DNA from: Gemmatimonadota bacterium
GTDB lineage: Bacteria; Gemmatimonadota; Gemmatimonadetes; Longimicrobiales; Gaopeijiaceae
Reading direction: 5' to 3'
Assembly (NCBI GenBank): GCA_030428885.1
Contig: JAUIEJ010000004.1
Coordinates: forward strand, 124,001-188,000
Length of the DNA: 64,000 nt
Shown here: piece by piece, positions 1-64,000 of the stretch
How positions within the stretch are numbered: the stretch's first letter is position 1
How the letters are laid out: every line of letters starts with the position of its first letter
Position numbers and translations under genes: made by a program
The notes under the pieces: model-generated
The model's input: only the letters and a program-made list of their open reading frames with translations
The model's database searches: none
What the model was told of the DNA's origin: nothing

Positions 1-65
1 GACGTCGCGGTTTGTGGCGGCCATCGGCGACATCGCCGAGCCGTGGGCGCCTCGGGCACGGAGGT

Positions 66-81
66 TGGCACCGTTCCTGCA
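66..81 (+). promoter_or_regulatory. Candidate sigma-54 (-24/-12) promoter of the OmpA-like gene
   Basis: The stretch TGGCACCGTTCCTGCA has the invariant GG and GC pairs ten bases apart. It has a perfect TGGCAC -24 element and a CTGCA -12 element, against the consensus TGGCAC-N5-TTGCA. The predicted transcript would start near 92, leaving about 44 nt before the ATG at 136. Any upstream activator site would lie outside the window. Confidence 0.55.
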
Positions 82-135
82 AAGAGTGGGGGGTCCCCGC
101 GAGTCCGCTCGCTCACCATACGAGGAGAAACGACG

Positions 136-810
136 ATGATGGAAGGATCCCAGGGACGCTTCCTGGTTGCCGCCGCGCTGGTGTTCACCACCGCGGGATG
201 CGCCACCGTGAAGCAGGACGAGTTCCAGGCCGAGATGGAGCGCGTCCGGGCCGAGATGGCCCAGGGCGATCAGGCCGTCGAGGACCGGCTCAACAACCGG
301 GTCGACGGCGTCGAGACCTCCGTACAGGAGCTCGAGACCCGCATGGCCGCCCTGGAGACCGATCTCCAGGCTCTGGCCGCCGAGATGGACGCCACGGTGC
401 AGCGCCTCGAGGCGTCGCTCCGGTTCACCGCCCCCGTGCACTTCGGCTTCGACGCCGCCGAGGTCGACTCCGACGGGCGGGAGACCCTCCAGCGCTTCGC
501 GTCGGTGGTGAGCGAGCACTACCCCACCGCTCTCGTCACCGTGGAAGGCTTCACCGATCCTTCGGGTTCGGCCGAGTACAACCTCCGGCTCGGCCAGCGC
601 CGCGCCGAGGCCGTGAAGTCGGTCCTGGTGGACGACGCCGGCATGAACGGCGAGACCATCCGCGCCGTGAGCTACGGTGAGGACACCCGCCGTCTGGTCC
701 AGCCCGGTGAGACCGGGCCCGGTGCCCGGGGTCGGGCCAACCGTCGCGTCGTGCTCGTGATCGAGCACGCCGATGCGGCCACCGCCGCGAGCATCGTCGC
801 GGGCTCGTAA
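136..810 (+). CDS. OmpA-family peptidoglycan-associated lipoprotein
   Basis: This is a predicted lipoprotein of 224 residues that should anchor in the outer membrane and bind peptidoglycan. The N-terminus is a short hydrophobic signal ending in a TAGC lipobox. A charged helical region of about 85 residues follows (heptad-like KQDEF...ETRMAALETDLQAL), probably a coiled coil. The C-terminal ~110 residues are an OmpA domain, with HFGFDAAEVD at its start and the typical NLRLGQRRAEAVKSVL helix. The ATG at 136 is chosen because GAGGAG lies 8-13 bases upstream; a longer in-frame start at 43 would bury the signal peptide. A candidate sigma-54 promoter precedes it and a strong hairpin follows. It resembles Pal-type proteins but is not near tol genes. 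Confidence 0.88.
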   Translation: MMEGSQGRFLVAAALVFTTAGCATVKQDEFQAEMERVRAEMAQGDQAVEDRLNNRVDGVETSVQELETRMAALETDLQALAAEMDATVQRLEASLRFTAPVHFGFDAAEVDSDGRETLQRFASVVSEHYPTALVTVEGFTDPSGSAEYNLRLGQRRAEAVKSVLVDDAGMNGETIRAVSYGEDTRRLVQPGETGPGARGRANRRVVLVIEHADAATAASIVAGS

Positions 811-835
811 GCCCCGACACCCACACACCTGGGCG

Positions 836-865
836 CGCCCCGGATCGCTTCGGCGGTCCGGGGCG
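836..865 (+). terminator. Rho-independent terminator with UUCG tetraloop
   Basis: The arms CGCCCCGGA and TCCGGGGCG enclose an inner CGC-TTCG-GCG, so the RNA would form one long hairpin capped by a stable cUUCGg tetraloop. TTTCC follows it. It lies 26 bp after the OmpA-family stop and before the next gene's ATG at 902. Confidence 0.8.
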
Positions 866-901
866 TTTCCAGTTCCGGGTCGCCGGGCGACCTTCGGTGC
901 C

Positions 902-2086
902 ATGAAACGAGTTCTCTACGTCGAACTGAACGAGGACGGCACCGTCGGCGGATCCCACCGGATCCAGGCCGATCTGGTGACGCGCCTCCCCGACGAACTC
1001 GAGCCCGTGGTGCTCCACTACGAGGACAACCGGTGGGCCCGTCGTCTGGCCGCGGGCGGCGTGGAGGTTCACACCTGGGACGAGGTCCGGCGCCGGGAGG
1101 TCGACGCCATGAACGCCGGGGGCCGGCTCACCACGGCCCGGGTCCTGGCGAGCATGGTCCAGACCCGGCGTCGCTTTCTCCGGGACCACCGCATCGACCT
1201 GCTCCATCTCAACAACTCCCCCTTCCAGGGCCGGGACGACTGGCTTCCCGCCGCCCTCCTCGCGGGCGTGCCCTGCGCGGTCTACGGCATGGGCGACGCC
1301 ATGCCCGAGCCCAGCGCCTTCCGCCGGTGGCTCATGCGCCGCTTCGATCTGATCCTGCCCCTGAGCCGGCTGGTCCAGGAGAGCCTGGCCGACAACGGGA
1401 TCCCCCGAGATCGCATGGTGCTGGCCTATCCGGGCATGGACATCGACGGGATCGAGCGCAGCGCCCGACGAGCGGCAGCCCAGGTCCGGGCCGAATTCGG
1501 ACTCCCCCCGGAGGGTGTCCTGGCCGTCATGGTGGGCAACCTCCGGCACTGGAAGGGCCAGCACGTGGTGGTGGAGGCGATGGGGGCCCTGACGCCGGAC
1601 GAGCGCCGGGACCTGACGGTGCTCCTGGTGGGTGACATCGGCCCTCTCCACGAGGCCTACACGGCCCAGCTCCAGGAGCGGATCCGCGCATTGGATCTGG
1701 TGGACACCGTGCGGGTGGTGGGGCACCGGGACGACGTGCCCGACCTCCTGGAGGCCGCCGACATCGCCGTCCACGCCTCGGTGATTCCCGAGCCCTTCGG
1801 CCTCGTCGTGCTGGAGGGCATGGCCCACGGCTGTGCCATGGTGGCGGCGGGAGCCGGAGGCCCGGTGGAGATGCTCACACCCGAATCGGGGCTGCTCTAC
1901 GATTCGGCCCGCCCCGAAGAACTGGCGGCGCACCTGCGCCTGCTCCTCTCCGACCCGGCGACCCGGGCGGAGTTCGGACGACAGGCGCGGCGGCGGGCCC
2001 GGGACTTCGACATCCGGGAGCACGTGCGCATCGTCACCGACGCGTACCGCCCCCTTCTGGATCTCCCGCCGGCTTCAGGCGTGTAG
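902..2086 (+). CDS. Glycosyltransferase family 4 (GT-B fold)
   Basis: This 394-residue cytosolic or membrane-associated glycosyltransferase probably adds a sugar to a lipid-linked glycan. The N-terminal half has the MKRVLYVELN strand followed by GGSHRIQADLVTRL, the donor-family loop. The C-terminal half has VGNLRHWKGQ and the nucleotide-sugar EX7E signature in EPFGLVVLE, followed by HGCAMVAAGAGGPVEML. The ATG at 902 is chosen because the protein begins directly with the first beta strand. No Shine-Dalgarno sequence is evident; GACCTT stands 7 bases before the ATG. The donor and acceptor sugars cannot be deduced. It converges with the next gene, overlapping it by 12 bp, and lies beside the EPS locus, so a role in surface polysaccharide assembly is inferred. 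Confidence 0.85.
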   Translation: MKRVLYVELNEDGTVGGSHRIQADLVTRLPDELEPVVLHYEDNRWARRLAAGGVEVHTWDEVRRREVDAMNAGGRLTTARVLASMVQTRRRFLRDHRIDLLHLNNSPFQGRDDWLPAALLAGVPCAVYGMGDAMPEPSAFRRWLMRRFDLILPLSRLVQESLADNGIPRDRMVLAYPGMDIDGIERSARRAAAQVRAEFGLPPEGVLAVMVGNLRHWKGQHVVVEAMGALTPDERRDLTVLLVGDIGPLHEAYTAQLQERIRALDLVDTVRVVGHRDDVPDLLEAADIAVHASVIPEPFGLVVLEGMAHGCAMVAAGAGGPVEMLTPESGLLYDSARPEELAAHLRLLLSDPATRAEFGRQARRRARDFDIREHVRIVTDAYRPLLDLPPASGV

Positions 2087-2521
2087 GTCGGGATTCCCGT
2101 CGAGGAACCGCAGGGAGAACCGGAAGGTGGTGATGTGCCACCCCCGGGGGGAATCTCGCAGGGCGATGTCGTAGGTCCCCACGAACATGCGAGTCTCGCC
2201 TCCCGGGGCGCCCCGGAGGTGGTGGTAGGCGATCCCGTGGCAGGCTACGTGGGCGTCGTCTTCGTGGATGGTCGAGCGCAGGTTGCCCACCTGATGGTGG
2301 ACCGCGTCGAGGGGGTCCAGGGCGGCGGCCCACGCCGCCACCAGCGCGTCGGCGTCGATGGCGCCCCGGGGTCCCCCGGACGACGACATGTCCACCTCCA
2401 GGGTATCGGTCATGAGGCGGCGCACCCGGCCCCAATCCCGACGATCCGTGGCGACGAAGAGCTCGATGACGGCCCGCTCCGCCGATGCCTGGCGCACCAT
2501 GTCCCGAATCAGTTGATCCAC
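2075..2521 (-). CDS. SnoaL-like (NTF2-superfamily) protein
   Basis: This protein of about 148 residues has the pattern of the SnoaL/NTF2-like alpha+beta barrel. It starts with a helix (AERAVIELFVATDRRDWGRVRRLMTDTLEVDM), continues with a central GPRGAIDADALVAAWAAAL segment, and ends in a beta-rich HEDDAHVACHGIAYH...GWHITTFRFSLRFLDGN tail. Homologues include polyketide cyclases, steroid isomerase-like proteins and many uncharacterised small proteins, so no reaction is assigned. I chose the GTG at 2521 because GGAG stands 9 bases upstream; the ATG at 2500 is a shorter alternative. It is transcribed alone, convergent with the glycosyltransferase. Confidence 0.75.
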   Translation of the reverse strand: MDQLIRDMVRQASAERAVIELFVATDRRDWGRVRRLMTDTLEVDMSSSGGPRGAIDADALVAAWAAALDPLDAVHHQVGNLRSTIHEDDAHVACHGIAYHHLRGAPGGETRMFVGTYDIALRDSPRGWHITTFRFSLRFLDGNPDLHA

Positions 2522-2664
2522 GGTGTGATTCTCCACTCGACGCGGTTCGTGCCGCCGGTGGGCGGCCCTCCGAACGATGATGCCACACCCACCCAACCGT
2601 CGCAATCGGGACCCGGGTCGGAGCCGGGGAGTACCAGACGCATCCCCCCACCGGAGGCACGACC

Positions 2665-3039
2665 GTGCGCTTCCCCGCCATCTTCGCCGCCCTCGCCGTC
2701 GCCGCCCTGGGAACGGCCTGTTCCCCTCGGACCACCGCCAATCCCTTTCAGGGCGGCGTCGACGGAGAGCGCACCATCCGGGTGGAGGTGCGAAACCTCA
2801 ACTTCTCCGACGCCACCATCTACGCCTTCCGGGGCACGGAGCGCGTCCGGCTGGGGGTGGTGACGGGGAAGACCGACGAGGACTTCCGCCTGGCCTGGAC
2901 CCTCAACCAGCCGCTGCGGATCCAGATCGACCTCCTGGCCGGATCCCGCTGCACCACCCGGGCCATGGACGTGGTCCCCGGTGAGGTCATCCAGGTCCAG
3001 GTGCCCAGCGATCTCGCCCGGGATCCGAACTGCACCTGA
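2665..3039 (+). CDS. Small lipoprotein of unknown function
   Basis: This 124-residue protein starts with a lipoprotein signal (MRFPAIFAALAVAALGTACS, lipobox GTAC). A single small domain follows, predicted to be all-beta, with RTIRVEVRNLNFSDATIYAF near its start and a paired cysteine late in the chain (residues near 98 and 123) that could form a disulfide. I do not recognise the family. The GTG start at 2665 is supported by GGAGG upstream. The 3' end overlaps the convergent glycerate-kinase-like gene by 53 bp. Confidence 0.7.
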   Translation: MRFPAIFAALAVAALGTACSPRTTANPFQGGVDGERTIRVEVRNLNFSDATIYAFRGTERVRLGVVTGKTDEDFRLAWTLNQPLRIQIDLLAGSRCTTRAMDVVPGEVIQVQVPSDLARDPNCT

Positions 3040-4207
3040 GGCCCGCCGGGGCGCGGTCCTCCTCCTCCACGACGACCACGGCGTGGAGATCGGGTTCCCC
3101 AGACGCCAGCGCCCAGGCGTCCACGGCCACGTGCGCGCTCCCCCCGAGGGCCGCACCGGCGGCCCGGCAGAGCGCGTCGAACCGGCCCCCCTCTCCGTCC
3201 AGCCGCCCTACGGCCAGGGCGCAGGCCGGCAGCGTCAGCCCCCCCAGACCGTCGGCCAGGGCCCTGCCCACCCGGGCCAGGCCCCGTCCCGCCGCCGTGG
3301 GATCGCCCCGGAATCCGTAGGTCAGCACCGAACAGTCCAGGCCCCGGGCCCGGGCCTCGGCCAGCGCCCCGGCCACGCCGGCGCCCCGGGTGCGGATCGT
3401 CTGGATCCCCTCGGCCCCGGAAGATGAGCGGCCCGCACCCGGGTGGGCGGCGTCGGGGGCCCGCAGCGCCGCCACGATCCCCGGGGGCAAGGGCAGTCCC
3501 GCCGCCCGCAGGCGAATCTCCAGATCCCGCCCAGAGGGCACGGCGGTGCCCAGGGGATCGGTCCCGGGGGGGTCGCCGCCCAGGCGCAGCCCCATGAGCC
3601 GGGCCGGCTGGATCCGTGCGGCGAGACCGCCGCAGGCGAGGCCGTTCAGGCGGTCCCGGAGTCCGGCCCGGGCCGCCGCCGACCAGCCCGCCCCGGCGGC
3701 CCGGGCGTCCAGCGTCCGGAGCACGTCCATGCCGGCGCCTTCCGGCGGCCGCGCGGCGGCCCACCCCCACTCGGGAGACAGAAGCACAAGCGCCCGGTCC
3801 CGCGGGCCCAGGGCCCGGGCCAGGGTCGCCACGGCGGCGCCGGCGTCCTCGGGCCGGGCCCCGAACACCGCCACGCTCGACGGGAGGCCGGGAAAGGGGT
3901 CCGAGGGGAGCGAACCCGGGACCGCCACCACGCCCTCGTCCACCGCATCGCCGAACACGCCCAGGGCGCCCCGGGCCATGGCCGGGGCGTCTCGCCCCAG
4001 GGCGAAGAGGGTCAGGCGCCCCGAGGGCTCCCGGGGATCCCGGGGGGCGCCCAGGGCCCGGAGAGCTTCCGAGGCCGCCCAGTCCTGGACGAAGGGGGTG
4101 TCGGCGAGGGCGGCGGCCGCCAGGAGTCCCGGATCGGCCGCCGCGCGCGACGCCCGGATCAGGGCGTCGAGATGCTCCCGGGCGGAGGCGCCGCCCGGTC
4201 CCGCCAC
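2987..4207 (-). CDS. Divergent type-2 glycerate kinase-like protein (DUF4147/MOFRL), probably degenerate
   Basis: This 406-residue protein follows the layout of GckA/TtuD-type glycerate 2-kinases. It begins with a helix (AREHLDALIRASRAAADP), continues with a GRLTLFALGRDAPAMARGAL segment, has a Rossmann-like middle, and ends in a MOFRL-like tail. Key signatures are eroded. The expected GKA near the N-terminus reads GRDA, the SGGGSA loop reads LSPEWGWA, and the GGE of the MOFRL domain is absent. It may therefore have lost kinase activity or changed substrate. The GTG start at 4207 has GGAG 8 bases upstream and lies 16 bp after the export-protein stop, so it is the last gene of the glmS/export operon. 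Its 3' end overlaps the convergent lipoprotein by 53 bp. Confidence 0.6.
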   Translation of the reverse strand: MAGPGGASAREHLDALIRASRAAADPGLLAAAALADTPFVQDWAASEALRALGAPRDPREPSGRLTLFALGRDAPAMARGALGVFGDAVDEGVVAVPGSLPSDPFPGLPSSVAVFGARPEDAGAAVATLARALGPRDRALVLLSPEWGWAAARPPEGAGMDVLRTLDARAAGAGWSAAARAGLRDRLNGLACGGLAARIQPARLMGLRLGGDPPGTDPLGTAVPSGRDLEIRLRAAGLPLPPGIVAALRAPDAAHPGAGRSSSGAEGIQTIRTRGAGVAGALAEARARGLDCSVLTYGFRGDPTAAGRGLARVGRALADGLGGLTLPACALAVGRLDGEGGRFDALCRAAGAALGGSAHVAVDAWALASGEPDLHAVVVVEEEDRAPAGLRCSSDPGRDRWAPGPG

Positions 4208-4223
4208 GAACGGGTCTCCAGGC

Positions 4224-5087
4224 TCAGAAGACCCGGACCCCCAGCAGGACCGTGGAGCCGATGATGAGGGCGTACCGCCCCACTTCCACCCAGATGTTGG
4301 TCTGGGACTGCTGGGGCACCTCGATGACGTCACCGGCCTGGAGGTTCAACTGGTCCAGGGTGCGGCCCTCGGCGATGACGGACTGGAGCTGCTCGCCGCC
4401 CCAGAGCACCTCCCCGGCCCGCCGGACCGAGATCTCCTCGTATTCGGCGTCGGAGGCGGGGCCCCCGGCCATCATGACGACGTCGCCCACGTTCTGGCTC
4501 GCCGCCGGATAGTAGAACCCCGGCGCCCCCACCGATCCGAAGACCGACACGCGGATCAGGGACTGGGCCTCCACCATGGGCTCCCGGATGTACTGGGCGA
4601 TCTCCCGGGTCAGGTGTTCCTGGAGCTCGGAGCGGAGCACACCCTGGAGGCTGATGGCCGGAATGTCGGGGAACTTCACCGACGGCCCGGCCTGGACCCC
4701 GAAGGTGGCGCCCACCGAGCCCGTGCCCGTGGGCACGGCGAGGGTTCCCGCCGTGGGTACGGTGGCCACCGGCGCGATGGCACCGGGGCTCTGGGCGTTC
4801 CAGTTCTCTCCCTGCACCTGGACGGCGATGCGGTCTCCCACCCGGAAATCTCCCTGGGCGAGGCGCTGGCGAATCTGCTCGGCCCGGAGCCGGGCCTGTT
4901 CCCGCACACCGCCGCTGTACTCGTCGGACGCGGCGGCCGCGTCGAGGCGCTGGAGCGATGCCTGGAGATCGGCCCGGGACATCTCCCGCCCCGACGACAC
5001 GAGGAAGTCCGGAGACTGGGCGGCGAGGCCCGGAGCCACCATGAGCCCCAGGCAGAGAAGGGTCCACGCTCGCATGATACGATTCAT
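4224..5087 (-). CDS. Polysaccharide export protein (Wza-like, PES/SLBB)
   Basis: This is a secreted envelope protein of about 287 residues, expected to form or contact the outer-membrane polysaccharide channel. A signal peptide (LLCLGLMVAPGLAAQ) comes first, then an alpha-helical stretch, the export (PES) domain around FRVGDRIAVQVQGENW, and an SLBB-like repeat (RVSVFGSVGAPGFYYP...VGDVVMMAGG). A C-terminal hydrophobic helix (YALIIGSTVLLGV) closes it. No lipobox cysteine is present, unlike E. coli Wza. The start could be the ATG at 5087 or 5075; the latter has AGGATG upstream. It begins 31 bp after glmS and is probably co-transcribed with it, linking EPS export to amino-sugar supply. Confidence 0.82.
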   Translation of the reverse strand: MNRIMRAWTLLCLGLMVAPGLAAQSPDFLVSSGREMSRADLQASLQRLDAAAASDEYSGGVREQARLRAEQIRQRLAQGDFRVGDRIAVQVQGENWNAQSPGAIAPVATVPTAGTLAVPTGTGSVGATFGVQAGPSVKFPDIPAISLQGVLRSELQEHLTREIAQYIREPMVEAQSLIRVSVFGSVGAPGFYYPAASQNVGDVVMMAGGPASDAEYEEISVRRAGEVLWGGEQLQSVIAEGRTLDQLNLQAGDVIEVPQQSQTNIWVEVGRYALIIGSTVLLGVRVF

Positions 5088-5118
5088 CCTGGGCACCTGG
5101 GAATCCTGAAATTCGAGG

Positions 5119-6945
5119 CTATTCGACGGTTACGCTCTTGGCAAGGTTCCGCGGACGGTCGACGTCGCATCCGCGCAACACTGCAATGTGGTACGCGAGA
5201 AGCTGGAGCGGAATCACCGTGAGCAGCGGGCTGAGGAGTTCGTGGGTCCGGGGCACCACCACTTCCCGGTCGGCCACCGACGCCAGATCCCGGTTCCCCT
5301 CGGTGGTGATGACCAGGATGCGGCCCCCCCGGGCCCGCACTTCCTGCACGTTGGATACCACCTTCGAGAAGATGTGGTCCGCAGGGGCCACCACCACCAC
5401 GGGCATGTCGTCGTCGATGAGGGCGATGGGCCCGTGCTTGAGTTCCGCTGCCGGGTATCCCTCGGCGTGGGCGTAGCTCACTTCCTTCAGCTTGAGGGCT
5501 CCCTCCAGGGCCACGGGGAACGACACCCCCCGTCCCAGATAGAGGGCATTGTCGGCCTCGGCGAAGGTGAGGGCGATGCGGGCCATCTCGTCGTCGAGCT
5601 TCAGCGCCCGCTCGATGAGATCGGGCAGCTCGGCCAGGGCGTTCACCACCTCCCGGCCCTGCTCCCGGTCCAATCCCCGGCGCCGGCCGAGATGGAGTCC
5701 CATGAGAAGAAGGGCCGCGAGCTGGGACGTGAACGCCTTGGTGGACGCCACCCCCACCTCGGGACCGGCGTGGAGGTAGATCCCTCCGTGAGCCTCCCGG
5801 GCGATGGTGCTGCCCACGGCGTTGACCACGCCGACGACCCGGGCCCCCCGGTCCCGGGCCGCCTTCATGGCCTCCAGCGTGTCGGCCGTCTCACCGGACT
5901 GGGAGATGGCCACCGCCAACGTGCCCTCGAGGGAAATGGGCGAGTGGTAGCGGAATTCCGACGCGTACTCCACGTCCACCGGGATTCCGGCCAGGGTTTC
6001 GATGAAATGGCGCCCCACCATGCCCGAGTGCCACGAGGTGCCGCACCCCAGGATCAGGACCCGGTCGATGTCCCGGATCTCCTCGTCGGTCAGGCGCAGC
6101 CCCAGGAGCCGGGCGTCGCCCTCCTCGGGCATGAGCCGCCCCCGGAGCGTGTTCCGGAGGCTTTCGGGCTGCTCGAAGATCTCCTTCTGCATGAAGTGGG
6201 CGTAGCCGCCCAGTTCGATGGAGGCGATGTCCCAGTCGATGGCCGACGTGGGGCGGGCCTGGTCTTCACCCTCGTGATCCAGGATCCGGTACCCGTCGGG
6301 CGTCAGGACCGCGATGTCGCCGTCCTCGAGGTAGATGACCGAGCGGGTGTGCTCCACCACCGCGGCGGGATCGGAGGCCACGAAGGTCTCGTCTTCCCCG
6401 AGGCCCAGGAGCACGGGCGATCCGCGCCGGGCCACCACGATGCGGTCCCGGAATTCTCCCGAGATCACGGCGATGCCATAGGCGCCCTCCACGACCCGCA
6501 GGGCGTTGCGCACCCGTTCCTCCAGGGACTCGCCCTCGGCCTCCTCGATGAGGTGGGCGATGACCTCCGTATCGGTGGGCGTGAGGAAGGTGTGCCCCCG
6601 ATCCCGGAGCAGCTTCCGGAGGGTGTCGGCGTTCTCGATGATCCCGTTGTGCACCACGGCGATCTCGCCGGTGCAATCGAGGTGGGGATGGGCGTTGGCC
6701 GTGGTGGGCGGTCCGTGGGTGGCCCATCGGGTGTGGGCGATGCCCATGTGCCCCACCACGGGATTGGCCTTCACGTGCTGGACGAGGTCGCCGACCCGAC
6801 CCTTCTTCTTCCGGATCTTGAGGCCCATGCCGTTCTGCACCGCCATCCCCGCCGAGTCGTACCCGCGGTATTCGAGGCGGGCCAGGCCCTCGAGGAGAAT
6901 GGGCGATACCTCACGCTTGCCGATGTAGCCTACGATGCCACACAA
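5119..6945 (-). CDS. glmS: Glutamine--fructose-6-phosphate aminotransferase (isomerizing)
   Basis: GlmS converts fructose 6-phosphate and glutamine to glucosamine 6-phosphate, the committed step to UDP-GlcNAc for peptidoglycan and surface polysaccharides. The N-terminal glutaminase domain begins CGIVGYIGKREV, with the catalytic cysteine directly after the start residue, and contains the HTRWATHG motif. Two SIS domains follow (GCGTSWHSG...SQSGETADTLEAM and the second around LGRGVSFPVALEGALKLKE), and the C-terminus ends LAKSVTVE. The TTG at 6945 is the true start: it puts Cys at position 2, GGAGG lies 7 bases upstream, and the 608-residue length matches the family. It heads an operon with the export protein. 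A 20-bp palindrome and a candidate sigma-54 promoter lie upstream. Confidence 0.96.
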   Translation of the reverse strand: MCGIVGYIGKREVSPILLEGLARLEYRGYDSAGMAVQNGMGLKIRKKKGRVGDLVQHVKANPVVGHMGIAHTRWATHGPPTTANAHPHLDCTGEIAVVHNGIIENADTLRKLLRDRGHTFLTPTDTEVIAHLIEEAEGESLEERVRNALRVVEGAYGIAVISGEFRDRIVVARRGSPVLLGLGEDETFVASDPAAVVEHTRSVIYLEDGDIAVLTPDGYRILDHEGEDQARPTSAIDWDIASIELGGYAHFMQKEIFEQPESLRNTLRGRLMPEEGDARLLGLRLTDEEIRDIDRVLILGCGTSWHSGMVGRHFIETLAGIPVDVEYASEFRYHSPISLEGTLAVAISQSGETADTLEAMKAARDRGARVVGVVNAVGSTIAREAHGGIYLHAGPEVGVASTKAFTSQLAALLLMGLHLGRRRGLDREQGREVVNALAELPDLIERALKLDDEMARIALTFAEADNALYLGRGVSFPVALEGALKLKEVSYAHAEGYPAAELKHGPIALIDDDMPVVVVAPADHIFSKVVSNVQEVRARGGRILVITTEGNRDLASVADREVVVPRTHELLSPLLTVIPLQLLAYHIAVLRGCDVDRPRNLAKSVTVE

Positions 6946-7003
6946 GGGACTTCCTCCGGATCGTCTGGGTCGGGGGCCGGGAGCGCCCGGCGACCCTCCC
7001 ATG

Positions 7004-7019
7004 TACAAGACCCGGACCA
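7004..7019 (-). promoter_or_regulatory. Possible sigma-54-like promoter of the glmS/export operon
   Basis: Read on the minus strand this is TGGTCCGGGTCTTGTA. It has the GG at -24 and TTG at -12 with the right spacing and closely resembles the element before the sugar transferase gene, TGGTCAGGGATTTGCC. The normally invariant GC at -12 is GT here, so this is the weakest of the proposed sigma-54 sites. The predicted start is near 6993, about 48 nt before the TTG. Confidence 0.3.
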
Positions 7020-7092
7020 CTCGAGGCCGCCGGCGGATACCCGCATGAATTCAAGCGTTTCGCGTGGCGGTGCCGGATCCGGCCCCGGAGGG

Positions 7093-7112
7093 TCGTTGCG
7101 CCGGCGCAACGA
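7093..7112. promoter_or_regulatory. Perfect 20-bp palindrome containing GTTGC-N6-GCAAC (activator operator candidate)
   Basis: TCGTTGCGCCGGCGCAACGA reads identically on both strands. Its core GTTGC-N6-GCAAC recurs twice before the sugar transferase gene and once imperfectly before the wzc-like gene. It lies between the divergent glmS operon and the receiver-domain gene, centred about 109 bp upstream of the predicted glmS transcript start. The repeated spacing argues for a dimeric activator site. Confidence 0.6.
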
Positions 7113-7226
7113 TCGTCGTCTACCTTCCACGCCGCGCCGCCGGCTCCGATCCGTGCGGAACGGCGACCCCCTCCGTTATACTGGCAACGGACGCCCTCCA
7201 CCCCTTCCCATCCAACGCCCCACGCC

Positions 7227-8231
7227 GTGGACCGTTCTCCCGCCCCCTATCCGGCCACCGAGTTCTCCCGCACGCCGGTGGCCGTGGTCATCGACGACCA
7301 GGAGTGGACGGCCCGATCCCTCGACGGAATCCTCGGCGCGGCGGGATACGCCGTCCTGAAGGCCTACACCGGCGAGCAGGCCACCGATCTGGTGGGCCGG
7401 GTCCGTCCCGACGTGATCTTCGTCGACCTCCATCTGCCCGACATCGACGGCATGGAGCTGTGCGCCGGCCTGGTGGCGGCGGGCATGATCGGGGTCACGA
7501 CCCCGGTCATCGCCATGGTGCCGGGCAAGGTCTCCCGGGAGGAGCGCCTCGACGCCCTGCGCCGGGGCGCGTGGGAAGTGCTGGGACTCCCCTTCGACGC
7601 CGACGAGCTCGTGCTCCGCCTCGGGGCGGTGGTCCGGGCGAAACAGGCGGGGGACGCGGCCCGGGAGGAATCCCTCGTGGACGCCTCGACGGGGCTGTAC
7701 AACACCCGGGGGGTGCTCCAGAAGCTGTCCGAGCTCCGGTCCGACGCCTCCCGCAGCGGACGGTCCCTGGCCTGCATCGTGGTGGGACCCCGGGACGAAG
7801 CCGACCTGGGTCAGGTGCTGCGCCAGGCCCTCTCTCCTCCGGCCCCGGAGGAATCTCCGGCCGAGAGTATGGGACTGCTCATCGCCGAGGCCGCCGGCGA
7901 CGAGACGGTGACCCGGATCTGGCAGGCGACCCGACGCTCCGACGCCAAGGGGTCGCTGGGCCGCACGGTGTTCGTGGTGGTGGCGCCCGATACCGACGTG
8001 GACGGTGCCCGTCGTCTCGCCGAGCGGATCGTGGCCGGGGGGGCGGACCTCGACACGGGAGAAGACGCCGCCGAGGCCGATCTGGTGGCCGGCCTCTTCG
8101 CCGAAGGCGATCTGGAGGGGTCGCCCGTGACCGCCGGCGACTTCCTGGCCCGGGCCACCGAGGCCTTCCGCCGGGCTCAGGCCGACCCCGACGGCCCCCG
8201 CATCTTCGGCCCCGACCCTCGCCCGAACTGA
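7227..8231 (+). CDS. Degenerate receiver-domain protein with vestigial GGDEF-like C-terminus
   Basis: This 334-residue cytosolic protein carries an N-terminal receiver domain (residues ~17-135) with the acidic pair D23-D24 and a candidate phospho-acceptor D67 (VIFVDLHLPDIDG). The conserved Lys before the last strand is missing (LGLPF instead of xKPF), and the Ser/Thr switch position reads IAMVPG. The C-terminal ~180 residues begin DASTGLYNTRGVLQKL, like the start of a diguanylate cyclase domain, but no GGDEF motif follows. It is therefore likely a scaffold or sensor rather than an enzyme. It starts at a GTG at 7227, divergent from glmS. TATACT at 7176-7181 may be its -10 element. A hairpin terminator follows. 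Confidence 0.7.
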   Translation: MDRSPAPYPATEFSRTPVAVVIDDQEWTARSLDGILGAAGYAVLKAYTGEQATDLVGRVRPDVIFVDLHLPDIDGMELCAGLVAAGMIGVTTPVIAMVPGKVSREERLDALRRGAWEVLGLPFDADELVLRLGAVVRAKQAGDAAREESLVDASTGLYNTRGVLQKLSELRSDASRSGRSLACIVVGPRDEADLGQVLRQALSPPAPEESPAESMGLLIAEAAGDETVTRIWQATRRSDAKGSLGRTVFVVVAPDTDVDGARRLAERIVAGGADLDTGEDAAEADLVAGLFAEGDLEGSPVTAGDFLARATEAFRRAQADPDGPRIFGPDPRPN

Positions 8232-8247
8232 CGAGACGGGATACGAA

Positions 8248-8286
8248 ACGGCCCCCGACCGGGCGCGGTCCCCGGCCGGGGGCCGT
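8248..8286. terminator. Bidirectional hairpin terminator
   Basis: ACGGCCCCCG and CGGGGGCCGT pair perfectly. A further inner CCGGG/CCCGG helix is separated by one mismatch and leaves a 7-nt loop. It lies between the convergent receiver-domain and wzc-like genes. Confidence 0.75.
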
Positions 8287-8307
8287 GGTGCATCCGGCTG
8301 CGAACGA

Positions 8308-10734
8308 TCAGTCGGCAGCCCCCGCGTTGGCCGGGAGCGCCCGGGGCGACTCGTCGGCCTCGACGTCGAACTCCTCGTCTTCGGCTTCGTAGCCCGGCAG
8401 GTAGTAGGCCGAGTGGTAGCCGTACGACCGGATCACCTTGGCCGAGAGGTCGTTGAGCACGCCACCCAGGATCCGGAGCGGCACGTCGCCCAGGCTCTGG
8501 AGCTTGGCCTCCACCAGGGCCTTGTCGCTGGCCCCGGCCCGGAACACGATGGCCATGGCTCCCGTGAGGAGCCCGAGCTGGAAGGCATCGGCCCCCGCCG
8601 CCATGGGCGGGGTGTCCACGATGATCACCTCGTAGTGCGAGCGGAGGCGCGCCAGGAGCCGCTGGATCTGGGCACCCGTGAGGAGCTCGGGAGCCCGAGC
8701 CAGGCGCGTGCCCGAAGCCAGGACGTGGAGGTTCGGGTACTCGGTCTTCTGGATGAGCCCCTCGGCCCGCCCGCCGGACAGATAGTCCACCAGCCCCGGC
8801 TTGCGGTCCACCCCCAGGATGTGGTGCAGATCGCCCCGCCGGGTGTCGGCGTCGATGAGGAGCGTCCGGCGCCCCGTTTCGGCGAAAGAGAGGGCCAGGT
8901 TGGACGAGATGAACGTCTTGCCTTCCTCGGGCCCGGGGCTGGAGATGGCCACCATGAGGGGCCCCGCCGAGCCGTGGGCATACATGAGGCGAAGACGCAG
9001 TTCCCGGAAGGCCTCCTGCACCTCGAAATTGGCGCCGGCCTTCTGGGAGACCCGGGGAATCGTGCCCAGGATCTCCAGGCCCAGGCCCACCGACACGTCC
9101 TCCGGATAGCGGAAGCGGTCGTCGGTGCGATCCAGGAGCACGGCACCCAGGGCACCCAGCCCCAGGCAGGCCCCGAAGATCATGAGGGCCAGGGGCGCCC
9201 GGGGGTCGTCCACCGGGAACTGGGGCACCACGGCGTAGTCCAGGATCCGCACGTCCGACACGCTGCTGGCTGCCGCCAGGCGGGCCCGCTCGTAGCGCTG
9301 CCGCACCTCCCGGTACTGGTTGCTGGCGATGTCGAAGGTGCGCTGCAGCCGGGCCTCCTGGATGGTCCGGGCCGGGATGGCCTGGAGCTCCCGGGAGGCG
9401 CCGGCGATACGGGTATCGAGTTCGTTCGATCGGATGGCCAGGGCGTTGGCCAGATTGGTGAGCAGGCGGGGAATCGTCTGCTCCTCCATGGTGGCGATGG
9501 CCTGGGCCTCGTTCTGCACCAGCGTGTGCTGATCGGTGTAGCGCTCCCGCAGGGCCCGGTAGTTGGCCTGGCGGGTGTTGTACTCCTGGAAGACGCCCGT
9601 GAGCTCCGACGACCCCTGGACCGACGGGATCAGCTCGAGCTGGGTCACGGGCACGTCGCCGGTCTGATCGTTCAGGACCTCCAGGATGCGCTGCCGGTCC
9701 CGCTCGATGTCCGAGGCCTGGATCTGCATCCCGAAGAAGTTCGAGTACACGGGATCCCGGGTCTCGGCCACCCCGGGGACGACGGGTGCGGCCCGATCGT
9801 TCTCACCCGGGAGGGTGATGGTGCGCACCTTGAACGACTCCAGGGCGTACTCCGCCGAGTCCACCTCGGCCTGGGCCCGGTCGAGCTGCTCCCTGAGGGC
9901 CTCGGTGCGCTCGTCCAGAGCCAGACGCTTCAGGTCGGCGGCCACCAGCTCGAAGCGCCCCAGCACGGCGTTCACCGTGTTGGTGACCTCCGCCGGATCC
10001 GGTCCCTGGAGTTCCATGAAGAGCACGTTGCCCTCCTGGTCCATGCGGGACTGGATCCGCGCCTGAAGCTGCCCCGTGACCCAGCGCGGGCTCAGGAGGG
10101 TGAACCGTAGGACCCGCCCGGGAGTGAGAATCTCGGCCCCGGGCCGCCAGCGAATCCCCACCTCCTGCCCCACGGGCTCCCCCACGGAACCCCGATCCAC
10201 CTCCACGCCCTGGTCCGTGGCCAGGGTGAAGTTCTCCCCTGCCTCGTCCACGGTGAGGACGTAGCCTCCGAACTGGGACTGCTCGGCCAGGAAGAGCCCC
10301 GTCATGTCCGGCCGATCCTCGCGCCGGGCGTCGATGTAGAGCTGCTCGGCCACCACCACCGAGTCCAGCACCCGCCCGGTCCGGAGGAGCTCCTGCCAGG
10401 CGTAGCCCTGGAAGAGCTCGGCCGTCTGGATGGGCCCCTGGGCCTCCTCGGCCTGGGAGGTCTGCTCCAGCCAGATCGTGCCACTGGCGCTGTACTGGGG
10501 CTCGACCAGGGTGGTGGAATAGATCCCCCCCGCGAGGCCCACGCCTCCGGCCAGGACCACGAGCCACCAGAAGCGGCGCAGGGCCAGCAGGAGTCGCTTG
10601 GGAGAAAATCCCCCACCGCCCGAACCCGATTCCTCCACGGGCTCCGCCCAGACTTCCTCGGCGGGAGGGGTGGGCTGGAACTCCGTGGAGGGAAGGTGGT
10701 CGCCGTCCCGGAGAGTTGGAAGCCGATCTGACAT
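8308..10734 (-). CDS. Polysaccharide co-polymerase / tyrosine autokinase (Wzc-like BY-kinase)
   Basis: This 808-residue inner-membrane protein controls polysaccharide chain export and length through tyrosine autophosphorylation. An N-terminal Wzz domain starts with a membrane segment (FWWLVVLAGGVGLAGGIY). A long periplasmic coiled-coil with a GNVR-type region follows, then a second membrane segment (PLALMIFGACLGLGALG). The cytosolic kinase has Walker A (GPEEGKTFISS), Walker A' (TLLIDADTRRGDLH) and Walker B (VIIVDTPPM). The tail carries a tyrosine cluster (SYGYHSAYYLPGY), the expected phosphorylation region. The ATG at 10734 is preferred over longer in-frame starts because a near-consensus sigma-54 promoter lies just upstream. 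The cognate phosphatase is probably the low-molecular-weight phosphatase at 22936-23487. Confidence 0.93.
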   Translation of the reverse strand: MSDRLPTLRDGDHLPSTEFQPTPPAEEVWAEPVEESGSGGGGFSPKRLLLALRRFWWLVVLAGGVGLAGGIYSTTLVEPQYSASGTIWLEQTSQAEEAQGPIQTAELFQGYAWQELLRTGRVLDSVVVAEQLYIDARREDRPDMTGLFLAEQSQFGGYVLTVDEAGENFTLATDQGVEVDRGSVGEPVGQEVGIRWRPGAEILTPGRVLRFTLLSPRWVTGQLQARIQSRMDQEGNVLFMELQGPDPAEVTNTVNAVLGRFELVAADLKRLALDERTEALREQLDRAQAEVDSAEYALESFKVRTITLPGENDRAAPVVPGVAETRDPVYSNFFGMQIQASDIERDRQRILEVLNDQTGDVPVTQLELIPSVQGSSELTGVFQEYNTRQANYRALRERYTDQHTLVQNEAQAIATMEEQTIPRLLTNLANALAIRSNELDTRIAGASRELQAIPARTIQEARLQRTFDIASNQYREVRQRYERARLAAASSVSDVRILDYAVVPQFPVDDPRAPLALMIFGACLGLGALGAVLLDRTDDRFRYPEDVSVGLGLEILGTIPRVSQKAGANFEVQEAFRELRLRLMYAHGSAGPLMVAISSPGPEEGKTFISSNLALSFAETGRRTLLIDADTRRGDLHHILGVDRKPGLVDYLSGGRAEGLIQKTEYPNLHVLASGTRLARAPELLTGAQIQRLLARLRSHYEVIIVDTPPMAAGADAFQLGLLTGAMAIVFRAGASDKALVEAKLQSLGDVPLRILGGVLNDLSAKVIRSYGYHSAYYLPGYEAEDEEFDVEADESPRALPANAGAAD

Positions 10735-10784
10735 GACGTTGCGTTGGCTCGAGCGTTCGAGGGGAGTGCGGGCCCCGCTCCATG

Positions 10785-10800
10785 AGCAACCCCCGTGCCG
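10785..10800 (-). promoter_or_regulatory. Strong sigma-54 (-24/-12) promoter of the wzc-like gene
   Basis: On the minus strand the sequence is CGGCACGGGGGTTGCT. It matches the consensus TGGCACG-N4-TTGCW at every position except the first T. The predicted transcript start is near 10774, giving a 40-nt leader to the ATG at 10734. An imperfect GTTGC-N6-GC(C)AC element is centred 131.5 bp upstream of that start. Confidence 0.8.
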
Positions 10801-10897
10801 GACCATCCGGTTCGGGGACATGCCTCGAATGTATGCGCGTTTCCGCCGTAAACAAAAGATCTTTCGGCGACGCTCCTGCCCCGGACCTGCCACGCCT

Positions 10898-10913
10898 GTT
10901 GCGGGAGGGCCAC
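10898..10913. promoter_or_regulatory. Imperfect GTTGC-N6-GCAAC operator upstream of the wzc-like gene
   Basis: GTTGCGGGAGGGCCAC keeps the first half-site and four of five bases of the second. Its centre is 131.5 bp from the predicted sigma-54 start of the wzc-like gene, the same distance as the promoter-proximal perfect copy at 12587-12602 keeps from its own predicted start. It also lies about 90 bp before the activator gene, so it could mediate autoregulation. Confidence 0.5.
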
Positions 10914-11001
10914 AGGAAGCTTGGTTCTGTCGGATACGTGCCGAACCTTCGAAAGAGGGGGATGAACCTCCGAAGTTCTACGCCTGCGGGAGATCCTACG
11001 G

Positions 11002-12450
11002 ATGGACCGGTCGTATTCGGTGCTCGTCGTCGACGACGACGATACGCTACGTGAGACATGTGCCCAGTATCTGCAGAGCTTCGGCTTCGACGTCAGCAAG
11101 ACGGGACGAGGCGAGACTGCACTGGAGCTGGTGCGTAGACGGAGGTTCGACATCCTGCTGGTGGATCTGTATCTGCCGGGTTCGTCGGGAATGGACATCC
11201 TGGTGGAGGCGGTGGAGCGCCACCCCGGCGTGCGGGTGATTCTCATGACGGGCAATCCGTCGGTGGAATCGTCCCATCGCGCCCTGGAAGCCGGCGCCTT
11301 CGACTTCCTGCCGAAACCGTTCAGCGCCACCCACCTCGAGATCCTGGTGGACCGGGCCATCCAGTCCATGGCCGATGAACGGTCGCCGGCGGGCGGGGCC
11401 TCTCCGGCGTCGTGCCCCGACGAGGGAATCGTGGAGCAAGTGGGCGACTACGGACTCCTGGCCGAGTCCAAGGCGCTCCGGAACGTGGTGGATCTGGCCC
11501 GTCGGGTCGCCCGCACCGACGCTTCGGTGTTCATCACCGGAGAGAGCGGCACGGGAAAGGAACTCATCGCCCAGTTCATCCACTCCAACAGCCCTCGGAA
11601 GGACAAGCCCTGGGTCCCGGTGAACTGTGCGGCGGTGCCCGAGTCCCTCATGGAGTCGGAGATGTTCGGGCACGTGGAGGGGGCGTTCACGGGCGCGACC
11701 CGGGCCAAGGAAGGGCTGCTGGAGACGGCCAGCGACGGAAGTCTGTTCCTGGACGAGTTGGCCGAGATGCCCATGTCCATCCAGGCGAAGCTGCTCCGGG
11801 TGCTGCAGGACGGCGTCCTGCGCCGCGTGGGAAGCACCCGCACCGACGCCGTGGTGGCCGTACGGTTCATCGCCGCCACCAACCGGGATCCCCAGCAGGC
11901 CATCGAAGAGGGGCTGCTCCGGAAGGACCTGTACTACCGGCTGCGCGTCGTCCCCATCCACATCCCGCCCCTGCGGGAGCGCCCCGAGGACATCCGCTAC
12001 CTGTCGGAGTACTACCTCCGCCACTTCTGGACCCGGCACCGCCCCCAGGAGTCGGTCCCCCACCTCACCGACGGCGCCCGCGCCTTCCTGGTGGGGCACG
12101 ACTGGCCGGGCAACGTCCGGGAACTCCGCAACGTCATCGAACACGCGGTGGTCCTGGCCGAGCCCGACGGCGACATCCTGCCCTCGGCCTTCGATCTGGG
12201 AGCCGCGGGCGAACTCGCCGTGGGCACGGACACGGGATTCAGCATCGACCGCAGCCTGTTCCGGAAGGACTACCACACCGCGCGGGAGGAGATGCTGGCG
12301 GCCTTCGAGAAGGACTACCTGGCGTACATTCTCCAGGAAGCCGACGGCAACATGAGCAGCGCCGCCCGCATGGCCGGCGTGGATCGCACCACGCTCTACC
12401 GGATCATGGAGAAGCGGAAGCTGCGGCGGAGGGACCTCCTGGAGGCCTGA
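11002..12450 (+). CDS. Sigma-54-dependent response regulator (NtrC/PrsR-like activator)
   Basis: This 482-residue activator should open sigma-54 promoters after phosphorylation. The receiver domain (1-120) has D11-D14, phospho-acceptor D55 (ILLVDLYLPG), the T in LMTGNP and the KPF lysine. The AAA+ domain has Walker A (GESGTGKE), the sigma-54 contact loop GAFTGA and Walker B (SLFLDELAEM). The C-terminus is a Fis-type helix-turn-helix (MSSAARMAGVDRTTLYRIM), resembling regulators of XrtA/PEP-CTERM polysaccharide loci. The ATG at 11002 has GGGAG upstream. It is divergent from the wzc-like gene and lies directly before two perfect GTTGC-N6-GCAAC palindromes and the sugar transferase. No partner histidine kinase is adjacent; the kinase at 43096 is far away. 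Confidence 0.95.
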   Translation: MDRSYSVLVVDDDDTLRETCAQYLQSFGFDVSKTGRGETALELVRRRRFDILLVDLYLPGSSGMDILVEAVERHPGVRVILMTGNPSVESSHRALEAGAFDFLPKPFSATHLEILVDRAIQSMADERSPAGGASPASCPDEGIVEQVGDYGLLAESKALRNVVDLARRVARTDASVFITGESGTGKELIAQFIHSNSPRKDKPWVPVNCAAVPESLMESEMFGHVEGAFTGATRAKEGLLETASDGSLFLDELAEMPMSIQAKLLRVLQDGVLRRVGSTRTDAVVAVRFIAATNRDPQQAIEEGLLRKDLYYRLRVVPIHIPPLRERPEDIRYLSEYYLRHFWTRHRPQESVPHLTDGARAFLVGHDWPGNVRELRNVIEHAVVLAEPDGDILPSAFDLGAAGELAVGTDTGFSIDRSLFRKDYHTAREEMLAAFEKDYLAYILQEADGNMSSAARMAGVDRTTLYRIMEKRKLRRRDLLEA

Positions 12451-12555
12451 CGGCCCCGGTCTCTTCTGATTCGCCTCGCCGGAATCCCGGCACGGTCCCT
12501 GCATCCAAGGGGCCTGTGACCCCGTTCGTCCCGCCGGAACCGGGCGTCCGCGGGT

Positions 12556-12571
12556 GTTGCGCGCTTGCAAC
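12556..12571. promoter_or_regulatory. Upstream activator site 1, GTTGC-N6-GCAAC
   Basis: GTTGCGCGCTTGCAAC has perfect 5-bp inverted half-sites. It is centred 31 bp (about three helical turns) from a second copy and about 162 bp upstream of the predicted sugar transferase transcript start. The 345-bp space from 12451 to 12795 holds these operators and the promoter and no gene that I can support. Confidence 0.65.
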
Positions 12572-12586
12572 TGTCGCGCCGCGAAC

Positions 12587-12602
12587 GTTGCACGGACGCA
12601 AC
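12587..12602. promoter_or_regulatory. Upstream activator site 2, GTTGC-N6-GCAAC
   Basis: GTTGCACGGACGCAAC is the second perfect copy. Its centre is 131.5 bp upstream of the predicted sigma-54 start at 12726, the same distance as the operator/promoter pair at the wzc-like gene. The six central bases differ among all copies, so only the half-sites appear conserved. Confidence 0.68.
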
Positions 12603-12699
12603 AAATGTAGGAAACACCCCACACATGCGGAAATCCCGCGTCGAGACACCTTCAGTATAAGTCCCTGCAGAATAGACAGTTAGCGATTTTACAGTTCTG

Positions 12700-12715
12700 T
12701 GGTCAGGGATTTGCC
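12700..12715 (+). promoter_or_regulatory. Candidate sigma-54 promoter of the sugar transferase gene
   Basis: TGGTCAGGGATTTGCC has GG at -24, TTGC at -12 and ten bases between the invariant pairs. The -24 element departs from TGGCAC at three bases. The predicted start is near 12726, with a 70-nt leader before the TTG start codon at 12796. The surrounding ~150 bp are notably AT-richer than the rest of the window, as expected for a regulatory region. Confidence 0.55.
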
Positions 12716-12795
12716 TGAAGATATCTTCACAATTGGGCGCGATGAGGTTACTCTTGTCGTGACCGCTCGACGCGGACCTTCGAGGATTTCGAGAT

Positions 12796-13563
12796 TTGAG
12801 CCAGCTCGCCGAAAAACTGACTCCCGAGGACGGAGACACTCCTCGGCCGGGCACCGTCCGACTGCAAGTCGAAGACGGTGGCCTCCGGTCGCGGCGAGTC
12901 GCCGTAGCTCGTCGGCGGGCGTGGAACGAGCGCATGGTGCGGGCCCTCAACGTGGCCGTGGCCGGGGTGGGACTGATCCTCACGGCGCCCATCCAGCTCG
13001 TCATCGCGGTCCTGGTGAAGCTTTCCTCGCCGGGGCCGGTGTTCTTCACCCAGCCCCGGGTGGGAATCGACCGTCGTCGCGGAGCGCCGACGCCCGAGCA
13101 GTTGTCGCGGCGCGAAAAGGACTACGGCGGGCGGCTGTTCCAGATCTACAAGTTCCGCACCATGGTCCAGGGCGACGCCAAGCCGTCGCAGGTGTGGGCG
13201 TCGGAAAACGACCCCCGCATCACCGCGGTAGGGGCGGTTCTGCGGAAGTACCGCCTGGACGAGCTGCCCCAGCTCTGGAACGTCCTGAAGGGCGACATGA
13301 ACATCGTGGGTCCGCGGCCGGAGCAGCCCGACATCTTCCGGAACCTCCGGGAGCAGGTGGCCGCCTATCAGCGGCGCCAGCGGGTGCTTCCGGGCATCAC
13401 GGGCCTCGCCCAGGTGAGCCACCACTACGATCGGTCGGTGGACGACGTCCGCACGAAGGTGCAGTACGACCTGGAGTACATCCACCGGCGCTCGCTTGTG
13501 GAAGACCTCCGGATCATGGCCCGCACCCTCCCGGTCATGGTGGGGAAGAAGGGCTCGCTCTAG
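12796..13563 (+). CDS. Initiating sugar-phosphate transferase (PglC/WcaJ-type)
   Basis: This 255-residue monotopic membrane enzyme should transfer a phosphosugar from a UDP-sugar to undecaprenyl phosphate, starting the EPS repeat unit. A ~46-residue charged leader precedes the membrane re-entrant helix ([27 protein letters not shown]). The catalytic core follows with [21 protein letters not shown], the [26 protein letters not shown] series and [10 protein letters not shown]. It lacks the extra N-terminal membrane helices of full-length WcaJ/WbaP. The TTG start at 12796 has GAGG about 10 bases upstream. It follows the paired activator sites and the candidate sigma-54 promoter, suggesting that EPS synthesis is controlled at initiation. 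It converges on the GT2 gene 7 bp away. Confidence 0.93.
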
Positions 13564-13570
13564 GCGCCTT

Positions 13571-14776
13571 CTAGGCCGTCTTCCGCCGTGTGGGCTCCCA
13601 CACGGCCTGTCCCGCACCGCGAAACGCCCGGTACCACGCCCGCAGGATGGCGATGTTGCTGAGCACGGCGAACGCCCCCAGGGACAGCAGCTTCGGCAGG
13701 GGACGGTCGTCGGGGCGCCCGAGTCCCGCCCAGGCCACCGCCAGTCCCACCAGGAGCCCGCCCACCAGGACCGCCACGGCCAGGGGCCACTGGAGGGCCA
13801 CGGCCGTGAACACCAGGCCCACCCAGAGGGCCACCGCCGCTACGGGAATCAGCCAGCGGCACACCTTGTGGCTGAAGAGCATCCAGGCGAAGACGCCGTG
13901 GCGGAACGGGTTCAGGAGGTGGCGCTTCCAGCCGAGGGTTTCCATGCCCCGGGTGATGGTGCGCACCTTACGCCGGTATTCCCGATCGAGGGAGTGGGTG
14001 CGGGGCACGTAGCAGATGGCCTCGTTGACCGTCACGGCCCGGAAGCCGTGGTCCCGGGCCGTGAGGGCCGAGGCGAAGTCCCGGGAGAGGTGGCCGGGCA
14101 CCGGATGGCGATGGAGCTCGGCCCGGATGGCGTAGAGCGAGCCCGACGCCCCCACGATGCCGCCTCCTGCCCGGGTTTCCAGGTCCCGGAGCCACATCTC
14201 GTAGTTGACGTACCGGGTTTCGCCGGCGTTGGCCTCGTCGTGGCGGTTCTCGATGCTCACGTCCCGTCCCGACGCCACTCCCACGGTGGGATCGTCGAAG
14301 CGGCGCACCAGCGCCTTGATGGCCCCGGGGTCCCAGCGGATCGATGCGTCGGTGTTGACGATGATCTCGCCCGACAGGGTCGGGGCGACCTCGTTTTCGG
14401 CCTGCGTCTTCCCGCCCCGGGACTCCACGCGCCGGAGCTGGATGCCCTGGTCGGCGTACTCCCGGACGATGTCGTCGGTGCCGTCGCTGGAGGCATCCGA
14501 GACGATGACCCGCTCGATGCGTTCGGCGGGGTAGTCGAGCTCCAGGAGGCCCTGGATGGTGTCCCGGATCTGGGCCGCTTCGTTGTAGGCCGGAACCGTG
14601 ACCGTCACCGTGGGCCAGGGTGAGGGGTCGGGGTGGGCCCCGTCGTCCTCCCGCCGCCCGGCCTTCAGACCGAGAAGGGCCGGGTACCCCAGGAAGGTGT
14701 AGAGGGGCAGGAGCACGCCGAACGCCACGAGAGCGGCTCCGGTGCCCAGGAGGATCGAGGTCACGGCTGGCGACAC
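13571..14776 (-). CDS. Membrane glycosyltransferase family 2
   Basis: This processive-type GT2 enzyme of about 401 residues has an N-terminal membrane helix (ILLGTGAALVAFGVLLPLYTFLGYP). A catalytic domain follows (TVTVTVPAYNEAAQIRDT, VSDASSDGTDD, the DxD-type IVNTDASIRWD) with a distal basic RRKVRTITRGME segment. Four or so C-terminal helices anchor it (around LIPVAAVALWVGLVF and LSLGAFAVLSNIAIL). Such enzymes elongate polysaccharides at the inner face of the membrane. The GTG at 14776 is chosen because it sits just before the first membrane helix, with GAGG upstream. It is the last gene of a five-gene minus-strand operon beginning at 18890, 22 bp after the aminotransferase-like gene. Confidence 0.88.
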   Translation of the reverse strand: MSPAVTSILLGTGAALVAFGVLLPLYTFLGYPALLGLKAGRREDDGAHPDPSPWPTVTVTVPAYNEAAQIRDTIQGLLELDYPAERIERVIVSDASSDGTDDIVREYADQGIQLRRVESRGGKTQAENEVAPTLSGEIIVNTDASIRWDPGAIKALVRRFDDPTVGVASGRDVSIENRHDEANAGETRYVNYEMWLRDLETRAGGGIVGASGSLYAIRAELHRHPVPGHLSRDFASALTARDHGFRAVTVNEAICYVPRTHSLDREYRRKVRTITRGMETLGWKRHLLNPFRHGVFAWMLFSHKVCRWLIPVAAVALWVGLVFTAVALQWPLAVAVLVGGLLVGLAVAWAGLGRPDDRPLPKLLSLGAFAVLSNIAILRAWYRAFRGAGQAVWEPTRRKTA

Positions 14777-14798
14777 GGGGGGGCCTCGTTCTTCGGAT

Positions 14799-15971
14799 TC
14801 AGGGCCGCAGAGGGGCTGGAGCCGCGGTGAGCCACGCCTCCAGGCGCGCCCGGTCACGGGCGGACGTCTGGGAATGGGTCGGGAGGGTCAGGAGGTGCCC
14901 GGACAGCCGCACGCTCCCGGGAAGAGGATCGGCATCGCGGAGGAGGGGCTTGAGGGGCTCCAACGTGCCCAGCGGACGAGGGTAACTGGGCAGGACGCCC
15001 AGGGCCCGCGCCGCATCCCGGTCCACGCCTCCCCGGTCCAGGACCGGAAACCGCAGATACCCGGGGTCGGCCCCCGGCACCACGCCCACCGCCTCCACCG
15101 GGCCCCCGGGCGCGACGCCCGCCAGCACCGACCTCAGGTGGCGGGCCCGCTCCCTCCGGACCCGGGCCTCCTTCTCGGCGGCGTCCCGCGACGCCAGGAG
15201 CACCGCCGCCGACGCTGCGGCCATGGCCTCCACCGGGTGGGGCGGGTGGTAGCGGGTCTCCCCCAGGCCCAGGGCGGGAACCCGAGCCGGGATCCCGTAC
15301 ACCGACGGCCGCCCCAGAAGCCATTGGGCCGCCCCTCGGACCCCCATTCCCATGCGCCCTCCCGACGACCCCACCACCTCACCCCGCCCCCCGGCCTCCA
15401 CCGCCCCCCGGGCCCGCTCCGTCCGCAGGAGCAGGGCGCCGCCCCCCAGGCCCGTCCACCCCTTCCCCCGCCCGAAGCTCAACACCGTGGCGTCGGCCCG
15501 TTCCTCCACCGACCCCGGGCCGAACACGGCGCCGTGGGCCTGGGCCGCGTCGTGGATCCACGCCACGTCGGCACGGGCGGGCAGCCGATGGGGCTCCACC
15601 GGGATGCCGAAGAACGACACCACCACCGCCACGGCGGCGCCCTCCACCGCCCGGGCCAGCGACGGGGGATCGGGCTGGAGGGTGGTGGGATCGAGGTCGT
15701 AGAGGTGCACCGTCACCCCGGCGCCCACGGCCGCCGAGGCCAGGTCGTAGCAGCCCCATCCGGGAAGGGCCACCGCACCCCCGGGACCGGCCAGGGCCGA
15801 GATGCCCAGGGTCAGGGCCTGGGTACCGCTCCCCACCAGGGCCAGGGAGGGCGCACCGTGACGCTCCACCAGGAGGTCGTGGAGCGCCTGCCCCGCCCCG
15901 GCCGACGACCCGGCCAGAGCCAGGAGCGCCGCGGGCGGAACCGGGGTGTAGGCGGGCGGGACCTGGCGCAC
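14799..15971 (-). CDS. DegT/DnrJ/EryC1/StrS-family aminotransferase-like protein
   Basis: This 390-residue PLP-dependent enzyme probably aminates a keto-sugar nucleotide or a related small molecule for the polysaccharide. The family pattern is visible: VGSGTQALTLGISAL (cofactor phosphate contact), WIHDAAQAHGA (Asp that binds the pyridine nitrogen, then the AQ pair) and SFGRGKGWTGLGGG, where K in GKGWT is the candidate Schiff-base lysine. Several loops are Ala/Gly-rich and diverged, and the C-terminal part is less typical, so the substrate is open. The start is a GTG at 15971, 11 bp from the stop of the upstream FemAB gene. It is cotranscribed with deacetylases, FemAB and GT2, which favours a glycan-modifying role. 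Confidence 0.78.
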   Translation of the reverse strand: MRQVPPAYTPVPPAALLALAGSSAGAGQALHDLLVERHGAPSLALVGSGTQALTLGISALAGPGGAVALPGWGCYDLASAAVGAGVTVHLYDLDPTTLQPDPPSLARAVEGAAVAVVVSFFGIPVEPHRLPARADVAWIHDAAQAHGAVFGPGSVEERADATVLSFGRGKGWTGLGGGALLLRTERARGAVEAGGRGEVVGSSGGRMGMGVRGAAQWLLGRPSVYGIPARVPALGLGETRYHPPHPVEAMAAASAAVLLASRDAAEKEARVRRERARHLRSVLAGVAPGGPVEAVGVVPGADPGYLRFPVLDRGGVDRDAARALGVLPSYPRPLGTLEPLKPLLRDADPLPGSVRLSGHLLTLPTHSQTSARDRARLEAWLTAAPAPLRP

Positions 15972-15981
15972 GGCCCGGCCG

Positions 15982-17037
15982 TCAGGGAATCCGGCGGGCC
16001 AGGAGGGGCCCGAAGGCGTTGGCCACCGGGAGGGGAAGCTTCTGCCACGCCTTCACCGCCAGTCCGAATCCGCCGTCGGGGTTCGGCGTGGCTGCGGCCC
16101 CGCCCCCGGCGGTCCACTGGTACCACGGCAGGGGCTCGTCGTCCCCTCCCCACTGGGACTTGAACTTGTGCGTGCCGCCCCCGGGGGTGCAGCGCCCGAA
16201 GTTGAAGACCGGCACCCCGCGGCGGATCATCTCCTCCATGAGTCCCCAGTACAGGAGCATGTTGGGGGCCTCCCGGTTGTACGCCCGAAGCGACGACGCC
16301 CAGGTGATCTCGAACTCGTCGCCGAACACGAACCCGCAGCCTCCGGCCACGGGTTGGCCCTCGGCCGAATGGACCACCGCGTACACCACCTGATGGGGAA
16401 AGACCTCCACCAGATCGTGGAAGAGGGACCGGGGCAACACCGGAGTCCCCAGATCCCGCATGTGTTCGGCGAAGACGGCGTAGAATTCGTCCACGCCCTC
16501 GGGCCCCACCCGAACCGTCATGTCGGCCTTCATGGGACGCCGGACCTGACTTCGCACCTTCGACTTGAGCCCCTTGGTGAAGAGGTGCTCCGGGTCGTCG
16601 CCCAGGGGCAGCACCACGGTGATCTTGCGGTGCACCTCGTCGAGGCTCGTCTCCAGCGGCGTGCGGCTCCGGAGTTCCAGGAGGTCGACCCCGGCGTCCT
16701 CGGCCAGGGCCCGGGCGTCTTCGGCCAGGGCGGTCCGGGCCTCGGGCGTGCCCAGGGGTCCCCCGTAGTTGAGGAAGGGCATGGACACCAGGTAGTCGCC
16801 GAAGAGCAGGCTCTTCACCCGCACCAGGGGATGCACGCCCACGAGGCGCCCGTCGGCCACGGCGGCCCGGTAGTGGGTCCGGTGCCCGAACCGCGAACCG
16901 AAGACCTCCCGCCACCCCCAGAGGTGGCAGAACGTGCCGCCGTCGGCGGCGTCCACGAAGTGATCCCAGGCGTCGCCGTCGTCCCATTCCACGACCTCCA
17001 GGGCCGTGGTGCGCTCCGGCGCGTCGGTGTCAGGCAT
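15982..17037 (-). CDS. FemAB-family protein, XrtA/PEP-CTERM-associated type
   Basis: This 351-residue protein has two GNAT-like folds as in FemAB peptidyltransferases, which use aminoacyl-tRNA to add amino acids to cell-surface precursors. The variant is recognisable by VFNFGRCTPGGGTHKFKSQWGG near the C-terminus, together with FLNYGGPLGTPEAR and LFTKGLKSKVRSQVRRPMK. These are typical of the subfamily found beside exosortase A polysaccharide genes. It may aminoacylate a sugar of the EPS; this is inference. The ATG at 17037 overlaps the end of the preceding deacetylase by 8 bp, so the two are translationally coupled. No exosortase is seen in the window. Confidence 0.9.
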   Translation of the reverse strand: MPDTDAPERTTALEVVEWDDGDAWDHFVDAADGGTFCHLWGWREVFGSRFGHRTHYRAAVADGRLVGVHPLVRVKSLLFGDYLVSMPFLNYGGPLGTPEARTALAEDARALAEDAGVDLLELRSRTPLETSLDEVHRKITVVLPLGDDPEHLFTKGLKSKVRSQVRRPMKADMTVRVGPEGVDEFYAVFAEHMRDLGTPVLPRSLFHDLVEVFPHQVVYAVVHSAEGQPVAGGCGFVFGDEFEITWASSLRAYNREAPNMLLYWGLMEEMIRRGVPVFNFGRCTPGGGTHKFKSQWGGDDEPLPWYQWTAGGGAAATPNPDGGFGLAVKAWQKLPLPVANAFGPLLARRIP

Positions 17038-17905
17038 CGGCGGTTCCCATTCCGTCGACGGTCTCCACGACCGCCTGGAAGTCGAAGTCCCGGAGCAGGC
17101 GGTCCACCCGGGACCACGTCCGGTCGAGTCCGTGGAACGCCCGCAGGCGCGTGCGCCAGGGCACGTCGACGTCGGGCGCCACGTCGAGCTCCCACGGGTG
17201 GATGTAGAACGTGGCGGGCTCCCCTCGGGTTTCGGCCTGCCGGAAGGCGGACTTGAGGTAGCCGTAGGGGAAGAACCGGAAGTACGCCCCGCCCGACGCC
17301 GGAAGCCGCCGGCCCGCCACCGTCAGGGTGGTGGCCGGGATCTCCACCAGGGTGCCGCCGGGACGCCGGATGTGATGGGGTCCGGAGGGCGCGTCGGGGT
17401 ACCCGTAGGTGGGGTGCCCCTGGATGGGAAAGAGGCTGGCGTCGTAGCGATAGCCCTCCTCCAGCAACACGTCGAAGGCCCATTCGGCGCCGGGCACGAT
17501 GGAGAAACTGGGTGCCCGGAACCCCACCACCGGAGTGCCCGTGAGATCCTCCAGGAGCGCCTTGTTGCGACGGATCGACGACCGGAAGGCCTCGGGTTCC
17601 TGGGCCGTCACAAGCCGGTGATCCCAGGAGTGGGCGGCGATCTCGTGGCCCGCGGCGCCGCAGCGCTTCACCATGGCGGGCTCGAGGTCGGCGAGCCATC
17701 CCACGATGAAGAAGGTGGCCCGGACTCCCCGGTCGTCCAGGAGCTCGAGGAGGCGGTCCATGACCCCGGGCGCCCTCCGGGGCCAGGAGGTCCAGGTGTC
17801 CCGAGGCAGATGGGGTTCGAAGGCCGTCCCGTGGAAGAACTCCTCGACGTCCACCGAGAAGTGATGACGGGGGCGGCCGGTCGGGGGGGCGGCGGCGGCG
17901 CTCAT
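17030..17905 (-). CDS. XrtA-associated polysaccharide deacetylase (NodB fold with DUF3473-like tail)
   Basis: This 291-residue enzyme is predicted to remove N-acetyl groups from polysaccharide amino sugars. NodB motifs are clear: FSVDVEEFFH (acidic metal-binding motif), HSWDHRLV (paired His) and VGFRAPSFSI (catalytic Arg region). The C-terminal FYIHPWELD plus the following ~60 residues match the DUF3473-type tail seen in exosortase-A-associated deacetylases. The ATG at 17905 is chosen because it starts a few residues before the catalytic fold; a GAGGG element is close to it. No signal peptide is visible, so action in the cytosol on lipid-linked precursors is possible. It overlaps femAB downstream by 8 bp. 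Confidence 0.9.
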   Translation of the reverse strand: MSAAAAPPTGRPRHHFSVDVEEFFHGTAFEPHLPRDTWTSWPRRAPGVMDRLLELLDDRGVRATFFIVGWLADLEPAMVKRCGAAGHEIAAHSWDHRLVTAQEPEAFRSSIRRNKALLEDLTGTPVVGFRAPSFSIVPGAEWAFDVLLEEGYRYDASLFPIQGHPTYGYPDAPSGPHHIRRPGGTLVEIPATTLTVAGRRLPASGGAYFRFFPYGYLKSAFRQAETRGEPATFYIHPWELDVAPDVDVPWRTRLRAFHGLDRTWSRVDRLLRDFDFQAVVETVDGMGTADA

Positions 17906-17966
17906 ATCCCTCAAGTCTGCCAGAGTCGGGCCGCCGGCACCACCCCGCCGGCGCCTCCGATCCGCT

Positions 17967-18890
17967 CTACCGCAGGCCCGCCAGGCGAAGGGTGAGACCG
18001 TCGGGCGACAGGCCGGCCGGCACGTTGATGCGGGGGAGGCGATGATCGGCGGCGACCCACCGGCCCCGGACTTCGGCCGCCCCGCCTTCCACTCGCACGG
18101 CCCAGCGGGCCACCGCCGCGGCCGCCGCCTCCACTTCGGCCGAGGAACGACCGTAGGGGTAGGCGATCCAGTCCACCCCCGGGAGGTCGCAAGCCTCCTC
18201 ACCGAGCCAGGCGTGGCCCCGGCGCATCTCGGCCACGGCTTCGTCCAGGGGCACCCCGGCCAGGTTGACGTGGGTCCAGGTGTGGGACCCCACGGAGAAC
18301 CGTCCCCTCGCCACCGCCCGGGCCAGGACCGGGAACGACGCCGGGGTTGCGTGAGGGGGAAGATCGGCCAGGGGCATGCCCTGGGCGGCGGCCCAGTCCA
18401 GGACCTCCCGGTGGCGCCCGCCCAGGGCGTCCAGGGCGTGGTTGCGGGCGGACTCGGCCAATCCCTCGCCGCCGGGGGCCAGCCGGTCCCACCAGAACCC
18501 TTCGGCGCCCAGCAGCCCCGGCGGGACGAAGACGGTGGCGGGCAGCTCGCGACGGGCCAGTTCCTCGAAGCCCGCCGTCACCGTGCCTACGTAGGCATCG
18601 TCGAAGGTCACCACGGCCCGGGGCCGCCCGGTGCTCACCGCACCTCCGGGCTCCACGGCGGAGAGGGGCACCACGTCGTGGGTGTCCAGGAGACGGTCGA
18701 GGTGGGCGCCGAACCGGGCCTGATCGATGTGGAGGCTCCGGTCGCCCACGGCGCTCTCGCCCCGGGGCACCACGTTGTGGTACGACAGGATCACCGTCCC
18801 CGACGCACCGCCTCGAATCCGACGGCCGGGGGCGCCCGACGCCACCAGGAGGCGCTCGGCCCCGGCCTTCAACACGTCTCGCATCGCCAT
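17967..18890 (-). CDS. Polysaccharide deacetylase family protein
   Basis: This 307-residue protein is a second NodB-fold enzyme, first in the operon. Motif 1 is RAVVTFDDAYVGT (TFDD), motif 2 is SVGSHTWTHVNL (SHxxxH) and motif 3 is around WIAYPYGRSS. The N-terminus LSYHNVVP is typical of family members that act on exopolysaccharide or PNAG-like chains. A long insertion follows the FVPPGLLG strand (roughly residues 120-185). No classical signal peptide is seen. The ATG at 18890 was chosen; a second ATG is two codons later. The operon continues with the XrtA-type deacetylase 61 bp downstream. Two deacetylases beside glmS fit a GlcNAc-containing polymer, but the substrate is inferred. Confidence 0.85.
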   Translation of the reverse strand: MAMRDVLKAGAERLLVASGAPGRRIRGGASGTVILSYHNVVPRGESAVGDRSLHIDQARFGAHLDRLLDTHDVVPLSAVEPGGAVSTGRPRAVVTFDDAYVGTVTAGFEELARRELPATVFVPPGLLGAEGFWWDRLAPGGEGLAESARNHALDALGGRHREVLDWAAAQGMPLADLPPHATPASFPVLARAVARGRFSVGSHTWTHVNLAGVPLDEAVAEMRRGHAWLGEEACDLPGVDWIAYPYGRSSAEVEAAAAAVARWAVRVEGGAAEVRGRWVAADHRLPRINVPAGLSPDGLTLRLAGLR

Positions 18891-18966
18891 GGCCCGGATC
18901 CTAGAAGGGTCTCGAGGGAGAGGGAAGTTATCTTTCGGCACCGTGTTCCTCGAACCCCGTGGTCCC

Positions 18967-20652
18967 ATGTCGCTTCCAACCCACCGCCGTGTGCGTGCGA
19001 CGGTGCTCGCCTGCCTGCCCCTCCTGGGGCTCGCCGCCTGCGCCCCCGCCGACGACACCGCCCCCGACTCCCCGCCCTCCGACATGACCTCGTCCTTCGC
19101 CGACAAGGTGGACCAGTACGCGTCGGTCCGCCTCACCGCCGACCTCTCGACCCTGTCCGACGCCGACCGCTCCGTGCTGCGCCACCTGATCCAGGCGGTG
19201 GAGCCCATGGACTCGGTGTTCTGGAAGCAGGCGTGGGGAGACCGGGCGACCCTCCTGCCCATGGCCGGCGACGACGCCGACCTCGGGCGCTATCTGGAGA
19301 TCAACTACGGACCGTGGGACCGCCTGGCCGGCGACGAGCCGTTTCTCGACGGCGTGGGCCCCAAGCCCGCCGGGGCCCGCTTCTACCCCGAGGACATGAC
19401 CGACGCCGAGTTCGACGCCGCCTCGGCGGAAAACCCGGCCCTGCGCTCCCTCTACACCATGGTGACCCGGGGGGAGGGAGGCGGACTCGTGGCCGAGCCC
19501 TACCACCAGGTGTTCGCCGCGGAGCACGAGACCGCCGCCGCCCACCTCCGGGCCGCCGCCGAGGCCGCCACCGAGCCCGGACTGAAGCACTACCTCATGC
19601 TTCGGGCCGAGGCGCTCCTCACCGACGAGTACCAGCCCAGCGACATGGCCTGGCTGGACATGAAGGACAACGCCGTGGACGTGGTGGTGGGCCCCATCGA
19701 GACCTACGAGGACCAGCGCTACGGGCTGAAGGCGGCCCACGAGGGGTACGTCCTCATCAAGGATCTGGAGTGGAGTGACCGGCTCCAGCGCTTCGCCGCC
19801 CTCCTTCCGGATCTGCAGCGCGGCCTGCCGGTGCCCGACGCCTACAAGCAGGAGATGCCCGGCACCGACTCCGACCTGAACGCCTACGACGTGGTCTACT
19901 ACGCCGGCGACGCCAACGCCGGCTCCAAGACCATCGCCATCAACCTCCCCAACGACGAAGAGGTCCAGCTCGCCAAGGGCACCCGGCGCCTTCAACTCAA
20001 GAACGCCATGCGGGCGAAGTTCGACCGGATCATGGAGCCCATCGCCGAGGTGCTCATCGCCCCCGACCAGCGGTCCCACGTGACGTTCGACGCCTTCTTC
20101 GCCAACACCATGTTCCACGAAGTGGCCCATGGTCTCGGCATCAAGAACGTGCTCGACGGTTCGGGCACGGTGCGGGAGGCTCTCCGGGAGCACGCCTCGC
20201 CCATGGAGGAGGGGAAGGCCGACGTCCTGGGGCTGTACATGGTGACCCGCCTCCTGGAGGACGGGGCCATCACCGAAGGCACCCTGGACGACTACTACGT
20301 GACGTTCCTGGCCGGGATCTTCCGATCGGTCCGGTTCGGCGCCTCCAGCGCCCACGGCCGCGCCAACATGGTCCGCTTCAGCTATTTCCAGGACGAGGGC
20401 GCCTTCACCCGGGACTCCGAGTCGGGCACCTACCGGGTCGACATGGAGCGCATGCGCGCCGCGGTGGACGGCCTCAGCGAGCGGATCCTCACGCTCCAGG
20501 GAGACGGCGACTACGACGGGGTCGACACGCTGCTGGCCGAGCGCGGGAACGTGCCCGCCGACCTCCAGGCCGACCTGGACCGGCTCGCCGGAGAGGGGAT
20601 TCCCGTGGACGTGGTGTTCGAGCAGGGCCCGTCGGTGCTCTTCGGCAACTGA
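18967..20652 (+). CDS. Lipoprotein zinc metallopeptidase, dipeptidyl-peptidase III (M49)-like
   Basis: This 561-residue predicted lipoprotein (LLGLAACAPAD, lipobox LAAC) should act in the periplasm or at the cell surface. The zinc site is TMFHEVAHGLG, an HExxH form rather than the HExxxH of classical DPP III. The second motif, MEEGKADVLGLYM, supplies the third ligand Glu. HExxH variants of M49 are known from some bacteria. The middle part (YYAGDANAGSKTIAINLPND, RRLQLKNAM) matches the bacterial DPP III-like family as I remember it. It is oriented against its EPS neighbours, and the role is probably peptide degradation. The ATG at 18967 starts the signal peptide; an ORF open upstream to 18727 is ignored. 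Confidence 0.85.
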   Translation: MSLPTHRRVRATVLACLPLLGLAACAPADDTAPDSPPSDMTSSFADKVDQYASVRLTADLSTLSDADRSVLRHLIQAVEPMDSVFWKQAWGDRATLLPMAGDDADLGRYLEINYGPWDRLAGDEPFLDGVGPKPAGARFYPEDMTDAEFDAASAENPALRSLYTMVTRGEGGGLVAEPYHQVFAAEHETAAAHLRAAAEAATEPGLKHYLMLRAEALLTDEYQPSDMAWLDMKDNAVDVVVGPIETYEDQRYGLKAAHEGYVLIKDLEWSDRLQRFAALLPDLQRGLPVPDAYKQEMPGTDSDLNAYDVVYYAGDANAGSKTIAINLPNDEEVQLAKGTRRLQLKNAMRAKFDRIMEPIAEVLIAPDQRSHVTFDAFFANTMFHEVAHGLGIKNVLDGSGTVREALREHASPMEEGKADVLGLYMVTRLLEDGAITEGTLDDYYVTFLAGIFRSVRFGASSAHGRANMVRFSYFQDEGAFTRDSESGTYRVDMERMRAAVDGLSERILTLQGDGDYDGVDTLLAERGNVPADLQADLDRLAGEGIPVDVVFEQGPSVLFGN

Positions 20653-20667
20653 CCCGAGGCCCGGCGT

Positions 20668-21771
20668 CTACCCCCGGTACACCCGGGAGTAGGCCTCGAC
20701 CATCCCCGACACGGCGAAGGCGTCCTCCACCCGCCGGCGGCCCACCCGGCCGTCGGCGGTGCGGGCCTCGCCGTCGAGGACGGCCCGGGCCAACCCCTCG
20801 GCCACGGCCTCGGGGTCCCGGGAGGGGACGAGGCGATGCTGGAGGTCGGGCCCCAGGACGTCGGGGTTTCCGCCGACCCGGGTCACCACCGGGCAGCATC
20901 CGCTGCTCAGGGCCTCCAGGAGGCTGATGGAGGTGCCTTCGGAGAGGGAGGTCAGGACGAAGACGTCCAGCGCCCGGAGCAGTCCCTCGGGGTCGTCCCA
21001 CCACCCCAGGAACGTCACGTGCTCTCCGAGGCCGAGTTCGCCGGTCAGGGCCTCCAGGTGCCCGCGCACCGACCCGTCGCCGGCCAGGACCAGATGCACC
21101 GGACGGTCCAGGTCGGAACGGTCCAGGAGTCTCCGGAGGGCCCGGAGGAGCGTGTCGTAGCCCTTCACCGGCTCGAGCCGTCCCACGCTGCCCAGCAACA
21201 CGGTGTCGTCGGAGAGGCCGCGGGAGGCCCGGAAGGCCGACTCTCCCGGGGCGAACCGCCGGGTGTCGATGCCGTTCCGGATCACCTGGAGACGGCCGGC
21301 CGGCACGCCGGGCCCTTCCTGGAGCTGGGTCGCCGTGGCGTCGGAGACGGCCACGATGACGTCGGTGAGGCGGGCCGCGATGCCGTCGAGGGTTCGGTTG
21401 AGCCAGGGCTCGGGCGGGGGTTTGCGCCCGTGCTCCGTGTAGACGATCCGCCCCACGCCGGCCCGGCGACTGGCCCGGGCGGCCTTGTACCACACCCCCG
21501 AGTGGAGATGCACCACATCGGGCCGGATGGCGGCGATGGTGGCGGTGAGGGCCCGGGGCACGATCATGGAGACGGGACTCTGCTTCGGCCCGTCGTGGAG
21601 GGTGGCCACCTCCCCCAGCCCCTCGCCGTACCGTCCCCGGTACTGCAGAGTCAGGACGTGGGGGTCGAAGGCGTCGGGATCGACACCGTGGACCAGATCC
21701 GACAGGACCCGCTCCATCCCCCCGTAATTGAGGTTCTGGATGCAGTGGAGCACCCGGATCCGGGAACTCAT
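20668..21771 (-). CDS. Glycosyltransferase family 4
   Basis: This 367-residue GT-B enzyme starts SSRIRVLHCIQNLNYGGMERVL, the GGMER loop typical of family 4. It contains IVYTEHGRKPP, SVGRLEPVKGYDTLL and the EX7E donor motif in EGTSISLLEALSSG. It resembles glycosyltransferases of the exosortase-associated EPS group. The ATG at 21771 overlaps the stop of the ATP-grasp gene (ATGA), so translation is coupled. It is the last gene of a three-gene minus-strand operon (phosphatase, ATP-grasp ligase, glycosyltransferase). The sugar specificity is unknown. Confidence 0.9.
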   Translation of the reverse strand: MSSRIRVLHCIQNLNYGGMERVLSDLVHGVDPDAFDPHVLTLQYRGRYGEGLGEVATLHDGPKQSPVSMIVPRALTATIAAIRPDVVHLHSGVWYKAARASRRAGVGRIVYTEHGRKPPPEPWLNRTLDGIAARLTDVIVAVSDATATQLQEGPGVPAGRLQVIRNGIDTRRFAPGESAFRASRGLSDDTVLLGSVGRLEPVKGYDTLLRALRRLLDRSDLDRPVHLVLAGDGSVRGHLEALTGELGLGEHVTFLGWWDDPEGLLRALDVFVLTSLSEGTSISLLEALSSGCCPVVTRVGGNPDVLGPDLQHRLVPSRDPEAVAEGLARAVLDGEARTADGRVGRRRVEDAFAVSGMVEAYSRVYRG

Positions 21772-22952
21772 GCGCCCCTCGCGAAGGCCGTGCGGAACCA
21801 CGCCCGGGTCTCGGCCCAGAACGGTCCCGGGTCGCCGAGCCGGAACACCTCGAACCGATCGCCGGGCCACCAGGGGCGGAACCACGAGGCGAGACCGCCC
21901 CGGGCACCTCCCCGGCGCAACCGGATCAGGAGGTGGTCCACATCGCCCCACTCCCAGCGGGTCCGGATCCCCTCCCGGTACCCGGTGGACACCTCCCGGC
22001 TCAGGCCCAGGAAGCGATCCACCAGGAGTCGCGGGAAGTCCACCCCGGCGTCCACCGCCAGTTGGAGCGATCCCCAGAAGCGTCCGTTGATCTCCATCAA
22101 TCCGTAGCGGTCCGTGGCCTCGTCGTGTTTGAACTCCACCATGGCGACGCCCGTCCACCCGAACGACTGCAGCAGTCGGTCCGCCCGCTCCACGAGGGTC
22201 GCCGGCGCGCGAACACTCTCACGATACACGCTCACGCCGCCCTGGGGAGGCTTCTCCCGGATCCGGCGGTGGGCGAAGGAGGCCACCCGCTCCCCGTCGT
22301 GGACCAGGAGGAAGACCCCCACCCCCGCCCCCACCAGGCGTTCCTGGAGCATGACCGGATACGCCCCCGCGGGAAGATCGGCCAGGGCCGCCCGGAGTTC
22401 GGCCCGGTCGTCCACGAACTGGACGGCCGTCTTCCGGCGTTCGTCGCCCTCGCCCACCACCGACCGACCGGGCTTCACCACGGCGGGAAAGACGTCCCAC
22501 ACGTCGGCGGCCCCGTCGTCGACGTCCCGCACCGTGACGAACCGGGGCACGTCGATACCCAGCCCCGCGGCGCGCTGCATGAGGGCCACCTTGTCGTTGG
22601 CCTCGTGGAAGGCGTGGGGGTCGGGCATGGGGAGGAGGGGTCCCACCTCCGCATCGCCCAGCAGGGCCAGGGCCGACGGCTCGGTCACCGGGACCACCAC
22701 GTGGTATCCCTCCCGGGCCACGGCGTCCACCACGGCCCGGCGGAAGTCGTGGGGACGTTCCAGGGGCGAGGGCAGGAGTTCCAGCGCCCCGCTGTACCGC
22801 GACGCCGCCGCCAGCGCCCCCGAGTGGTCGGCGCCCGTAGCCACCCGGTAGCCGGCCCTTCCCAGGGATCGCACCACGGCCAGCGCCGATCGCTGCTCCC
22901 CGTCCAGGACGAGGACACGGTGCCGGGCCCGCTCCTCATGCGCCGCGGGCAC
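21768..22952 (-). CDS. ATP-grasp ligase (carboxylate-amine ligase type)
   Basis: This 394-residue ATP-grasp enzyme should activate a carboxylate with ATP and join it to an amine. The N-terminal Rossmann-like part (HRVLVLDGEQRSALAVVRSL) precedes the grasp fold, with FPAVVKPGRSVVG (ATP-binding lysine), YPVMLQERLVG, RIREKPPQGGVSVYRESV, VAMVEFKHD and LMEINGRFWGSLQLA (metal-binding Glu and Asn). It probably attaches an amino acid or similar group to the surface glycan, analogous to the FemAB gene nearby. The GTG start at 22952 overlaps the end of the phosphatase gene by 17 bp, and its stop overlaps the glycosyltransferase ATG. Confidence 0.86.
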   Translation of the reverse strand: MPAAHEERARHRVLVLDGEQRSALAVVRSLGRAGYRVATGADHSGALAAASRYSGALELLPSPLERPHDFRRAVVDAVAREGYHVVVPVTEPSALALLGDAEVGPLLPMPDPHAFHEANDKVALMQRAAGLGIDVPRFVTVRDVDDGAADVWDVFPAVVKPGRSVVGEGDERRKTAVQFVDDRAELRAALADLPAGAYPVMLQERLVGAGVGVFLLVHDGERVASFAHRRIREKPPQGGVSVYRESVRAPATLVERADRLLQSFGWTGVAMVEFKHDEATDRYGLMEINGRFWGSLQLAVDAGVDFPRLLVDRFLGLSREVSTGYREGIRTRWEWGDVDHLLIRLRRGGARGGLASWFRPWWPGDRFEVFRLGDPGPFWAETRAWFRTAFARGA

Positions 22953-23487
22953 GGGCCAGCTCCTCCAGGCACCGGACGATGCGGTGGTACGTCGCCTCGA
23001 ACACCTCGGCCGACTTCCCGTACGGATCCAGAATGGCTCGCCGCTCCACGGGGTCGGGGTCCAGATCCCCCAGGATCAGGATGTCGTCCCGGGGGATGCC
23101 CACCCGGGCCAGTCGACGGAGATGGACGTGCTCCTTCACCACCCACAGCCGCCCGTCCCGGGGCACCTCGTCGAGCCCCCGGCTCACGTGGGACCCCAGA
23201 TCGAGGTCGAACACCTCCCGGGACACGGCCTGGGCCGTATCGGGCGAGGAACGCCCCCCGGGCCGGAATCCTGCGGAAAGGTAGGCCTCGGCCCCCTCGG
23301 GGTCCCGGCGCTGCATCCACAGTTCGGCGAAGGGGCTGCGGCAGATGTTCCCATAACAGATGAACACCACGGCGTCATTGCGCCGCTCCCGGACCCGGGC
23401 CAGGGCTCGACGCCGGCGACCGGGATGAAGGAACGCTTCCACACGGTTCAGAACCGTGCGCGCGTAGCTACGGAGCCGCTGGAGCAT
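22936..23487 (-). CDS. Low-molecular-weight protein tyrosine phosphatase-like protein
   Basis: This 183-residue phosphatase has the CX5RS loop CYGNICRS (C44, R50, S51) and a later DPYGKS segment carrying the general-acid Asp. A ~38-residue basic leader precedes the catalytic strand VVFICYGN. In polysaccharide loci such enzymes (Wzb-like) dephosphorylate the Wzc tail, and the BY-kinase at 8308-10734 is the natural partner. The ATG at 23487 is preceded by a C-run with no Shine-Dalgarno sequence, so initiation may be unusual. It begins an operon with the ATP-grasp and GT4 genes. Confidence 0.88.
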   Translation of the reverse strand: MLQRLRSYARTVLNRVEAFLHPGRRRRALARVRERRNDAVVFICYGNICRSPFAELWMQRRDPEGAEAYLSAGFRPGGRSSPDTAQAVSREVFDLDLGSHVSRGLDEVPRDGRLWVVKEHVHLRRLARVGIPRDDILILGDLDPDPVERRAILDPYGKSAEVFEATYHRIVRCLEELARARGA

Positions 23488-23652
23488 GGGGGGGCGAGAT
23501 ACGGGAACGCGGGGGGGGGGTGCCCGCAAGCTAGGGTCGGATGGTGCACCGCACCACCTGAGTCCCCTCTACCGCGCGCACACGCCCGGGAAGCGGGATC
23601 ATCCGGCTCGGAACGGTAGATGAACGGGGACCCCGTCCCGTTAAATCTGACT

Positions 23653-23675
23653 TGTGGGTGGGATTTTTCCCCACA
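23653..23675. promoter_or_regulatory. Inverted repeat in the nos upstream region
   Basis: TGTGGG and CCCACA are perfect inverted arms around an 11-nt T-rich spacer. It is in the 291-bp gap between the phosphatase gene and the first Rrf2 gene, a region clearly AT-richer than its surroundings. It could be an operator or a hairpin. No FNR/Dnr-like TTGAT-N4-ATCAA site is visible. Confidence 0.35.
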
Positions 23676-23714
23676 GCGATCTCGGGAGTTCATCCGACAC
23701 CGGAAAGCTAATTC

Positions 23715-23734
23715 GGACCTTAGTGTCCTATTAA
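23715..23734 (+). promoter_or_regulatory. Possible Rrf2 operator overlapping a -10-like TATTAA
   Basis: GGAC-N6-GTCC (23715-23728) is an inverted repeat, followed at once by TATTAA (23729-23734). It lies 45 bp before the Rrf2 ATG, so a repressor bound here could block transcription of the whole nos operon. No good -35 hexamer accompanies it, so the promoter call is tentative. Confidence 0.35.
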
Positions 23735-23778
23735 GACCACGACGGGGGCGTGAACCCCGGGGCCGGAGAGGACCGAAC

Positions 23779-24213
23779 ATGGTGTCACAGACCGGAATCT
23801 ACGCACTCCAAGCCGTGCTTCTGCTGGCCCGCAGATCCGACGGCAGTCCCCTCTCTGCCGCGGCCATCGCCCAGGAGCTCGACCTCCCCGCGGACTATCT
23901 CGCAAAGACCCTGCGGAGGCTGCGGGTGGACGGAGTGGTGTCGTCGTCACGAGGGGCCCACGGAGGCTACCGGTTGGCGTGCCCGGCCGAGGATCTCTCC
24001 CTGGCCCGGGTCCTGGATCCCTTCGAGGAGACCCGTCCGCGGCGGGTCTGCCTCATGGGGGGCCGATGCGATCCTGCCCACCCCTGCTCCGCCCACGACC
24101 GCTGGTCCACCGTGACCCACTCCGCCCGGCGGATCCTCGAGGACACGTCCGTGGCGGACCTCCTCCACGACGACCGACCGACCCTCACCCTGCGTACCGG
24201 AACCGACTCATGA
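23779..24213 (+). CDS. Rrf2-family Fe-S transcription regulator, first gene of the nos operon
   Basis: This 144-residue winged-helix regulator has the Rrf2 layout: TGIYALQAVLLLARR, a recognition helix region (LPADYLAKTLRRLRVDGVVSS), the wing SRGAHGGYRL, and three cysteines C91, C97 and C103 for an iron-sulfur cluster. NsrR/IscR relatives sense nitric oxide or cluster status, which fits control of N2O reduction. The ATG at 23779 has GGAGAGGA upstream. Its stop overlaps the cytochrome start (ATGA), so it is cotranscribed with nos genes and may repress its own operon. Confidence 0.92.
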   Translation: MVSQTGIYALQAVLLLARRSDGSPLSAAAIAQELDLPADYLAKTLRRLRVDGVVSSSRGAHGGYRLACPAEDLSLARVLDPFEETRPRRVCLMGGRCDPAHPCSAHDRWSTVTHSARRILEDTSVADLLHDDRPTLTLRTGTDS

Positions 24214-24752
24214 CCTCCGCATTCGATCCCCGTCCACGGACGCCACTCTCCTTCGTGCTCCTCGCCGCCGCGGCCCTCGCGGCGTGCGGAGGCACACCCG
24301 ATGGCGACGGCGCGGCGGTGGCCGACGCCGGCTCCGCGCCCTCGACCTCGAACTCCGACGCCGAACTCACGGCGGTGGAGCTGGAGCAGGGCATCGGTCC
24401 GGTCCGCGACCTGAACCTCGAGGGGGTCGACCCGGCCCTGGCCGAGGCAGGTGAGGCCGCCTTCACCCAGAAATGTTCGGCCTGCCACAAGGTGGAGGAA
24501 CGCTACGTGGGCCCCCGCCTCGGCACGGTCCTGAGCCGCCGCCGCCCCGAATTCGTCATGAACATGGTCCTGAACGCCAACGAGATGGTGAAGCGCCATC
24601 CGGTGGTGAAGGAGCTCCTGGGCCAGTTCTACACGCCCATGCCCGTCCAGGTGACCGACCCCGACGAGGCCCGGGCGATCCTCGAGTACCTCCGGTCGGT
24701 CCAGACCGATTCCACCGCCTCGTCTCCGGCCGATCCGGCCGGCGATCGCTGA
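24210..24752 (+). CDS. Lipoprotein c-type cytochrome, candidate electron donor to NosZ
   Basis: This 180-residue predicted lipoprotein (ALAACGG, lipobox LAAC) has an acidic linker and a class-I cytochrome domain. The haem motif is CSACH (C89, C92, H93), and a distal Met in YTPMPVQV is the likely sixth ligand. Small cytochromes of this kind are typical of clade II nos clusters and would carry electrons from the quinol pool to NosZ. The start overlaps the Rrf2 stop, and nosZ begins 32 bp downstream. Confidence 0.88.
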   Translation: MTSAFDPRPRTPLSFVLLAAAALAACGGTPDGDGAAVADAGSAPSTSNSDAELTAVELEQGIGPVRDLNLEGVDPALAEAGEAAFTQKCSACHKVEERYVGPRLGTVLSRRRPEFVMNMVLNANEMVKRHPVVKELLGQFYTPMPVQVTDPDEARAILEYLRSVQTDSTASSPADPAGDR

Positions 24753-24784
24753 CCCCCCCACCCCGTTTCCCACAGGAGACCCCG

Positions 24785-26770
24785 ATGTCCACGTCCAAGC
24801 GCCTTTTCACCCTGACCGGAGTCGGCCTGGCTCTCGCCAGCGTGGGCGCCTACGCCTGTTCCAGCGGCGGCGACACCCCGTTGGGCTCCGCCGACCTCGC
24901 CGACGCCGCTCGCCAGGTGTACGTCGCCCCGGGCGAGTACGACGAGTTCTACGCCTTCATGTCGGGCGGCTTCAGCGGCAACCTCACGGTCATGGGGCTT
25001 CCCTCGGGGCGCCTGCTGAAGACCGTCCCCGTCTTCAGCCAGTTCCCCGAGAACGGGTGGGGATACGCCGAAGAGACCACGGCCATGCTTGAAACCAGCC
25101 ACGGCTTCCTTCCGTGGGACGACGCCCACCACCCCGAGTTGTCCATGACCGACGGGGTGCCCGACGGTCGCTGGATCTTCATCAACGGCAACAACACGCC
25201 CCGGGTGGCGCGGATCGATCTCTCCACCTTCGAGACCACCGAGATCGTGGAGATCCCCAATTCGGCGGGGAACCACGGCTCGCCCTTCATCACCCCCAAC
25301 TCCGACTACCTGGTGGCCACCACGCGCTTCAGCGTGCCCGTGCCCAACCGGGACATGCCCATCGAGGAGTACCGGGGAAACTTCAAGGGCATGCTGAGCT
25401 TCATCCGGGCCAACGAGCCGGGCAACATGCACGTGGCCTTCCAGGTGCTGGTGCCCGGGTACAACTACGACCTGGCCCACGCCGGCAAGGGACCGTCCGA
25501 CGGCTGGATGTTCTTCACCTCGTACAACTCCGAGGAGGAGCACACGCTGCTGGAGATCAACGCGTCCCGGAAGGACAAGGACTTCGTGGCCGCCGTGAAC
25601 TACCGGCGGGCCGAGCAGTGCATCGCCGACGGAGCCGGCCGCGACATGGCGACGAGCTACCGCCACAACCTCATGGGTGACGACCACATCGCCCGGTCCA
25701 ACGAGGTGACGTCGGTGAAGGTCATCGAGGCCGCCGACTGCTCCGACATGATCTACTTCCTGCCCACGCCGAAGTCGCCCCACGGCGTCGACGTCGATCC
25801 CACGGGCCAATACATCGTGGCCGGCGGGAAGCTGGCCACGGTGATCCCCGTGCACTCGTTCGCGAAGATGCAGGACGCCATCGCCGCCCAGGACTTCGAG
25901 ACGGTCATCGACGGCATCCCGGTCCTCACCTACGAGTCGGTCATCGCCGGCGAGGTGGAGAACGCCGGACTGGGGCCGCTCCACACCGAGTTCGACGGCA
26001 ACGGCTACGCCTACACCACGGCCTTCATCTCGTCGGAGATCGTGAAGTGGGAGATCGGCACCTGGCAGGTCGTGGACCGCATCGACGTCTACTACTCGGT
26101 GGGCCACCTCATGATTCCCGGGGGCGACAGCCGAGAGCCCGCAGGGAAGTACCTGGTGGCGCTCAACAAGATCACCAAGGACCGCTACCTGCCCACGGGA
26201 CCCGAGCTGGCCCACGCGGCCCAGCTCATCGACATCAGCGGCGATCGCATGCGGCTGCTCCTGGACTTCCCCACCCAGGGTGAGCCCCACTACGCCCAGG
26301 CCATCTCCGCCGACCTGATCCGGGACCGGCAGGTGCAGTTCTTCACCCTCGACGAAAACACCAACCCGTACGCGGCCAGGAGCGAGGCCGAGGCCCGGGT
26401 CGAGCGGGACGGCAACGACGTCCACGTCTACATGACGGCGATCCGCAGCCACTTCGCCCCCGACAACATCGAGGGGATCCGGGTGGGCGACACCGTCTAC
26501 TTCCACGTCACCAACCTCGAGCAGGACTGGGACGTGCCCCACGGCTTCGCGGCCTTCGGCGCCACCAACGCCGAACTCCTGGTCATGCCGGGTCAGACCC
26601 GCACCCTGAAGTGGGAGCCCCGGAGCCCGGGAATCTACCCCATCTACTGCACGGACTTCTGCTCGGCGCTCCACCAGGAGATGCAGGGCTACGTGCGGGT
26701 GTCGGATCCGGCGGCCGGCACGCCCCTCCGCTGGGGCACCGGCGGCAGTTGGAGCACCCCGCAGAACTGA
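24785..26770 (+). CDS. nosZ: Nitrous-oxide reductase, clade II (Sec-dependent)
   Basis: NosZ reduces N2O to N2 in the periplasm. This 661-residue protein has an N-terminal seven-bladed propeller with CuZ histidines (H115-H116 in DDAHHPE, others in GNHGSP, SPHGVD, GPLHTEF, GEPHYAQ). Its C-terminal cupredoxin domain has the CuA set: H586 (VPHGF) and C622-x3-C626-x3-H630-x2-M633 (CTDFCSALHQEM). The signal lacks the twin-arginine motif of clade I and looks Sec-type. The signal ends AYAC-SSGG, which could be an atypical lipobox, so a membrane-tethered enzyme is possible. The ATG at 24785 has AGGAG upstream. A stable hairpin follows the stop. Confidence 0.98.
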   Translation: MSTSKRLFTLTGVGLALASVGAYACSSGGDTPLGSADLADAARQVYVAPGEYDEFYAFMSGGFSGNLTVMGLPSGRLLKTVPVFSQFPENGWGYAEETTAMLETSHGFLPWDDAHHPELSMTDGVPDGRWIFINGNNTPRVARIDLSTFETTEIVEIPNSAGNHGSPFITPNSDYLVATTRFSVPVPNRDMPIEEYRGNFKGMLSFIRANEPGNMHVAFQVLVPGYNYDLAHAGKGPSDGWMFFTSYNSEEEHTLLEINASRKDKDFVAAVNYRRAEQCIADGAGRDMATSYRHNLMGDDHIARSNEVTSVKVIEAADCSDMIYFLPTPKSPHGVDVDPTGQYIVAGGKLATVIPVHSFAKMQDAIAAQDFETVIDGIPVLTYESVIAGEVENAGLGPLHTEFDGNGYAYTTAFISSEIVKWEIGTWQVVDRIDVYYSVGHLMIPGGDSREPAGKYLVALNKITKDRYLPTGPELAHAAQLIDISGDRMRLLLDFPTQGEPHYAQAISADLIRDRQVQFFTLDENTNPYAARSEAEARVERDGNDVHVYMTAIRSHFAPDNIEGIRVGDTVYFHVTNLEQDWDVPHGFAAFGATNAELLVMPGQTRTLKWEPRSPGIYPIYCTDFCSALHQEMQGYVRVSDPAAGTPLRWGTGGSWSTPQN

Positions 26771-26782
26771 TTCCGACGACCC

Positions 26783-26811
26783 CCGGGAGCGGGCGCCGTG
26801 CCCGCTCCCGG
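26783..26811 (+). terminator. Intercistronic hairpin after nosZ
   Basis: CCGGGAGCGGGC and GCCCGCTCCCGG form a perfect 12-bp stem with a 5-nt loop, 12 bp after the nosZ stop and 46 bp before the next start. There is no U-tract. It could be a partial terminator or an mRNA-stabilising structure that raises nosZ over the downstream assembly genes. Confidence 0.7.
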
Positions 26812-26857
26812 ACCGTCGGCTCCCCCGACTCTCCCGTCGTTCCACGAGGACCCCACC

Positions 26858-27985
26858 ATGATGACGCGTGCGAGCCGGATCCTGGTTCTGGTGGCCTCCC
26901 TGGCCCTGGTCCTGGTCTACCTGCTCCCCATCTGGGTCATCGACCTCGAGGCGCCCCAGTATCCCGAGGGCCTCGGCATGGTGATCCACATCGATGACAT
27001 CGCCGGTCAGAAGCCCAACGACCTGAACAACATCAACAACCTGAACCACTACATCGGCATGAAGCGGATCGAGCCCGAGTCGATCCCCGAACTCGCCGTG
27101 ATGCCCTGGCTCGTGGGACTCCTCATGGCCGGGGGTCTCCTCGCCGCCGCCGTCGGTCGCCGGCGCCTGCTGTACGGGTGGATCGCCACCTATGTCGTGG
27201 TGGCCGTGGTGGGCCTCGCCGACTTCTACAAGTGGGAGTACGACTACGGCCACAACCTCGACGAGGAGAACGCCATCATCAAAGTGCCGGGCATGAACTA
27301 TCAGCCGCCCCTCATCGGCTCGAAGCAGCTCCTGAACTTCCGGGCCCACTCGTGGCCCGGGGCCGGCGGCTGGATCCTCATCGGGGTGTCGGTGGTGGGC
27401 TTGGGGGTAGCGGTGGCCGAGCGCCGACGCGCCCGGAGCGCACGCCTCGACGGGCGGTCCCCCAGCGCCCCCGCCCTGCGCCACGTGGCCCTCGGGCTGC
27501 TGGGAACCGCCACCGTGGGTGCAGCGGCCTGCGGAGCGCCCGGTCCCCGCCCGGCCCGGATCGGCGACGACACCTGCACGCGCTGCCTCATGAACGTCAT
27601 GGACGAGAACTCCGTGGCCGAGGCCGTCACCTCCACGGGCGTGGTCCACGTCTTCGATTCCATCGAGTGCATGGCGGCCTGGTTGGAGGGCGACGGCAGC
27701 GACCTCTCCATCCACTCCGTGTGGGTCACCGACCGGGCCCGGCCCGGACAGTTCATTCCCGCCGAGGAGGCCCACTATCTGGCCAGCGACGGCCTCCCGT
27801 CTCCCATGGGCCTGGGGCTGTCGGCCTGGGCCGAGGCACCGAATCGGGCCGCCGCCCGAGACGAGCACGGCGGCGAGGCGTTGGATTGGGCCGGCGTGCG
27901 AGCCTTCGTCGCCCGGCGGTGGCCCGACGGCGCCACCGGCATGGGGATGGGTCACGGCGGACACGGCCAGGAGATACGGCCGTGA
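26858..27985 (+). CDS. Fusion of a four-helix nos membrane protein (NosB-like) with copper chaperone NosL
   Basis: The 375-residue product has two parts. Residues 1-~190 carry four membrane helices (LVLVASLALVLVYLLP, WLVGLLMAGGLLAAAVG, GWIATYVVVAVVGLADFY, GWILIGVSVVGLGVAVA) and a periplasmic loop of about 60 residues, like the membrane protein often found between nosZ and nosD in clade II clusters. After a fifth hydrophobic stretch ending in AAAC, residues ~230-375 resemble NosL, with a CTRCLM motif (C240, C243, M245) in place of the usual CxxCGM. NosL delivers Cu(I) to NosZ. No stop or frameshift separates the halves, although a GTG near 27484 could allow internal initiation of NosL as a lipoprotein. 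The ATG at 26858 has CGAGGA upstream. The next start overlaps its stop (GTGA). Confidence 0.82.
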   Translation: MMTRASRILVLVASLALVLVYLLPIWVIDLEAPQYPEGLGMVIHIDDIAGQKPNDLNNINNLNHYIGMKRIEPESIPELAVMPWLVGLLMAGGLLAAAVGRRRLLYGWIATYVVVAVVGLADFYKWEYDYGHNLDEENAIIKVPGMNYQPPLIGSKQLLNFRAHSWPGAGGWILIGVSVVGLGVAVAERRRARSARLDGRSPSAPALRHVALGLLGTATVGAAACGAPGPRPARIGDDTCTRCLMNVMDENSVAEAVTSTGVVHVFDSIECMAAWLEGDGSDLSIHSVWVTDRARPGQFIPAEEAHYLASDGLPSPMGLGLSAWAEAPNRAAARDEHGGEALDWAGVRAFVARRWPDGATGMGMGHGGHGQEIRP

Positions 27986-29223
27986 CCCTCGCCGCCCTGG
28001 CCCTCGGGGCCGTAGTCGCCGTGCCCGCCGACACCCTTCGGGTGGGACCCGATGCCCCCTTCCCCACCGTGGGGGCCGCCGTGGACGCCGCCCCCGCCCA
28101 CGCCACGATCCGCGTGGCGCCGGGCGTCTACCGGGAGTCCACCGTCATCCTCGATCGCCCCCTGACCCTGGTGGGTGAGCCCGGGGCGATCCTGGACGGC
28201 GAGGGCGAGCGGGGCCTGGTGGTGGTGACGGCCGACTCGGTGACGGTCACCGGCCTCACCTTCCGCAGCACCGGGCTGTCGTTCACCGACGACCGGGCCG
28301 CCGTCCTGGTGGATCAGGCCCGGTTCTGCCGCATCGAGAACAACCGGTTCGAGCAGACCTTCTTCGGAGTCTACCTGGCCAACACCGGCGACTGTGTCGT
28401 GGCTGACAACGTTCTGGAGACCGAGTCGGAGCGGGAGACCCGGGGCGGCAACGGCATCCACCTCTGGTACAGCAAGGGCATCGAGATCCGGGGCAACCGG
28501 GTAAAGGGACACCGGGACGGCATCTACTTCGAGTTCGTGGAAGACGCCCGGGTGGTGAACAACGAATCCAGGGAGAACCTGCGCTACGGCCTCCACTTCA
28601 TGTTCTCCGACAGTTGCACCTACCGGGACAATCGGTTCGTGGAGAACGGAGCGGGGGTGGCGGTCATGTATTCCCGGGACGTGCTCATGACGGGCAACGA
28701 CTTCGACCGGAACCGGGGGACCGCGGCCTTCGGCCTGCTCCTCAAGGACATCACCGACTCCCGCATCGAGGCCAATCGGTTCCGGGACAACAGCGTCGCC
28801 ATCCACGCCGAGGGATCCAACCGGCTCCAGGTCGTGGGCAACGACTTCCTTGCCAACGGGTGGGCCGTCCAGCTCATGGCCAACTCCGAAGACGCCGCCT
28901 TCGAGGGCAACAACTTCGTGGGCAACACCTTCGACGTGGCCACCAACAGCCGTCGCGCCTACAGCACCTTCTCCGGCAACTACTGGGACCGCTACGACGG
29001 CTGGGACCTGGACCACGACGGGGTGGGCGACGTGGCCCACCGCCCCGTGCGCCTCTTCGCCTTCCTGGTGCAGCGCAACCGGCCCACCCTGGTGCTCCAC
29101 CGGAGCCTGGTCGTGGGGCTTCTGGACCTGGCCGAGCGGGTGTTCCCCCTCCTCACCCCCGACAACCTGGTGGACGAGCGCCCCTCTCTCGCTCCTCTCG
29201 CCACCGCATGGAGGCCGTCGTGA
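27982..29223 (+). CDS. nosD: Nitrous-oxide reductase maturation protein NosD
   Basis: This 413-residue periplasmic protein has a short signal (LAALALGAVVAVPAD) and then a right-handed parallel beta-helix of pectate-lyase-like repeats (ENNRFEQTFFGVYLANT, GNRVKGHRDGIYFEF, ENLRYGLHFMFSD, GNDFLANGWAVQLMAN). The YWDRYDGWDLDHDGVGD segment is characteristic. NosD works with the NosFY transporter in building the copper centres of NosZ. The GTG start overlaps the preceding stop (GTGA), and the gene ends over the nosF start. Confidence 0.95.
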   Translation: MTLAALALGAVVAVPADTLRVGPDAPFPTVGAAVDAAPAHATIRVAPGVYRESTVILDRPLTLVGEPGAILDGEGERGLVVVTADSVTVTGLTFRSTGLSFTDDRAAVLVDQARFCRIENNRFEQTFFGVYLANTGDCVVADNVLETESERETRGGNGIHLWYSKGIEIRGNRVKGHRDGIYFEFVEDARVVNNESRENLRYGLHFMFSDSCTYRDNRFVENGAGVAVMYSRDVLMTGNDFDRNRGTAAFGLLLKDITDSRIEANRFRDNSVAIHAEGSNRLQVVGNDFLANGWAVQLMANSEDAAFEGNNFVGNTFDVATNSRRAYSTFSGNYWDRYDGWDLDHDGVGDVAHRPVRLFAFLVQRNRPTLVLHRSLVVGLLDLAERVFPLLTPDNLVDERPSLAPLATAWRPS

Positions 29224-29987
29224 CCCGCGCCACCCCCCTCCCCTCCCCCACCCTGCGCGTCGCGGACATCCGAAAGCGGTACGGCGCCCTGGACGTGCTG
29301 CGGGGCGTGGACCTGAGCCCCGCCGCCGGCCGGGTGACCGCCGTCCTGGGCCCCAACGGGGCGGGAAAGACGACGCTCCTCAAGACGATCCTCGGGCTGG
29401 TGCGCCCCGACCACGGCGAGGTGCTCATCGACGGCGCCGCGGCGGGCACGGACGCCTCGGTGCGCCACGCCATCGGCTACATGCCCCAACTGCCGCGGTT
29501 TCCCGGCAACCTCACCCCCCGGGAGCTCACCTCCATGCTGGACGACCTCCGGGCCTTCCGGGGCGTGCCGGACGAGGAACTGGTGGAGGCGTTCGGCCTG
29601 GCGCCCGAATACGACAAGCCGATCCGGGCCCTCTCCGGAGGCACGCGCCAGAAGGTCAACGCGGCCCTGGCCTTCCGGTACCGGGCCCCGATCCTGGTCC
29701 TGGACGAACCCACGGCCAGCCTCGACCCCGTGGCGGCCCGCGTTCTCAAGGAGAAGGTGCGGCGGGAACGGGCGGAGGGGCGCATGGTCCTCCTGACATC
29801 CCACGACCTGGGACAGGTCCAGGCCCTGGCCGACGATATCGTCCTCCTCCTGGACGGTCGGGTGGCCTTCCGCGGGTCCCTGACCGGCCTGCTGACGACC
29901 ACCGGCCAGGCCGACCTCGAAGGCGCCATCGCCACCCTCATGCAACACGACGCACCCCTCCCTTTCGACCGTGAGGAGGTGGCCTGA
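29220..29987 (+). CDS. nosF: Nos ABC transporter ATP-binding protein NosF
   Basis: This 255-residue ATPase powers the NosDFY complex that supports copper-centre assembly in NosZ. It has Walker A (GPNGAGKTT), a Q-loop (GYMPQLPRF), the ABC signature (LSGGTRQKV, with T in place of Q/M), Walker B (ILVLDEPTASLD) and the H-loop (LLTSHDLGQV). I prefer the GTG at 29220, which overlaps the nosD stop (GTGA) and has GGAGG 5 bases upstream. An ATG at 29208 is an in-frame alternative adding four residues. Its TGA overlaps the nosY ATG. Confidence 0.95.
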   Translation: MTRATPLPSPTLRVADIRKRYGALDVLRGVDLSPAAGRVTAVLGPNGAGKTTLLKTILGLVRPDHGEVLIDGAAAGTDASVRHAIGYMPQLPRFPGNLTPRELTSMLDDLRAFRGVPDEELVEAFGLAPEYDKPIRALSGGTRQKVNAALAFRYRAPILVLDEPTASLDPVAARVLKEKVRRERAEGRMVLLTSHDLGQVQALADDIVLLLDGRVAFRGSLTGLLTTTGQADLEGAIATLMQHDAPLPFDREEVA

Positions 29988-30778
29988 TGAGCGCCACGCT
30001 CCGGGCGATCCTGGCCCATACGATTCGCAACCAACTTCGGGGCCGGGCCGTCCCGGGGTACGCCGCCTTCTTCTTCGCCGCGACCACGGGACTGCTCCAG
30101 TTCGGCGGCGGCCCCACTCGAACCCTCCCGTCCCTGGCCAGCGTCATCCTCCTCGTGGTGCCTCTGGTGACCCTGGTGATCGGTACGGTAGGCTTCTACG
30201 ACGGGCGGGAGTTCACCGAACTCCTCCTGTCCCATCCGGTGTCCCGCACGCGCCTCTTCATGGCCCACTACCTGGGCCTGGTGCTGCCCCTGGGGGCGGC
30301 CTTCGCCGTAGGTACGGGGCTCCCCCTGGTCACGGCCGGCCTGGACTCGGCCACGTGGGCGCCGGCGCTGCTCACCGTGGCGGGCGGCCTGCTCCTCACC
30401 GGCGTCTTCGGAGCGTTGGCGATCCTGGTGGCCACATCGGTGGGCACCGCCGCCCGGGGACTCGCCACGGCGCTGCTGGTGTGGCTCGGACTCACGGTGT
30501 TGTACGACGGGGTCGTGCTGATGGGCGCCCAGGCCTTCTCGGCGTATCCCCTGGAGCGGCCTCTCCTGGCGGCCATGCTCCTCAACCCCGTGGACCTGGC
30601 CCGGGTGATGGTCCTCATGGCGCTGGACGCTCCGGCGCTCCTGGGCTACACCGGGGCCGTCTTCCAGGACTTCTTCGGCACGGCCGCGGGCGCACTGGTA
30701 GCGGCGGGGTCGCTGGCGCTGTGGATCGGAGTGCCCGTGGCCCTGGCGGCTCGGCGGTTCCGGCGCATGGACTTCTAG
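29987..30778 (+). CDS. nosY: Nos ABC transporter permease NosY
   Basis: This 263-residue inner-membrane protein has about six helices (around ILLVVPLVTLVIGTVGFYDG, YLGLVLPLGAAFAVGTGLP, LLTVAGGLLLTGVFGALAIL, LLVWLGLTVLYDGVVL). The cytoplasmic FTELLLSHPVSRTRLF loop is typical of ABC-2 permeases of the NosY type. It pairs with NosF. The start overlaps the nosF stop (TGATG). It is the last gene of the operon, and its end overlaps the convergent Rrf2 gene by 4 bp. Confidence 0.95.
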   Translation: MSATLRAILAHTIRNQLRGRAVPGYAAFFFAATTGLLQFGGGPTRTLPSLASVILLVVPLVTLVIGTVGFYDGREFTELLLSHPVSRTRLFMAHYLGLVLPLGAAFAVGTGLPLVTAGLDSATWAPALLTVAGGLLLTGVFGALAILVATSVGTAARGLATALLVWLGLTVLYDGVVLMGAQAFSAYPLERPLLAAMLLNPVDLARVMVLMALDAPALLGYTGAVFQDFFGTAAGALVAAGSLALWIGVPVALAARRFRRMDF

Positions 30779-31176
30779 GAAGGGGGCGACCCCAGGACGT
30801 CGGCCACCGTGCGGTTCTGGAAGAAGTGGATGGCGGGCGCGCTGGCTTCCCGCCAGGCCGTGTGGACGGGGCACCCACCCACGTCGGTGCAGGTGCCCCG
30901 CCCCAGGAGGCACTGGCGTTCGGCACCCATGCCGTCGAAGTGCCGGACCACGTCCAGAAGCCGCATCCGGTCCGGAGGCGTGGCGAGTCGAACCCCCCCG
31001 TTGCGCCCCCGCTCGCTCACCAGCACGCCCTCGTGGGCCAGGGTATTGAGGATCTTGGCCAGGTAGGTCGAGGGGACATCGAGCGCAGCGGCCACGGCGG
31101 CGGCCGACACCGGTCCTTCGTGGGCCGCGATGTGGAGCACCGCGTTGAGGGCGTATCCCGCCGTTCGGGTAACCAC
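30775..31176 (-). CDS. Second Rrf2-family Fe-S regulator (NsrR-like)
   Basis: This 133-residue regulator begins VVTRTAGYALNAVLHIAAH and carries the Rrf2 helix-turn-helix (VPSTYLAKILNTLAHEGVLVSERGRNGGVRLA). Its cysteines C89, C96 and C102 are placed like the NsrR cluster ligands, and the protein is close in plan to the first Rrf2 gene but clearly not identical. It stands convergent at the end of the nos operon, overlapping nosY by 4 bp, so read-through could produce antisense RNA against nosY. The start is a GTG at 31176 with no strong Shine-Dalgarno sequence; no ATG is available upstream in this frame. Confidence 0.9.
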   Translation of the reverse strand: MVTRTAGYALNAVLHIAAHEGPVSAAAVAAALDVPSTYLAKILNTLAHEGVLVSERGRNGGVRLATPPDRMRLLDVVRHFDGMGAERQCLLGRGTCTDVGGCPVHTAWREASAPAIHFFQNRTVADVLGSPPS

Positions 31177-31235
31177 GCGTCGGCGTCCGGAGAGAGCGGT
31201 GAAGAGGATCGGGAGGGGCGTGTCGGAAGATAGGC

Positions 31236-31247
31236 GACCTCGAGGTC
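31236..31247. promoter_or_regulatory. 12-bp palindrome between divergent Rrf2 and DinB genes
   Basis: GACCTCGAGGTC is a perfect palindrome in the 119-bp divergent gap. Palindromes of this size are expected by chance several times in a window of this length, so its placement is the only reason to list it. Confidence 0.25.
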
Positions 31248-31295
31248 CGAGCCAGAGCGCGGACCCCGCAGGCCCGCCCGGGAGTACTCGGGGCC

Positions 31296-31871
31296 ATGAC
31301 AACTCCTCCCCGCCCCGGCGTGCCGGGCACCCCCGGCGAACTGATCCACGGGCTCGACGCCCAGACCGACGAACTGGTGTCACTGCTCCGGGCCCTGGAC
31401 GACCCCCGGGTGATCCGCCGGCCGGCGGAGGGAAAGTGGGCGGTCATCGAACACGTGGACCATCTCGTGAAGGTCAACGCCCGCTACGCCGACGCCCTGG
31501 GAGACGCCCTGAACCGGGGCTGGACCGCCGGAAAGACGGGCGCCGGCCCCTTCCGCGGCAGCGTCGTGGGCCGCTTCTTCGCCCGCTCCATGGAGCCCCC
31601 GGTCCGGAAGCGCATCAAGACCATGAAGGCCATGGAGCCCGGTACGGCGCTGGAGATCGACGCCACCCGGGCCGCCTTCGAAGACGCCCAGAATCGCATC
31701 CGGGAGCTCCTCGCCCGGGCGGAGAGCGACGGCCTCGACCTGGACGGCATCCGCATGGGCTCGCCCTTCCTCCCCCTGGTGCGGGCCCCCGTCTCCAGTT
31801 GGTTCGCCGTGGTCACGGCCCACACACGGCGCCACATCTGGCTGATCCGGGAGACGCTGGAGCAGGTCTGA
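31296..31871 (+). CDS. DinB-like four-helix metal-binding protein
   Basis: This 191-residue protein shows the DinB/YfiT-type four-helix bundle: LIHGLDAQTDELVSLLRAL, then KWAVIEHVDHLVKVN with the first histidines, and a distal TAHTRRHIWLIRETLEQ supplying the other ligand histidines. Such proteins often bind nickel or zinc and act in thiol-transfer or stress reactions; none can be assigned here. The ATG at 31296 is divergent from the second Rrf2 gene. It ends 59 bp before the acylase start. Confidence 0.8.
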   Translation: MTTPPRPGVPGTPGELIHGLDAQTDELVSLLRALDDPRVIRRPAEGKWAVIEHVDHLVKVNARYADALGDALNRGWTAGKTGAGPFRGSVVGRFFARSMEPPVRKRIKTMKAMEPGTALEIDATRAAFEDAQNRIRELLARAESDGLDLDGIRMGSPFLPLVRAPVSSWFAVVTAHTRRHIWLIRETLEQV

Positions 31872-31917
31872 CGGCACCGCCGGCCCCTCTCCCTCGCCAA
31901 CCCCGGCGGGTCGGGCC

Positions 31918-31923
31918 TACCTT
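31918..31923 (+). promoter_or_regulatory. Candidate -10 element for a leaderless transcript
   Basis: TACCTT stands exactly 7 bases before the ATG at 31931, and no Shine-Dalgarno sequence is present. A TANNNT box at this distance is the signature of leaderless mRNAs in several bacterial phyla. A second case is at 43085-43090. Confidence 0.45.
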
Positions 31924-31930
31924 GGCCGCC

Positions 31931-34186
31931 ATGGTCAGCCACCTCCCGGGCCCGTTTCGGGGCCGCCTCCCATCGTTCCGCCGCGCTCCCGTCCTCGTCG
32001 GGATCCTGGCCCTGCTCTCCGCCGGCCACCCCCGAGCCGGGCTGGCCCAGGCGCCCGCCTCCGGCGATCCGGTGGGCCGGCGGGTGGAGATCCTCCGCAC
32101 CGACTACGGCGTGCCCCATCTGCGGGCCCTGGACCTGGAGGCCCTGGGTTTCGGCCTGGCCTGGGTCCAGATGGAAGACTACACCGAGCTCGTGCTGGAG
32201 CGGCTGCTGTCGTCCCGGGGCGTGCTGGCCCGGGCCCTGGGCGAGGACCACGTGGAGGGCGACTTCGCCGGGCGGCTGGGATACCGGGAGGCCCTGCGCA
32301 GCTACCACACCTTCCCGGCCGACACCCGGGCCGTCATGGAGGGCTTCGCTGCCGGCGTGAACGCCTGGATCCGCCGGCACCCCGACGACACCCCTCCGTG
32401 GGCCCGGCCGGACTTCACCGGCCACGACGTGGCGGCCCGGGACGTGGGGTCGTGGAGCCGGGCCCGCGCCAGGGCCGTGCTGCGCTCCCTGGACCTCGAC
32501 GACACCCTGGTTCCGGGGATCCCCCTGGAAGAAGAAGAGGGCGCCCACCCCTCCGACGGGTCCAACGCCTGGGCCTTCGCCCCCTCCCGGACCCGTTCCG
32601 GGCGGGCGATCCTGGTGCGCAATCCCCATCTGGCCTGGGACGCGGGCTACTACGAGGCCCACGTCACCATTCCCGACGCCGACGGGGGGCCCCCGCTCCT
32701 GGACTTCTACGGCGACTTCCGCATCGGCGGCGCCTTCGGCATCATCGGCGGATTCAACCGGCACCTGGGCTGGGCCACCACAAACAACGCCACCCTCCTG
32801 GATCAGGCCTATCGACTGGCCCTGGACCCGGACCGCGACGACCACGTGCGCTTCGACGGCGCTGCCGTCCCCCTCTCGTACGAGGACGTGTCGGTGGACG
32901 TGCTCCGGGACGACGGGGTCGTGGAGACCCGGACCCGGCGGTTCTGGCGGAGCCCGGTGGGGCCCGTGATCCACCGGAGCGACGACGCGGTCATCGTGCT
33001 GAAGAGCGCCTCGGAAGACACGCCGAGCCGGGGCGAGCAGTTCCTGCGCATGATGCAGGCCCGCACCGTGGACGAATGGAAGGCCGCCATGCGGGTGCGG
33101 GCCATGCCGTCGAGCAACTTCACCTATGCCGACGCCGACGGGAACATCCTCCTGGTGTGGAACGCCCGCCTTCCGGCCTTCCCCCACCCCCCCGCCCCGG
33201 ACTCGGCGATCGACGCCGCTGGGACCGACGACATCTGGACCGAGCTCGTACCGTGGGACGACCTGCCCCGCCACGAAAACCCGCCGGGGGGCTACGTCCA
33301 GAACAGCAACGACACGCCCCATTACGACAACGGGTACGAGATCTTCGATCACGACGACCTGCCTCCGGGCGTGCCCGAACCCCGACTCCGGCTCCGGAGC
33401 CAGTTGTCCCTCCGGTTGGCCGAGACCCTGGGCGACGACCTGACCCTGGACGACGTCATCGAGGCCAAACACGACCTCACCATGCTGGCCGCCGAGCGGC
33501 TGGGGGCCGATCTGGTGGCGGCCGTGCGCACCGCCCGGAACCGGGGGTGGATGCCCGCCGGTGCCGACGAGGCCGAACTCCGCCGCGCCGCCGACGTCCT
33601 GGAGGCATGGGACCGCACCGCCTCCGCCGATGCCGTGGGCGCCCTGCTCTTCGACCGCTGGCTTCGAGCCTACACCGACACCCTTCCCGATTCCATTGCC
33701 TGGGCCGAGCCATGGGACCCCGCCCGCCCCCGGGAGACGCCCCGGGGCGTGGGCCGACCCCGGGAAGCCGTGGCGGCCCTCGCCGAGGCCATGGACGAAG
33801 CCACCGAACGTTGGGGGGCGTGGGACCTGCCCTGGGGCGAGGTCCACCGGGCCCGGCTCGGCGACGTCGATCTGCCCTCGCCCGGCTGCTCCAACCTGGC
33901 GGGGTGCTTCCGGATCCTCGAATATCGGGACGCCGACGACGGCCTCCTGGAGGTGCGCCGCGGCGACGGCTGGATCTTCGCCGTGGAGTTCACCGATCCC
34001 CTGGACGCCCGGACGATCCTCGCCTACGGCCAGACCGACGACCCCGACTCGCCGCACCACACCGATCAGCTCGAGCTCTTCCTGAACGGCGTGTTCAAGC
34101 CGGCGCTCATGGACTGGACAGCCATCGAATCCGCCGCGATTCGTCGCTATCATCCCGACACTCCTCCCTCCCCGCCCGAGCCATGA
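31931..34186 (+). CDS. Penicillin acylase family (Ntn hydrolase) enzyme
   Basis: This 751-residue secreted precursor belongs to the family of penicillin G acylase and acyl-homoserine-lactone acylases. It has a signal peptide (LVGILALLSAGHPRAGLAQ) and an alpha-chain with RTDYGVPHLRALDLEALGFGLAW. The self-cleavage site follows, with the N-terminal nucleophile Ser211 (DGSNAWAFAP). The beta-chain has NPHLAWDAGYYEAH, GGAFGIIGGFNRHLGWATTNN and QNSNDTPHYDNGYEIF. The maturation cut before Ser211 would give chains of about 180 and 540 residues. Possible substrates are acylated amines, including quorum signals; none can be read from sequence. The start codon overlaps no neighbour, and the TGA overlaps the next ATG. 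Confidence 0.93.
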   Translation: MVSHLPGPFRGRLPSFRRAPVLVGILALLSAGHPRAGLAQAPASGDPVGRRVEILRTDYGVPHLRALDLEALGFGLAWVQMEDYTELVLERLLSSRGVLARALGEDHVEGDFAGRLGYREALRSYHTFPADTRAVMEGFAAGVNAWIRRHPDDTPPWARPDFTGHDVAARDVGSWSRARARAVLRSLDLDDTLVPGIPLEEEEGAHPSDGSNAWAFAPSRTRSGRAILVRNPHLAWDAGYYEAHVTIPDADGGPPLLDFYGDFRIGGAFGIIGGFNRHLGWATTNNATLLDQAYRLALDPDRDDHVRFDGAAVPLSYEDVSVDVLRDDGVVETRTRRFWRSPVGPVIHRSDDAVIVLKSASEDTPSRGEQFLRMMQARTVDEWKAAMRVRAMPSSNFTYADADGNILLVWNARLPAFPHPPAPDSAIDAAGTDDIWTELVPWDDLPRHENPPGGYVQNSNDTPHYDNGYEIFDHDDLPPGVPEPRLRLRSQLSLRLAETLGDDLTLDDVIEAKHDLTMLAAERLGADLVAAVRTARNRGWMPAGADEAELRRAADVLEAWDRTASADAVGALLFDRWLRAYTDTLPDSIAWAEPWDPARPRETPRGVGRPREAVAALAEAMDEATERWGAWDLPWGEVHRARLGDVDLPSPGCSNLAGCFRILEYRDADDGLLEVRRGDGWIFAVEFTDPLDARTILAYGQTDDPDSPHHTDQLELFLNGVFKPALMDWTAIESAAIRRYHPDTPPSPPEP

Positions 34187-34800
34187 ACCTCTCTCTGCTC
34201 TCCATCGACCCCCTCCGTGGCGCAGCCGGCGCCGCCCTCGCCCTCGTCGCCCTGGCGACCCCCGCCGCAGCCCAGAACGGGCCCCTCGCGCCGGATCTCC
34301 AGATCCGCCTCGCCGTCCAGGCGGCGCCCCCGGAAATGCGGGACGACGCCACGGTGCACGGCTACGCGTCCGACGGGTCCTTCGCGGTGCTCCGGGAGGG
34401 ATCCAACGACCTCGTCTGCCTGGCCCCCAACCCGGCGTCGGAGACCTTCGAGGTGTCGTGCCACCACGTCGGCCTGGAGCCGTTCTTCGCCCGGGGCCGG
34501 GAGCTGCGCGACCAGGGAATCACGGGCAACGACCGGACCGAAGCGCGCTGGAGGGAGTTCTCGGCCGGAGAGCTTCCGATCCCCTACGGCGGAGTGAACT
34601 ACATCCTCACCGGAGAGGGCTTCGACGCCTCCACCGCCGAGATCCAGGCCCCCTACCTGCGGTGGGTGATCTACACGCCCAACGCCACGGCCGAGACCAC
34701 CGGCCTCCCGGAGCGGGCGGCGGCCCCCGGCGCCCCGTGGCTCATGTTCCCGGGCACGCCCGGCTCCCACATCATGATCTCGCCGCCCCGGGGCGGCTGA
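34183..34800 (+). CDS. Secreted protein of unknown function
   Basis: This 205-residue protein has a signal peptide (AALALVALATPAAAQ) and then a soluble domain with YASDGSFAVLREGSNDLVCLAPNP near its start, a cysteine pair (VCLAP...EVSCHH) and PGAPWLMFPGTPGSHIMIS at the end. It looks like one compact domain. I recognise relatives only as uncharacterised proteins of Gemmatimonadota-like genomes. The start overlaps the acylase stop (ATGA), so the two are co-expressed and both exported. Confidence 0.75.
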   Translation: MNLSLLSIDPLRGAAGAALALVALATPAAAQNGPLAPDLQIRLAVQAAPPEMRDDATVHGYASDGSFAVLREGSNDLVCLAPNPASETFEVSCHHVGLEPFFARGRELRDQGITGNDRTEARWREFSAGELPIPYGGVNYILTGEGFDASTAEIQAPYLRWVIYTPNATAETTGLPERAAAPGAPWLMFPGTPGSHIMISPPRGG

Positions 34801-35011
34801 GGCCCGCGAACGCGTCCACCCGCACGCCCGGAGCGCGGCACTCCACGCCCGGGGCCTCCCACAGGCGCCGGAGCACCTCGGCCCGGAGGCCCCGGCCCGC
34901 TTCGTGGGCATCGCTCACGAGCCGGAAGTACAGTTCGGCGGGGATGCCGCTGAGGGTGAGGGAGACGGTGGTCCCCGGGGGCAGTGAGGGAGGCCGGGAG
35001 GGGGGCGGCAT
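34772..35011 (-). CDS. Small ribbon-helix-helix protein (FitA-like antitoxin fold), orphan
   Basis: The 79-residue product carries TVSLTLSGIPAELYFRLVSDAHEAGRGLRAEVLRRLWEA, the beta-strand plus two-helix pattern of the FitA/CopG-type DNA-binding fold (compare TIRxLPxELHRALRxxAAxHGRSxxAEV). Such proteins are usually antitoxins of PIN-domain toxins, but no toxin gene lies next to it. The ATG at 35011 has GGAG 8 bases upstream. The 3' end overlaps the secreted-protein gene by 29 bp. It may be a stand-alone regulator or a remnant of a toxin-antitoxin pair. Confidence 0.55.
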   Translation of the reverse strand: MPPPSRPPSLPPGTTVSLTLSGIPAELYFRLVSDAHEAGRGLRAEVLRRLWEAPGVECRAPGVRVDAFAGLSRPGAARS

Positions 35012-35163
35012 GGCGCGCTCTCCGTGAGGGGATCGGGGTGGACGCCTTCACGATGACGGAGCCCCGGGGGCGGGACCATGGCTCCATGGGTCGAAGGCCC
35101 CCTCCCTCCGGCCGCCCCGGACCGGTAGTGTAGAAGCCTGCCGTTCCTCCCGACGCCTTCGAC

Positions 35164-38100
35164 GTGCCGCGCCCCACCTTCCGACCCCTCCCCGACGACG
35201 CGCCCGAGCTGCTCCACGCCCTCGTGCGGGAGTCCGAGGCCCACCCCCTGGAGCGCACCCTCCTGGTGGCCCCGGCCGCCGGAGCCGGCCGGGAGCTCCT
35301 GCGCTCCCTCGCCCGGGCCCGGGGCGGGTGGACCGGCTTCGAGGTCACGACAGTGCGTCCCCTGGCCGTGCGCTGCGCCACCGAGTGGATCGCCGCCGAG
35401 GGCGTCCGGATCCTCGACGCCTTCGAAGAGGAGGCCCGCCTCGACGAGGCGCTGGACGCCGCCCTGGAGGAGGGCGCCCACGGCGACGTGTTCGGCGAAC
35501 TGGCCGAGGGCCCGGGCTTTCGTCGGGCCGTGCGAGACGCCCTCCAGGCCCTCCGCCTCACGGGCTTGGGCCCCCAGGACGTGGAGGCCGGGAGCTTCGA
35601 GAACCGGGCCAAGCAGTTCCTCCTGGCGGCGGTCCTCCGCCAGTTCGAGACGGGGCTGCGGAAGGACCGGGTGGCCGACGTGGCCGGCGTCCTGGAGCGG
35701 GCCAGCGGTGCGCTGGACCGGGGGGCGCGACTCCCGGCCGGCCGAATCCTCCTCCTGCCGGGGCTGGGGCTGCGCGGTCGGGCCGGGCGGTTCGTGCGGG
35801 CCCTCCAGGCCCGGGGGGCGAGGGTGGTGGGCACCGACCCCGTCCGGGGCATGGCCGCCCCGGCGGGGCTCCTGTGGGCCGAGGGTCCCGTGCGCTCGCC
35901 CCTGAGCCGCTTCCTGGAGGCCCCCGTGGCCCCCCCGGCGGCTCCCGAGGCCCCTCCGGAACTCGACGACGCGGCGGGGCTGCCCCTCTTCGACCACGCG
36001 CCCCCTGCGCCGGCTCCCGAGTCCCCTGCGCTGGACACGCTCCACCTCTTCCGGGCCGCCGGCATCCACGAAGAGCTGCGGGAGGTCTTGCGACGAGCCG
36101 CCGCCACGGGTCGCCCCTGGGAGGACGTGGAGATCGTGACCCCCGATCCGGCGGTGTACGGGCCGGCGCTCCACACGCTGTGCGCGCGATTGGGCATCGA
36201 TACGACCTTCGCCGTGGGACTCCCGGTGGGCCGGACCCGCCCGGGCCGAGCGGTCTCGGCCTGGCTGCGCTGGATCGCCGACGACGCGCCCTCGCCCATT
36301 CTGCGGCGCCTCCTCCAGACGGCGGACCTGGTGGCCCCGGGACGCTCGCCGGGCGACTCGCCCTACCTGGCCCGGACCCTCCGGGACCTCCGCATCGGGT
36401 GGGGGCGGGCCCGGTATCGCCCCCTCATCGCCGCGGCCCTCCAGCGGGCCCGCACCGCCGACACCGAAGGCCTGCGCCACCGGTCTCCGGACCAGGAGCG
36501 GGCCCGCCTCGACCGCCGGATCCGGAACCTGGAGGGCCTGGACCGCCTCCTGGCGGCAATCCTCCAGGCGGCCCCCGACCCCCGGGGCGAAGCGTCCCCC
36601 GCCGACGTGGCCCGGGGGCTCTCGGCCTTCCTCGCCCTGGTGCCCACCGAAAGCGAGGTGGACCGGAGCGCCCACGAACGGCTGCTCCGGGTCCTGGCCC
36701 GGATCCAGGCCACGCTGCAGCGCCCCACCCGGTTCTCCACCGCCCTGGCCACGGTTCGGGAGCACCTGGAGATCCGGGTGCCGGCGCCCCGGGCCGAGGG
36801 CCGGGCGCCCTGGCTCTCCGACGGCGGCGCCGTCCACCTGAGCGACCTGGAGCACGGCGGCCTCTCGGGGCGCCCCCTCCTCTTCGTGGTGGGTATGGAC
36901 GCGGGGCGTTTTCCCGGGGGCGGTCGCCAGGACCCGTTCCTCCTGGACCGGGAGCGCCAGTCGCTCCACGGCGACCTGCCCCTCACCGACCACCGCATGG
37001 ACGAGGCCCTCTTCCGCTTCGCCGCTCTCCTGGCCCGGGCCCGGGGCACGGTGACGGTGAGCTATCCGGCGTGGGACGCGGGAGAAGCCCGCCTCCTCCA
37101 GCCGGCGTCGGTGGTGCTCACCCTCTTCCGCATGGCCCGGGGCGACCGCTCCCTGGGCTACGGCGACCTGGAACGTCACCTCGACGCGCCGGCCTCCCGG
37201 GTGCCTCGGGGCCTGCCCCCGGTGGACACCGACGACGTCTGGCTCGGCGCCCTGGCGGCCGGCGGCCGGCTCCTGGACGGCCGTACCGCACTCCGGACCC
37301 GATTCGAGGCCCTGGACCGGGGGCTCGACGCCGCCGAAGGGCCCCTTCGCCCGGAAGCGTCGCCCCGGGTGGGGATCCTGGCCGTGGACGAGGGCCGGCG
37401 GGCCCGCCTCGACCCCCGGAGTCCCGACGGACCGACGCTCTCGGCCTCGGGGCTCGAGACCCTGGGCACCTGCCCCCTGCGCTACTTCTACTCCCGGGTG
37501 CTTCGGGTCCGGAAACCCGACGACCCCGAGTTCGACCTGGAACGCTGGCTCCCGGCGTCGGACCGCGGCCTGGTGCTCCACGACGTGTACGAGGCCGCGG
37601 TGGAGGACGCCCGGGCCCGGTCACTGGCCTTCGACTCCCCCGACTTCCGGGAGGCGGCCCAGGAGATTCTCGCCACGTACCTGGACCGGAAGCGCCTGGA
37701 GCTGCCGCCTCCCAGCGAGGCCGTGTTCGAGGCCGAGGCCACCCTGCTCCGGGCCGACGTGGCGTCGTTCTGCTCGTATCTGGCCGAGGGGGGCGTCACG
37801 CCGGACCAGGTGGTGGCCACCGAATTCGCCCTGGGGGGCGACGAGCCCGCCGCCCTGCACCTGGCCGACGGCGGGACGCTCCGGATCCGCGGCCGCATCG
37901 ACCGACTGGACCGTCTCGACGCCGGCCTCCGCATCGTGGACTACAAGACCGGGAGTCCCTGGGCCCACGGCCCGGACAAGGGCGTCTTTCACGGGGGCCG
38001 CCGCCTCCAGCACGTGGTCTACGCCCGGGCGGTGGAGGAATCCCTGACCGAGGAGCCCCCCGTGGCCGCGGTGGAGTACCACTTCCCCACCGTGCGGGGA

Positions 38101-38391
38101 CAGAACGAGTCCTTCGCCTACCCCGCCGACGCCCTGGCGTCGGGCCTGGACCTGGTGGCCCATCTGGTGGAGCTCGCGGCCGACGGTCGGTTTCCCGCCA
38201 CCGACGATCCCGACGACTGCCGGTTCTGCGACTACGCCCCGGTGTGCCGGGCCGGATCCATCTCCGACGACGACGACAAGCCGTCGGCGCCCCGCATCGA
38301 GTGGACCCGGGCCCGCATGGCCGAGGGACACGACGCCGTGGCCGAACTCGACGCCGCCCGGCACCACGAAGACGGCGGGGGCGCCTCGTGA
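35164..38391 (+). CDS. AddB-like helicase/nuclease subunit with Fe-S-type PD-(D/E)XK domain
   Basis: This 1075-residue protein is the B subunit of an AddAB-type double-strand-break resection complex. The N-terminal half is an inactive UvrD-like helicase fold (ERTLLVAPAAGAGRELL at the Walker position lacks the GKT). The C-terminal nuclease has the PD-(D/E)XK core LRIVDYKTGS and QHVVYARAV. Cysteines around LGTCPLRYFY and DDCRFCDYAPVCR are placed to bind the iron-sulfur cluster of AddB-type nucleases. The GTG start at 35164 is preceded by no good Shine-Dalgarno sequence. Its stop overlaps the helicase start (GTGA). The complex prepares 3' ends for RecA. Confidence 0.88.
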   Translation: MPRPTFRPLPDDAPELLHALVRESEAHPLERTLLVAPAAGAGRELLRSLARARGGWTGFEVTTVRPLAVRCATEWIAAEGVRILDAFEEEARLDEALDAALEEGAHGDVFGELAEGPGFRRAVRDALQALRLTGLGPQDVEAGSFENRAKQFLLAAVLRQFETGLRKDRVADVAGVLERASGALDRGARLPAGRILLLPGLGLRGRAGRFVRALQARGARVVGTDPVRGMAAPAGLLWAEGPVRSPLSRFLEAPVAPPAAPEAPPELDDAAGLPLFDHAPPAPAPESPALDTLHLFRAAGIHEELREVLRRAAATGRPWEDVEIVTPDPAVYGPALHTLCARLGIDTTFAVGLPVGRTRPGRAVSAWLRWIADDAPSPILRRLLQTADLVAPGRSPGDSPYLARTLRDLRIGWGRARYRPLIAAALQRARTADTEGLRHRSPDQERARLDRRIRNLEGLDRLLAAILQAAPDPRGEASPADVARGLSAFLALVPTESEVDRSAHERLLRVLARIQATLQRPTRFSTALATVREHLEIRVPAPRAEGRAPWLSDGGAVHLSDLEHGGLSGRPLLFVVGMDAGRFPGGGRQDPFLLDRERQSLHGDLPLTDHRMDEALFRFAALLARARGTVTVSYPAWDAGEARLLQPASVVLTLFRMARGDRSLGYGDLERHLDAPASRVPRGLPPVDTDDVWLGALAAGGRLLDGRTALRTRFEALDRGLDAAEGPLRPEASPRVGILAVDEGRRARLDPRSPDGPTLSASGLETLGTCPLRYFYSRVLRVRKPDDPEFDLERWLPASDRGLVLHDVYEAAVEDARARSLAFDSPDFREAAQEILATYLDRKRLELPPPSEAVFEAEATLLRADVASFCSYLAEGGVTPDQVVATEFALGGDEPAALHLADGGTLRIRGRIDRLDRLDAGLRIVDYKTGSPWAHGPDKGVFHGGRRLQHVVYARAVEESLTEEPPVAAVEYHFPTVRGQNESFAYPADALASGLDLVAHLVELAADGRFPATDDPDDCRFCDYAPVCRAGSISDDDDKPSAPRIEWTRARMAEGHDAVAELDAARHHEDGGGAS

Positions 38392-41300
38392 GCGGCCGCC
38401 CCCTTCCCCCCGACGAGGACGACCGCCGCCTCATCCGCACGGCCCTGGACGACAACCTCCTGGTGGAAGCCGGCGCCGGATCGGGCAAGACCACGGCCCT
38501 GGTGGACCGCATGCTCCGCCTGGTGGCCCACGGCCACGCCGGGGTGGAGGAGATCGCCGCCGTGACCTTCACCCGGAAGGCCGCCGGCGAACTCCGCCAG
38601 CGGTTCCAGGAGCGGCTGGAGGGCGCGGTGGCCCAGGGGCGACTCGACCCCGGTGGGCCCCCCGCCGACCCCGACGTGCTCCGGCGGCTCGCCACCGCCC
38701 TGGGCCGCCTGGACCGGGCCTTCATGGGCACCATCCACGCCTTCTGCGCCCGGCTGCTCCGGGAACGGCCCCTGGACGCCCGCCTCGATCCGGCGTTCCG
38801 CGAACTCACGGTTCCCGAGGAACACACCCTGACCCGGCGATTCTGGGACGACTACCTGGAACGTCTCGCCGGCGACGACGAGGGCAGTCGGCTCCTGGCC
38901 CGGCTCGACGCCGTGGGACTCCGTCCGAGCCAGCTCTGGGACCCGTTCCGGCGCATGAACGAGACGTCCGACGTGACCTTCCCGGTGGAAGACGCGCCGG
39001 CGCCGGCGGGGGATCTGGTGGAGCGGGTGTGGCGTCAGATCGAGTCCATCGTGGCCGACAGCGTCGAAGGCCTTCCCCGCACGCCCCCGGCCAAGGGGTG
39101 GGACTCCCTCCAGAAGCGGGTCCGCCAGATCCGGTATCTCACGGCGGTCCTGGATTTCAAGGACCCCACCTCGGTGCTCCGGGCGGTGGAGATCCTGTGC
39201 TCGTCCAGGGGCGCCAAGGTCACCCTCAACCGATGGGAGGTGGACGGCGGCCGGGTGAAGGAACTCCGGGACCGCACCAACGCCCTCATCGAGGTCACCG
39301 ACGAGCGCCCCGAACCCCCGGCGCGGAAGCTGCTCCACCAGTGGTGGGCCCATCGGTACCAGCCGGTCATGGAGCTCCTTCAGGGCGCCGCCCGGGACTT
39401 CGCCGCCCACCGACGCCGTACCGGGCAGCTCACCTTCCACGACCTCCTGGTGCTGGCCACCGAGCTGCTCCGGCGCTCCCCGGGGGCCCGGGCCGGTCTG
39501 GGCGAACGCTGGCGGCGGATTCTGGTGGACGAGTTCCAGGACACCGACCCCCTCCAGGCCGAGCTGCTGTTCCTCCTGGCCTCCGATCCCACCGACGACC
39601 CGCCCCCGGCGCCCGACGGCCGGGTGCCGTGGGCCCGCCTGGTGCCCCGCCCCGGGGCGCTGTTCGTGGTGGGCGATCCCAAGCAGAGCATCTACCGCTT
39701 CCGCCGGGCCGACATCTCCCTCTACGGCCGGGTCCGGGACCGCTTCCGCGACTTCGGTCAGGTGGTCCATCTCGACGCCAACTTCCGCTCCACCGCCCCC
39801 ATCGGCGAGGTGGTGGCGGGGGTCTTCGCGCCCGGCGAGGGCGGCGGCCTCTTCCCCGCCGAGGGCACGCCTCGCCAGGCCGGCTACGCGCCCCTCCTGA
39901 CCCAGCCCCGGGGCGAGCCGCCCGTGGCCCAGGGGGTGTTCACCTACGAGATCCCCAAGGCCCACACCCGCCCGGTGGGCGCCCTCACCCAGTGGGAGGC
40001 CGACGCCCTGGCCGACTGGATCGCCGGCCGCGTCGCCAGTGGGGAACGGGCCCCCGACGACTTCCTGATCCTCACCCGCAAGCGCCGGCACCTGGCCACC
40101 TACGCCCGGGCCCTGGAGGCCCGCCACGTGCCGGTGCTCGTGTCCGGCTCGGGGGTGGGCATCGACGACGAACTGCGGGAGCTGCGCACCCTGCTCCAGG
40201 CGCTGGTGGATCCCGGCGATCCCCTGGGGGTGCTGGCAGCCCTGGAGGGCCTTTTCTTCGGCCTGGACCCGGAGCAGCTCCTCACCCACGTGGAGTCCGG
40301 GGGCTCCATGGATTACCGGCGCACCCAACCGCCGGGGCCGGTGGCCGACGCCCTGGCCCGGATGGCGGCGTGGTGGGAGATGGCCCGGAGCCGGCCCGCC
40401 GACGAGGTGGTGGACGACGTGGTGGCGTCGGTGGGACTCCTGCCCTGGGCCGCGTCGGGAGAGCTCGGGGGACTCCGGGCCGGCGCCCTGGCCTTCACGC
40501 TGGATCTCGTGCGCACGGCCGCCGTCTCCGACGACGCCTCCCTGGCCGGCGCCCTCGATGCGCTGGCCCTGGTGCTGGACGACGAAGACAGCGAGGTGGA
40601 GTCCCCCCTGGAACCGGGACGGGGAGGCGCCGTGCGCCTCATGAACCTCCACAAGGCCAAGGGACTCGAGGCTCCGGTGGTGATCCTGGCCTGCCCCACG
40701 GGCTCCACCCCCCTGGGGCGGTCGCTGGTGGTGGAGCGGGACGACGACGGCACGTCGGTGGGGTGGTGCGCCGTGGAGGAGCGCGGGAACTGGTCCTCCC
40801 AGACCCTGGCGGCGCCCCGGGACTGGGTGGAGCGGCAGGAGCGGGAGGTAGCCTTCGAGGAAGCCGAGGAGGACCGCCTCCTCTACGTGGCCGTGACCCG
40901 GGCCGCCGAGGAACTGGTGGTGGGCCGGAAGGAGGGAAGCGGGAAGGACCGGGGCCCCTGGGGCAAGCTCGAAGGGTGGCTGGCCCGGCACGCCGACCCC
41001 CTGGTCATCGCCCCCACCGCCCCGCCCCCCCGGCAGGAGCTGGATGTGGCCCCGGCCACGCTCCGGGCCCGGGAGCGGGAGGCCCACGACCGTCGGACCC
41101 GCGCGGGTGAGGCGGGCCACACCTTCGACACCGTCACCGGGGTGATCCGGGTCGACGACGGGCCGCCCGAGATTCCCGACCTCTTCGCCGACGTCGGACC
41201 CGGGGCGCCCGTGGACCGACCCGGCGACCCGGCCCTGGGGTGGACCCAGACCCCGGGCGACGGCTCGGGGCCCGGAGGATTCGCCTGGGGGAACGCGGTG

Positions 41301-41732
41301 CACCTCACCCTCGACGCCGCCCTGTCGGGTCTCGAGGGCGCGGCCCTAACCGCCGTGGCCCGGACGGCGCTGCTGGACAACGAACGTCCGGTAGCCGACG
41401 GCGAACCCCTGGAACTCGAGGCCCTCCTGACCCTGGTGGACCGGGTCCAGGGCTCGGAGCTGTGGCAGCGCGCGCTGGCGGCCGACGTCCGTCTCACCGA
41501 GCAGCCCTTCGTGCTGGAACGGGAGGACGGACGCTACCTGGAGGGGGTCATCGACCTGGCGTTCCGGGAGCCCGACGGATGGGTGATCGTGGACTACAAG
41601 ACGGCGGCCGACGACCGGGTCTTCCAGTTGCGGCTGCCCGGCTACCGACGACAGGTGGCCCTCTACGGCGAGGCCTGGCGCCGCCTCACCGGCGAACCCG
41701 TGGCCGAGACCCTGGTCTGGCGGGTGGGCTGA
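38388..41732 (+). CDS. AddA-like UvrD-family helicase/nuclease
   Basis: This 1114-residue ATP-dependent helicase-nuclease pairs with the AddB-like subunit. Motifs run in order: Walker A (VEAGAGSGKTT), Ia (VTFTRKAAGELRQR), motif II (RILVDEFQDTDPLQ), motif III (VVGDPKQSIYRFRRAD), motif V (LMNLHKAKGLEAPVV) and motif VI (RLLYVAVTRAAEEL). The C-terminal nuclease has WVIVDYKTAADD. The GTG start at 38388 overlaps the preceding stop. The same frame stays open upstream to 35328, but that stretch is a GC-driven shadow of the AddB frame. A very strong hairpin follows the stop. Confidence 0.93.
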   Translation: MSGRPLPPDEDDRRLIRTALDDNLLVEAGAGSGKTTALVDRMLRLVAHGHAGVEEIAAVTFTRKAAGELRQRFQERLEGAVAQGRLDPGGPPADPDVLRRLATALGRLDRAFMGTIHAFCARLLRERPLDARLDPAFRELTVPEEHTLTRRFWDDYLERLAGDDEGSRLLARLDAVGLRPSQLWDPFRRMNETSDVTFPVEDAPAPAGDLVERVWRQIESIVADSVEGLPRTPPAKGWDSLQKRVRQIRYLTAVLDFKDPTSVLRAVEILCSSRGAKVTLNRWEVDGGRVKELRDRTNALIEVTDERPEPPARKLLHQWWAHRYQPVMELLQGAARDFAAHRRRTGQLTFHDLLVLATELLRRSPGARAGLGERWRRILVDEFQDTDPLQAELLFLLASDPTDDPPPAPDGRVPWARLVPRPGALFVVGDPKQSIYRFRRADISLYGRVRDRFRDFGQVVHLDANFRSTAPIGEVVAGVFAPGEGGGLFPAEGTPRQAGYAPLLTQPRGEPPVAQGVFTYEIPKAHTRPVGALTQWEADALADWIAGRVASGERAPDDFLILTRKRRHLATYARALEARHVPVLVSGSGVGIDDELRELRTLLQALVDPGDPLGVLAALEGLFFGLDPEQLLTHVESGGSMDYRRTQPPGPVADALARMAAWWEMARSRPADEVVDDVVASVGLLPWAASGELGGLRAGALAFTLDLVRTAAVSDDASLAGALDALALVLDDEDSEVESPLEPGRGGAVRLMNLHKAKGLEAPVVILACPTGSTPLGRSLVVERDDDGTSVGWCAVEERGNWSSQTLAAPRDWVERQEREVAFEEAEEDRLLYVAVTRAAEELVVGRKEGSGKDRGPWGKLEGWLARHADPLVIAPTAPPPRQELDVAPATLRAREREAHDRRTRAGEAGHTFDTVTGVIRVDDGPPEIPDLFADVGPGAPVDRPGDPALGWTQTPGDGSGPGGFAWGNAVHLTLDAALSGLEGAALTAVARTALLDNERPVADGEPLELEALLTLVDRVQGSELWQRALAADVRLTEQPFVLEREDGRYLEGVIDLAFREPDGWVIVDYKTAADDRVFQLRLPGYRRQVALYGEAWRRLTGEPVAETLVWRVG

Positions 41733-41737
41733 ACGCA

Positions 41738-41774
41738 CGCGCGGCCCCGGACCGTCGAGGTCCGGGGCCGCGCG
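41738..41774. terminator. Strong bidirectional hairpin terminator
   Basis: CGCGCGGCCCCGGACC and its exact complement form a perfect 16-bp stem with a GTCGA loop. It starts 5 bp after the addA-like stop and ends 30 bp before the convergent gene's stop, so it can terminate both. There is no T-tract. Confidence 0.85.
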
Positions 41775-41804
41775 CCGTCACCACGGGAGTGCCGTTCCCG
41801 AGGG

Positions 41805-42803
41805 TCAATCGCCCCCGTCGTCGCCCATGTGATCCAGGGCCGAGTCCCGGAGCGTCGTCCAGATGAAGTCGTGGACGTCCATGAGATCCCGGGGCTGGAG
41901 GTCGGCGGCCTCGAGGCGCGTGAAGGCGACCCGGGCCACCCGCCGGAAGTTGCGGTACGAGCGCGCCCGGGGCCGGCGGGAATACCGGGAGGTGGGAGCG
42001 ATGCTCGCCGCCTGACGGATGAACGCCGAGTGGCGCACGCACACGTGCTGGTTGGGCTGGAGCAGCGCCGGCAGCACGGTGGCGATCCGCCACGACGGCT
42101 TGCCGCCCAGCACGTCGTCCAGCACGGCCAGCCACGGCTTGAACCGGGGGCCGAAGTCGCCCTCGCCATGGAGGAGCTCGGCCACCGCTTCGGCGAAGCG
42201 CTGGGTCTCGGCCTCCTCCAGGCCCCGCATGGTCTTCACGTGCCGGAGGCTCACCAGGCTCGTGCTGGCGAGCAGGTCGGTCACCGCCGTCTTGAGGTCG
42301 CCGTACCGCCCCTCGGCCATCATGGCCTCCACCTGGTCCTTGCCCAGCTCCTTGGCGGCCCGGGCCATGACCGGATCCCGATGCCGCTTCAGGTCGCGGC
42401 CGTCGGCGGTGCCCCGGTGCTCCTCGGTCCACTTCTCGCCCTGGAAGCCCCCGGGGTAGAGCGTCTTGAACAGCTCCACCTGCTCTTCGAAGGTGGCCGA
42501 CGCCTTCAGGGTCTTCCGGGTGGTGGAGGTGGTGCCGATGGCGGCCAGGAGGTCGGCGATGACCGCCTCCTCCGAGCGCTGCTTCGACTCGGCGGGCTGC
42601 ATGAGCTCGTAGTAGCCCTCCTTGAACTTCCGCAGCCGGCCGTCTTCGAACTGATACGCCCGCCGATCGTCCCGCTCCCACGCCAGAATCGCCAGGCCCC
42701 ACTGGGGCCGCTTCACGTGCCGGAGGAGTTCGGGTTCGTCGTCCTCGATGACGTGCTCCCGCACCTTGTCGGGCACGGCGAATTCGGTGGTCGACGACGT
42801 CAT
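41805..42803 (-). CDS. Unknown protein with a possible small DUF3553/CarD-like N-terminal domain
   Basis: I do not recognise this 332-residue soluble protein. Residues ~20-70 (HVKRPQWGLAILAWERDDRRAYQFEDGRLRKFKEGYYELM) resemble the small beta-barrel 'RPEWGxGxV...V.F..G..k' of DUF3553/CarD-like domains. The remaining ~260 residues are helical and charged. They include SFATFEEQVELFKTLYPGGF-like and KPSWRIATVLPALLQPNQHVCV stretches and a basic RYSRRPRARSYRNFRRVARVAF patch that could bind nucleic acid. No signal or membrane segment is seen. It is monocistronic behind a near-consensus sigma-70 promoter with an embedded palindrome, which suggests specific induction. The position beside addAB may hint at DNA-related work, but that is only context. 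Confidence 0.72.
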   Translation of the reverse strand: MTSSTTEFAVPDKVREHVIEDDEPELLRHVKRPQWGLAILAWERDDRRAYQFEDGRLRKFKEGYYELMQPAESKQRSEEAVIADLLAAIGTTSTTRKTLKASATFEEQVELFKTLYPGGFQGEKWTEEHRGTADGRDLKRHRDPVMARAAKELGKDQVEAMMAEGRYGDLKTAVTDLLASTSLVSLRHVKTMRGLEEAETQRFAEAVAELLHGEGDFGPRFKPWLAVLDDVLGGKPSWRIATVLPALLQPNQHVCVRHSAFIRQAASIAPTSRYSRRPRARSYRNFRRVARVAFTRLEAADLQPRDLMDVHDFIWTTLRDSALDHMGDDGGD

Positions 42804-42914
42804 GTGCTACCTCCTCCGGGACTGCGGGAAAACTGCGTATTTCTCGTCGGGACGACGGTCCCGCGCGGCGTACCAACTGGGGGGAGTCGCGCGAATCGTA
42901 CGTATGACGTTCTA

Positions 42915-42943
42915 AGTTTAACGGAATCCGTTACTTAGGTCAA
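42915..42943 (-). promoter_or_regulatory. Sigma-70 promoter with embedded palindromic operator
   Basis: On the minus strand, TTGACC (42943-42938) and TAAACT (42920-42915) are separated by exactly 17 bp, close to the TTGACA/TATAAT consensus. The palindrome TAACGGAATCCGTTA (42919-42933) has 7-bp arms and fills the spacer. Flanking CTAAG and CTTAG extend the dyad. A repressor bound here would block polymerase. The predicted start near 42908 leaves about a 105-nt leader for the gene ending at 41805. The remaining 42804-43095 gap shows nothing else that I can name apart from the box at 43085. Confidence 0.75.
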
Positions 42944-43084
42944 GAATCGGCCCGTAAGCTACCATCCGGCCTTCCGGGCCTGTCAGGGGCGGGGGGCCTC
43001 GACCCGGTCCCCGGGCCCCGATTCGGCGGTCCGTCCTGACCGTTTTCTGACGTCGGAGCGGTCCCGGTGCCCCCTCCCGGGGCG

Positions 43085-43090
43085 TACCTT
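43085..43090 (+). promoter_or_regulatory. Candidate -10 element for a leaderless histidine kinase transcript
   Basis: TACCTT is placed 5 bases before the ATG at 43096, and no Shine-Dalgarno sequence is present. This is the same arrangement as at the acylase gene. Confidence 0.4.
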
Positions 43091-43095
43091 CCGGC

Positions 43096-44736
43096 ATGGC
43101 CCGATCGCCCTCCCTCTCCCGTCCGGGGGCCCGAACGCCCCTGGTGGCCGGCCTCCTGGGACTGGCGCTCCTGACCTCCGGCCTCCTGGCCTGGCAGGCG
43201 TGGGATGCCCACCGCTCCCACCGCCGCGTGGCCGAGTCCACCCTGCGTGAACTCGCCGCGTCGGCCGCCTGGCAGTTCGCGTCGGGGGTGCAGCGTTCGC
43301 TCTACGCCGAGGTCTACAAGCCCGGGCTGGAGATCGCCGCCCAGTCCGGCGGAAAGACGCCCGAACAGCCTCTGGACGATCTGGCCGACTTCCGGGAGCG
43401 GGCCCGGGTGGAGGGGTGGTCGGGAGGCGCAGAAGTCGACCTCCTCTTCCGCCACGTGGTGGGGACGGGCGCCACCGACTGGAGCGGCGACGCCCCTCCG
43501 TCGCCGGCGTTTCTCACCTGGCTGCAGGAACAGCTCCCCGACGAGGCCCGGGATCTCACGCCGTGGCAGCCCGTCGACCGGCTGGACGCCGAGGGGCGCC
43601 TCATCACCTTCACCACCTACACCCCCACGTCCCAGGTGGGCCCGGTGGTTTTCGGCATCCGCCTCCCGGTGGACGCCCTTCGACGCCGGGTGGAGGCGGG
43701 CTTCGACACCATCCCCCTCCTGCCCCCCTCCCTGACGAAGAGGCGGCCCAACGCCGAGATTCTCCACGCCGCCGTGGACCTGCCCGGGGGCACGGCGCTC
43801 TTCCGGTCGCCCCCGTCGGCCCGGGGCCCCGACGCCGCGGCGCCGGCCGCCCACGACGCCTCGGGAAGCTACCCCTTCGTGGCTCGGGGCCTGCCGGCCC
43901 GGGTGGGCGTGCGCCCCGAAGCCGCCGGAGCGCTGGTCCCCGGGGGGCTGCCCCGGTGGCGACTGCCCCTGGTCCTGGGACTGCTCCTGGCCACCGGGGG
44001 CCTGGTGGCGGTGGCGATCCTCCAGGTCGGGCGGGAAGCCGAACTCTCCCGCCTGCGGGCCGACTTCGTCTCGTCGGTGTCCCACGAACTCCGCACGCCC
44101 CTGGCCCAGATCCGCATGTTCGCCGAGACCCTGGCCCTGGGCCGGGTGCGCTCGGAAGAAGAGAAGCGGCGCTCGTTCGACATCCTGGTGCAGGAGGCCC
44201 GTCGCCTCTCGGCTCAGGTCGACAACGTGCTCCTCTTCTCCCGCACCGAACGGGGAGCCCTCCGGGGGTCGCCCCGTCCCCTGGACGCCGCCGAACTCCT
44301 GACCGATCTGGTGGCGGGGTTCCGGCCCCTGGCCGAGGCCTCGGAGGTGACGGTGGTGGTGGAGGCGCCTCCCGGCCTCCAGGTGCGGGCCGACGAGTCC
44401 CTCCTGCGCCAGGCGGTCCTCAACCTCCTGGACAACGCCGTGAAGTACGGCCCCCGGGGCCAGACGGTGCGGGTGGGGTGCCGAAGCACCGCCGGGGGAC
44501 GGGTCGAACTCTGGGTGGCCGACGAGGGCCCGGGCATTCCCGCCGAGGCCCGCTCCACCATCTGGGACCCCTACGTGCGCCTGGACGCCCACCGGGAGAC
44601 CCACGCCACGGGATCGGGCATCGGCCTCGCCGTGGTGCGCCGCGTGGCCGAGCACCACGGCGGCGGCGTGCGGGTGGAATCCAACGGCGGCCGGGGCGCC
44701 CGCTTCGTCCTGGAGTTGGCGGGGGGCGTGGCGTGA
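43096..44736 (+). CDS. Membrane sensor histidine kinase
   Basis: This 546-residue kinase has two membrane helices (LVAGLLGLALLTSGLLAWQAW and LPLVLGLLLATGGLVAVAIL) bracketing a ~250-residue extracytoplasmic sensor of unknown type. HisKA follows with the phospho-acceptor H330 (SVSHELRTPLAQ), then HATPase_c with N box (NLLDNAVKYGP), G1 (DEGPGIP), an F-box-like WDPYVRLD and G2 (GSGIGLAVV). The sensor contains no recognisable PAS or Cache motif that I can see. Its stop overlaps the regulator start (GTGA), making a classical two-component pair. The signal is unknown; an envelope cue is likely given the downstream surface-protein genes. Confidence 0.93.
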   Translation: MARSPSLSRPGARTPLVAGLLGLALLTSGLLAWQAWDAHRSHRRVAESTLRELAASAAWQFASGVQRSLYAEVYKPGLEIAAQSGGKTPEQPLDDLADFRERARVEGWSGGAEVDLLFRHVVGTGATDWSGDAPPSPAFLTWLQEQLPDEARDLTPWQPVDRLDAEGRLITFTTYTPTSQVGPVVFGIRLPVDALRRRVEAGFDTIPLLPPSLTKRRPNAEILHAAVDLPGGTALFRSPPSARGPDAAAPAAHDASGSYPFVARGLPARVGVRPEAAGALVPGGLPRWRLPLVLGLLLATGGLVAVAILQVGREAELSRLRADFVSSVSHELRTPLAQIRMFAETLALGRVRSEEEKRRSFDILVQEARRLSAQVDNVLLFSRTERGALRGSPRPLDAAELLTDLVAGFRPLAEASEVTVVVEAPPGLQVRADESLLRQAVLNLLDNAVKYGPRGQTVRVGCRSTAGGRVELWVADEGPGIPAEARSTIWDPYVRLDAHRETHATGSGIGLAVVRRVAEHHGGGVRVESNGGRGARFVLELAGGVA

Positions 44737-45461
44737 ACCGGATCCTGGTGGTGGAAGACAACCCCACCCTGGCCTACGGCCTCCGCAACAACCTGGAGAT
44801 CGACGGCTACGAGGTGGAGGTGGCCGCCGACGGCGAGTCGGGGGTGCGGGCGGGCCTGGCCTCGCCTCCCGATCTGGTGATCCTGGATCTCATGCTCCCG
44901 GGCATGGACGGCTACCGGGTGTTGAAGCGGCTCCGGGAAGAGGGACTCCGGGCCCCCGTCCTCATCCTCACGGCCCGGGGGGAGGAAGCCGACAAGGTTC
45001 TGGGCTTCCGGCTGGGCTGCGACGACTACGTCACCAAACCCTTCGGGGTCATGGAACTCCTGGCCCGGGTCCGGGCCCTGCTGCGCCGAGCCGGCGGGGG
45101 CACCCCGGGGGTGGACGGCGAGGCCGACGCCGTGGAGCGGTTCGGCACGGTAGTGGTGGATCCGGGGGCCCGGGCCGTGACCCGGGAGGGGGTGGAGGTG
45201 TCCCTCACCCCGAAGGAGTTCGACCTCCTCCTGGCGCTCCTGCGCCGCCGGGGCACGGCCGCCAGCCGCCTCGATCTCATGCGGGAGGTGTGGGGACACC
45301 GGGCCGCCGTGGCCAGCCGGACGGTGGACACCCACGTGGCCGAACTCCGCCGCAAACTCGAAGCCACCCCCTCCGACCCGGTCTACATCCTCACGGTCCA
45401 CAAGGTGGGCTACCGGCTCCGTCCCGACCCCGTCCCCCACGGTTCCCTGACATCACCCTGA
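44733..45461 (+). CDS. OmpR/PhoB-family response regulator
   Basis: This 242-residue partner of the upstream kinase has a receiver domain with E8-D9, phospho-acceptor D52 (LVILDLMLPGMDG), T (LILTARG) and K (YVTKPFG). A winged-helix DNA-binding domain follows (LTPKEFDLLLALLRRRG, SRTVDTHVAELRRKL, YILTVHKVGYRL). The GTG start overlaps the kinase stop. An inverted repeat 37 bp downstream, before the DUF5916 gene, is a possible target. Confidence 0.95.
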   Translation: MNRILVVEDNPTLAYGLRNNLEIDGYEVEVAADGESGVRAGLASPPDLVILDLMLPGMDGYRVLKRLREEGLRAPVLILTARGEEADKVLGFRLGCDDYVTKPFGVMELLARVRALLRRAGGGTPGVDGEADAVERFGTVVVDPGARAVTREGVEVSLTPKEFDLLLALLRRRGTAASRLDLMREVWGHRAAVASRTVDTHVAELRRKLEATPSDPVYILTVHKVGYRLRPDPVPHGSLTSP

Positions 45462-45497
45462 CGGCGCCTCCACCACCGGGCCGCCCCCTCGCCCCAT

Positions 45498-45518
45498 CGT
45501 TCATTCGTGACGTGAACG
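45498..45518. promoter_or_regulatory. Inverted repeat before the DUF5916 gene
   Basis: CGTTCA-N9-TGAACG has perfect 6-bp arms and lies between the response regulator and the outer-membrane protein gene. It could be a regulator site or a leader hairpin. Confidence 0.35.
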
Positions 45519-45551
45519 AACGCCGTGGACGGGCCGGCCCGGGAGGATGGG

Positions 45552-47897
45552 ATGACGACGATGGGTGGTGGATGGACGACGACGACCCCGGGCCGGACCC
45601 TCCGCTTCGCCGGGGTGGCGCTCGCCGCCGTCCTGGCGTGGTCGCCGGGCGCGGCGGCCCAGGACCCCGTGGCGGGCAACGGCGGCGCCGGCCCGGCCCG
45701 CGCCGCGCCCCTCCCCGACGGCACCCTGCCCCGGCCCGAGGTTCCGGCGGCACCGGTCCACATCGGGCGCCTGGCCGCGCCCATCGCCGTGGACGGCGTG
45801 TGGAGCCAGGGGGAGTGGGACGGCACCGAGGCCCAGGAGATCCTGTACGAGGCGGCGCCCAGCCCCAATCGGCCGGCGGCAGCCCGGACCGTCTGCCGCT
45901 TCGGCCACGACGCCGATCACCTCTACTTCTCCTGCCGGGCGTGGGACCCCGACCCCGACGCGATCCGGGCCTTTCCCACCGCCCGGGACAACATCGACGA
46001 CCACGACCTGGTGGGCTTCATCCTGGACCCGGCCGGCGACGCCCGCCGCGGCTTCCGCTTCTGGGTCAGCGCCGCCGGCGTCCAGGCCGACGCCCTCTGG
46101 GACGAGGCCTCCGACGAGGGAGAGGACGACAGTTGGGACGCCATCTGGGACGCCGCGGCCCGTCCCACCGCCGACGGCTGGATCGCCGAGGCGGCGATTC
46201 CGTGGGCATCGCTCCGCTTTCCGCCCCCCCGGGCGGGGCACCGCTGGCGGGTGTTCTACTTCCGCCTGCACCCCCGGGATCGCCGCACCTGGTACCGGAG
46301 CTTCCACCTCGACACCTCCAACCGCTGCATCCTCTGCCAGGCCGCCGAAGCCGAGGCGCCCCTGGGCATCTCCGCCGGGCGCAATCTGGAACTCGTGCCC
46401 ACCGTCACGGCCGATCGCACCGACGTGGCGTCCCCCGTGCGTCCCGACGCACTGAATTCCGGACCGGTGGATCCCTCGGTGGGGCTGTCGGGGCGCTGGG
46501 GCCTCACCCCCGACCTCTCCCTCAACGCCACGATCAATCCCGACTTCTCCCAGGTGGAGGCCGACGCCGCCCAGCTCGTGGCCAACGAACGCTTCGCCCT
46601 GGCCGTGGAGGAACGCCGACCCTTCTTCCTGGAGGGCGCCGACCTCTTCCAGACGCCCATTCGGGCCGCCTTCACCCGGACCATCGCCGACCCCGTGGCC
46701 GGGGCCAAGGTGAGCGGTCGCGTGGGGTCGAACGCCGTGGGACTCCTGGTGGCCCGGGACCGCACCACCTCGCTCCTCCTTCCCTCGCCCGGGGGCTCCA
46801 GCCGGAGCGCCCTGGCCCAGGGCAACACCGCGGTGCTGGGCCGCTGGCGCCGGGACCTCTCCCCGGGGGCCAGCGCCGGCGTGCTCTACACCGGGCGCGT
46901 GGGCGAGGGCTACCACAACCACGTGGCCTCGGCCGACGTCTTTCTCCGCCCCCACCCCGCCATGACCCTACAGGCCCAGGTGCTCCGGAGCTGGAGCCGC
47001 ACGCCGGGAACGGCCCCAGAGGAGTCCGAGACCCGGAGTGCCGGCAACGCGGCCCGCCTCGTGGCGGGCTTCGGCAACCGCACCTGGGACGCGCGCCTGG
47101 ACGTCTACCGGGTGGACCGGGACGCCCGCCTCGACCTGGGCTTCGAGCCGGCGGCCGGCTTCACCTCGTTCGAGACGTGGGTGCGGCGCAACTGGTGGGG
47201 CGGCACCGACGACTGGTGGACCCGCTTCGACCTCATGGCCGGCACCTACATCGCCCGCACCCCCGGGGCCGCAGCCGACGAGACCATGCTCTTCGGACGC
47301 ATCGGATTCGCGGGCCCCATGCAGACCACGGTGTTCATCAACCCCCAGGTGTTCCAGCAGACCGTCGACGGCCAGGCCTTCGACCTGGCCCGGCTCTGGA
47401 CCTACTGGAACGCCCAGCCGTCGGGTCGCACCCGCATCCATCTCCGCCTGGGCTTCGGCGACGCCGTGGACTTCCTCCACCGTCGCGAGGCCGGCATGCG
47501 GGAGGGCCACGGTGAATTGAGCCTGCGCCTGGGCCGCCGCCTCGAGCTCTTCGGCTCGTACACCCGGCGACTCCTGGACCACCGGGGCTCGAACGTGCTC
47601 GACGCCACCGTCACCCAGGGGCGGGCCGTCTACCACTTCACCACCCGGGCCCGTCTGCGCCTGCTGGGCCAGTACTCCCGGGTGGAGCGCGACCCCGACA
47701 CCAACCCCGGCCCGGTGGAGCCCCGGGTCCGGGACGCCCTGGCCCAGGCCCTCTTCGCCTACACGGTGAACCCCCAGACCGTGCTCTACCTGGGGTACGG
47801 CGACGCCCGTGTGGACGACGAGCGGCCCGCCGAGACGGGACTCCTCACGGCCCGACGCACCTTCTTCCTGAAGCTGGGCTACGCCTGGCGGCCCTGA
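45552..47897 (+). CDS. CBM9-like/DUF5916 outer-membrane protein
   Basis: This 781-residue protein has a signal peptide (FAGVALAAVLAWSPGAAAQ). A CBM9-like beta-sandwich follows at ~75-270 (RLAAPIAVDGVWSQGEWDGT, RFGHDADHLYFSCRAWDPDP, GWIAEAAIPWASLRF), then a DUF5916-type C-terminal domain with many alternating, aromatic-rich strands ending in a Trp (FFLKLGYAWRP), as expected for a beta-barrel. INPDFSQVEADAAQLVANERFALAVEERRPFFLEGADLF is the family hallmark region. These proteins are common in Gemmatimonadota and Bacteroidota and may bind or import glycans; the substrate is unknown. The ATG at 45552 is preceded by GGAGG. Confidence 0.88.
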   Translation: MTTMGGGWTTTTPGRTLRFAGVALAAVLAWSPGAAAQDPVAGNGGAGPARAAPLPDGTLPRPEVPAAPVHIGRLAAPIAVDGVWSQGEWDGTEAQEILYEAAPSPNRPAAARTVCRFGHDADHLYFSCRAWDPDPDAIRAFPTARDNIDDHDLVGFILDPAGDARRGFRFWVSAAGVQADALWDEASDEGEDDSWDAIWDAAARPTADGWIAEAAIPWASLRFPPPRAGHRWRVFYFRLHPRDRRTWYRSFHLDTSNRCILCQAAEAEAPLGISAGRNLELVPTVTADRTDVASPVRPDALNSGPVDPSVGLSGRWGLTPDLSLNATINPDFSQVEADAAQLVANERFALAVEERRPFFLEGADLFQTPIRAAFTRTIADPVAGAKVSGRVGSNAVGLLVARDRTTSLLLPSPGGSSRSALAQGNTAVLGRWRRDLSPGASAGVLYTGRVGEGYHNHVASADVFLRPHPAMTLQAQVLRSWSRTPGTAPEESETRSAGNAARLVAGFGNRTWDARLDVYRVDRDARLDLGFEPAAGFTSFETWVRRNWWGGTDDWWTRFDLMAGTYIARTPGAAADETMLFGRIGFAGPMQTTVFINPQVFQQTVDGQAFDLARLWTYWNAQPSGRTRIHLRLGFGDAVDFLHRREAGMREGHGELSLRLGRRLELFGSYTRRLLDHRGSNVLDATVTQGRAVYHFTTRARLRLLGQYSRVERDPDTNPGPVEPRVRDALAQALFAYTVNPQTVLYLGYGDARVDDERPAETGLLTARRTFFLKLGYAWRP

Positions 47898-47964
47898 TCC
47901 CGGCGTCCCCGCCGGCCCCGAGGGGTGGGCGGCACGAAGTATCCGCCGGGGCGGGACCCTTTCC

Positions 47965-47978
47965 GGAACGGACGTTCC
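47965..47978. promoter_or_regulatory. Palindrome GGAACG-N2-CGTTCC, possible upstream activator site
   Basis: It has perfect 6-bp arms and lies about 120 bp upstream of the predicted sigma-54 start of the following gene. It differs from the GTTGC-N6-GCAAC class, so another activator would be involved. The rest of the 226-bp gap (47898-48123) shows no gene. Confidence 0.35.
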
Positions 47979-48064
47979 CCAGGGGCCCGTCCCCGGGGGG
48001 CCGATCGGGGCTTCGTGGCGTGGTTCCGCGGCGTTTCCGGGGGTCGGGCGGGTGTGGAACGGGT

Positions 48065-48080
48065 CGGCCCGATGCTTGCT
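48065..48080 (+). promoter_or_regulatory. Candidate sigma-54 promoter of the fibronectin-type lipoprotein gene
   Basis: CGGCCCGATGCTTGCT matches TGGCACG-N4-TTGCW except for the first T and one C in place of A. The -12 TTGCT is perfect and the spacing is correct. The predicted start is near 48091, 33 nt before the ATG. Confidence 0.55.
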
Positions 48081-48123
48081 GATCCGAGGGGGTCCACCCC
48101 TGGACTTCCGCATCGGACCTCCC

Positions 48124-50313
48124 ATGCGCCCCTTCCGACCCACCTCCGCTCCCCTGGCCGCCGCCCTGGCGACCGCGGGGCTCGTCGTCGCCGCCTGCGA
48201 CGGCGGTACGTCGCCCTCCGAGGGTCCCCTGAACGGCGTGCTCCAGGGACAGGTGAGGGTCGAGGGGGCTCCCCTGGCCGACGTGGAGCTCACGGTCCAG
48301 GGCGCCGGGGGCTCGGCGAGCCGCACCGGCCGCACCGACGCCTCCGGGACCTTCCGCATCACGGGACTGGATGCCGGCACCTGGACCGTGTCGGCATCGG
48401 CGCCGGCCGGCGTGCCGGCCACCTTCTCGCCCGGCTCCCGGAGCGTGAGCCTCTCGGCCGACGCCCCGGCGGCCTCGGCCGACTGGACGGGGAGCTGGCG
48501 TCGGGACGCCGGGCTCGACGTGGACGTGTCGGCCTCGGGCGAGGCCCTGGCGGGCGTCCGGGTGCGGGCCGAGGGTCCCCTGGAGGGATGGGGCACCAGT
48601 GCCGCCGAAGCGGTCACCGATGCCCAGGGCCGGGCCACCTTCTCCCAACTGGTGCCGGGCACCTGGTCGGTCCGTCTGGTGGACGTGGATGCCGCCGCCC
48701 TGGCCTTCGATCACCTGTCCGCCGACGCCGGGGCCCCCTCGGGCACCCGGGGTGCGGTGGCCTTCGCCGGCACGCGCCTGCCGGTGGTCCCCGAGGCCCC
48801 CGGGGGCCTGACCGTTTCGGCCATGGGCCCCGACGCCGTGGAGCTCCACTGGTCCTCGGCCGCCGGCGACGTCACCCGCATCGAGATCGAGCGCCGGGCC
48901 GCCGCCGCGGCCACCGCCGGCACCGGCGGCGGATCCGACGGATGGGGCGTTGTGGCCAGCCTGGACGCCGGCGTCACCGACTGGACCGACACGGGGGTGA
49001 CCCCGGGGTCGTCGTGGCAGTACCGGGTGCGGGCGTGCAACGACGTGGGCTGCTCCGAAACCACGGCCGAGGCCGCGGTGACCACCCCGGTGGCGCCCCC
49101 GGCGGCGCCCTCCGACCTCCAGGCGTGGGCCAACGACGCGGCCTCCATCACCATGGTGTGGATCGACCACGCCGCCGACGAGACCTCGCTGCAGATCGAG
49201 CGGGCCGTGGCCGGCGCGGGATTCGCGGCCGCCGCGACCCTGGCCCCCAACACGGCCATCTGGACCGACTCGGGGCTGGAGGCCGCCACCAACCACCGCT
49301 ACCGGGTGCGGGCCTGCGGCGACACGGGCTGCTCGGACTGGAGCAACGAGGCCGGGGCCACCACCGAATCCGACGACGGGAGCCCCCCGCCGCCCCCGCC
49401 CCCACCTCCGCCTCCGCCTCCGCCCCCCAGCGGCAACCCCGCCGACCTGGGTCCGGGCGCCTCCTTCCACGGCTGGCGCCCCTTTCCCGCCGACAATCCC
49501 TGGAACACCGATGTCTCGGGACTTCCGGTGGATCCCAACTCGGCCACGCTGATCTCGGCCTGCGGCGACCGGAACCTGCATCCGGACTTCGGCACGGTCT
49601 GGAACGGCGCCCCCATCGGGATTCCCTACGTGGTGGTGGACGGGAGCCAGCCCACCGTTCCCGTCTCGTTCTACTACGCCTCGGAGAGTGACCCGGGCCC
49701 CTACCCCATCCCCCCCGACGCCCCCATCGAGGGCGGCGCCGGAGCGGGCGGGGATCGCCACGTCCTGGTCATCGACAAGGACGCCGAGATGCTCTACGAG
49801 GTGTTCGACGCCCACCCGGTGGGGGGCGGCACGTCGTGGAACGGCGGCTCCGGTGCGGTCTTCGACCTGAACAGCAACGGGCTGCGGCCCGCCGGGTGGA
49901 CCTCGGCCGACGCCGCCGGGCTGCCCATCTTCCCCGGCCTCGTGCGCTACGACGAAGCCGTGGAACAGGGCGCCATCCAGCACGCCCTCCGCTTCACCTG
50001 CCCCCAGACGCGCCGGGCGTACGTCGATCCGGCGCGCCACTGGGCCAGCAGCAACGACGATCCGAACCTGCCGCCCATGGGCATGCGGGTCCGGCTGAAG
50101 GCCTCGTTCGACACGTCGGGATTCCCGGAAGAAGTCCGGGTGATCCTCCAGGCGCTCAAGACCTACGGCATGTTCCTCGCCGACAACGGCTCGGGATGGT
50201 ACATCAGTGGAGCACCGGACCCCCGGTGGGACGATTCGCGACTCGGTTCGCTGAAGTCCATCCCGAGCAGTGCATTCGAAGTGGTGCAGATGGGCACCGT
50301 CATCACCCCCTGA
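48124..50313 (+). CDS. Large surface lipoprotein with carboxypeptidase-like, two FN3 and a C-terminal unknown domain
   Basis: This 729-residue lipoprotein has the lipobox VAAC in GLVVAACDGG. A carboxypeptidase-regulatory-like beta-sandwich comes next (VLQGQVRVEGAPLADVELTV), then a second similar unit, and two fibronectin type III domains (~225-320 and ~325-415; each ends YRVRACxDxGCS). A run of 15 prolines precedes a ~290-residue C-terminal domain that opens HGWRPFPADNPWNTDVSGLP and contains HALRFTCPQTRRAYVDPARHWAS and LADNGSGWYISGAPDPRW. Proteins with this C-terminal domain are known from actinobacterial and other genomes, but I know of no activity. The proline run should act as a stiff spacer holding it off the membrane. 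A candidate sigma-54 promoter lies upstream. Confidence 0.82.
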   Translation: MRPFRPTSAPLAAALATAGLVVAACDGGTSPSEGPLNGVLQGQVRVEGAPLADVELTVQGAGGSASRTGRTDASGTFRITGLDAGTWTVSASAPAGVPATFSPGSRSVSLSADAPAASADWTGSWRRDAGLDVDVSASGEALAGVRVRAEGPLEGWGTSAAEAVTDAQGRATFSQLVPGTWSVRLVDVDAAALAFDHLSADAGAPSGTRGAVAFAGTRLPVVPEAPGGLTVSAMGPDAVELHWSSAAGDVTRIEIERRAAAAATAGTGGGSDGWGVVASLDAGVTDWTDTGVTPGSSWQYRVRACNDVGCSETTAEAAVTTPVAPPAAPSDLQAWANDAASITMVWIDHAADETSLQIERAVAGAGFAAAATLAPNTAIWTDSGLEAATNHRYRVRACGDTGCSDWSNEAGATTESDDGSPPPPPPPPPPPPPPPSGNPADLGPGASFHGWRPFPADNPWNTDVSGLPVDPNSATLISACGDRNLHPDFGTVWNGAPIGIPYVVVDGSQPTVPVSFYYASESDPGPYPIPPDAPIEGGAGAGGDRHVLVIDKDAEMLYEVFDAHPVGGGTSWNGGSGAVFDLNSNGLRPAGWTSADAAGLPIFPGLVRYDEAVEQGAIQHALRFTCPQTRRAYVDPARHWASSNDDPNLPPMGMRVRLKASFDTSGFPEEVRVILQALKTYGMFLADNGSGWYISGAPDPRWDDSRLGSLKSIPSSAFEVVQMGTVITP
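49384..49428 (+). repeat. Fifteen consecutive proline codons
   Basis: This is a low-complexity CCN tract encoding a 15-residue polyproline linker between the second FN3 domain and the C-terminal domain. It uses CCC, CCG and CCT codons in mixture, so it is not a pure slippage-prone triplet repeat. Translation would probably need EF-P. Confidence 0.9.
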
Positions 50314-50326
50314 ACCCGGGCCCGCC

Positions 50327-52915
50327 TCAGGGCCGCAGCGTCCGCACCGGGTCGACCCGGGACGCCCGCAGGGTCGGGCCGGCCACCGACGCCAGGGCCA
50401 CCACGCCCAGGACCACGGGCACCACCACGAAGGTGACGGGGTCCCGGGCGTCGACCTCGAAGAGCAGGGTGTCCAGCACGCCCGACGCCGCCGCCGCGCC
50501 CGCGGCCCCCAGGAGGAGTCCCCCGAATACCGGCACCAACGCCCGGATCAGGGTGCCTCCCGCCACGGCTCCCGCCGGGGCGCCCAGGGCCCTGCGGATG
50601 CCGATCTCCCGGCGTCTCCGGGCCACCGCCGAGGCCGTCACGCCGTAGACCCCCACGGCCCCCAGGATCAGGGCCACCACCCCGAACAACGCCAGGAGTT
50701 GGGTCACGAGACGGGTGCTGCCCACGCTCTCGTCCACCAGTTGGTCCAGGGTCACCGCCCGGGAGAGGATCGCCCCGGGGTCCACCGATTTCACGGCGCC
50801 CTGGAGGGCGGCCAGGGTCGCGGCCGGATCGCCTCCCCCGCTCCGGGCCACCAGGTACATGCGGGCGAAGGGCCGCTGGGCCGCGGGACGATAGAACTCG
50901 GGAAAGGCCTCGTCCCGGACGTGGCTCTGGCGCACGTCGGCCACCACCCCCACCACCCGGAGGCGGTCCGGCTCGTCTCGCCCCACGAGGAGCGTGCGCC
51001 CCACGGGATCGTCGTCGCCGAACACCAGGCGGGCCAGGCTCTGGTTGACCACCGCCACCGGCTCCCCGCCGGCGTCGTCGCCGGCCTGGAAGGTGCGACC
51101 GGCGTGGCGCCGAACTCCCAGGGTCTCGAAATACCCCGGCGTCACGATGCGGAACGAACCCGAGGGCACCTCGTCGTCGGGGACCGTGGATCCCTCGCGA
51201 CGCACCGCCGACCACGCACCGCCCGGCGACATGGGCAGGAACATGATGGCGCCCCGGGCCTCCACGCCGGGTACGGCCCCCGCCGCCTCCAGCACCGCGT
51301 CCCAGTAGGCCGTGGTCTCGGCCGGCCCGGCCACCCGATCCGAGGTGGGGGCGACCCGCACCGCCACCACCCCGTCGGTCTCGAAGCCCGGGTCCACGGA
51401 CCGGAGGGCGGCGAAGCTCCGGAGCATGAGCCCGGCCGCCACCAGGAGCACCACCGACCCCGCCACCTCGGCGGTGACCAGGAGGGCGCTGAGCCGCTCC
51501 GCGCCCGGGCCCGCCCCGCGAGCGCGGCGCGCCAGCCCCCGCCCCCCCGCCAACCGCCACGCAGGAAGGAGCCCGGCCAGGAGCCCCGCCCCGGCGGCCG
51601 TCACCACGGCGTAGGCCACGGTGGCGCCCCCCAGGGTCCACTGGGACGCCCGGGGCATGCCCACCGGCAGCCGCCCCGCGCCCCAGGCGTGGAGGGCCCC
51701 GGCGAGGGCCAGGGCCACCGCTCCCCCCGCCGCCGCCAACAGCAGGCTCTCGAGCACGAGCTGGCCCACGAGCCGCCCCCGCCCGGCGCCCAGGGACGCC
51801 CGCACCGCCATCTCCGGGGCCCGGCGTTCGCCCTGGGCCAGACGGAGGTTGGCCACGTTGGCGCAGGCCAGGAGGAGCACGGCCAGCACCGCGGCGTAGA
51901 GCACGCCCAGGGGCCGGTCCACGGCCCCCAGGAGGTGGTCCCGGAGGGGGACCACCCGAATGGACGCCACGTCGTCGTCGGTGGCCGTGTATCCGCCCCG
52001 GGCCCACGCCGCCACCAGGGCCCGGCGCAGGTCGTCCCGGGCTTCGTCGACGGTGACGCCGGGCCGCAGGAGCGCGTTCACCGCCAGGGCCCGTCCCGCG
52101 AAGCGCTCGGCGTCCAGGGGCATGGGCGACCACGCCTCCCAGTCGGGCTCCATGGGCACGTGGTCGGGCCCCATGACGCCCACCACGGTGCGGAGCCGTT
52201 CCCCCACCTCCACGCGCCGCCCCACCACGGCGGGGTCGGCGCCGAACCGCCGCACCCAGAGGCCGTGGGAGAGGACCACGGCGTCGGCGGGCTCCACCTC
52301 GGCGTCGCCCCGCACGAATCCCCGTCCCAGGAGGGGTCGGGCCCCGAGCCCCTGGAAGTGGTCCCACGCCACCGTGGCGCCCCGCACCTCTTCGGCGGGA
52401 TCGGAGCCGGTGAAGGTGAAGAGGGTGCGCCCCCACGGCAGCACCCGCTCCACGGTGGAGGCTTCCTCGGCCAGGGCCTGGGCACCGGCCAGGTCGACGG
52501 AGAACAGCTCGTCGGGGTGCACCCGCACCAGACGCGAGGCGGCCTCGAAGGGGAGGTCCCGGAAGACCACCGCCTGCACCAGGGAGAAGACGGCCACGTT
52601 GACCCCCAGGGCCAGGCCCAGGGTCGCCACGGTGAGCCCCGAGGCCCCGGGGCGACGACGGACCGCCCGGAGCGCCTGCCCCAGGTCGGCCCCACGCCGG
52701 GCCGCCCACCCGCCGTCCCCGGCCCGGGCGCCACCCGTCATGCGGGGCAGGCTCCGGACCACCTGTCCCCAGTACCACAGGCGCGCGCTCACCGGCCCCT
52801 CGGCCCGCCGAAACCGGAGGTACTCCTCGTCCAGATCGCCTCGGACCGAGCCCGTGGGGTCCAGACGGTCCAGGAGCCAGCCGGCCACGGCCGGGGGCCG
52901 GCGCCGGGGGCTCAC
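50327..52915 (-). CDS. MacB/FtsX-type orphan ABC permease with N-terminal extension (ADOP type)
   Basis: This 862-residue permease of the 'duplicated orphan permease' type has two copies of the MacB periplasmic core plus FtsX membrane module and no ATPase next to it. The N-terminal ~75 residues (GWLLDRLDPTGSVRGDLDEEYLRFRRAEG) are the extra cytosolic region of PadR-linked members. The first MacB core follows helix LTVATLGLALGVNVAVFSLV, and FtsX helices are around VLYAAVLAVLLLACANVANL. The second half repeats the plan and ends TLRASRVDPVRTLRP. The GTG start at 52915 overlaps the PadR stop (GTGA). The substrate is unknown; relatives are linked to efflux or envelope stress. Confidence 0.9.
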   Translation of the reverse strand: MSPRRRPPAVAGWLLDRLDPTGSVRGDLDEEYLRFRRAEGPVSARLWYWGQVVRSLPRMTGGARAGDGGWAARRGADLGQALRAVRRRPGASGLTVATLGLALGVNVAVFSLVQAVVFRDLPFEAASRLVRVHPDELFSVDLAGAQALAEEASTVERVLPWGRTLFTFTGSDPAEEVRGATVAWDHFQGLGARPLLGRGFVRGDAEVEPADAVVLSHGLWVRRFGADPAVVGRRVEVGERLRTVVGVMGPDHVPMEPDWEAWSPMPLDAERFAGRALAVNALLRPGVTVDEARDDLRRALVAAWARGGYTATDDDVASIRVVPLRDHLLGAVDRPLGVLYAAVLAVLLLACANVANLRLAQGERRAPEMAVRASLGAGRGRLVGQLVLESLLLAAAGGAVALALAGALHAWGAGRLPVGMPRASQWTLGGATVAYAVVTAAGAGLLAGLLPAWRLAGGRGLARRARGAGPGAERLSALLVTAEVAGSVVLLVAAGLMLRSFAALRSVDPGFETDGVVAVRVAPTSDRVAGPAETTAYWDAVLEAAGAVPGVEARGAIMFLPMSPGGAWSAVRREGSTVPDDEVPSGSFRIVTPGYFETLGVRRHAGRTFQAGDDAGGEPVAVVNQSLARLVFGDDDPVGRTLLVGRDEPDRLRVVGVVADVRQSHVRDEAFPEFYRPAAQRPFARMYLVARSGGGDPAATLAALQGAVKSVDPGAILSRAVTLDQLVDESVGSTRLVTQLLALFGVVALILGAVGVYGVTASAVARRRREIGIRRALGAPAGAVAGGTLIRALVPVFGGLLLGAAGAAAASGVLDTLLFEVDARDPVTFVVVPVVLGVVALASVAGPTLRASRVDPVRTLRP

Positions 52916-53259
52916 GGGGTGTCTCCGTCGACGAGGGTCCCGGGGTCCAGGCCGTCCCACAGCGCACGATGGAGCTCCCGGGCTTCCCGGAGGGCCCGGG
53001 CCCCGGCCGGTTCCAGGCGGAAGAATCGGCGGGCCCGGCCCCTTCGTTCGGGGCTGCCGCCGTCCTGGAGCCGGGAGCCCACGAGCCCCTTGGCCTCCAG
53101 GCGCGAGAGGGTGGAATACACGGCGCCGATGGCCACGTCCCGCCCCGTGCGCGCCTCGATCTCCCGCCGCACCGTCATGCCGTACGCGTCGTCGCCGCAC
53201 CGCACCACGGCCAGGAGCACGTGCTCCTCGAAGGCCCCCAGCAACCCGTCGCTGCCCAT
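52912..53259 (-). CDS. PadR-family transcription regulator
   Basis: This 115-residue winged-helix repressor contains FEEHVLLAVVRCGDDAYGMTVRREIEA, a recognition region (VAIGAVYSTLSRLEAKGLVGSRL) and the RRFFRLEPAGARALREARE tail helix. The ATG at 53259 is preferred because GGAGG lies 5 bases upstream; an ATG at 53271 has no Shine-Dalgarno sequence and lies inside the operator repeat. It is cotranscribed with the orphan permease and presumably represses both through the adjacent palindrome. Confidence 0.9.
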   Translation of the reverse strand: MGSDGLLGAFEEHVLLAVVRCGDDAYGMTVRREIEARTGRDVAIGAVYSTLSRLEAKGLVGSRLQDGGSPERRGRARRFFRLEPAGARALREARELHRALWDGLDPGTLVDGDTP

Positions 53260-53270
53260 CCCCGCCTCCA

Positions 53271-53302
53271 TTCTACAATGACGTATTTTCTACATTGTAG
53301 AA
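53271..53302. promoter_or_regulatory. PadR operator: paired TTCTACA / TGTAGAA repeats
   Basis: TTCTACAATG (53271-53280) and CATTGTAGAA (53293-53302) are perfect 10-bp inverted arms. In addition TTCTACATTGTAGAA (53288-53302) is a 15-bp palindrome, so three half-sites are present. The AT-rich block stands out in this GC-rich window and sits directly upstream of padR, facing the divergent NlpE-like gene, so both could be controlled. Confidence 0.78.
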
Positions 53303-53359
53303 TATGGGACTGCCTCGCGCCAGAGGAACCCGGACCGGCGTCCCGGGGTGACGACATCC

Positions 53360-54166
53360 ATGACGATCCTCCCCCGCGCCCGCCCCATCCTCCCGTCCCT
53401 CGCCCTGGTGGCGGTGGGCACCCTGGTCCTCTCGAGCTGCGCCCCGGCCGACGGCGGCGACTCCGACGACCTGGGGGCCCCGTCGGCGGAAGCCCTGGCC
53501 GCGGTCCGGCCTCCGGCCACCTTCCGGGGCACCCTGCCCTGCGCCGACTGCCCCGGCATCCGCACCACCCTGGAGCTGACGGCCGACGGGGCGTCCACGA
53601 TCCACCGCCGCACCATCGAGGGCGAACCGGACCGGGACCCGGAGTTCACCGAGACCGGTCGGTGGGCGGTGGACGAGGGCGGGCGCGTGGTGGTCACGAG
53701 CGACGGCGGCGTCCTCTACTTCGCCTTCGACCGGAACGGGCTGGCGGCCCTGGATCGCTCCGGAGCCCCCTTCCCCTCCGACCTTCCCCGGGTCCTGGCT
53801 CGGGTGCCCGACTCGCCCATGGCCGAACTGGCCGGCACGGCGTGGCGCTTCGTGGAGCCGGCGCCGGCCGAGGGCGATGCCGCGGTGGCCGTGCCCACCC
53901 TGCGCTTCTCCCCCGACGGACGACTCACCGGGAGCGACGGGTGCAACGCCCTCACGGGTCCGTGGCGGGTGGCCGACGACGGCGCCCTCACCCTGGGCCC
54001 CCTGGCCTCCACCCGCCGCGCTTGCCCCGGCGAGGGCGATGCGGTGGCCCGGGCCGTGGGAACCGCCCTCACCGCCACGGCGGCCTACCGGATCACCGCC
54101 GACGCCACCCTGGAGCTCCTGGACGCCGGGGGCGAGCCCGTGGCCCGACTGCGGCCCGCCCCCTGA
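53360..54166 (+). CDS. Lipoprotein with NlpE-like and META (HslJ-like) domains
   Basis: The 268-residue lipoprotein has a signal ending LSSC (lipobox). An NlpE N-terminal-type barrel with the CxxC motif (TFRGTLPCADCPGIRTTLELTADG) follows, and a C-terminal META domain (LAGTAWRFVEP, TLRFSPDGRLTGSDGCNALTGPW, PLASTRRACPG). NlpE senses surface contact and envelope stress in E. coli, and META proteins are linked to outer-membrane quality and resistance to novobiocin-type drugs. The ATG at 53360 is used; a GTG at 53348 is an alternative. It is divergent from padR across the operator, between two orphan permeases. Confidence 0.87.
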   Translation: MTILPRARPILPSLALVAVGTLVLSSCAPADGGDSDDLGAPSAEALAAVRPPATFRGTLPCADCPGIRTTLELTADGASTIHRRTIEGEPDRDPEFTETGRWAVDEGGRVVVTSDGGVLYFAFDRNGLAALDRSGAPFPSDLPRVLARVPDSPMAELAGTAWRFVEPAPAEGDAAVAVPTLRFSPDGRLTGSDGCNALTGPWRVADDGALTLGPLASTRRACPGEGDAVARAVGTALTATAAYRITADATLELLDAGGEPVARLRPAP

Positions 54167-54191
54167 CGGCCCACTCCGGCCACGGCCCGAT

Positions 54192-56648
54192 CTAGTCGGC
54201 CCGCAACGCCCGACTCGGGTTCACGCCGGCGGCCCGGAGGGCGGGAATCCAGCTCGCCGCCGCCGCCACCACCACCAACGCCACGGCCACCCCCCCGTAG
54301 GTCACCGGGTCCATGGCGCTCACCCCGAAGAGCACCGACTCCATGACCCGGCTCATGACCGCGGCGGCCAGGAGTCCCAGAGCCACGCCCACGCCGGACA
54401 GGACCAGGCCCTGGCGCAGCACCATGCCCCGCACCGACGGGGCCGACGCCCCCAGGGCCATGCGCACGCCGATCTCCCGGGTGCGCTGGGACACGACGTA
54501 CGAGATGACGCCGTAGATCCCCACCAGCCCCAGGAGGAGGGCGATGCCCGACGCCGCGCCCAGCATGCCCATGGTGAACGACGTCCGGGCCGTGGACGAT
54601 TCGAAGACGTCGGTCATGGTCCGGGGACTCGCCATGGGAATCCGGGGATTCACGGCTCGGATCTCCCGGCGCAGCACCGGAACGAAGGCCAGGGGATCGC
54701 CCTGGACCCGGACCACGATGTCGCGGTTTCGGTTGGTCTGGGTGTTCTCTCCCGCCGACGTCACCATGGGGAAGTACACCATCTGGGGCGCCGCCTCGGC
54801 CAGGCCGTTCTGCCGCACGTCGTCCACCACCCCCACGATGCGGTACCAGTCCTCCTCGGGGGCGCCGAAGCGCACGCCGCGCCCCAGGGGGCTGGAGTCG
54901 GGCCACCACTCCTCGGCGAAGCTCCGACTCACCAGGGCGCTCCGGGTCCCGTCGGCGCCGTCGCCGGGCTGGAAGGCCCGCCCCTCCAGCACGTCCATGC
55001 CCAGGGCCTCCACGTACCCGGCGTCGGCCTGGGGCAGCGACGCGAAGATGGGCAACTCGTCGGGACCCCGGGGATGGTCTTCCACCGACATGCCGCCGAA
55101 CGACATGCCGGCGCCGCCCAGGGGCACGGCCGACCCCCACCCCACCGCCACCACGCCGGGCTGCTGAGCCAGGCGGTCGCGCACGGTGCGGAAGAAGGTC
55201 TCGGTCTCCTCCCACCCCTGGATCTCCCCGGGCGGCACCGTGACCCGGGCGGTGAGCACGCCCTCGGGCTCGAAGCCCGGATCCACCGCCCGGAGCGCCA
55301 GGAAGCTCCGGAGCATGAGGCCCGACCCCACCAGGAGCACCAGGGCCAGCGCCACCTGGGTCACCACCAGGCCGTTGCGCAGCCGGTGGCGGTCCTTGCC
55401 GCCGGTGGCCCCCCGGGCGCCGCCCCCGTCCCGGAGCTGACCCGCCAGGTCCTCCACGCCGTAGCGCATGAGGGGGAACAGGCTGAAGAACGCCGCCGCT
55501 GCCAGCGCCAGAAGCGCCGTGAAGCCCAGCACCCGGAGGTCGAGGCCGATCTCGTCCATGCGGGGCAGGTCGGAGGGAATGAACGCCGCCGTGACCCGGA
55601 TCGACAGGCTGGCCACCGCCAGGCCCAGGAGTCCCCCGGCCACGGCCAGGACGAGGCTCTCGGCCGCGAAACCCCGGAGCACCTGCCAGCGCCCGGCGCC
55701 CACGGCCACCCGCAGAGCCAACTCCCGCTGCCGCCCCTCGGCCCGCACCAGGAGGAGGTTGGCCACGTTGGCGCAGGCGATGAGGAGCACGAAGGCCACC
55801 GTGCCCAGGAGGATCCACAGCGTGCGGCTCACGTCGCCCACCAGGGAGTCCTTCAGGGAGAGGATCCGGGGCCGGATCTGCACGCCCATGAGGAACTCGG
55901 CGCCCCCGTCGCCGGGCAGGAACTCGGTGAGGCGTCCCAGGAGATTGGTGAGTTCGGCCTGGACCGTCTCCACCGTTTCGCCGTCGGCCATGCGGGCCAC
56001 GCCCTGGGCGAAGAAGGCCGCCACGGGCGCCTGGGTCTCGTCGAGCACCAGGGGCGTCCAGAAACGGGCCGACCGATCGGGGTAGCCGAAGTCGGCGGGC
56101 ATGACGCCCACGATCTCCCGAGTGGTGCCGTTCAGGTCGACGGTGGTGCCGATGACCTCGGGGTCGGCGCCGAACGACGAGCGCCACAGCCCGTCGCTCA
56201 ATACGAGCACCTGGGCCCCGCCCGGCTGGCCCTCTTCGTCGGTGAAGGTGCGACCCCGGGCCGCCGACACCCCCAGGGTGGAGAAGAAGCTGGGCGTCGC
56301 CACCTGCCCCAGGATCCGCTCCGGCTCGCCGTCCCGCACCAGGTTGGCCGACGACTGGGTGAACATGGCCACGGACGCGAGGGTCTGGGCCCGGTCCCGG
56401 TAGAGAAAGTGGAGACCCGCCGACTGGGGCAGCTCGTCCTGGCCGTCCCGCCCCAGGGCCTGGATCGACACCAGCTCGTGGGGGTCGGGCAGGGGCAGGG
56501 GCCGGAGCAGCACCCCGTCCACCAGGGTGAACACCGCCGTGTTGGCGCCGATGCCCAGGCCCACGGTGAGCACGGCCACGGCCGTGAAGCCCGGCCTGCG
56601 CAGAAGGCTCCGCGCCGCCAGTCGGAGATCTCGCCAGAATCCACCCAT
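54192..56648 (-). CDS. MacB/FtsX-type orphan ABC permease (ADOP type, short N-terminus)
   Basis: The 818-residue permease begins MGGFWRDLRLAARSLLRRPGFTAVAVLTVGLGIGANTAVF, the usual start of these duplicated permeases, without the extra N-terminal region of the neighbour at 50327. Two MacB-core plus FtsX units follow (second unit helix NGLVVTQVALALVLLVGSGLML), ending ALRAAGVNPSRALRAD. No ATPase or PadR gene adjoins it. The ATG has GGAGG 8 bases upstream. It is distinct in sequence from the other permease, so it is not a recent tandem copy. Confidence 0.92.
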   Translation of the reverse strand: MGGFWRDLRLAARSLLRRPGFTAVAVLTVGLGIGANTAVFTLVDGVLLRPLPLPDPHELVSIQALGRDGQDELPQSAGLHFLYRDRAQTLASVAMFTQSSANLVRDGEPERILGQVATPSFFSTLGVSAARGRTFTDEEGQPGGAQVLVLSDGLWRSSFGADPEVIGTTVDLNGTTREIVGVMPADFGYPDRSARFWTPLVLDETQAPVAAFFAQGVARMADGETVETVQAELTNLLGRLTEFLPGDGGAEFLMGVQIRPRILSLKDSLVGDVSRTLWILLGTVAFVLLIACANVANLLLVRAEGRQRELALRVAVGAGRWQVLRGFAAESLVLAVAGGLLGLAVASLSIRVTAAFIPSDLPRMDEIGLDLRVLGFTALLALAAAAFFSLFPLMRYGVEDLAGQLRDGGGARGATGGKDRHRLRNGLVVTQVALALVLLVGSGLMLRSFLALRAVDPGFEPEGVLTARVTVPPGEIQGWEETETFFRTVRDRLAQQPGVVAVGWGSAVPLGGAGMSFGGMSVEDHPRGPDELPIFASLPQADAGYVEALGMDVLEGRAFQPGDGADGTRSALVSRSFAEEWWPDSSPLGRGVRFGAPEEDWYRIVGVVDDVRQNGLAEAAPQMVYFPMVTSAGENTQTNRNRDIVVRVQGDPLAFVPVLRREIRAVNPRIPMASPRTMTDVFESSTARTSFTMGMLGAASGIALLLGLVGIYGVISYVVSQRTREIGVRMALGASAPSVRGMVLRQGLVLSGVGVALGLLAAAVMSRVMESVLFGVSAMDPVTYGGVAVALVVVAAAASWIPALRAAGVNPSRALRAD

Positions 56649-56727
56649 CGTCCCGTCCTCCCGGAGTACCCACGATGTCTATATAGCCCTCGACTCCTGA
56701 ATCTATGGGATGCCGCTCCCCGGGAAA

Positions 56728-56756
56728 GGCGTTGCCCGGCCGCGTCACGCAACGCC
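56728..56756 (+). promoter_or_regulatory. 8-bp-arm inverted repeat before the first serpin gene
   Basis: GGCGTTGC and GCAACGCC flank a 13-nt spacer, 45 bp upstream of the ATG. The arms contain the GTTGC/GCAAC half-sites, but the gap is 13 rather than 6. It may be a leader hairpin or a distinct site. A weak sigma-54-like element (CGGGAAAGGCGTTGCC, 56721-56736) overlaps the left arm. Confidence 0.35.
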
Positions 56757-56800
56757 CGCGTCGTTCGTTCTCCGACAAAGCCACCTGGAACGGAGTCCCC

Positions 56801-58117
56801 ATGCGTTCGACCCGCGCCCCCGCCCTTTTCCACCGCCGCCCCCTGCGCGCCGCCCGGGCCGCGGCCGGCGCCCTCGCCGCCGCCCTGCTCCTCGCCTGCG
56901 GCGACTCGACCGGTCCGGGCGACGGCGATGCCATCACGACCCTCCCCCGGGAGCTCTCGGCCGCCGAGGTCGAGATCGTCTCCCGCTCCGGGGGCTTCGG
57001 CCTGGACCTCATGGCCCGGGTCGCCGCCACCGACGAGCGCGACAACCTGGTGCTGTCGCCCCTGAGCGCCTCCATGGCCCTGGGCATGACCCTGAACGGC
57101 ACGGCCGGCACCACCTTCGACGGCATGCGGACCGCCCTGGGCTTCGACGGCCTGAGCCAGAGCGAGATCAACGACGGCTACCGGGACCTCATCGACCTCC
57201 TCACCGACCTGGACCCGGCGGTCACCTTCGGCATCGGCAACGCGGTGTGGGCCAACGAGGAGTTCCCGTTCCATGCGAGCTTCTTCGACACGGTGACGGC
57301 GGCCTTCGACGCCGCCGTGGAGACCGCCGACTTCGCCGCCCCCTCCACCCTCGACGCCATCAACGGCTGGGTGGACGACGCCACCGAGGGCTTCATTCCG
57401 GTTCTCCTGTCCGAGCTGGATCCGGATCTGAAGATGATCCTCCTGAACGCGATCTACCTCGACGCGTCGTGGACCGAGTCGTTCGATCCCGCCGACACCC
57501 GTTCGTCGTCGTTCCGCCGGGCCGACGGGAGCGACGTCACCGTCGACCTCATGACCCGCACCGAGGTGGAGCTGCCCTATGCCGCCACCAACGAGTACGT
57601 GGCGGTGGAGCTGCCCTACGGGGGCGGAGCCTTCGCCATGCTGGTGCTGGTGCCCCACTCGTCGCTGGACGTCCGCACCGTGATCCAGGGCTTCGACGCC
57701 GCCGCCTGGAACGCGCTGGTGGCCGACCTCGACCCCCTCACCCTCGATCTGGTGAGTCTGCCGAAGTTCACCGTAGCCCACGACGCCTTCCTGAACCCGG
57801 TGCTCGCCGACATGGGCATGGCCGAAGCGTTCACCGCCGACGCCGACTTCACGAACCTCTCGCCCGAAGGCGACCACCTCTGCATCGACTTCGTGCGCCA
57901 GAAGACGTTCATCGAGGTCGACGAGCTGGGCACCAAGGCCGCCGCAGCCACCGCCGTGGGCATCGGCCCCGATTCGTTCCTGGGCGTCGAAGCGAACCGC
58001 CCGTTCTTCTTCGCGATCCGGGAGCGCCTGAGCGGCACGCTGCTGTTCACCGGGATCATCGGCGATCCCACCCTCGAAGACGCGGGTCCCCAGGAGGGCG
58101 AGGGCATGTGCCATTGA
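56801..58117 (+). CDS. Serpin (lipoprotein serine-protease-inhibitor family), copy 1
   Basis: This 438-residue serpin has a lipoprotein signal (AAALLLACGDS, lipobox LLAC). Serpin hallmarks are NLVLSPLSASMALGMTLNGT (helix B), LLNAIYLDASWTESFDPADT, a typical VELPYGGGAFAMLVLVP and PFFFAIRERLSGTLLFTGIIGDP. The reactive-loop hinge EVDELGTKAAAATAVG is of the inhibitory type. Counting P17 at the hinge Glu puts Asp-Ser at P1-P1' (GPDSFLG), if the loop has standard length. It is probably anchored at the cell surface to trap foreign or own proteases. The ATG at 56801 has CGGAG 5 bases upstream. A second serpin follows 77 bp downstream. Confidence 0.94.
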   Translation: MRSTRAPALFHRRPLRAARAAAGALAAALLLACGDSTGPGDGDAITTLPRELSAAEVEIVSRSGGFGLDLMARVAATDERDNLVLSPLSASMALGMTLNGTAGTTFDGMRTALGFDGLSQSEINDGYRDLIDLLTDLDPAVTFGIGNAVWANEEFPFHASFFDTVTAAFDAAVETADFAAPSTLDAINGWVDDATEGFIPVLLSELDPDLKMILLNAIYLDASWTESFDPADTRSSSFRRADGSDVTVDLMTRTEVELPYAATNEYVAVELPYGGGAFAMLVLVPHSSLDVRTVIQGFDAAAWNALVADLDPLTLDLVSLPKFTVAHDAFLNPVLADMGMAEAFTADADFTNLSPEGDHLCIDFVRQKTFIEVDELGTKAAAATAVGIGPDSFLGVEANRPFFFAIRERLSGTLLFTGIIGDPTLEDAGPQEGEGMCH

Positions 58118-58194
58118 GCCGCCCCAGTTCCCGCCCTCGTTTCCCGCCCCGACCTGCCCGCACTCCCCGACCCCCGTCCTCTCCGGAGTCCCTC

Positions 58195-59493
58195 GTGAGC
58201 CTCTCCACCCTTCCCCGCCGCCTCGCCGCTCTCGCCCTCCTGGGCGCCACTGCGGCCGTCAGCGCCTGTGACGACTCCACCGGCCCCGGCCAGGACGGCG
58301 ACGGCGCCGAACCCATCACCTCCCTTCCCCGCGCCCTCACCGCCGGCGAGGAGGAGCTCATCGCCCGGAGTACGGCCTTCGGCATCGAACTCCTGGGCCG
58401 CACCGTGGCCGCCGACGACCGCCCCAACGTGGTGCTCTCGCCCCTGAGCGCCTCCATGGCCCTGGGCATGACCCTCAACGGCGCCGCCGGCGGCACCTTC
58501 GACGCCATGCGCTCGACCCTGGGCTTCGACGGCATGACCCAGTCCGAGATCAACGACGGTTACGCGAGCCTCATCGAACTCCTCACCACCCTCGATCCCG
58601 ACGTGGAGTTCGGCATCGCCAACGCCCTGTGGGCCAACGACGGGTTCCCCTTCCATCCGGCGTTCTTCGACGCCGTGAGCCAGTCGTTCGACGCCGAGGT
58701 GCAGACCCTGGACTTCGCCCTCCCCTCGACCCTCGACGCCATCAACGGCTGGGCCGACGACGCGACCCAGGGGTTGATCCCCGAGGTGCTGGAGGAGCTG
58801 GATCCCGATCTCGTGATGCTGCTCATGAACGCCATCTTCTTCGACGGCGCGTGGACCGAGTCGTTCGATCCCGCCGACACCCGGCCCGGAACCTTCACCC
58901 GGGCCGACGGCAGCACCGTCACCGTCGACCTCATGACGGCCGCCAACGTGGACTTCCCCCTGGCGTTCGGCCCGACGTGGAACGCGGTGGAGCTGCCCTA
59001 CGGCGGGGGCGCCTTCGCCATGACGGTGGTGGTGCCCGTGGGCGACGTCCGGACCATGGTGGCCGACTGGACCCCCGCGGACTGGGCCGACGTCCGGGCC
59101 CGGATGGCCGAGGTGGAGGTCGACGGCCTCTGGATCCCCAAGTTCACGATCCAGTACGACGCCTTCCTGAACCCGGTCCTGGCCGACATGGGCATGGAGG
59201 TGGCGTTCAACCCCGGGGCCGACTTCTCCAACCTCTCCCCCCGGGGCAACGAGCTCTGCATCGATTTCGTGCGGCAGAAGACCTTCATCGAGGTCGACGA
59301 GGTGGGCACGAAGGCGGCGGCGGTGACCACGGTGGGCATCGGCCCCACGTCGTTCCTGGGACTCCGGGCCGACCGCCCCTTCTTCTTCGCCATCCACGAG
59401 CGGCTCAGCGGAACCCTGCTCTTCACGGGAGTCATCGGCGACCCCACGGTGGAGGACTCGGGGCCGGCTCCAGGCGAGGGAGGATGCCACTGA
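58195..59493 (+). CDS. Serpin (lipoprotein), copy 2
   Basis: This 432-residue paralogue of the upstream gene shares long identical stretches (SPLSASMALGMTLNG, TESFDPADT, IDFVRQKTFIEVDE). The lipobox is VSAC in ATAAVSACDDS. The hinge EVDEVGTKAAAVTTVG has a Val at P9, where inhibitory serpins prefer small residues, but is otherwise inhibitory in type. The same counting gives Thr-Ser at P1-P1' (GPTSFLG), so the two copies probably target different proteases. It starts at a GTG at 58195 with GGAG 6 bases upstream; the frame stays open far upstream but overlaps copy 1 out of phase. It converges with the hemolysin III gene 7 bp away. Confidence 0.93.
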   Translation: MSLSTLPRRLAALALLGATAAVSACDDSTGPGQDGDGAEPITSLPRALTAGEEELIARSTAFGIELLGRTVAADDRPNVVLSPLSASMALGMTLNGAAGGTFDAMRSTLGFDGMTQSEINDGYASLIELLTTLDPDVEFGIANALWANDGFPFHPAFFDAVSQSFDAEVQTLDFALPSTLDAINGWADDATQGLIPEVLEELDPDLVMLLMNAIFFDGAWTESFDPADTRPGTFTRADGSTVTVDLMTAANVDFPLAFGPTWNAVELPYGGGAFAMTVVVPVGDVRTMVADWTPADWADVRARMAEVEVDGLWIPKFTIQYDAFLNPVLADMGMEVAFNPGADFSNLSPRGNELCIDFVRQKTFIEVDEVGTKAAAVTTVGIGPTSFLGLRADRPFFFAIHERLSGTLLFTGVIGDPTVEDSGPAPGEGGCH

Positions 59494-59500
59494 GCGGAGG

Positions 59501-60151
59501 CTACGCCGCGGCCCACCCCAGCGCCGCCACCACGTGACAGGTGCTTCCGGCCAGGACGAACAGGTGCCAGATGGCGTGCCCGTAGCGCAGGCGGCGCGCC
59601 AGGTAGAAGGGCACCCCCGCCGAGTAGGCGACTCCCCCCGCCACGAGCCATGCCAGGCCCGCCGGAGGGAGGGCCCGGACCAGGGGCCCGATGGCCACCA
59701 GGACGAGCCAGCCCATGACCAGGTAGAGGCCGGTGGACACCAGGGGCCGGCGCACCCCGGCGAACACCTTGATGGCCACGCCCAGGGCGGCAGCCGCCCA
59801 GACGATGCCGAAGAGCGTCCATCCCCAGCCGCCCTTCAACACCCCCAGGGTGAAGGGCGTGTAGGTGCCGGCGATGAGCAGGTAGATGGCCGAATGGTCC
59901 AGGCGGCGCAGGAGGTCCCGCATGCGCCCCCGGGGCGTGGCGTGGTACGCGGTGGACGCCAGGTAGAGCAGGATCAGCGTGGCGCCGAAGACGGCGGCCC
60001 CCACCACATCGGCGGGGCCGCCCCGGGTCACGGCCTGGACCACGAGGATCGGGGTGGCGGCCACGGCGGCCAGGAGCCCGGCGCCGTGGGTGAGGGTGTT
60101 GGCGACTTCGGCGCGCCGATGGAGGACGTCGTTCATGCCCGGGAAGATCAC
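59501..60151 (-). CDS. Hemolysin III / PAQR-family membrane protein
   Basis: This protein of about 216 residues has seven membrane helices and the family metal-site motifs: RRAEVANTLTHGAG near the N-terminus, STAYHATPRGRMRDLLRRLDHSAIYLLIAGTYTPF, and the C-terminal GHAIWHLFVLAGSTCHVVAAL. The two clusters supply Ser, His and Asp residues for a zinc-dependent hydrolase-like site. Bacterial members are of unsettled function. The GTG at 60151 overlaps the stop of the upstream glycosidase gene (GTGA); an ATG at 60136 is an alternative without a Shine-Dalgarno sequence. Confidence 0.92.
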   Translation of the reverse strand: MIFPGMNDVLHRRAEVANTLTHGAGLLAAVAATPILVVQAVTRGGPADVVGAAVFGATLILLYLASTAYHATPRGRMRDLLRRLDHSAIYLLIAGTYTPFTLGVLKGGWGWTLFGIVWAAAALGVAIKVFAGVRRPLVSTGLYLVMGWLVLVAIGPLVRALPPAGLAWLVAGGVAYSAGVPFYLARRLRYGHAIWHLFVLAGSTCHVVAALGWAAA

Positions 60152-61068
60152 CCCGGGGGCCGGCCGCACGCCACCTCCCAGGTACCGTCCAGGTCGAGGG
60201 GAAGAAACAAGGTGGTGAAGCCCCGGCTCCGGGCGTCGGGGCAGACGGTGGCCGCCCGGGCCCGGGCGGTGGCCTCGTCCGGGGCGTACTCGGCGCTGAG
60301 CACGGGCTTGCCCGCGTCCACGAAGGGCATGAGGTCGTCGCATTCGTCGTAGGCGAAGCACTCCTCGTTGATCTCGAAGTCGAACCAGTCCACCAGGTCG
60401 GGCACCAGGTCGCCGGCGTTCTTGAGGGCGACGGCCAGTCCCCGGGTGTGGGCCGCGTTGGCCAGGGCCCGGTTGTAGGCGAGCTGATCCAGGCGCGAGA
60501 GAGAAAACCCCGTGTCGTCGTTCCACCCCGTGACGTTGTCCAGCTCCACGGCGTCGCAGCCCCGAACGCGAGCCCGGTCCAGCCGCGCCTCCATGAGTTC
60601 CACCACCCGAGCCGACCGGATGTCGAGCCACCGCTCGCCGGGCCAGTCGTCCAGGGGCCGGCCCCGCACGGCGGCGGGGAAGGCGCCGGCGTCGTCGCGC
60701 CACTCCTCCCACGAACCGGCGGACAGGTAGCAGATCACCCGGACGCCCCGGGCCTTCAGCGCCGCGAAGGTGGCGTCGGGCGGATCGAACAGGTCGATGT
60801 CGTAGGCGTCCACCGCCCGGTCGGTGGGCACGTCGCCCTGGAGCTGCCAGCTCCAGGTGAGCCCCGGAGGCGGGCGCCACCCGGTCCACGACGCCACGGG
60901 GGGCACGTCGGGATCCAGACCCGGGCCGTCCGCTCCCGGGTCGGTGGGATCGTCGCCGGCGGCGCAGGCGGCCAGGGCCACCACCAGGGAGATCAGGCCG
61001 GCGCGGGGGGCCCACGGGAGCCGGCACCGGAACGGCCGGCTCGGGCCGACGGGGTTCGCTCGACGCAT
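60148..61068 (-). CDS. GH114-like endo-alpha-1,4-polygalactosaminidase, lipoprotein
   Basis: This 306-residue lipoprotein (ALAACAAGDD, lipobox LAAC) has a TIM-barrel glycosidase domain of the GH114 type: LTWSWQLQGDVP, AYDIDLFDPPDATFAALKARGVRVICYLSAGSWEEWR, RWLDIRSARVVELMEARLDRARVRGCDAVELDNVTGW and FEINEECFAYDECD. Relatives hydrolyse galactosamine-containing exopolysaccharide, and the fold also occurs in PelA. It could trim or recycle the cell's own surface polymer or attack that of others. The ATG at 61068 has GAGAG upstream. The next gene starts on its stop, so translation is coupled. Confidence 0.88.
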   Translation of the reverse strand: MRRANPVGPSRPFRCRLPWAPRAGLISLVVALAACAAGDDPTDPGADGPGLDPDVPPVASWTGWRPPPGLTWSWQLQGDVPTDRAVDAYDIDLFDPPDATFAALKARGVRVICYLSAGSWEEWRDDAGAFPAAVRGRPLDDWPGERWLDIRSARVVELMEARLDRARVRGCDAVELDNVTGWNDDTGFSLSRLDQLAYNRALANAAHTRGLAVALKNAGDLVPDLVDWFDFEINEECFAYDECDDLMPFVDAGKPVLSAEYAPDEATARARAATVCPDARSRGFTTLFLPLDLDGTWEVACGRPPG

Positions 61069-61206
61069 GAAACGCTCTCGGGTTCGAGGGGGGTCTACGA
61101 CGAAAGCGGCGAACGGGGGTGGAGGTTTTCGCCCGCGGGCGATACCGTGCATACCCCTTGGCAGGGCATCGCCCCCGAACCACCCGCCCCCTCACGGCGT
61201 CATCTC

Positions 61207-61575
61207 ATGGAATTGAAGATCACCGGCAAGGTCACCGACCTCCTCGAAGAGCAGTCCGGCGAGGGCCGCAACGGCACCTGGCGCAAGCAGGAGTTCATCC
61301 TCGAAACCGAGGGGGACTACCCGAAGCAGATCTGCATCGTCCAGTGGGGCGACAACATCGACAAGTTCGGGATCCAGCAGGGCGAGCGCATCACGGCCCA
61401 CATCGACATCGCCAGCCGGGAGTACAACGGCCGGTGGTACACCGACGTGAAGGCGTGGCGGGTGGAACGGGACCAGGCGGGAGGCGCCGACGCCGGTGCG
61501 CCGCCTTCCTTCGCCGGCGAGCCGTTTCCCGAGCCCCCGGCCGACGACGACGTGGAAGACGATCTGCCCTTCTGA
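61207..61575 (+). CDS. DUF3127-family protein with SSB-like acidic tail
   Basis: This 122-residue soluble protein has one small beta-barrel domain (LKITGKVTDLLEEQSGEGRNGTWRKQEFILETEG, ICIVQWGDNIDKFG, ITAHIDIASREYNGRWYTDVKAWRVE), the DUF3127 family, likely an OB fold. A Pro/Ala-rich linker then leads to the C-terminus DVEDDLPF. That end resembles the acidic DDDIPF tail by which SSB recruits replication and repair proteins. A DNA-related role is an inference from the tail and fold. The ATG at 61207 has no obvious Shine-Dalgarno sequence. It is divergent from the glycosidase gene. Confidence 0.85.
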   Translation: MELKITGKVTDLLEEQSGEGRNGTWRKQEFILETEGDYPKQICIVQWGDNIDKFGIQQGERITAHIDIASREYNGRWYTDVKAWRVERDQAGGADAGAPPSFAGEPFPEPPADDDVEDDLPF

Positions 61576-61579
61576 CGCG

Positions 61580-61594
61580 GGGGCGGACCGCCCC
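61580..61594. terminator. Short GC hairpin between convergent genes
   Basis: GGGGCG and CGCCCC form a 6-bp stem with a 3-nt loop in the gap between the DUF3127 gene and the GGDEF-EAL gene. It is weak, and one base overlaps the latter's stop codon. Confidence 0.35.
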
Positions 61595-63969
61595 TACACC
61601 GTGGCGGGGCGGGCTTCGCGCCGGGCCGCGGCGATGAAGGTGTCGATGGTCACCGGGGCGCCGGTGCGGTAGCCCTGGAGGAAGTCCACCCCCAGTTCTC
61701 GGAGCACCTGGGCCTCGCCTTCGGTCTCCACGTGCTCGGCCACGATTTCCAGGCCGAGGTCGGCCGCACTCATGACGATGCCCCGGAGCAGGGCCCGGTG
61801 GGCCGGGCAACTGTCCACGTCCCGCACCAGGGGTCCGTCGAGCTTCACCCGATCCAGGGGCAGTTCGGTGAGATGCCGCAGGGGCACGCCGTCGGACCCC
61901 ACGTCGTCCAGGGCGATGGCCAGCCCCGAGGCCCGGAGCGACAGCAGGGTCGAGCGGGCTTCGGGAAGGTCGGCGGGGAGGATCCGTTCCGTGACCTCGA
62001 TGCCCAGGCGGGCCGCCGGCACCGGGCCCCCGGCCAGGGTCTCGATGAGGGTTCGGGCCCCGGGGCCGATGAGGTCGGGCATGGCCACGTTGAGCCAGAA
62101 ACGGACGTCCCGGTTCGGCAGGAACGGCGTCACCCGGGCCGCGGCCAGGAGCATGCGCTCGGTCCACACGCCGCTGGCGCCCACCGACACCATGGCGTCG
62201 ATGAGGGCGTCCAACGGCACCTGGGTGCCGTCGTCCCGGGTCCAGCGCGCCAGGAGCTCGGCGCCGGACAGCCGCAGGTCGGACGACCGGACGATGGGCT
62301 GGAACACCGGCTCGATGGCGCCGCTGTCCAGGGCGCCGTCGATCTCCCGGATCAGGCTGCGACGGTAGTTGCGGCTGTAGACCGCGTGGCGGTTCCGACG
62401 GGTCTTCTTGGCGTCCAGGAGGGCCGTGTCGGCCTGGAGCAGCAGCTCGTCGATGGGCATGGGCCCCTCGGCCACGGCGATGCCGATGGTGGCCCGCAGA
62501 TGAAGGCGCACCCCCTCCACGTCCACCGGTTCGGCCAGGTTGGCGTGGAGTTTCTCGGCCACCGCGGCGGCCGATTCCACCGGGTCTTCCCGGTCGTGGA
62601 GAATGATGACGAACTCGTCGCCTCCGATCCGGGCCACCCGATCCGACGAGCCCACCACTTCGGTGCAGGCCCGGGCGAACTCCCGAAGCGCCCCGTCGCC
62701 CACCGTGTGCCCCCACCGGTCGTTGATGGACTTGAAGTCGTCCATGTCGGTGAGGAGCAGGGCGACCCCACGGGCCGACGGCCGGGCCAGTCGACTCTCC
62801 TCGTGGAAGAAGAGGCTGAACCGGCTGTTGACCCCGGTGAGGGCGTCGCGCTCGGCGGCGGCCCGGAGCGCGCCTTCCAGCCGCCCCCGGACGATCATCC
62901 ACCAGCCGAGAAAGCCCAGCCCGAGGATGGCCACGGCGATCCCCACCACCACCGCGGCCCCGGCGCGGATCCGGGCCCGCACGAACGCCAGGGCCAGCCG
63001 GTCGTCGACGATGCGAAGCAGGTCCTCCCCGGCGACGGCCATGACGTCCAGAGCGGCGGCGGTGGCGTCGAAGAGAGCCTCGGGCGACACCTCCTCCTCA
63101 TCGTCGTCGGGGGCCAATACGCCGCGGTAGACCTCCTCGAGGGACCGGACCGAGGGGTCGGACCGCACGTTGGCGACCCGGAACGCGAGTTCGGCTCCCA
63201 GGGCCGTGGCGGTCTCGACGTCGAATTCGGGGTCGAAGGGCGACGTCCCCGGCTCGTTCTCTTCCAGAACCTCCTCGAGGCGGGCCTCCTCGCCTTCCAG
63301 GTAGGCCCGCAGTCCTTCGTGGGCCGCGGGTCCGCCCTCGTCCCGGGCCCGGTGGGCCAGGGTGAGTTCGGCGACGCTCACCGGCACGTAGACCCCGTAC
63401 TGGGTGCCGACGGAGTACTCCAGCAGTTCCGACCATCCCCCCGTGAGGTCGGTGGGAAAGATCCCGGAGAACGCCGACGTGAAGGCCCACTGCCACGCCC
63501 AGAGGCCTTCGGGGGGAGGGGCGCCTTGCTCCATGCGGCGGATACCGCTCTCCAGCGTCTCCTGGAGCCGCGTCACCGTGCTCGCCCACGCCGGCAGCGG
63601 CGTGACCGTGTCCAGGCGCGCCTCGATGCCCCGGAGCACCCCGGCGACCCGGGCACGCTCGTCGGGAAGGTCGGTGAAGTCGGGGTCGTCGTAGGCCGCC
63701 CGGATGGAGGCCAGCCCCAGCCTCCCCACGGCCACGCCCACCTCCCGCTCCAGGCGGAGCAGCGACATGCCCTGACGCAGCCCCGGGATCTCCCGCTCGG
63801 TGCGCCGGGCGTCCATCCACACGCCGGCGCTCACCGCCACCACGACCATGCAGGCCGCGGCGGCGATCCACCACGGCCACGCGGCCCGCTCGGAGCGCGT
63901 GCCCGACGGGACCACGGGTGAAGGGCGACGGTCCCGGACCGGTTCGATCAGGGAATCGGACTCTGCCAA
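61594..63969 (-). CDS. Membrane GGDEF-EAL protein (c-di-GMP turnover)
   Basis: This protein of about 791 residues has an N-terminal membrane helix (WPWWIAAAACMVVVAVSAGVW), a ~270-residue extracytoplasmic helical sensor, and a second helix (AGAAVVVGIAVAILGLGFLGWW). GGDEF and EAL domains follow. The GGDEF site is intact (RIGGDEFVIIL), and DALTGVNSR begins the domain. The EAL signature reads AELLARW, with EVTERI, IALDDVGSD, VKLDGPLV, AEHVETEG and LQGYRTG. The metal-binding Glu, Asp, Lys and Gln positions are therefore mostly kept and phosphodiesterase activity is possible. It probably tunes the c-di-GMP pool that governs EPS production. The TTG at 63969 is a doubtful start: there is no Shine-Dalgarno sequence and the frame stays open to the window edge, so the true start may be outside. 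Confidence 0.88.
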   Translation of the reverse strand: MAESDSLIEPVRDRRPSPVVPSGTRSERAAWPWWIAAAACMVVVAVSAGVWMDARRTEREIPGLRQGMSLLRLEREVGVAVGRLGLASIRAAYDDPDFTDLPDERARVAGVLRGIEARLDTVTPLPAWASTVTRLQETLESGIRRMEQGAPPPEGLWAWQWAFTSAFSGIFPTDLTGGWSELLEYSVGTQYGVYVPVSVAELTLAHRARDEGGPAAHEGLRAYLEGEEARLEEVLEENEPGTSPFDPEFDVETATALGAELAFRVANVRSDPSVRSLEEVYRGVLAPDDDEEEVSPEALFDATAAALDVMAVAGEDLLRIVDDRLALAFVRARIRAGAAVVVGIAVAILGLGFLGWWMIVRGRLEGALRAAAERDALTGVNSRFSLFFHEESRLARPSARGVALLLTDMDDFKSINDRWGHTVGDGALREFARACTEVVGSSDRVARIGGDEFVIILHDREDPVESAAAVAEKLHANLAEPVDVEGVRLHLRATIGIAVAEGPMPIDELLLQADTALLDAKKTRRNRHAVYSRNYRRSLIREIDGALDSGAIEPVFQPIVRSSDLRLSGAELLARWTRDDGTQVPLDALIDAMVSVGASGVWTERMLLAAARVTPFLPNRDVRFWLNVAMPDLIGPGARTLIETLAGGPVPAARLGIEVTERILPADLPEARSTLLSLRASGLAIALDDVGSDGVPLRHLTELPLDRVKLDGPLVRDVDSCPAHRALLRGIVMSAADLGLEIVAEHVETEGEAQVLRELGVDFLQGYRTGAPVTIDTFIAAARREARPATV

Positions 63970-64000
63970 GGGATCGGGGGGGGCGAAGGGGACGAGGGGC

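Follow-up and report, generated by a model that had tools for sequence, protein, structure and literature searches.

Conserved Internal Lipoprotein Signals Suggest That NosB-NosL Fusions Are Polyproteins Cut into Two Proteins

Introduction

A fusion of NosB to NosL has already been reported in Dyadobacter fermentans and Flavobacterium azooxidireducens (Hein 2017 and van Spanning 2011, cited in PMC9697520). As in the locus described here, NosB and NosL are encoded in one frame located between nosZ and nosD within a clade II cluster. The present fusion, unlike those, is found in Gemmatimonadota. The published fusion is described as multidomain, and neither retention of a lipoprotein signal nor recurrent origin was found mentioned for it. 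Separate clade II NosB and NosL proteins, such as those of Gemmatirosa and Hymenobacter, share with the fusion the domains, their order and the spacing between the lipobox and the CxxCxM motif, but they are encoded by two genes that usually overlap or lie a few codons apart. Clade II NosL is defined by a CXXCXM motif, and two NosL cysteines, the one that carries the lipid anchor and one in CXM, are conserved across clades (PMC6530538). The NosL proteins of P. stutzeri (7osf, 7znq) and S. denitrificans (7og7) have the same fold as the NosL analyzed here (Z 15-17). Unlike the fused NosL, they are stand-alone lipoproteins.

FbcH of Bradyrhizobium is a cytochrome b-c1 polyprotein that is cut at an internal signal. 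It resembles the fusion in that a polytopic membrane protein is followed by an exported protein, with the signal lying inside a single precursor. However, the enzyme that cuts FbcH is signal peptidase I, while the site in the NosB-NosL protein is of the lipoprotein (Lsp) type. We know of no demonstrated action of Lsp on a signal located after four membrane helices. Literature searches returned nothing on point for FbcH or for internal Lsp-type lipoprotein signals; few subscription journals were covered, so the lack of prior accounts of internal Lsp sites, or of the conserved signal at the junction, is weak evidence of novelty. The portions of PMC10924467, PMC5837995 and PMC9360617 that were consulted describe no such internal lipoprotein signal. 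Here we describe a NosB-NosL fusion gene, nosBL, found in a 64,000-nucleotide stretch of a Gemmatimonadota genome (the window), and compare it with fused and separate relatives.

Results and Discussion

The nosBL Gene and Its Cluster

The features of nosBL and its surroundings are listed in Table 1. The frame is open from an ATG to a TGA over 375 codons, is preceded by the Shine-Dalgarno-like sequence GAGGA, and holds both domains without interruption between nosZ and nosD of a compact clade II nos cluster. An earlier note on this DNA had recognized one continuous frame for a four-helix nos membrane protein and NosL, and the open reading frame, the PF05573 match, the NosB signatures and an AlphaFold2 model all agree with it.

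Table 1. Features of nosBL and of the surrounding nos cluster (positions in the window; aa, residues of the nosBL product).
Feature	Position	Strand	Basis
c-type cytochrome, precedes nosZ	24210..24752	+	PF00034
nosZ, Sec-dependent clade II nitrous-oxide reductase	24785..26770	+	TIGR04246, 923 bits, cut-off 625
nosBL, putative NosB-NosL polyprotein in a single frame, 375 aa, 40.1 kDa	26858..27985	+	sequence, relatives, Pfam
NosB domain, aa 1-199	26858..27454	+	AlphaFold pLDDT 94 (domain alone); signature stretches LNHYIGM, YGHN
Basic cytoplasmic stretch ERRRARSARLDGRSPSAP, aa 188-205, n-region of the internal signal	27419..27472	+	sequence
Internal lipoprotein signal: hydrophobic helix aa 206-223, lipobox AAAC ending in Cys225	27473..27532	+	model, conservation
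NosL domain, aa 226-354	27533..27919	+	PF05573; VIA Z to solved NosL
CTRCLM, clade II NosL CXXCXM motif (C240, C243, M245)	27575..27592	+	sequence, alignment
Disordered C-terminal tail with GMGMGHGGHG	27920..27982	+	AlphaFold model, sequence
nosD, GTG start overlapping the nosBL stop by 4 bases	27982..29223	+	TIGR04247
nosF, ABC ATPase	29208..29987	+	PF00005
nosY, ABC permease	29987..30778	+	PF12679

A sequencing error that hides a stop codon had been named as what would overturn this reading, and an assembly error concealing a stop codon or a frameshift could be suspected, as some related genes differ from nosBL by one in-frame stop. Nonetheless, the same uninterrupted frame was found in five relatives, one of the same genus (G075) and four others of the same family (G189, G370, G251 and G187). 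Since these genomes were assembled separately, the fusion is not a sequencing error. Furthermore, the length of the linker varies among relatives and the frame is still kept. An artefact was rejected as a very remote prospect.

Two genes for Rrf2-family regulators flank the cluster, at 23620-24213 (+ strand) and 30775-31383 (- strand). Both proteins have cysteine-containing C-terminal parts, and NO- or redox-sensing control of the nos cluster is possible.

The NosB Half

On a Hymenobacter plasmid, the gene immediately downstream of nosZ encodes a protein with 49% identity to the N-terminal half of the product, and in other phyla this half is matched by the product of the gene that separates nosZ from nosL. 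The N-terminal half is a polytopic membrane protein encoded beside a clade II nosZ, and it has both LNHYIGM and YGHN, the two signature stretches described for NosB (PMC9697520). Pfam has no family for this half, and NCBIfam has none for the whole NosB-NosL protein.

AlphaFold places the NosB helices at residues 4-21, 78-99, 102-132 and 169-198, and both periplasmic loops contain beta strands. When the window protein was modeled with 36 fused relatives as input to AlphaFold2 (pLDDT 86), the four NosB helices were followed by a fifth helix, residues 206-223, and then by Cys225 and NosL. Judging from the charges that follow them, the second and fourth helices would end on the cytoplasmic side. 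On the model and this charge pattern, the fifth helix would run outward (N-in/C-out), which fits the orientation required of a signal.

The model of NosB alone (pLDDT 94) may resemble the claudin fold, which is marked by four helices and an extracellular beta sheet. All of the best 50 PDB rows in a structural comparison (VIA) were TARP or related AMPA-receptor subunits, claudin, DUOXA1, GARLH or designed claudin, with 5-11% identity and Z values of 9-11, too low to be trusted for helical bundles. Several of these claudin-like matches serve membrane complexes as auxiliary or maturation subunits. A claudin-like fold by itself demonstrates no NosB function.

The NosL Half

Residues 237-347 match PF05573 (E 8.6e-8, 33 bits versus a curated cut-off of 24). 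The NosL part superimposes on S. denitrificans NosL (7og7) over 125 residues with a Z of 17.4 and an rmsd of 2.0, and on P. stutzeri NosL (7osf, 7osg, 7osj and 7znq) with a Z of about 15.6 (VIA). The motif CTRCLM occupies residues 240-245, and both cysteines that are conserved across NosL clades are present in the nosBL product. The positions given in the earlier note for the motif cysteines, C240 and C243, were correct. Its view of CTRCLM as a departure from CxxCGM was not borne out, because CXXCXM is the clade II norm. Of the 151 relatives that carry this motif, 140 have K, R or H as its fifth residue, six have L and only one has G, and the idea of an unusual motif was dropped.

No other NosL gene was found in this genome. 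A second NosL doing the real work was thus discarded; nosBL supplies the sole NosL. By analogy with known NosL proteins, the NosL of nosBL would bind Cu(I) and deliver copper for the assembly of NosZ. The HGGH sequence in the C-terminal tail recurs in four fused relatives of the same family (L003, L004, L015 and L033), and the GMGMGHGGHG segment is possibly an extra copper-binding tail.

Fused and Separate Genes Among Relatives

The earlier note had proposed comparing related nos clusters for separate versus fused genes. A search of 395 Gemmatimonadota genomes, 132 of which had matches, followed by classification of the loci by script, identified 24 loci with nosB and nosL in one frame and 56 with two frames. 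In the split loci the nosL start is usually near the nosB stop, and in some pairs the two genes share a frame and are separated by just one stop. A second set, chosen by similarity and hence no census, was obtained by scanning genome contigs with a Hymenobacter NosB seed. It included 36 fused loci, 42 split loci and five without an adjacent nosL, mostly from Bacteroidota, with a few from Kapabacteria and Ignavibacteria and one from Verrucomicrobiales. Overall, 60 of 158 adjacent nosB-nosL pairs are fused and 98 are two genes. The rarity implied at the outset does not hold, and a unique fusion was rejected: the arrangement is common and was already in print.

A quick maximum-likelihood tree of the 158 loci was built from an alignment from which the junction was left out. 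The distribution of fused and split states needs 23 changes on this tree, at least 13 of them forced by well-supported branches. Parsimony with midpoint rooting gave about 16 fusions and seven separations. These numbers are approximate, since the tree was built quickly and the choice of root determines which way the changes run. Branches in the fused state add up to about 15 substitutions per site, and parsimony assigned zero losses of the junction cysteine to them. From these sequences we propose that the fusion arose repeatedly by loss of the short boundary between nosB and nosL.

A Complete Lipoprotein Signal at the Junction

The earlier note had pointed to a hydrophobic stretch ending in a cysteine at the junction, and both the model and the alignment confirm it (helix 206-223 and Cys225, codon 27530-27532). 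The sequence TVGAAAC, residues 219-225, completes a signal of the kind expected of a NosL lipoprotein, here in an internal position. A hydrophobic stretch followed by a cysteine with S, A or G at -1 was found in all 60 fused proteins, 24 from Gemmatimonadota and 36 mostly from Bacteroidota; the script that picked the cysteine favored S, A or G at -1, but 50 of the 60 junctions hold a single cysteine and thus offered only one. Positions -12 to -3 are nearly free of charge and are preceded by basic residues. In 60/60 fusions the internal n-, h- and lipobox regions are complete and under selection. The same lipobox pattern is present in 97 of 98 separate NosL proteins, and the distance from this cysteine to CxxCxM is 14-15 residues in most fused and most split proteins.

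Across 37 aligned fused proteins the junction has a single invariant column, C225, and the other invariant positions of the NosL half include C240, C243, M245, C271 and M317. Other cysteines occur at a frequency of 0.3% per residue. When aligned through the fused-family profile, C225 falls on the lipobox cysteine of NosL from P. stutzeri, a protein deposited as a lipoprotein. L is found at -3 in 27 of the 60 fused junctions. The lipobox of the nosBL product, AAAC, is rather weak: it has A instead of L at this position, a trait shared by seven of the 60 fused and 19 of the 97 split proteins.

The presence of a complete signal in every fused junction indicates that the product is probably cut into two proteins. 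We consider it probable that the nosBL product is a polyprotein in which Lgt lipidates the internal signal and Lsp then cuts it; the genome encodes both enzymes. It is also likely, though stated with slightly more reserve, that the NosB-NosL fusions of several phyla are Lsp-cut polyproteins of repeated origin in which the signal, located behind four helices, was never lost.

The earlier note had instead regarded NosL as permanently fixed to NosB. In that case the protein would stay whole, with the fifth helix as a plain anchor and NosL working beside NosB. The single frame and the lack of a conserved internal start are compatible with such a tether, a fifth helix would, according to the model, put NosL correctly in the periplasm, and the published authors name the product a multidomain fusion protein (PMC9697520). 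However, a plain anchor needs no invariant cysteine with only S, A or G at -1, and the near-constant spacing between this cysteine and CxxCxM persists through many independent fusions. A permanent tether is accordingly unlikely, and the complete signal, invariant in 60/60 junctions, points to a cut.

The protein could also be lipidated and left uncut, if Lsp could not reach Cys225, so that the lipid and the fifth helix would both hold NosL. This arrangement would account for the invariant cysteine, and Lgt acts ahead of Lsp; but the S, A or G at -1 in all 60 proteins also fits an Lsp cut site. To our knowledge, no prolipoprotein of this type has been described that is stable without being cut, and we regard this outcome as improbable.

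Lipidation of the junction cysteine had been suggested in the earlier note, by way of internal initiation. The complete and conserved signal supports the lipidation, and the proposed route to it fared less well. If ribosomes also started inside the frame, a separate and normally processed NosL would be made, which would account for the conservation of the lipobox, and the window does have GTG codons at 27395, 27413 and 27485 and a TTG at 27401 before the signal. None of these four codons has a ribosome-binding site, in contrast to the starts of nosZ, nosB, nosD and nosY. When the stretch 14-45 codons before the cysteine was scanned, an ATG was present in only five of 24 fused genes of the phylum versus 43 of 55 split ones, and 15 of the 60 fused genes had no ATG, GTG or TTG there. 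A start with a ribosome-binding site was found in three of 24 fused genes, no more than in NosB control stretches (26%). Production of NosL from a second start would require that start codons be kept; since they are not, internal initiation is not supported as a conserved mechanism and has a low probability.

Proposed Processing of the Polyprotein

In the processing that we favor, NosB would cross the membrane four times and end on the cytoplasmic side, as the model and the charge pattern suggest. The basic linker and the fifth helix would be the unaltered signal of a NosL lipoprotein, now internal, as homology and conservation indicate. Sec would export the NosL part, Lgt would attach diacylglycerol to Cys225, and Lsp would cut before this residue. 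The cut would leave NosB with the old signal helix as its fifth helix (224 residues, 24.2 kDa) and would release a lipid-anchored NosL of 151 residues and 15.9 kDa. Known NosL and lipoprotein biology suggests that the lipidated NosL would then deliver Cu(I) for the assembly of NosZ with NosDFY. The use of one frame would provide equal amounts of NosB and NosL, inserted at the same place, and may be one step past the overlapping, probably translation-coupled genes of the relatives.

If the precursor is cut in two, the argument for a role of NosB in copper handling on the grounds that it is fused to NosL loses force, and the annotation of these genes as encoding a two-domain protein is misleading. 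The fusions would also offer, in many independent natural replicates, a test of whether Lgt and Lsp can process a signal that lies inside a multi-helix protein.

Divergent NosB Genes

For most of the divergent NosB proteins of deeper Gemmatimonadota families (L105-L123), no nosL was detected in the roughly 1.5 kb downstream. In seven other loci (L050, L081, L087, L089, L097, L102 and L103) NosB is fused to a degenerate NosL without CxxCxM. These proteins lack SPM and most of them have D-P-[YF]-C; the lipobox cysteine is still present. For L102 and L103 a separate canonical NosL was not found within the stretch fetched. The other five (L050, L081, L087, L089 and L097) each have a separate canonical NosL gene on the same strand, lying either upstream or downstream. 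Judging from their sequences, the fusions to a degenerate NosL look like a duplication with division of labor.
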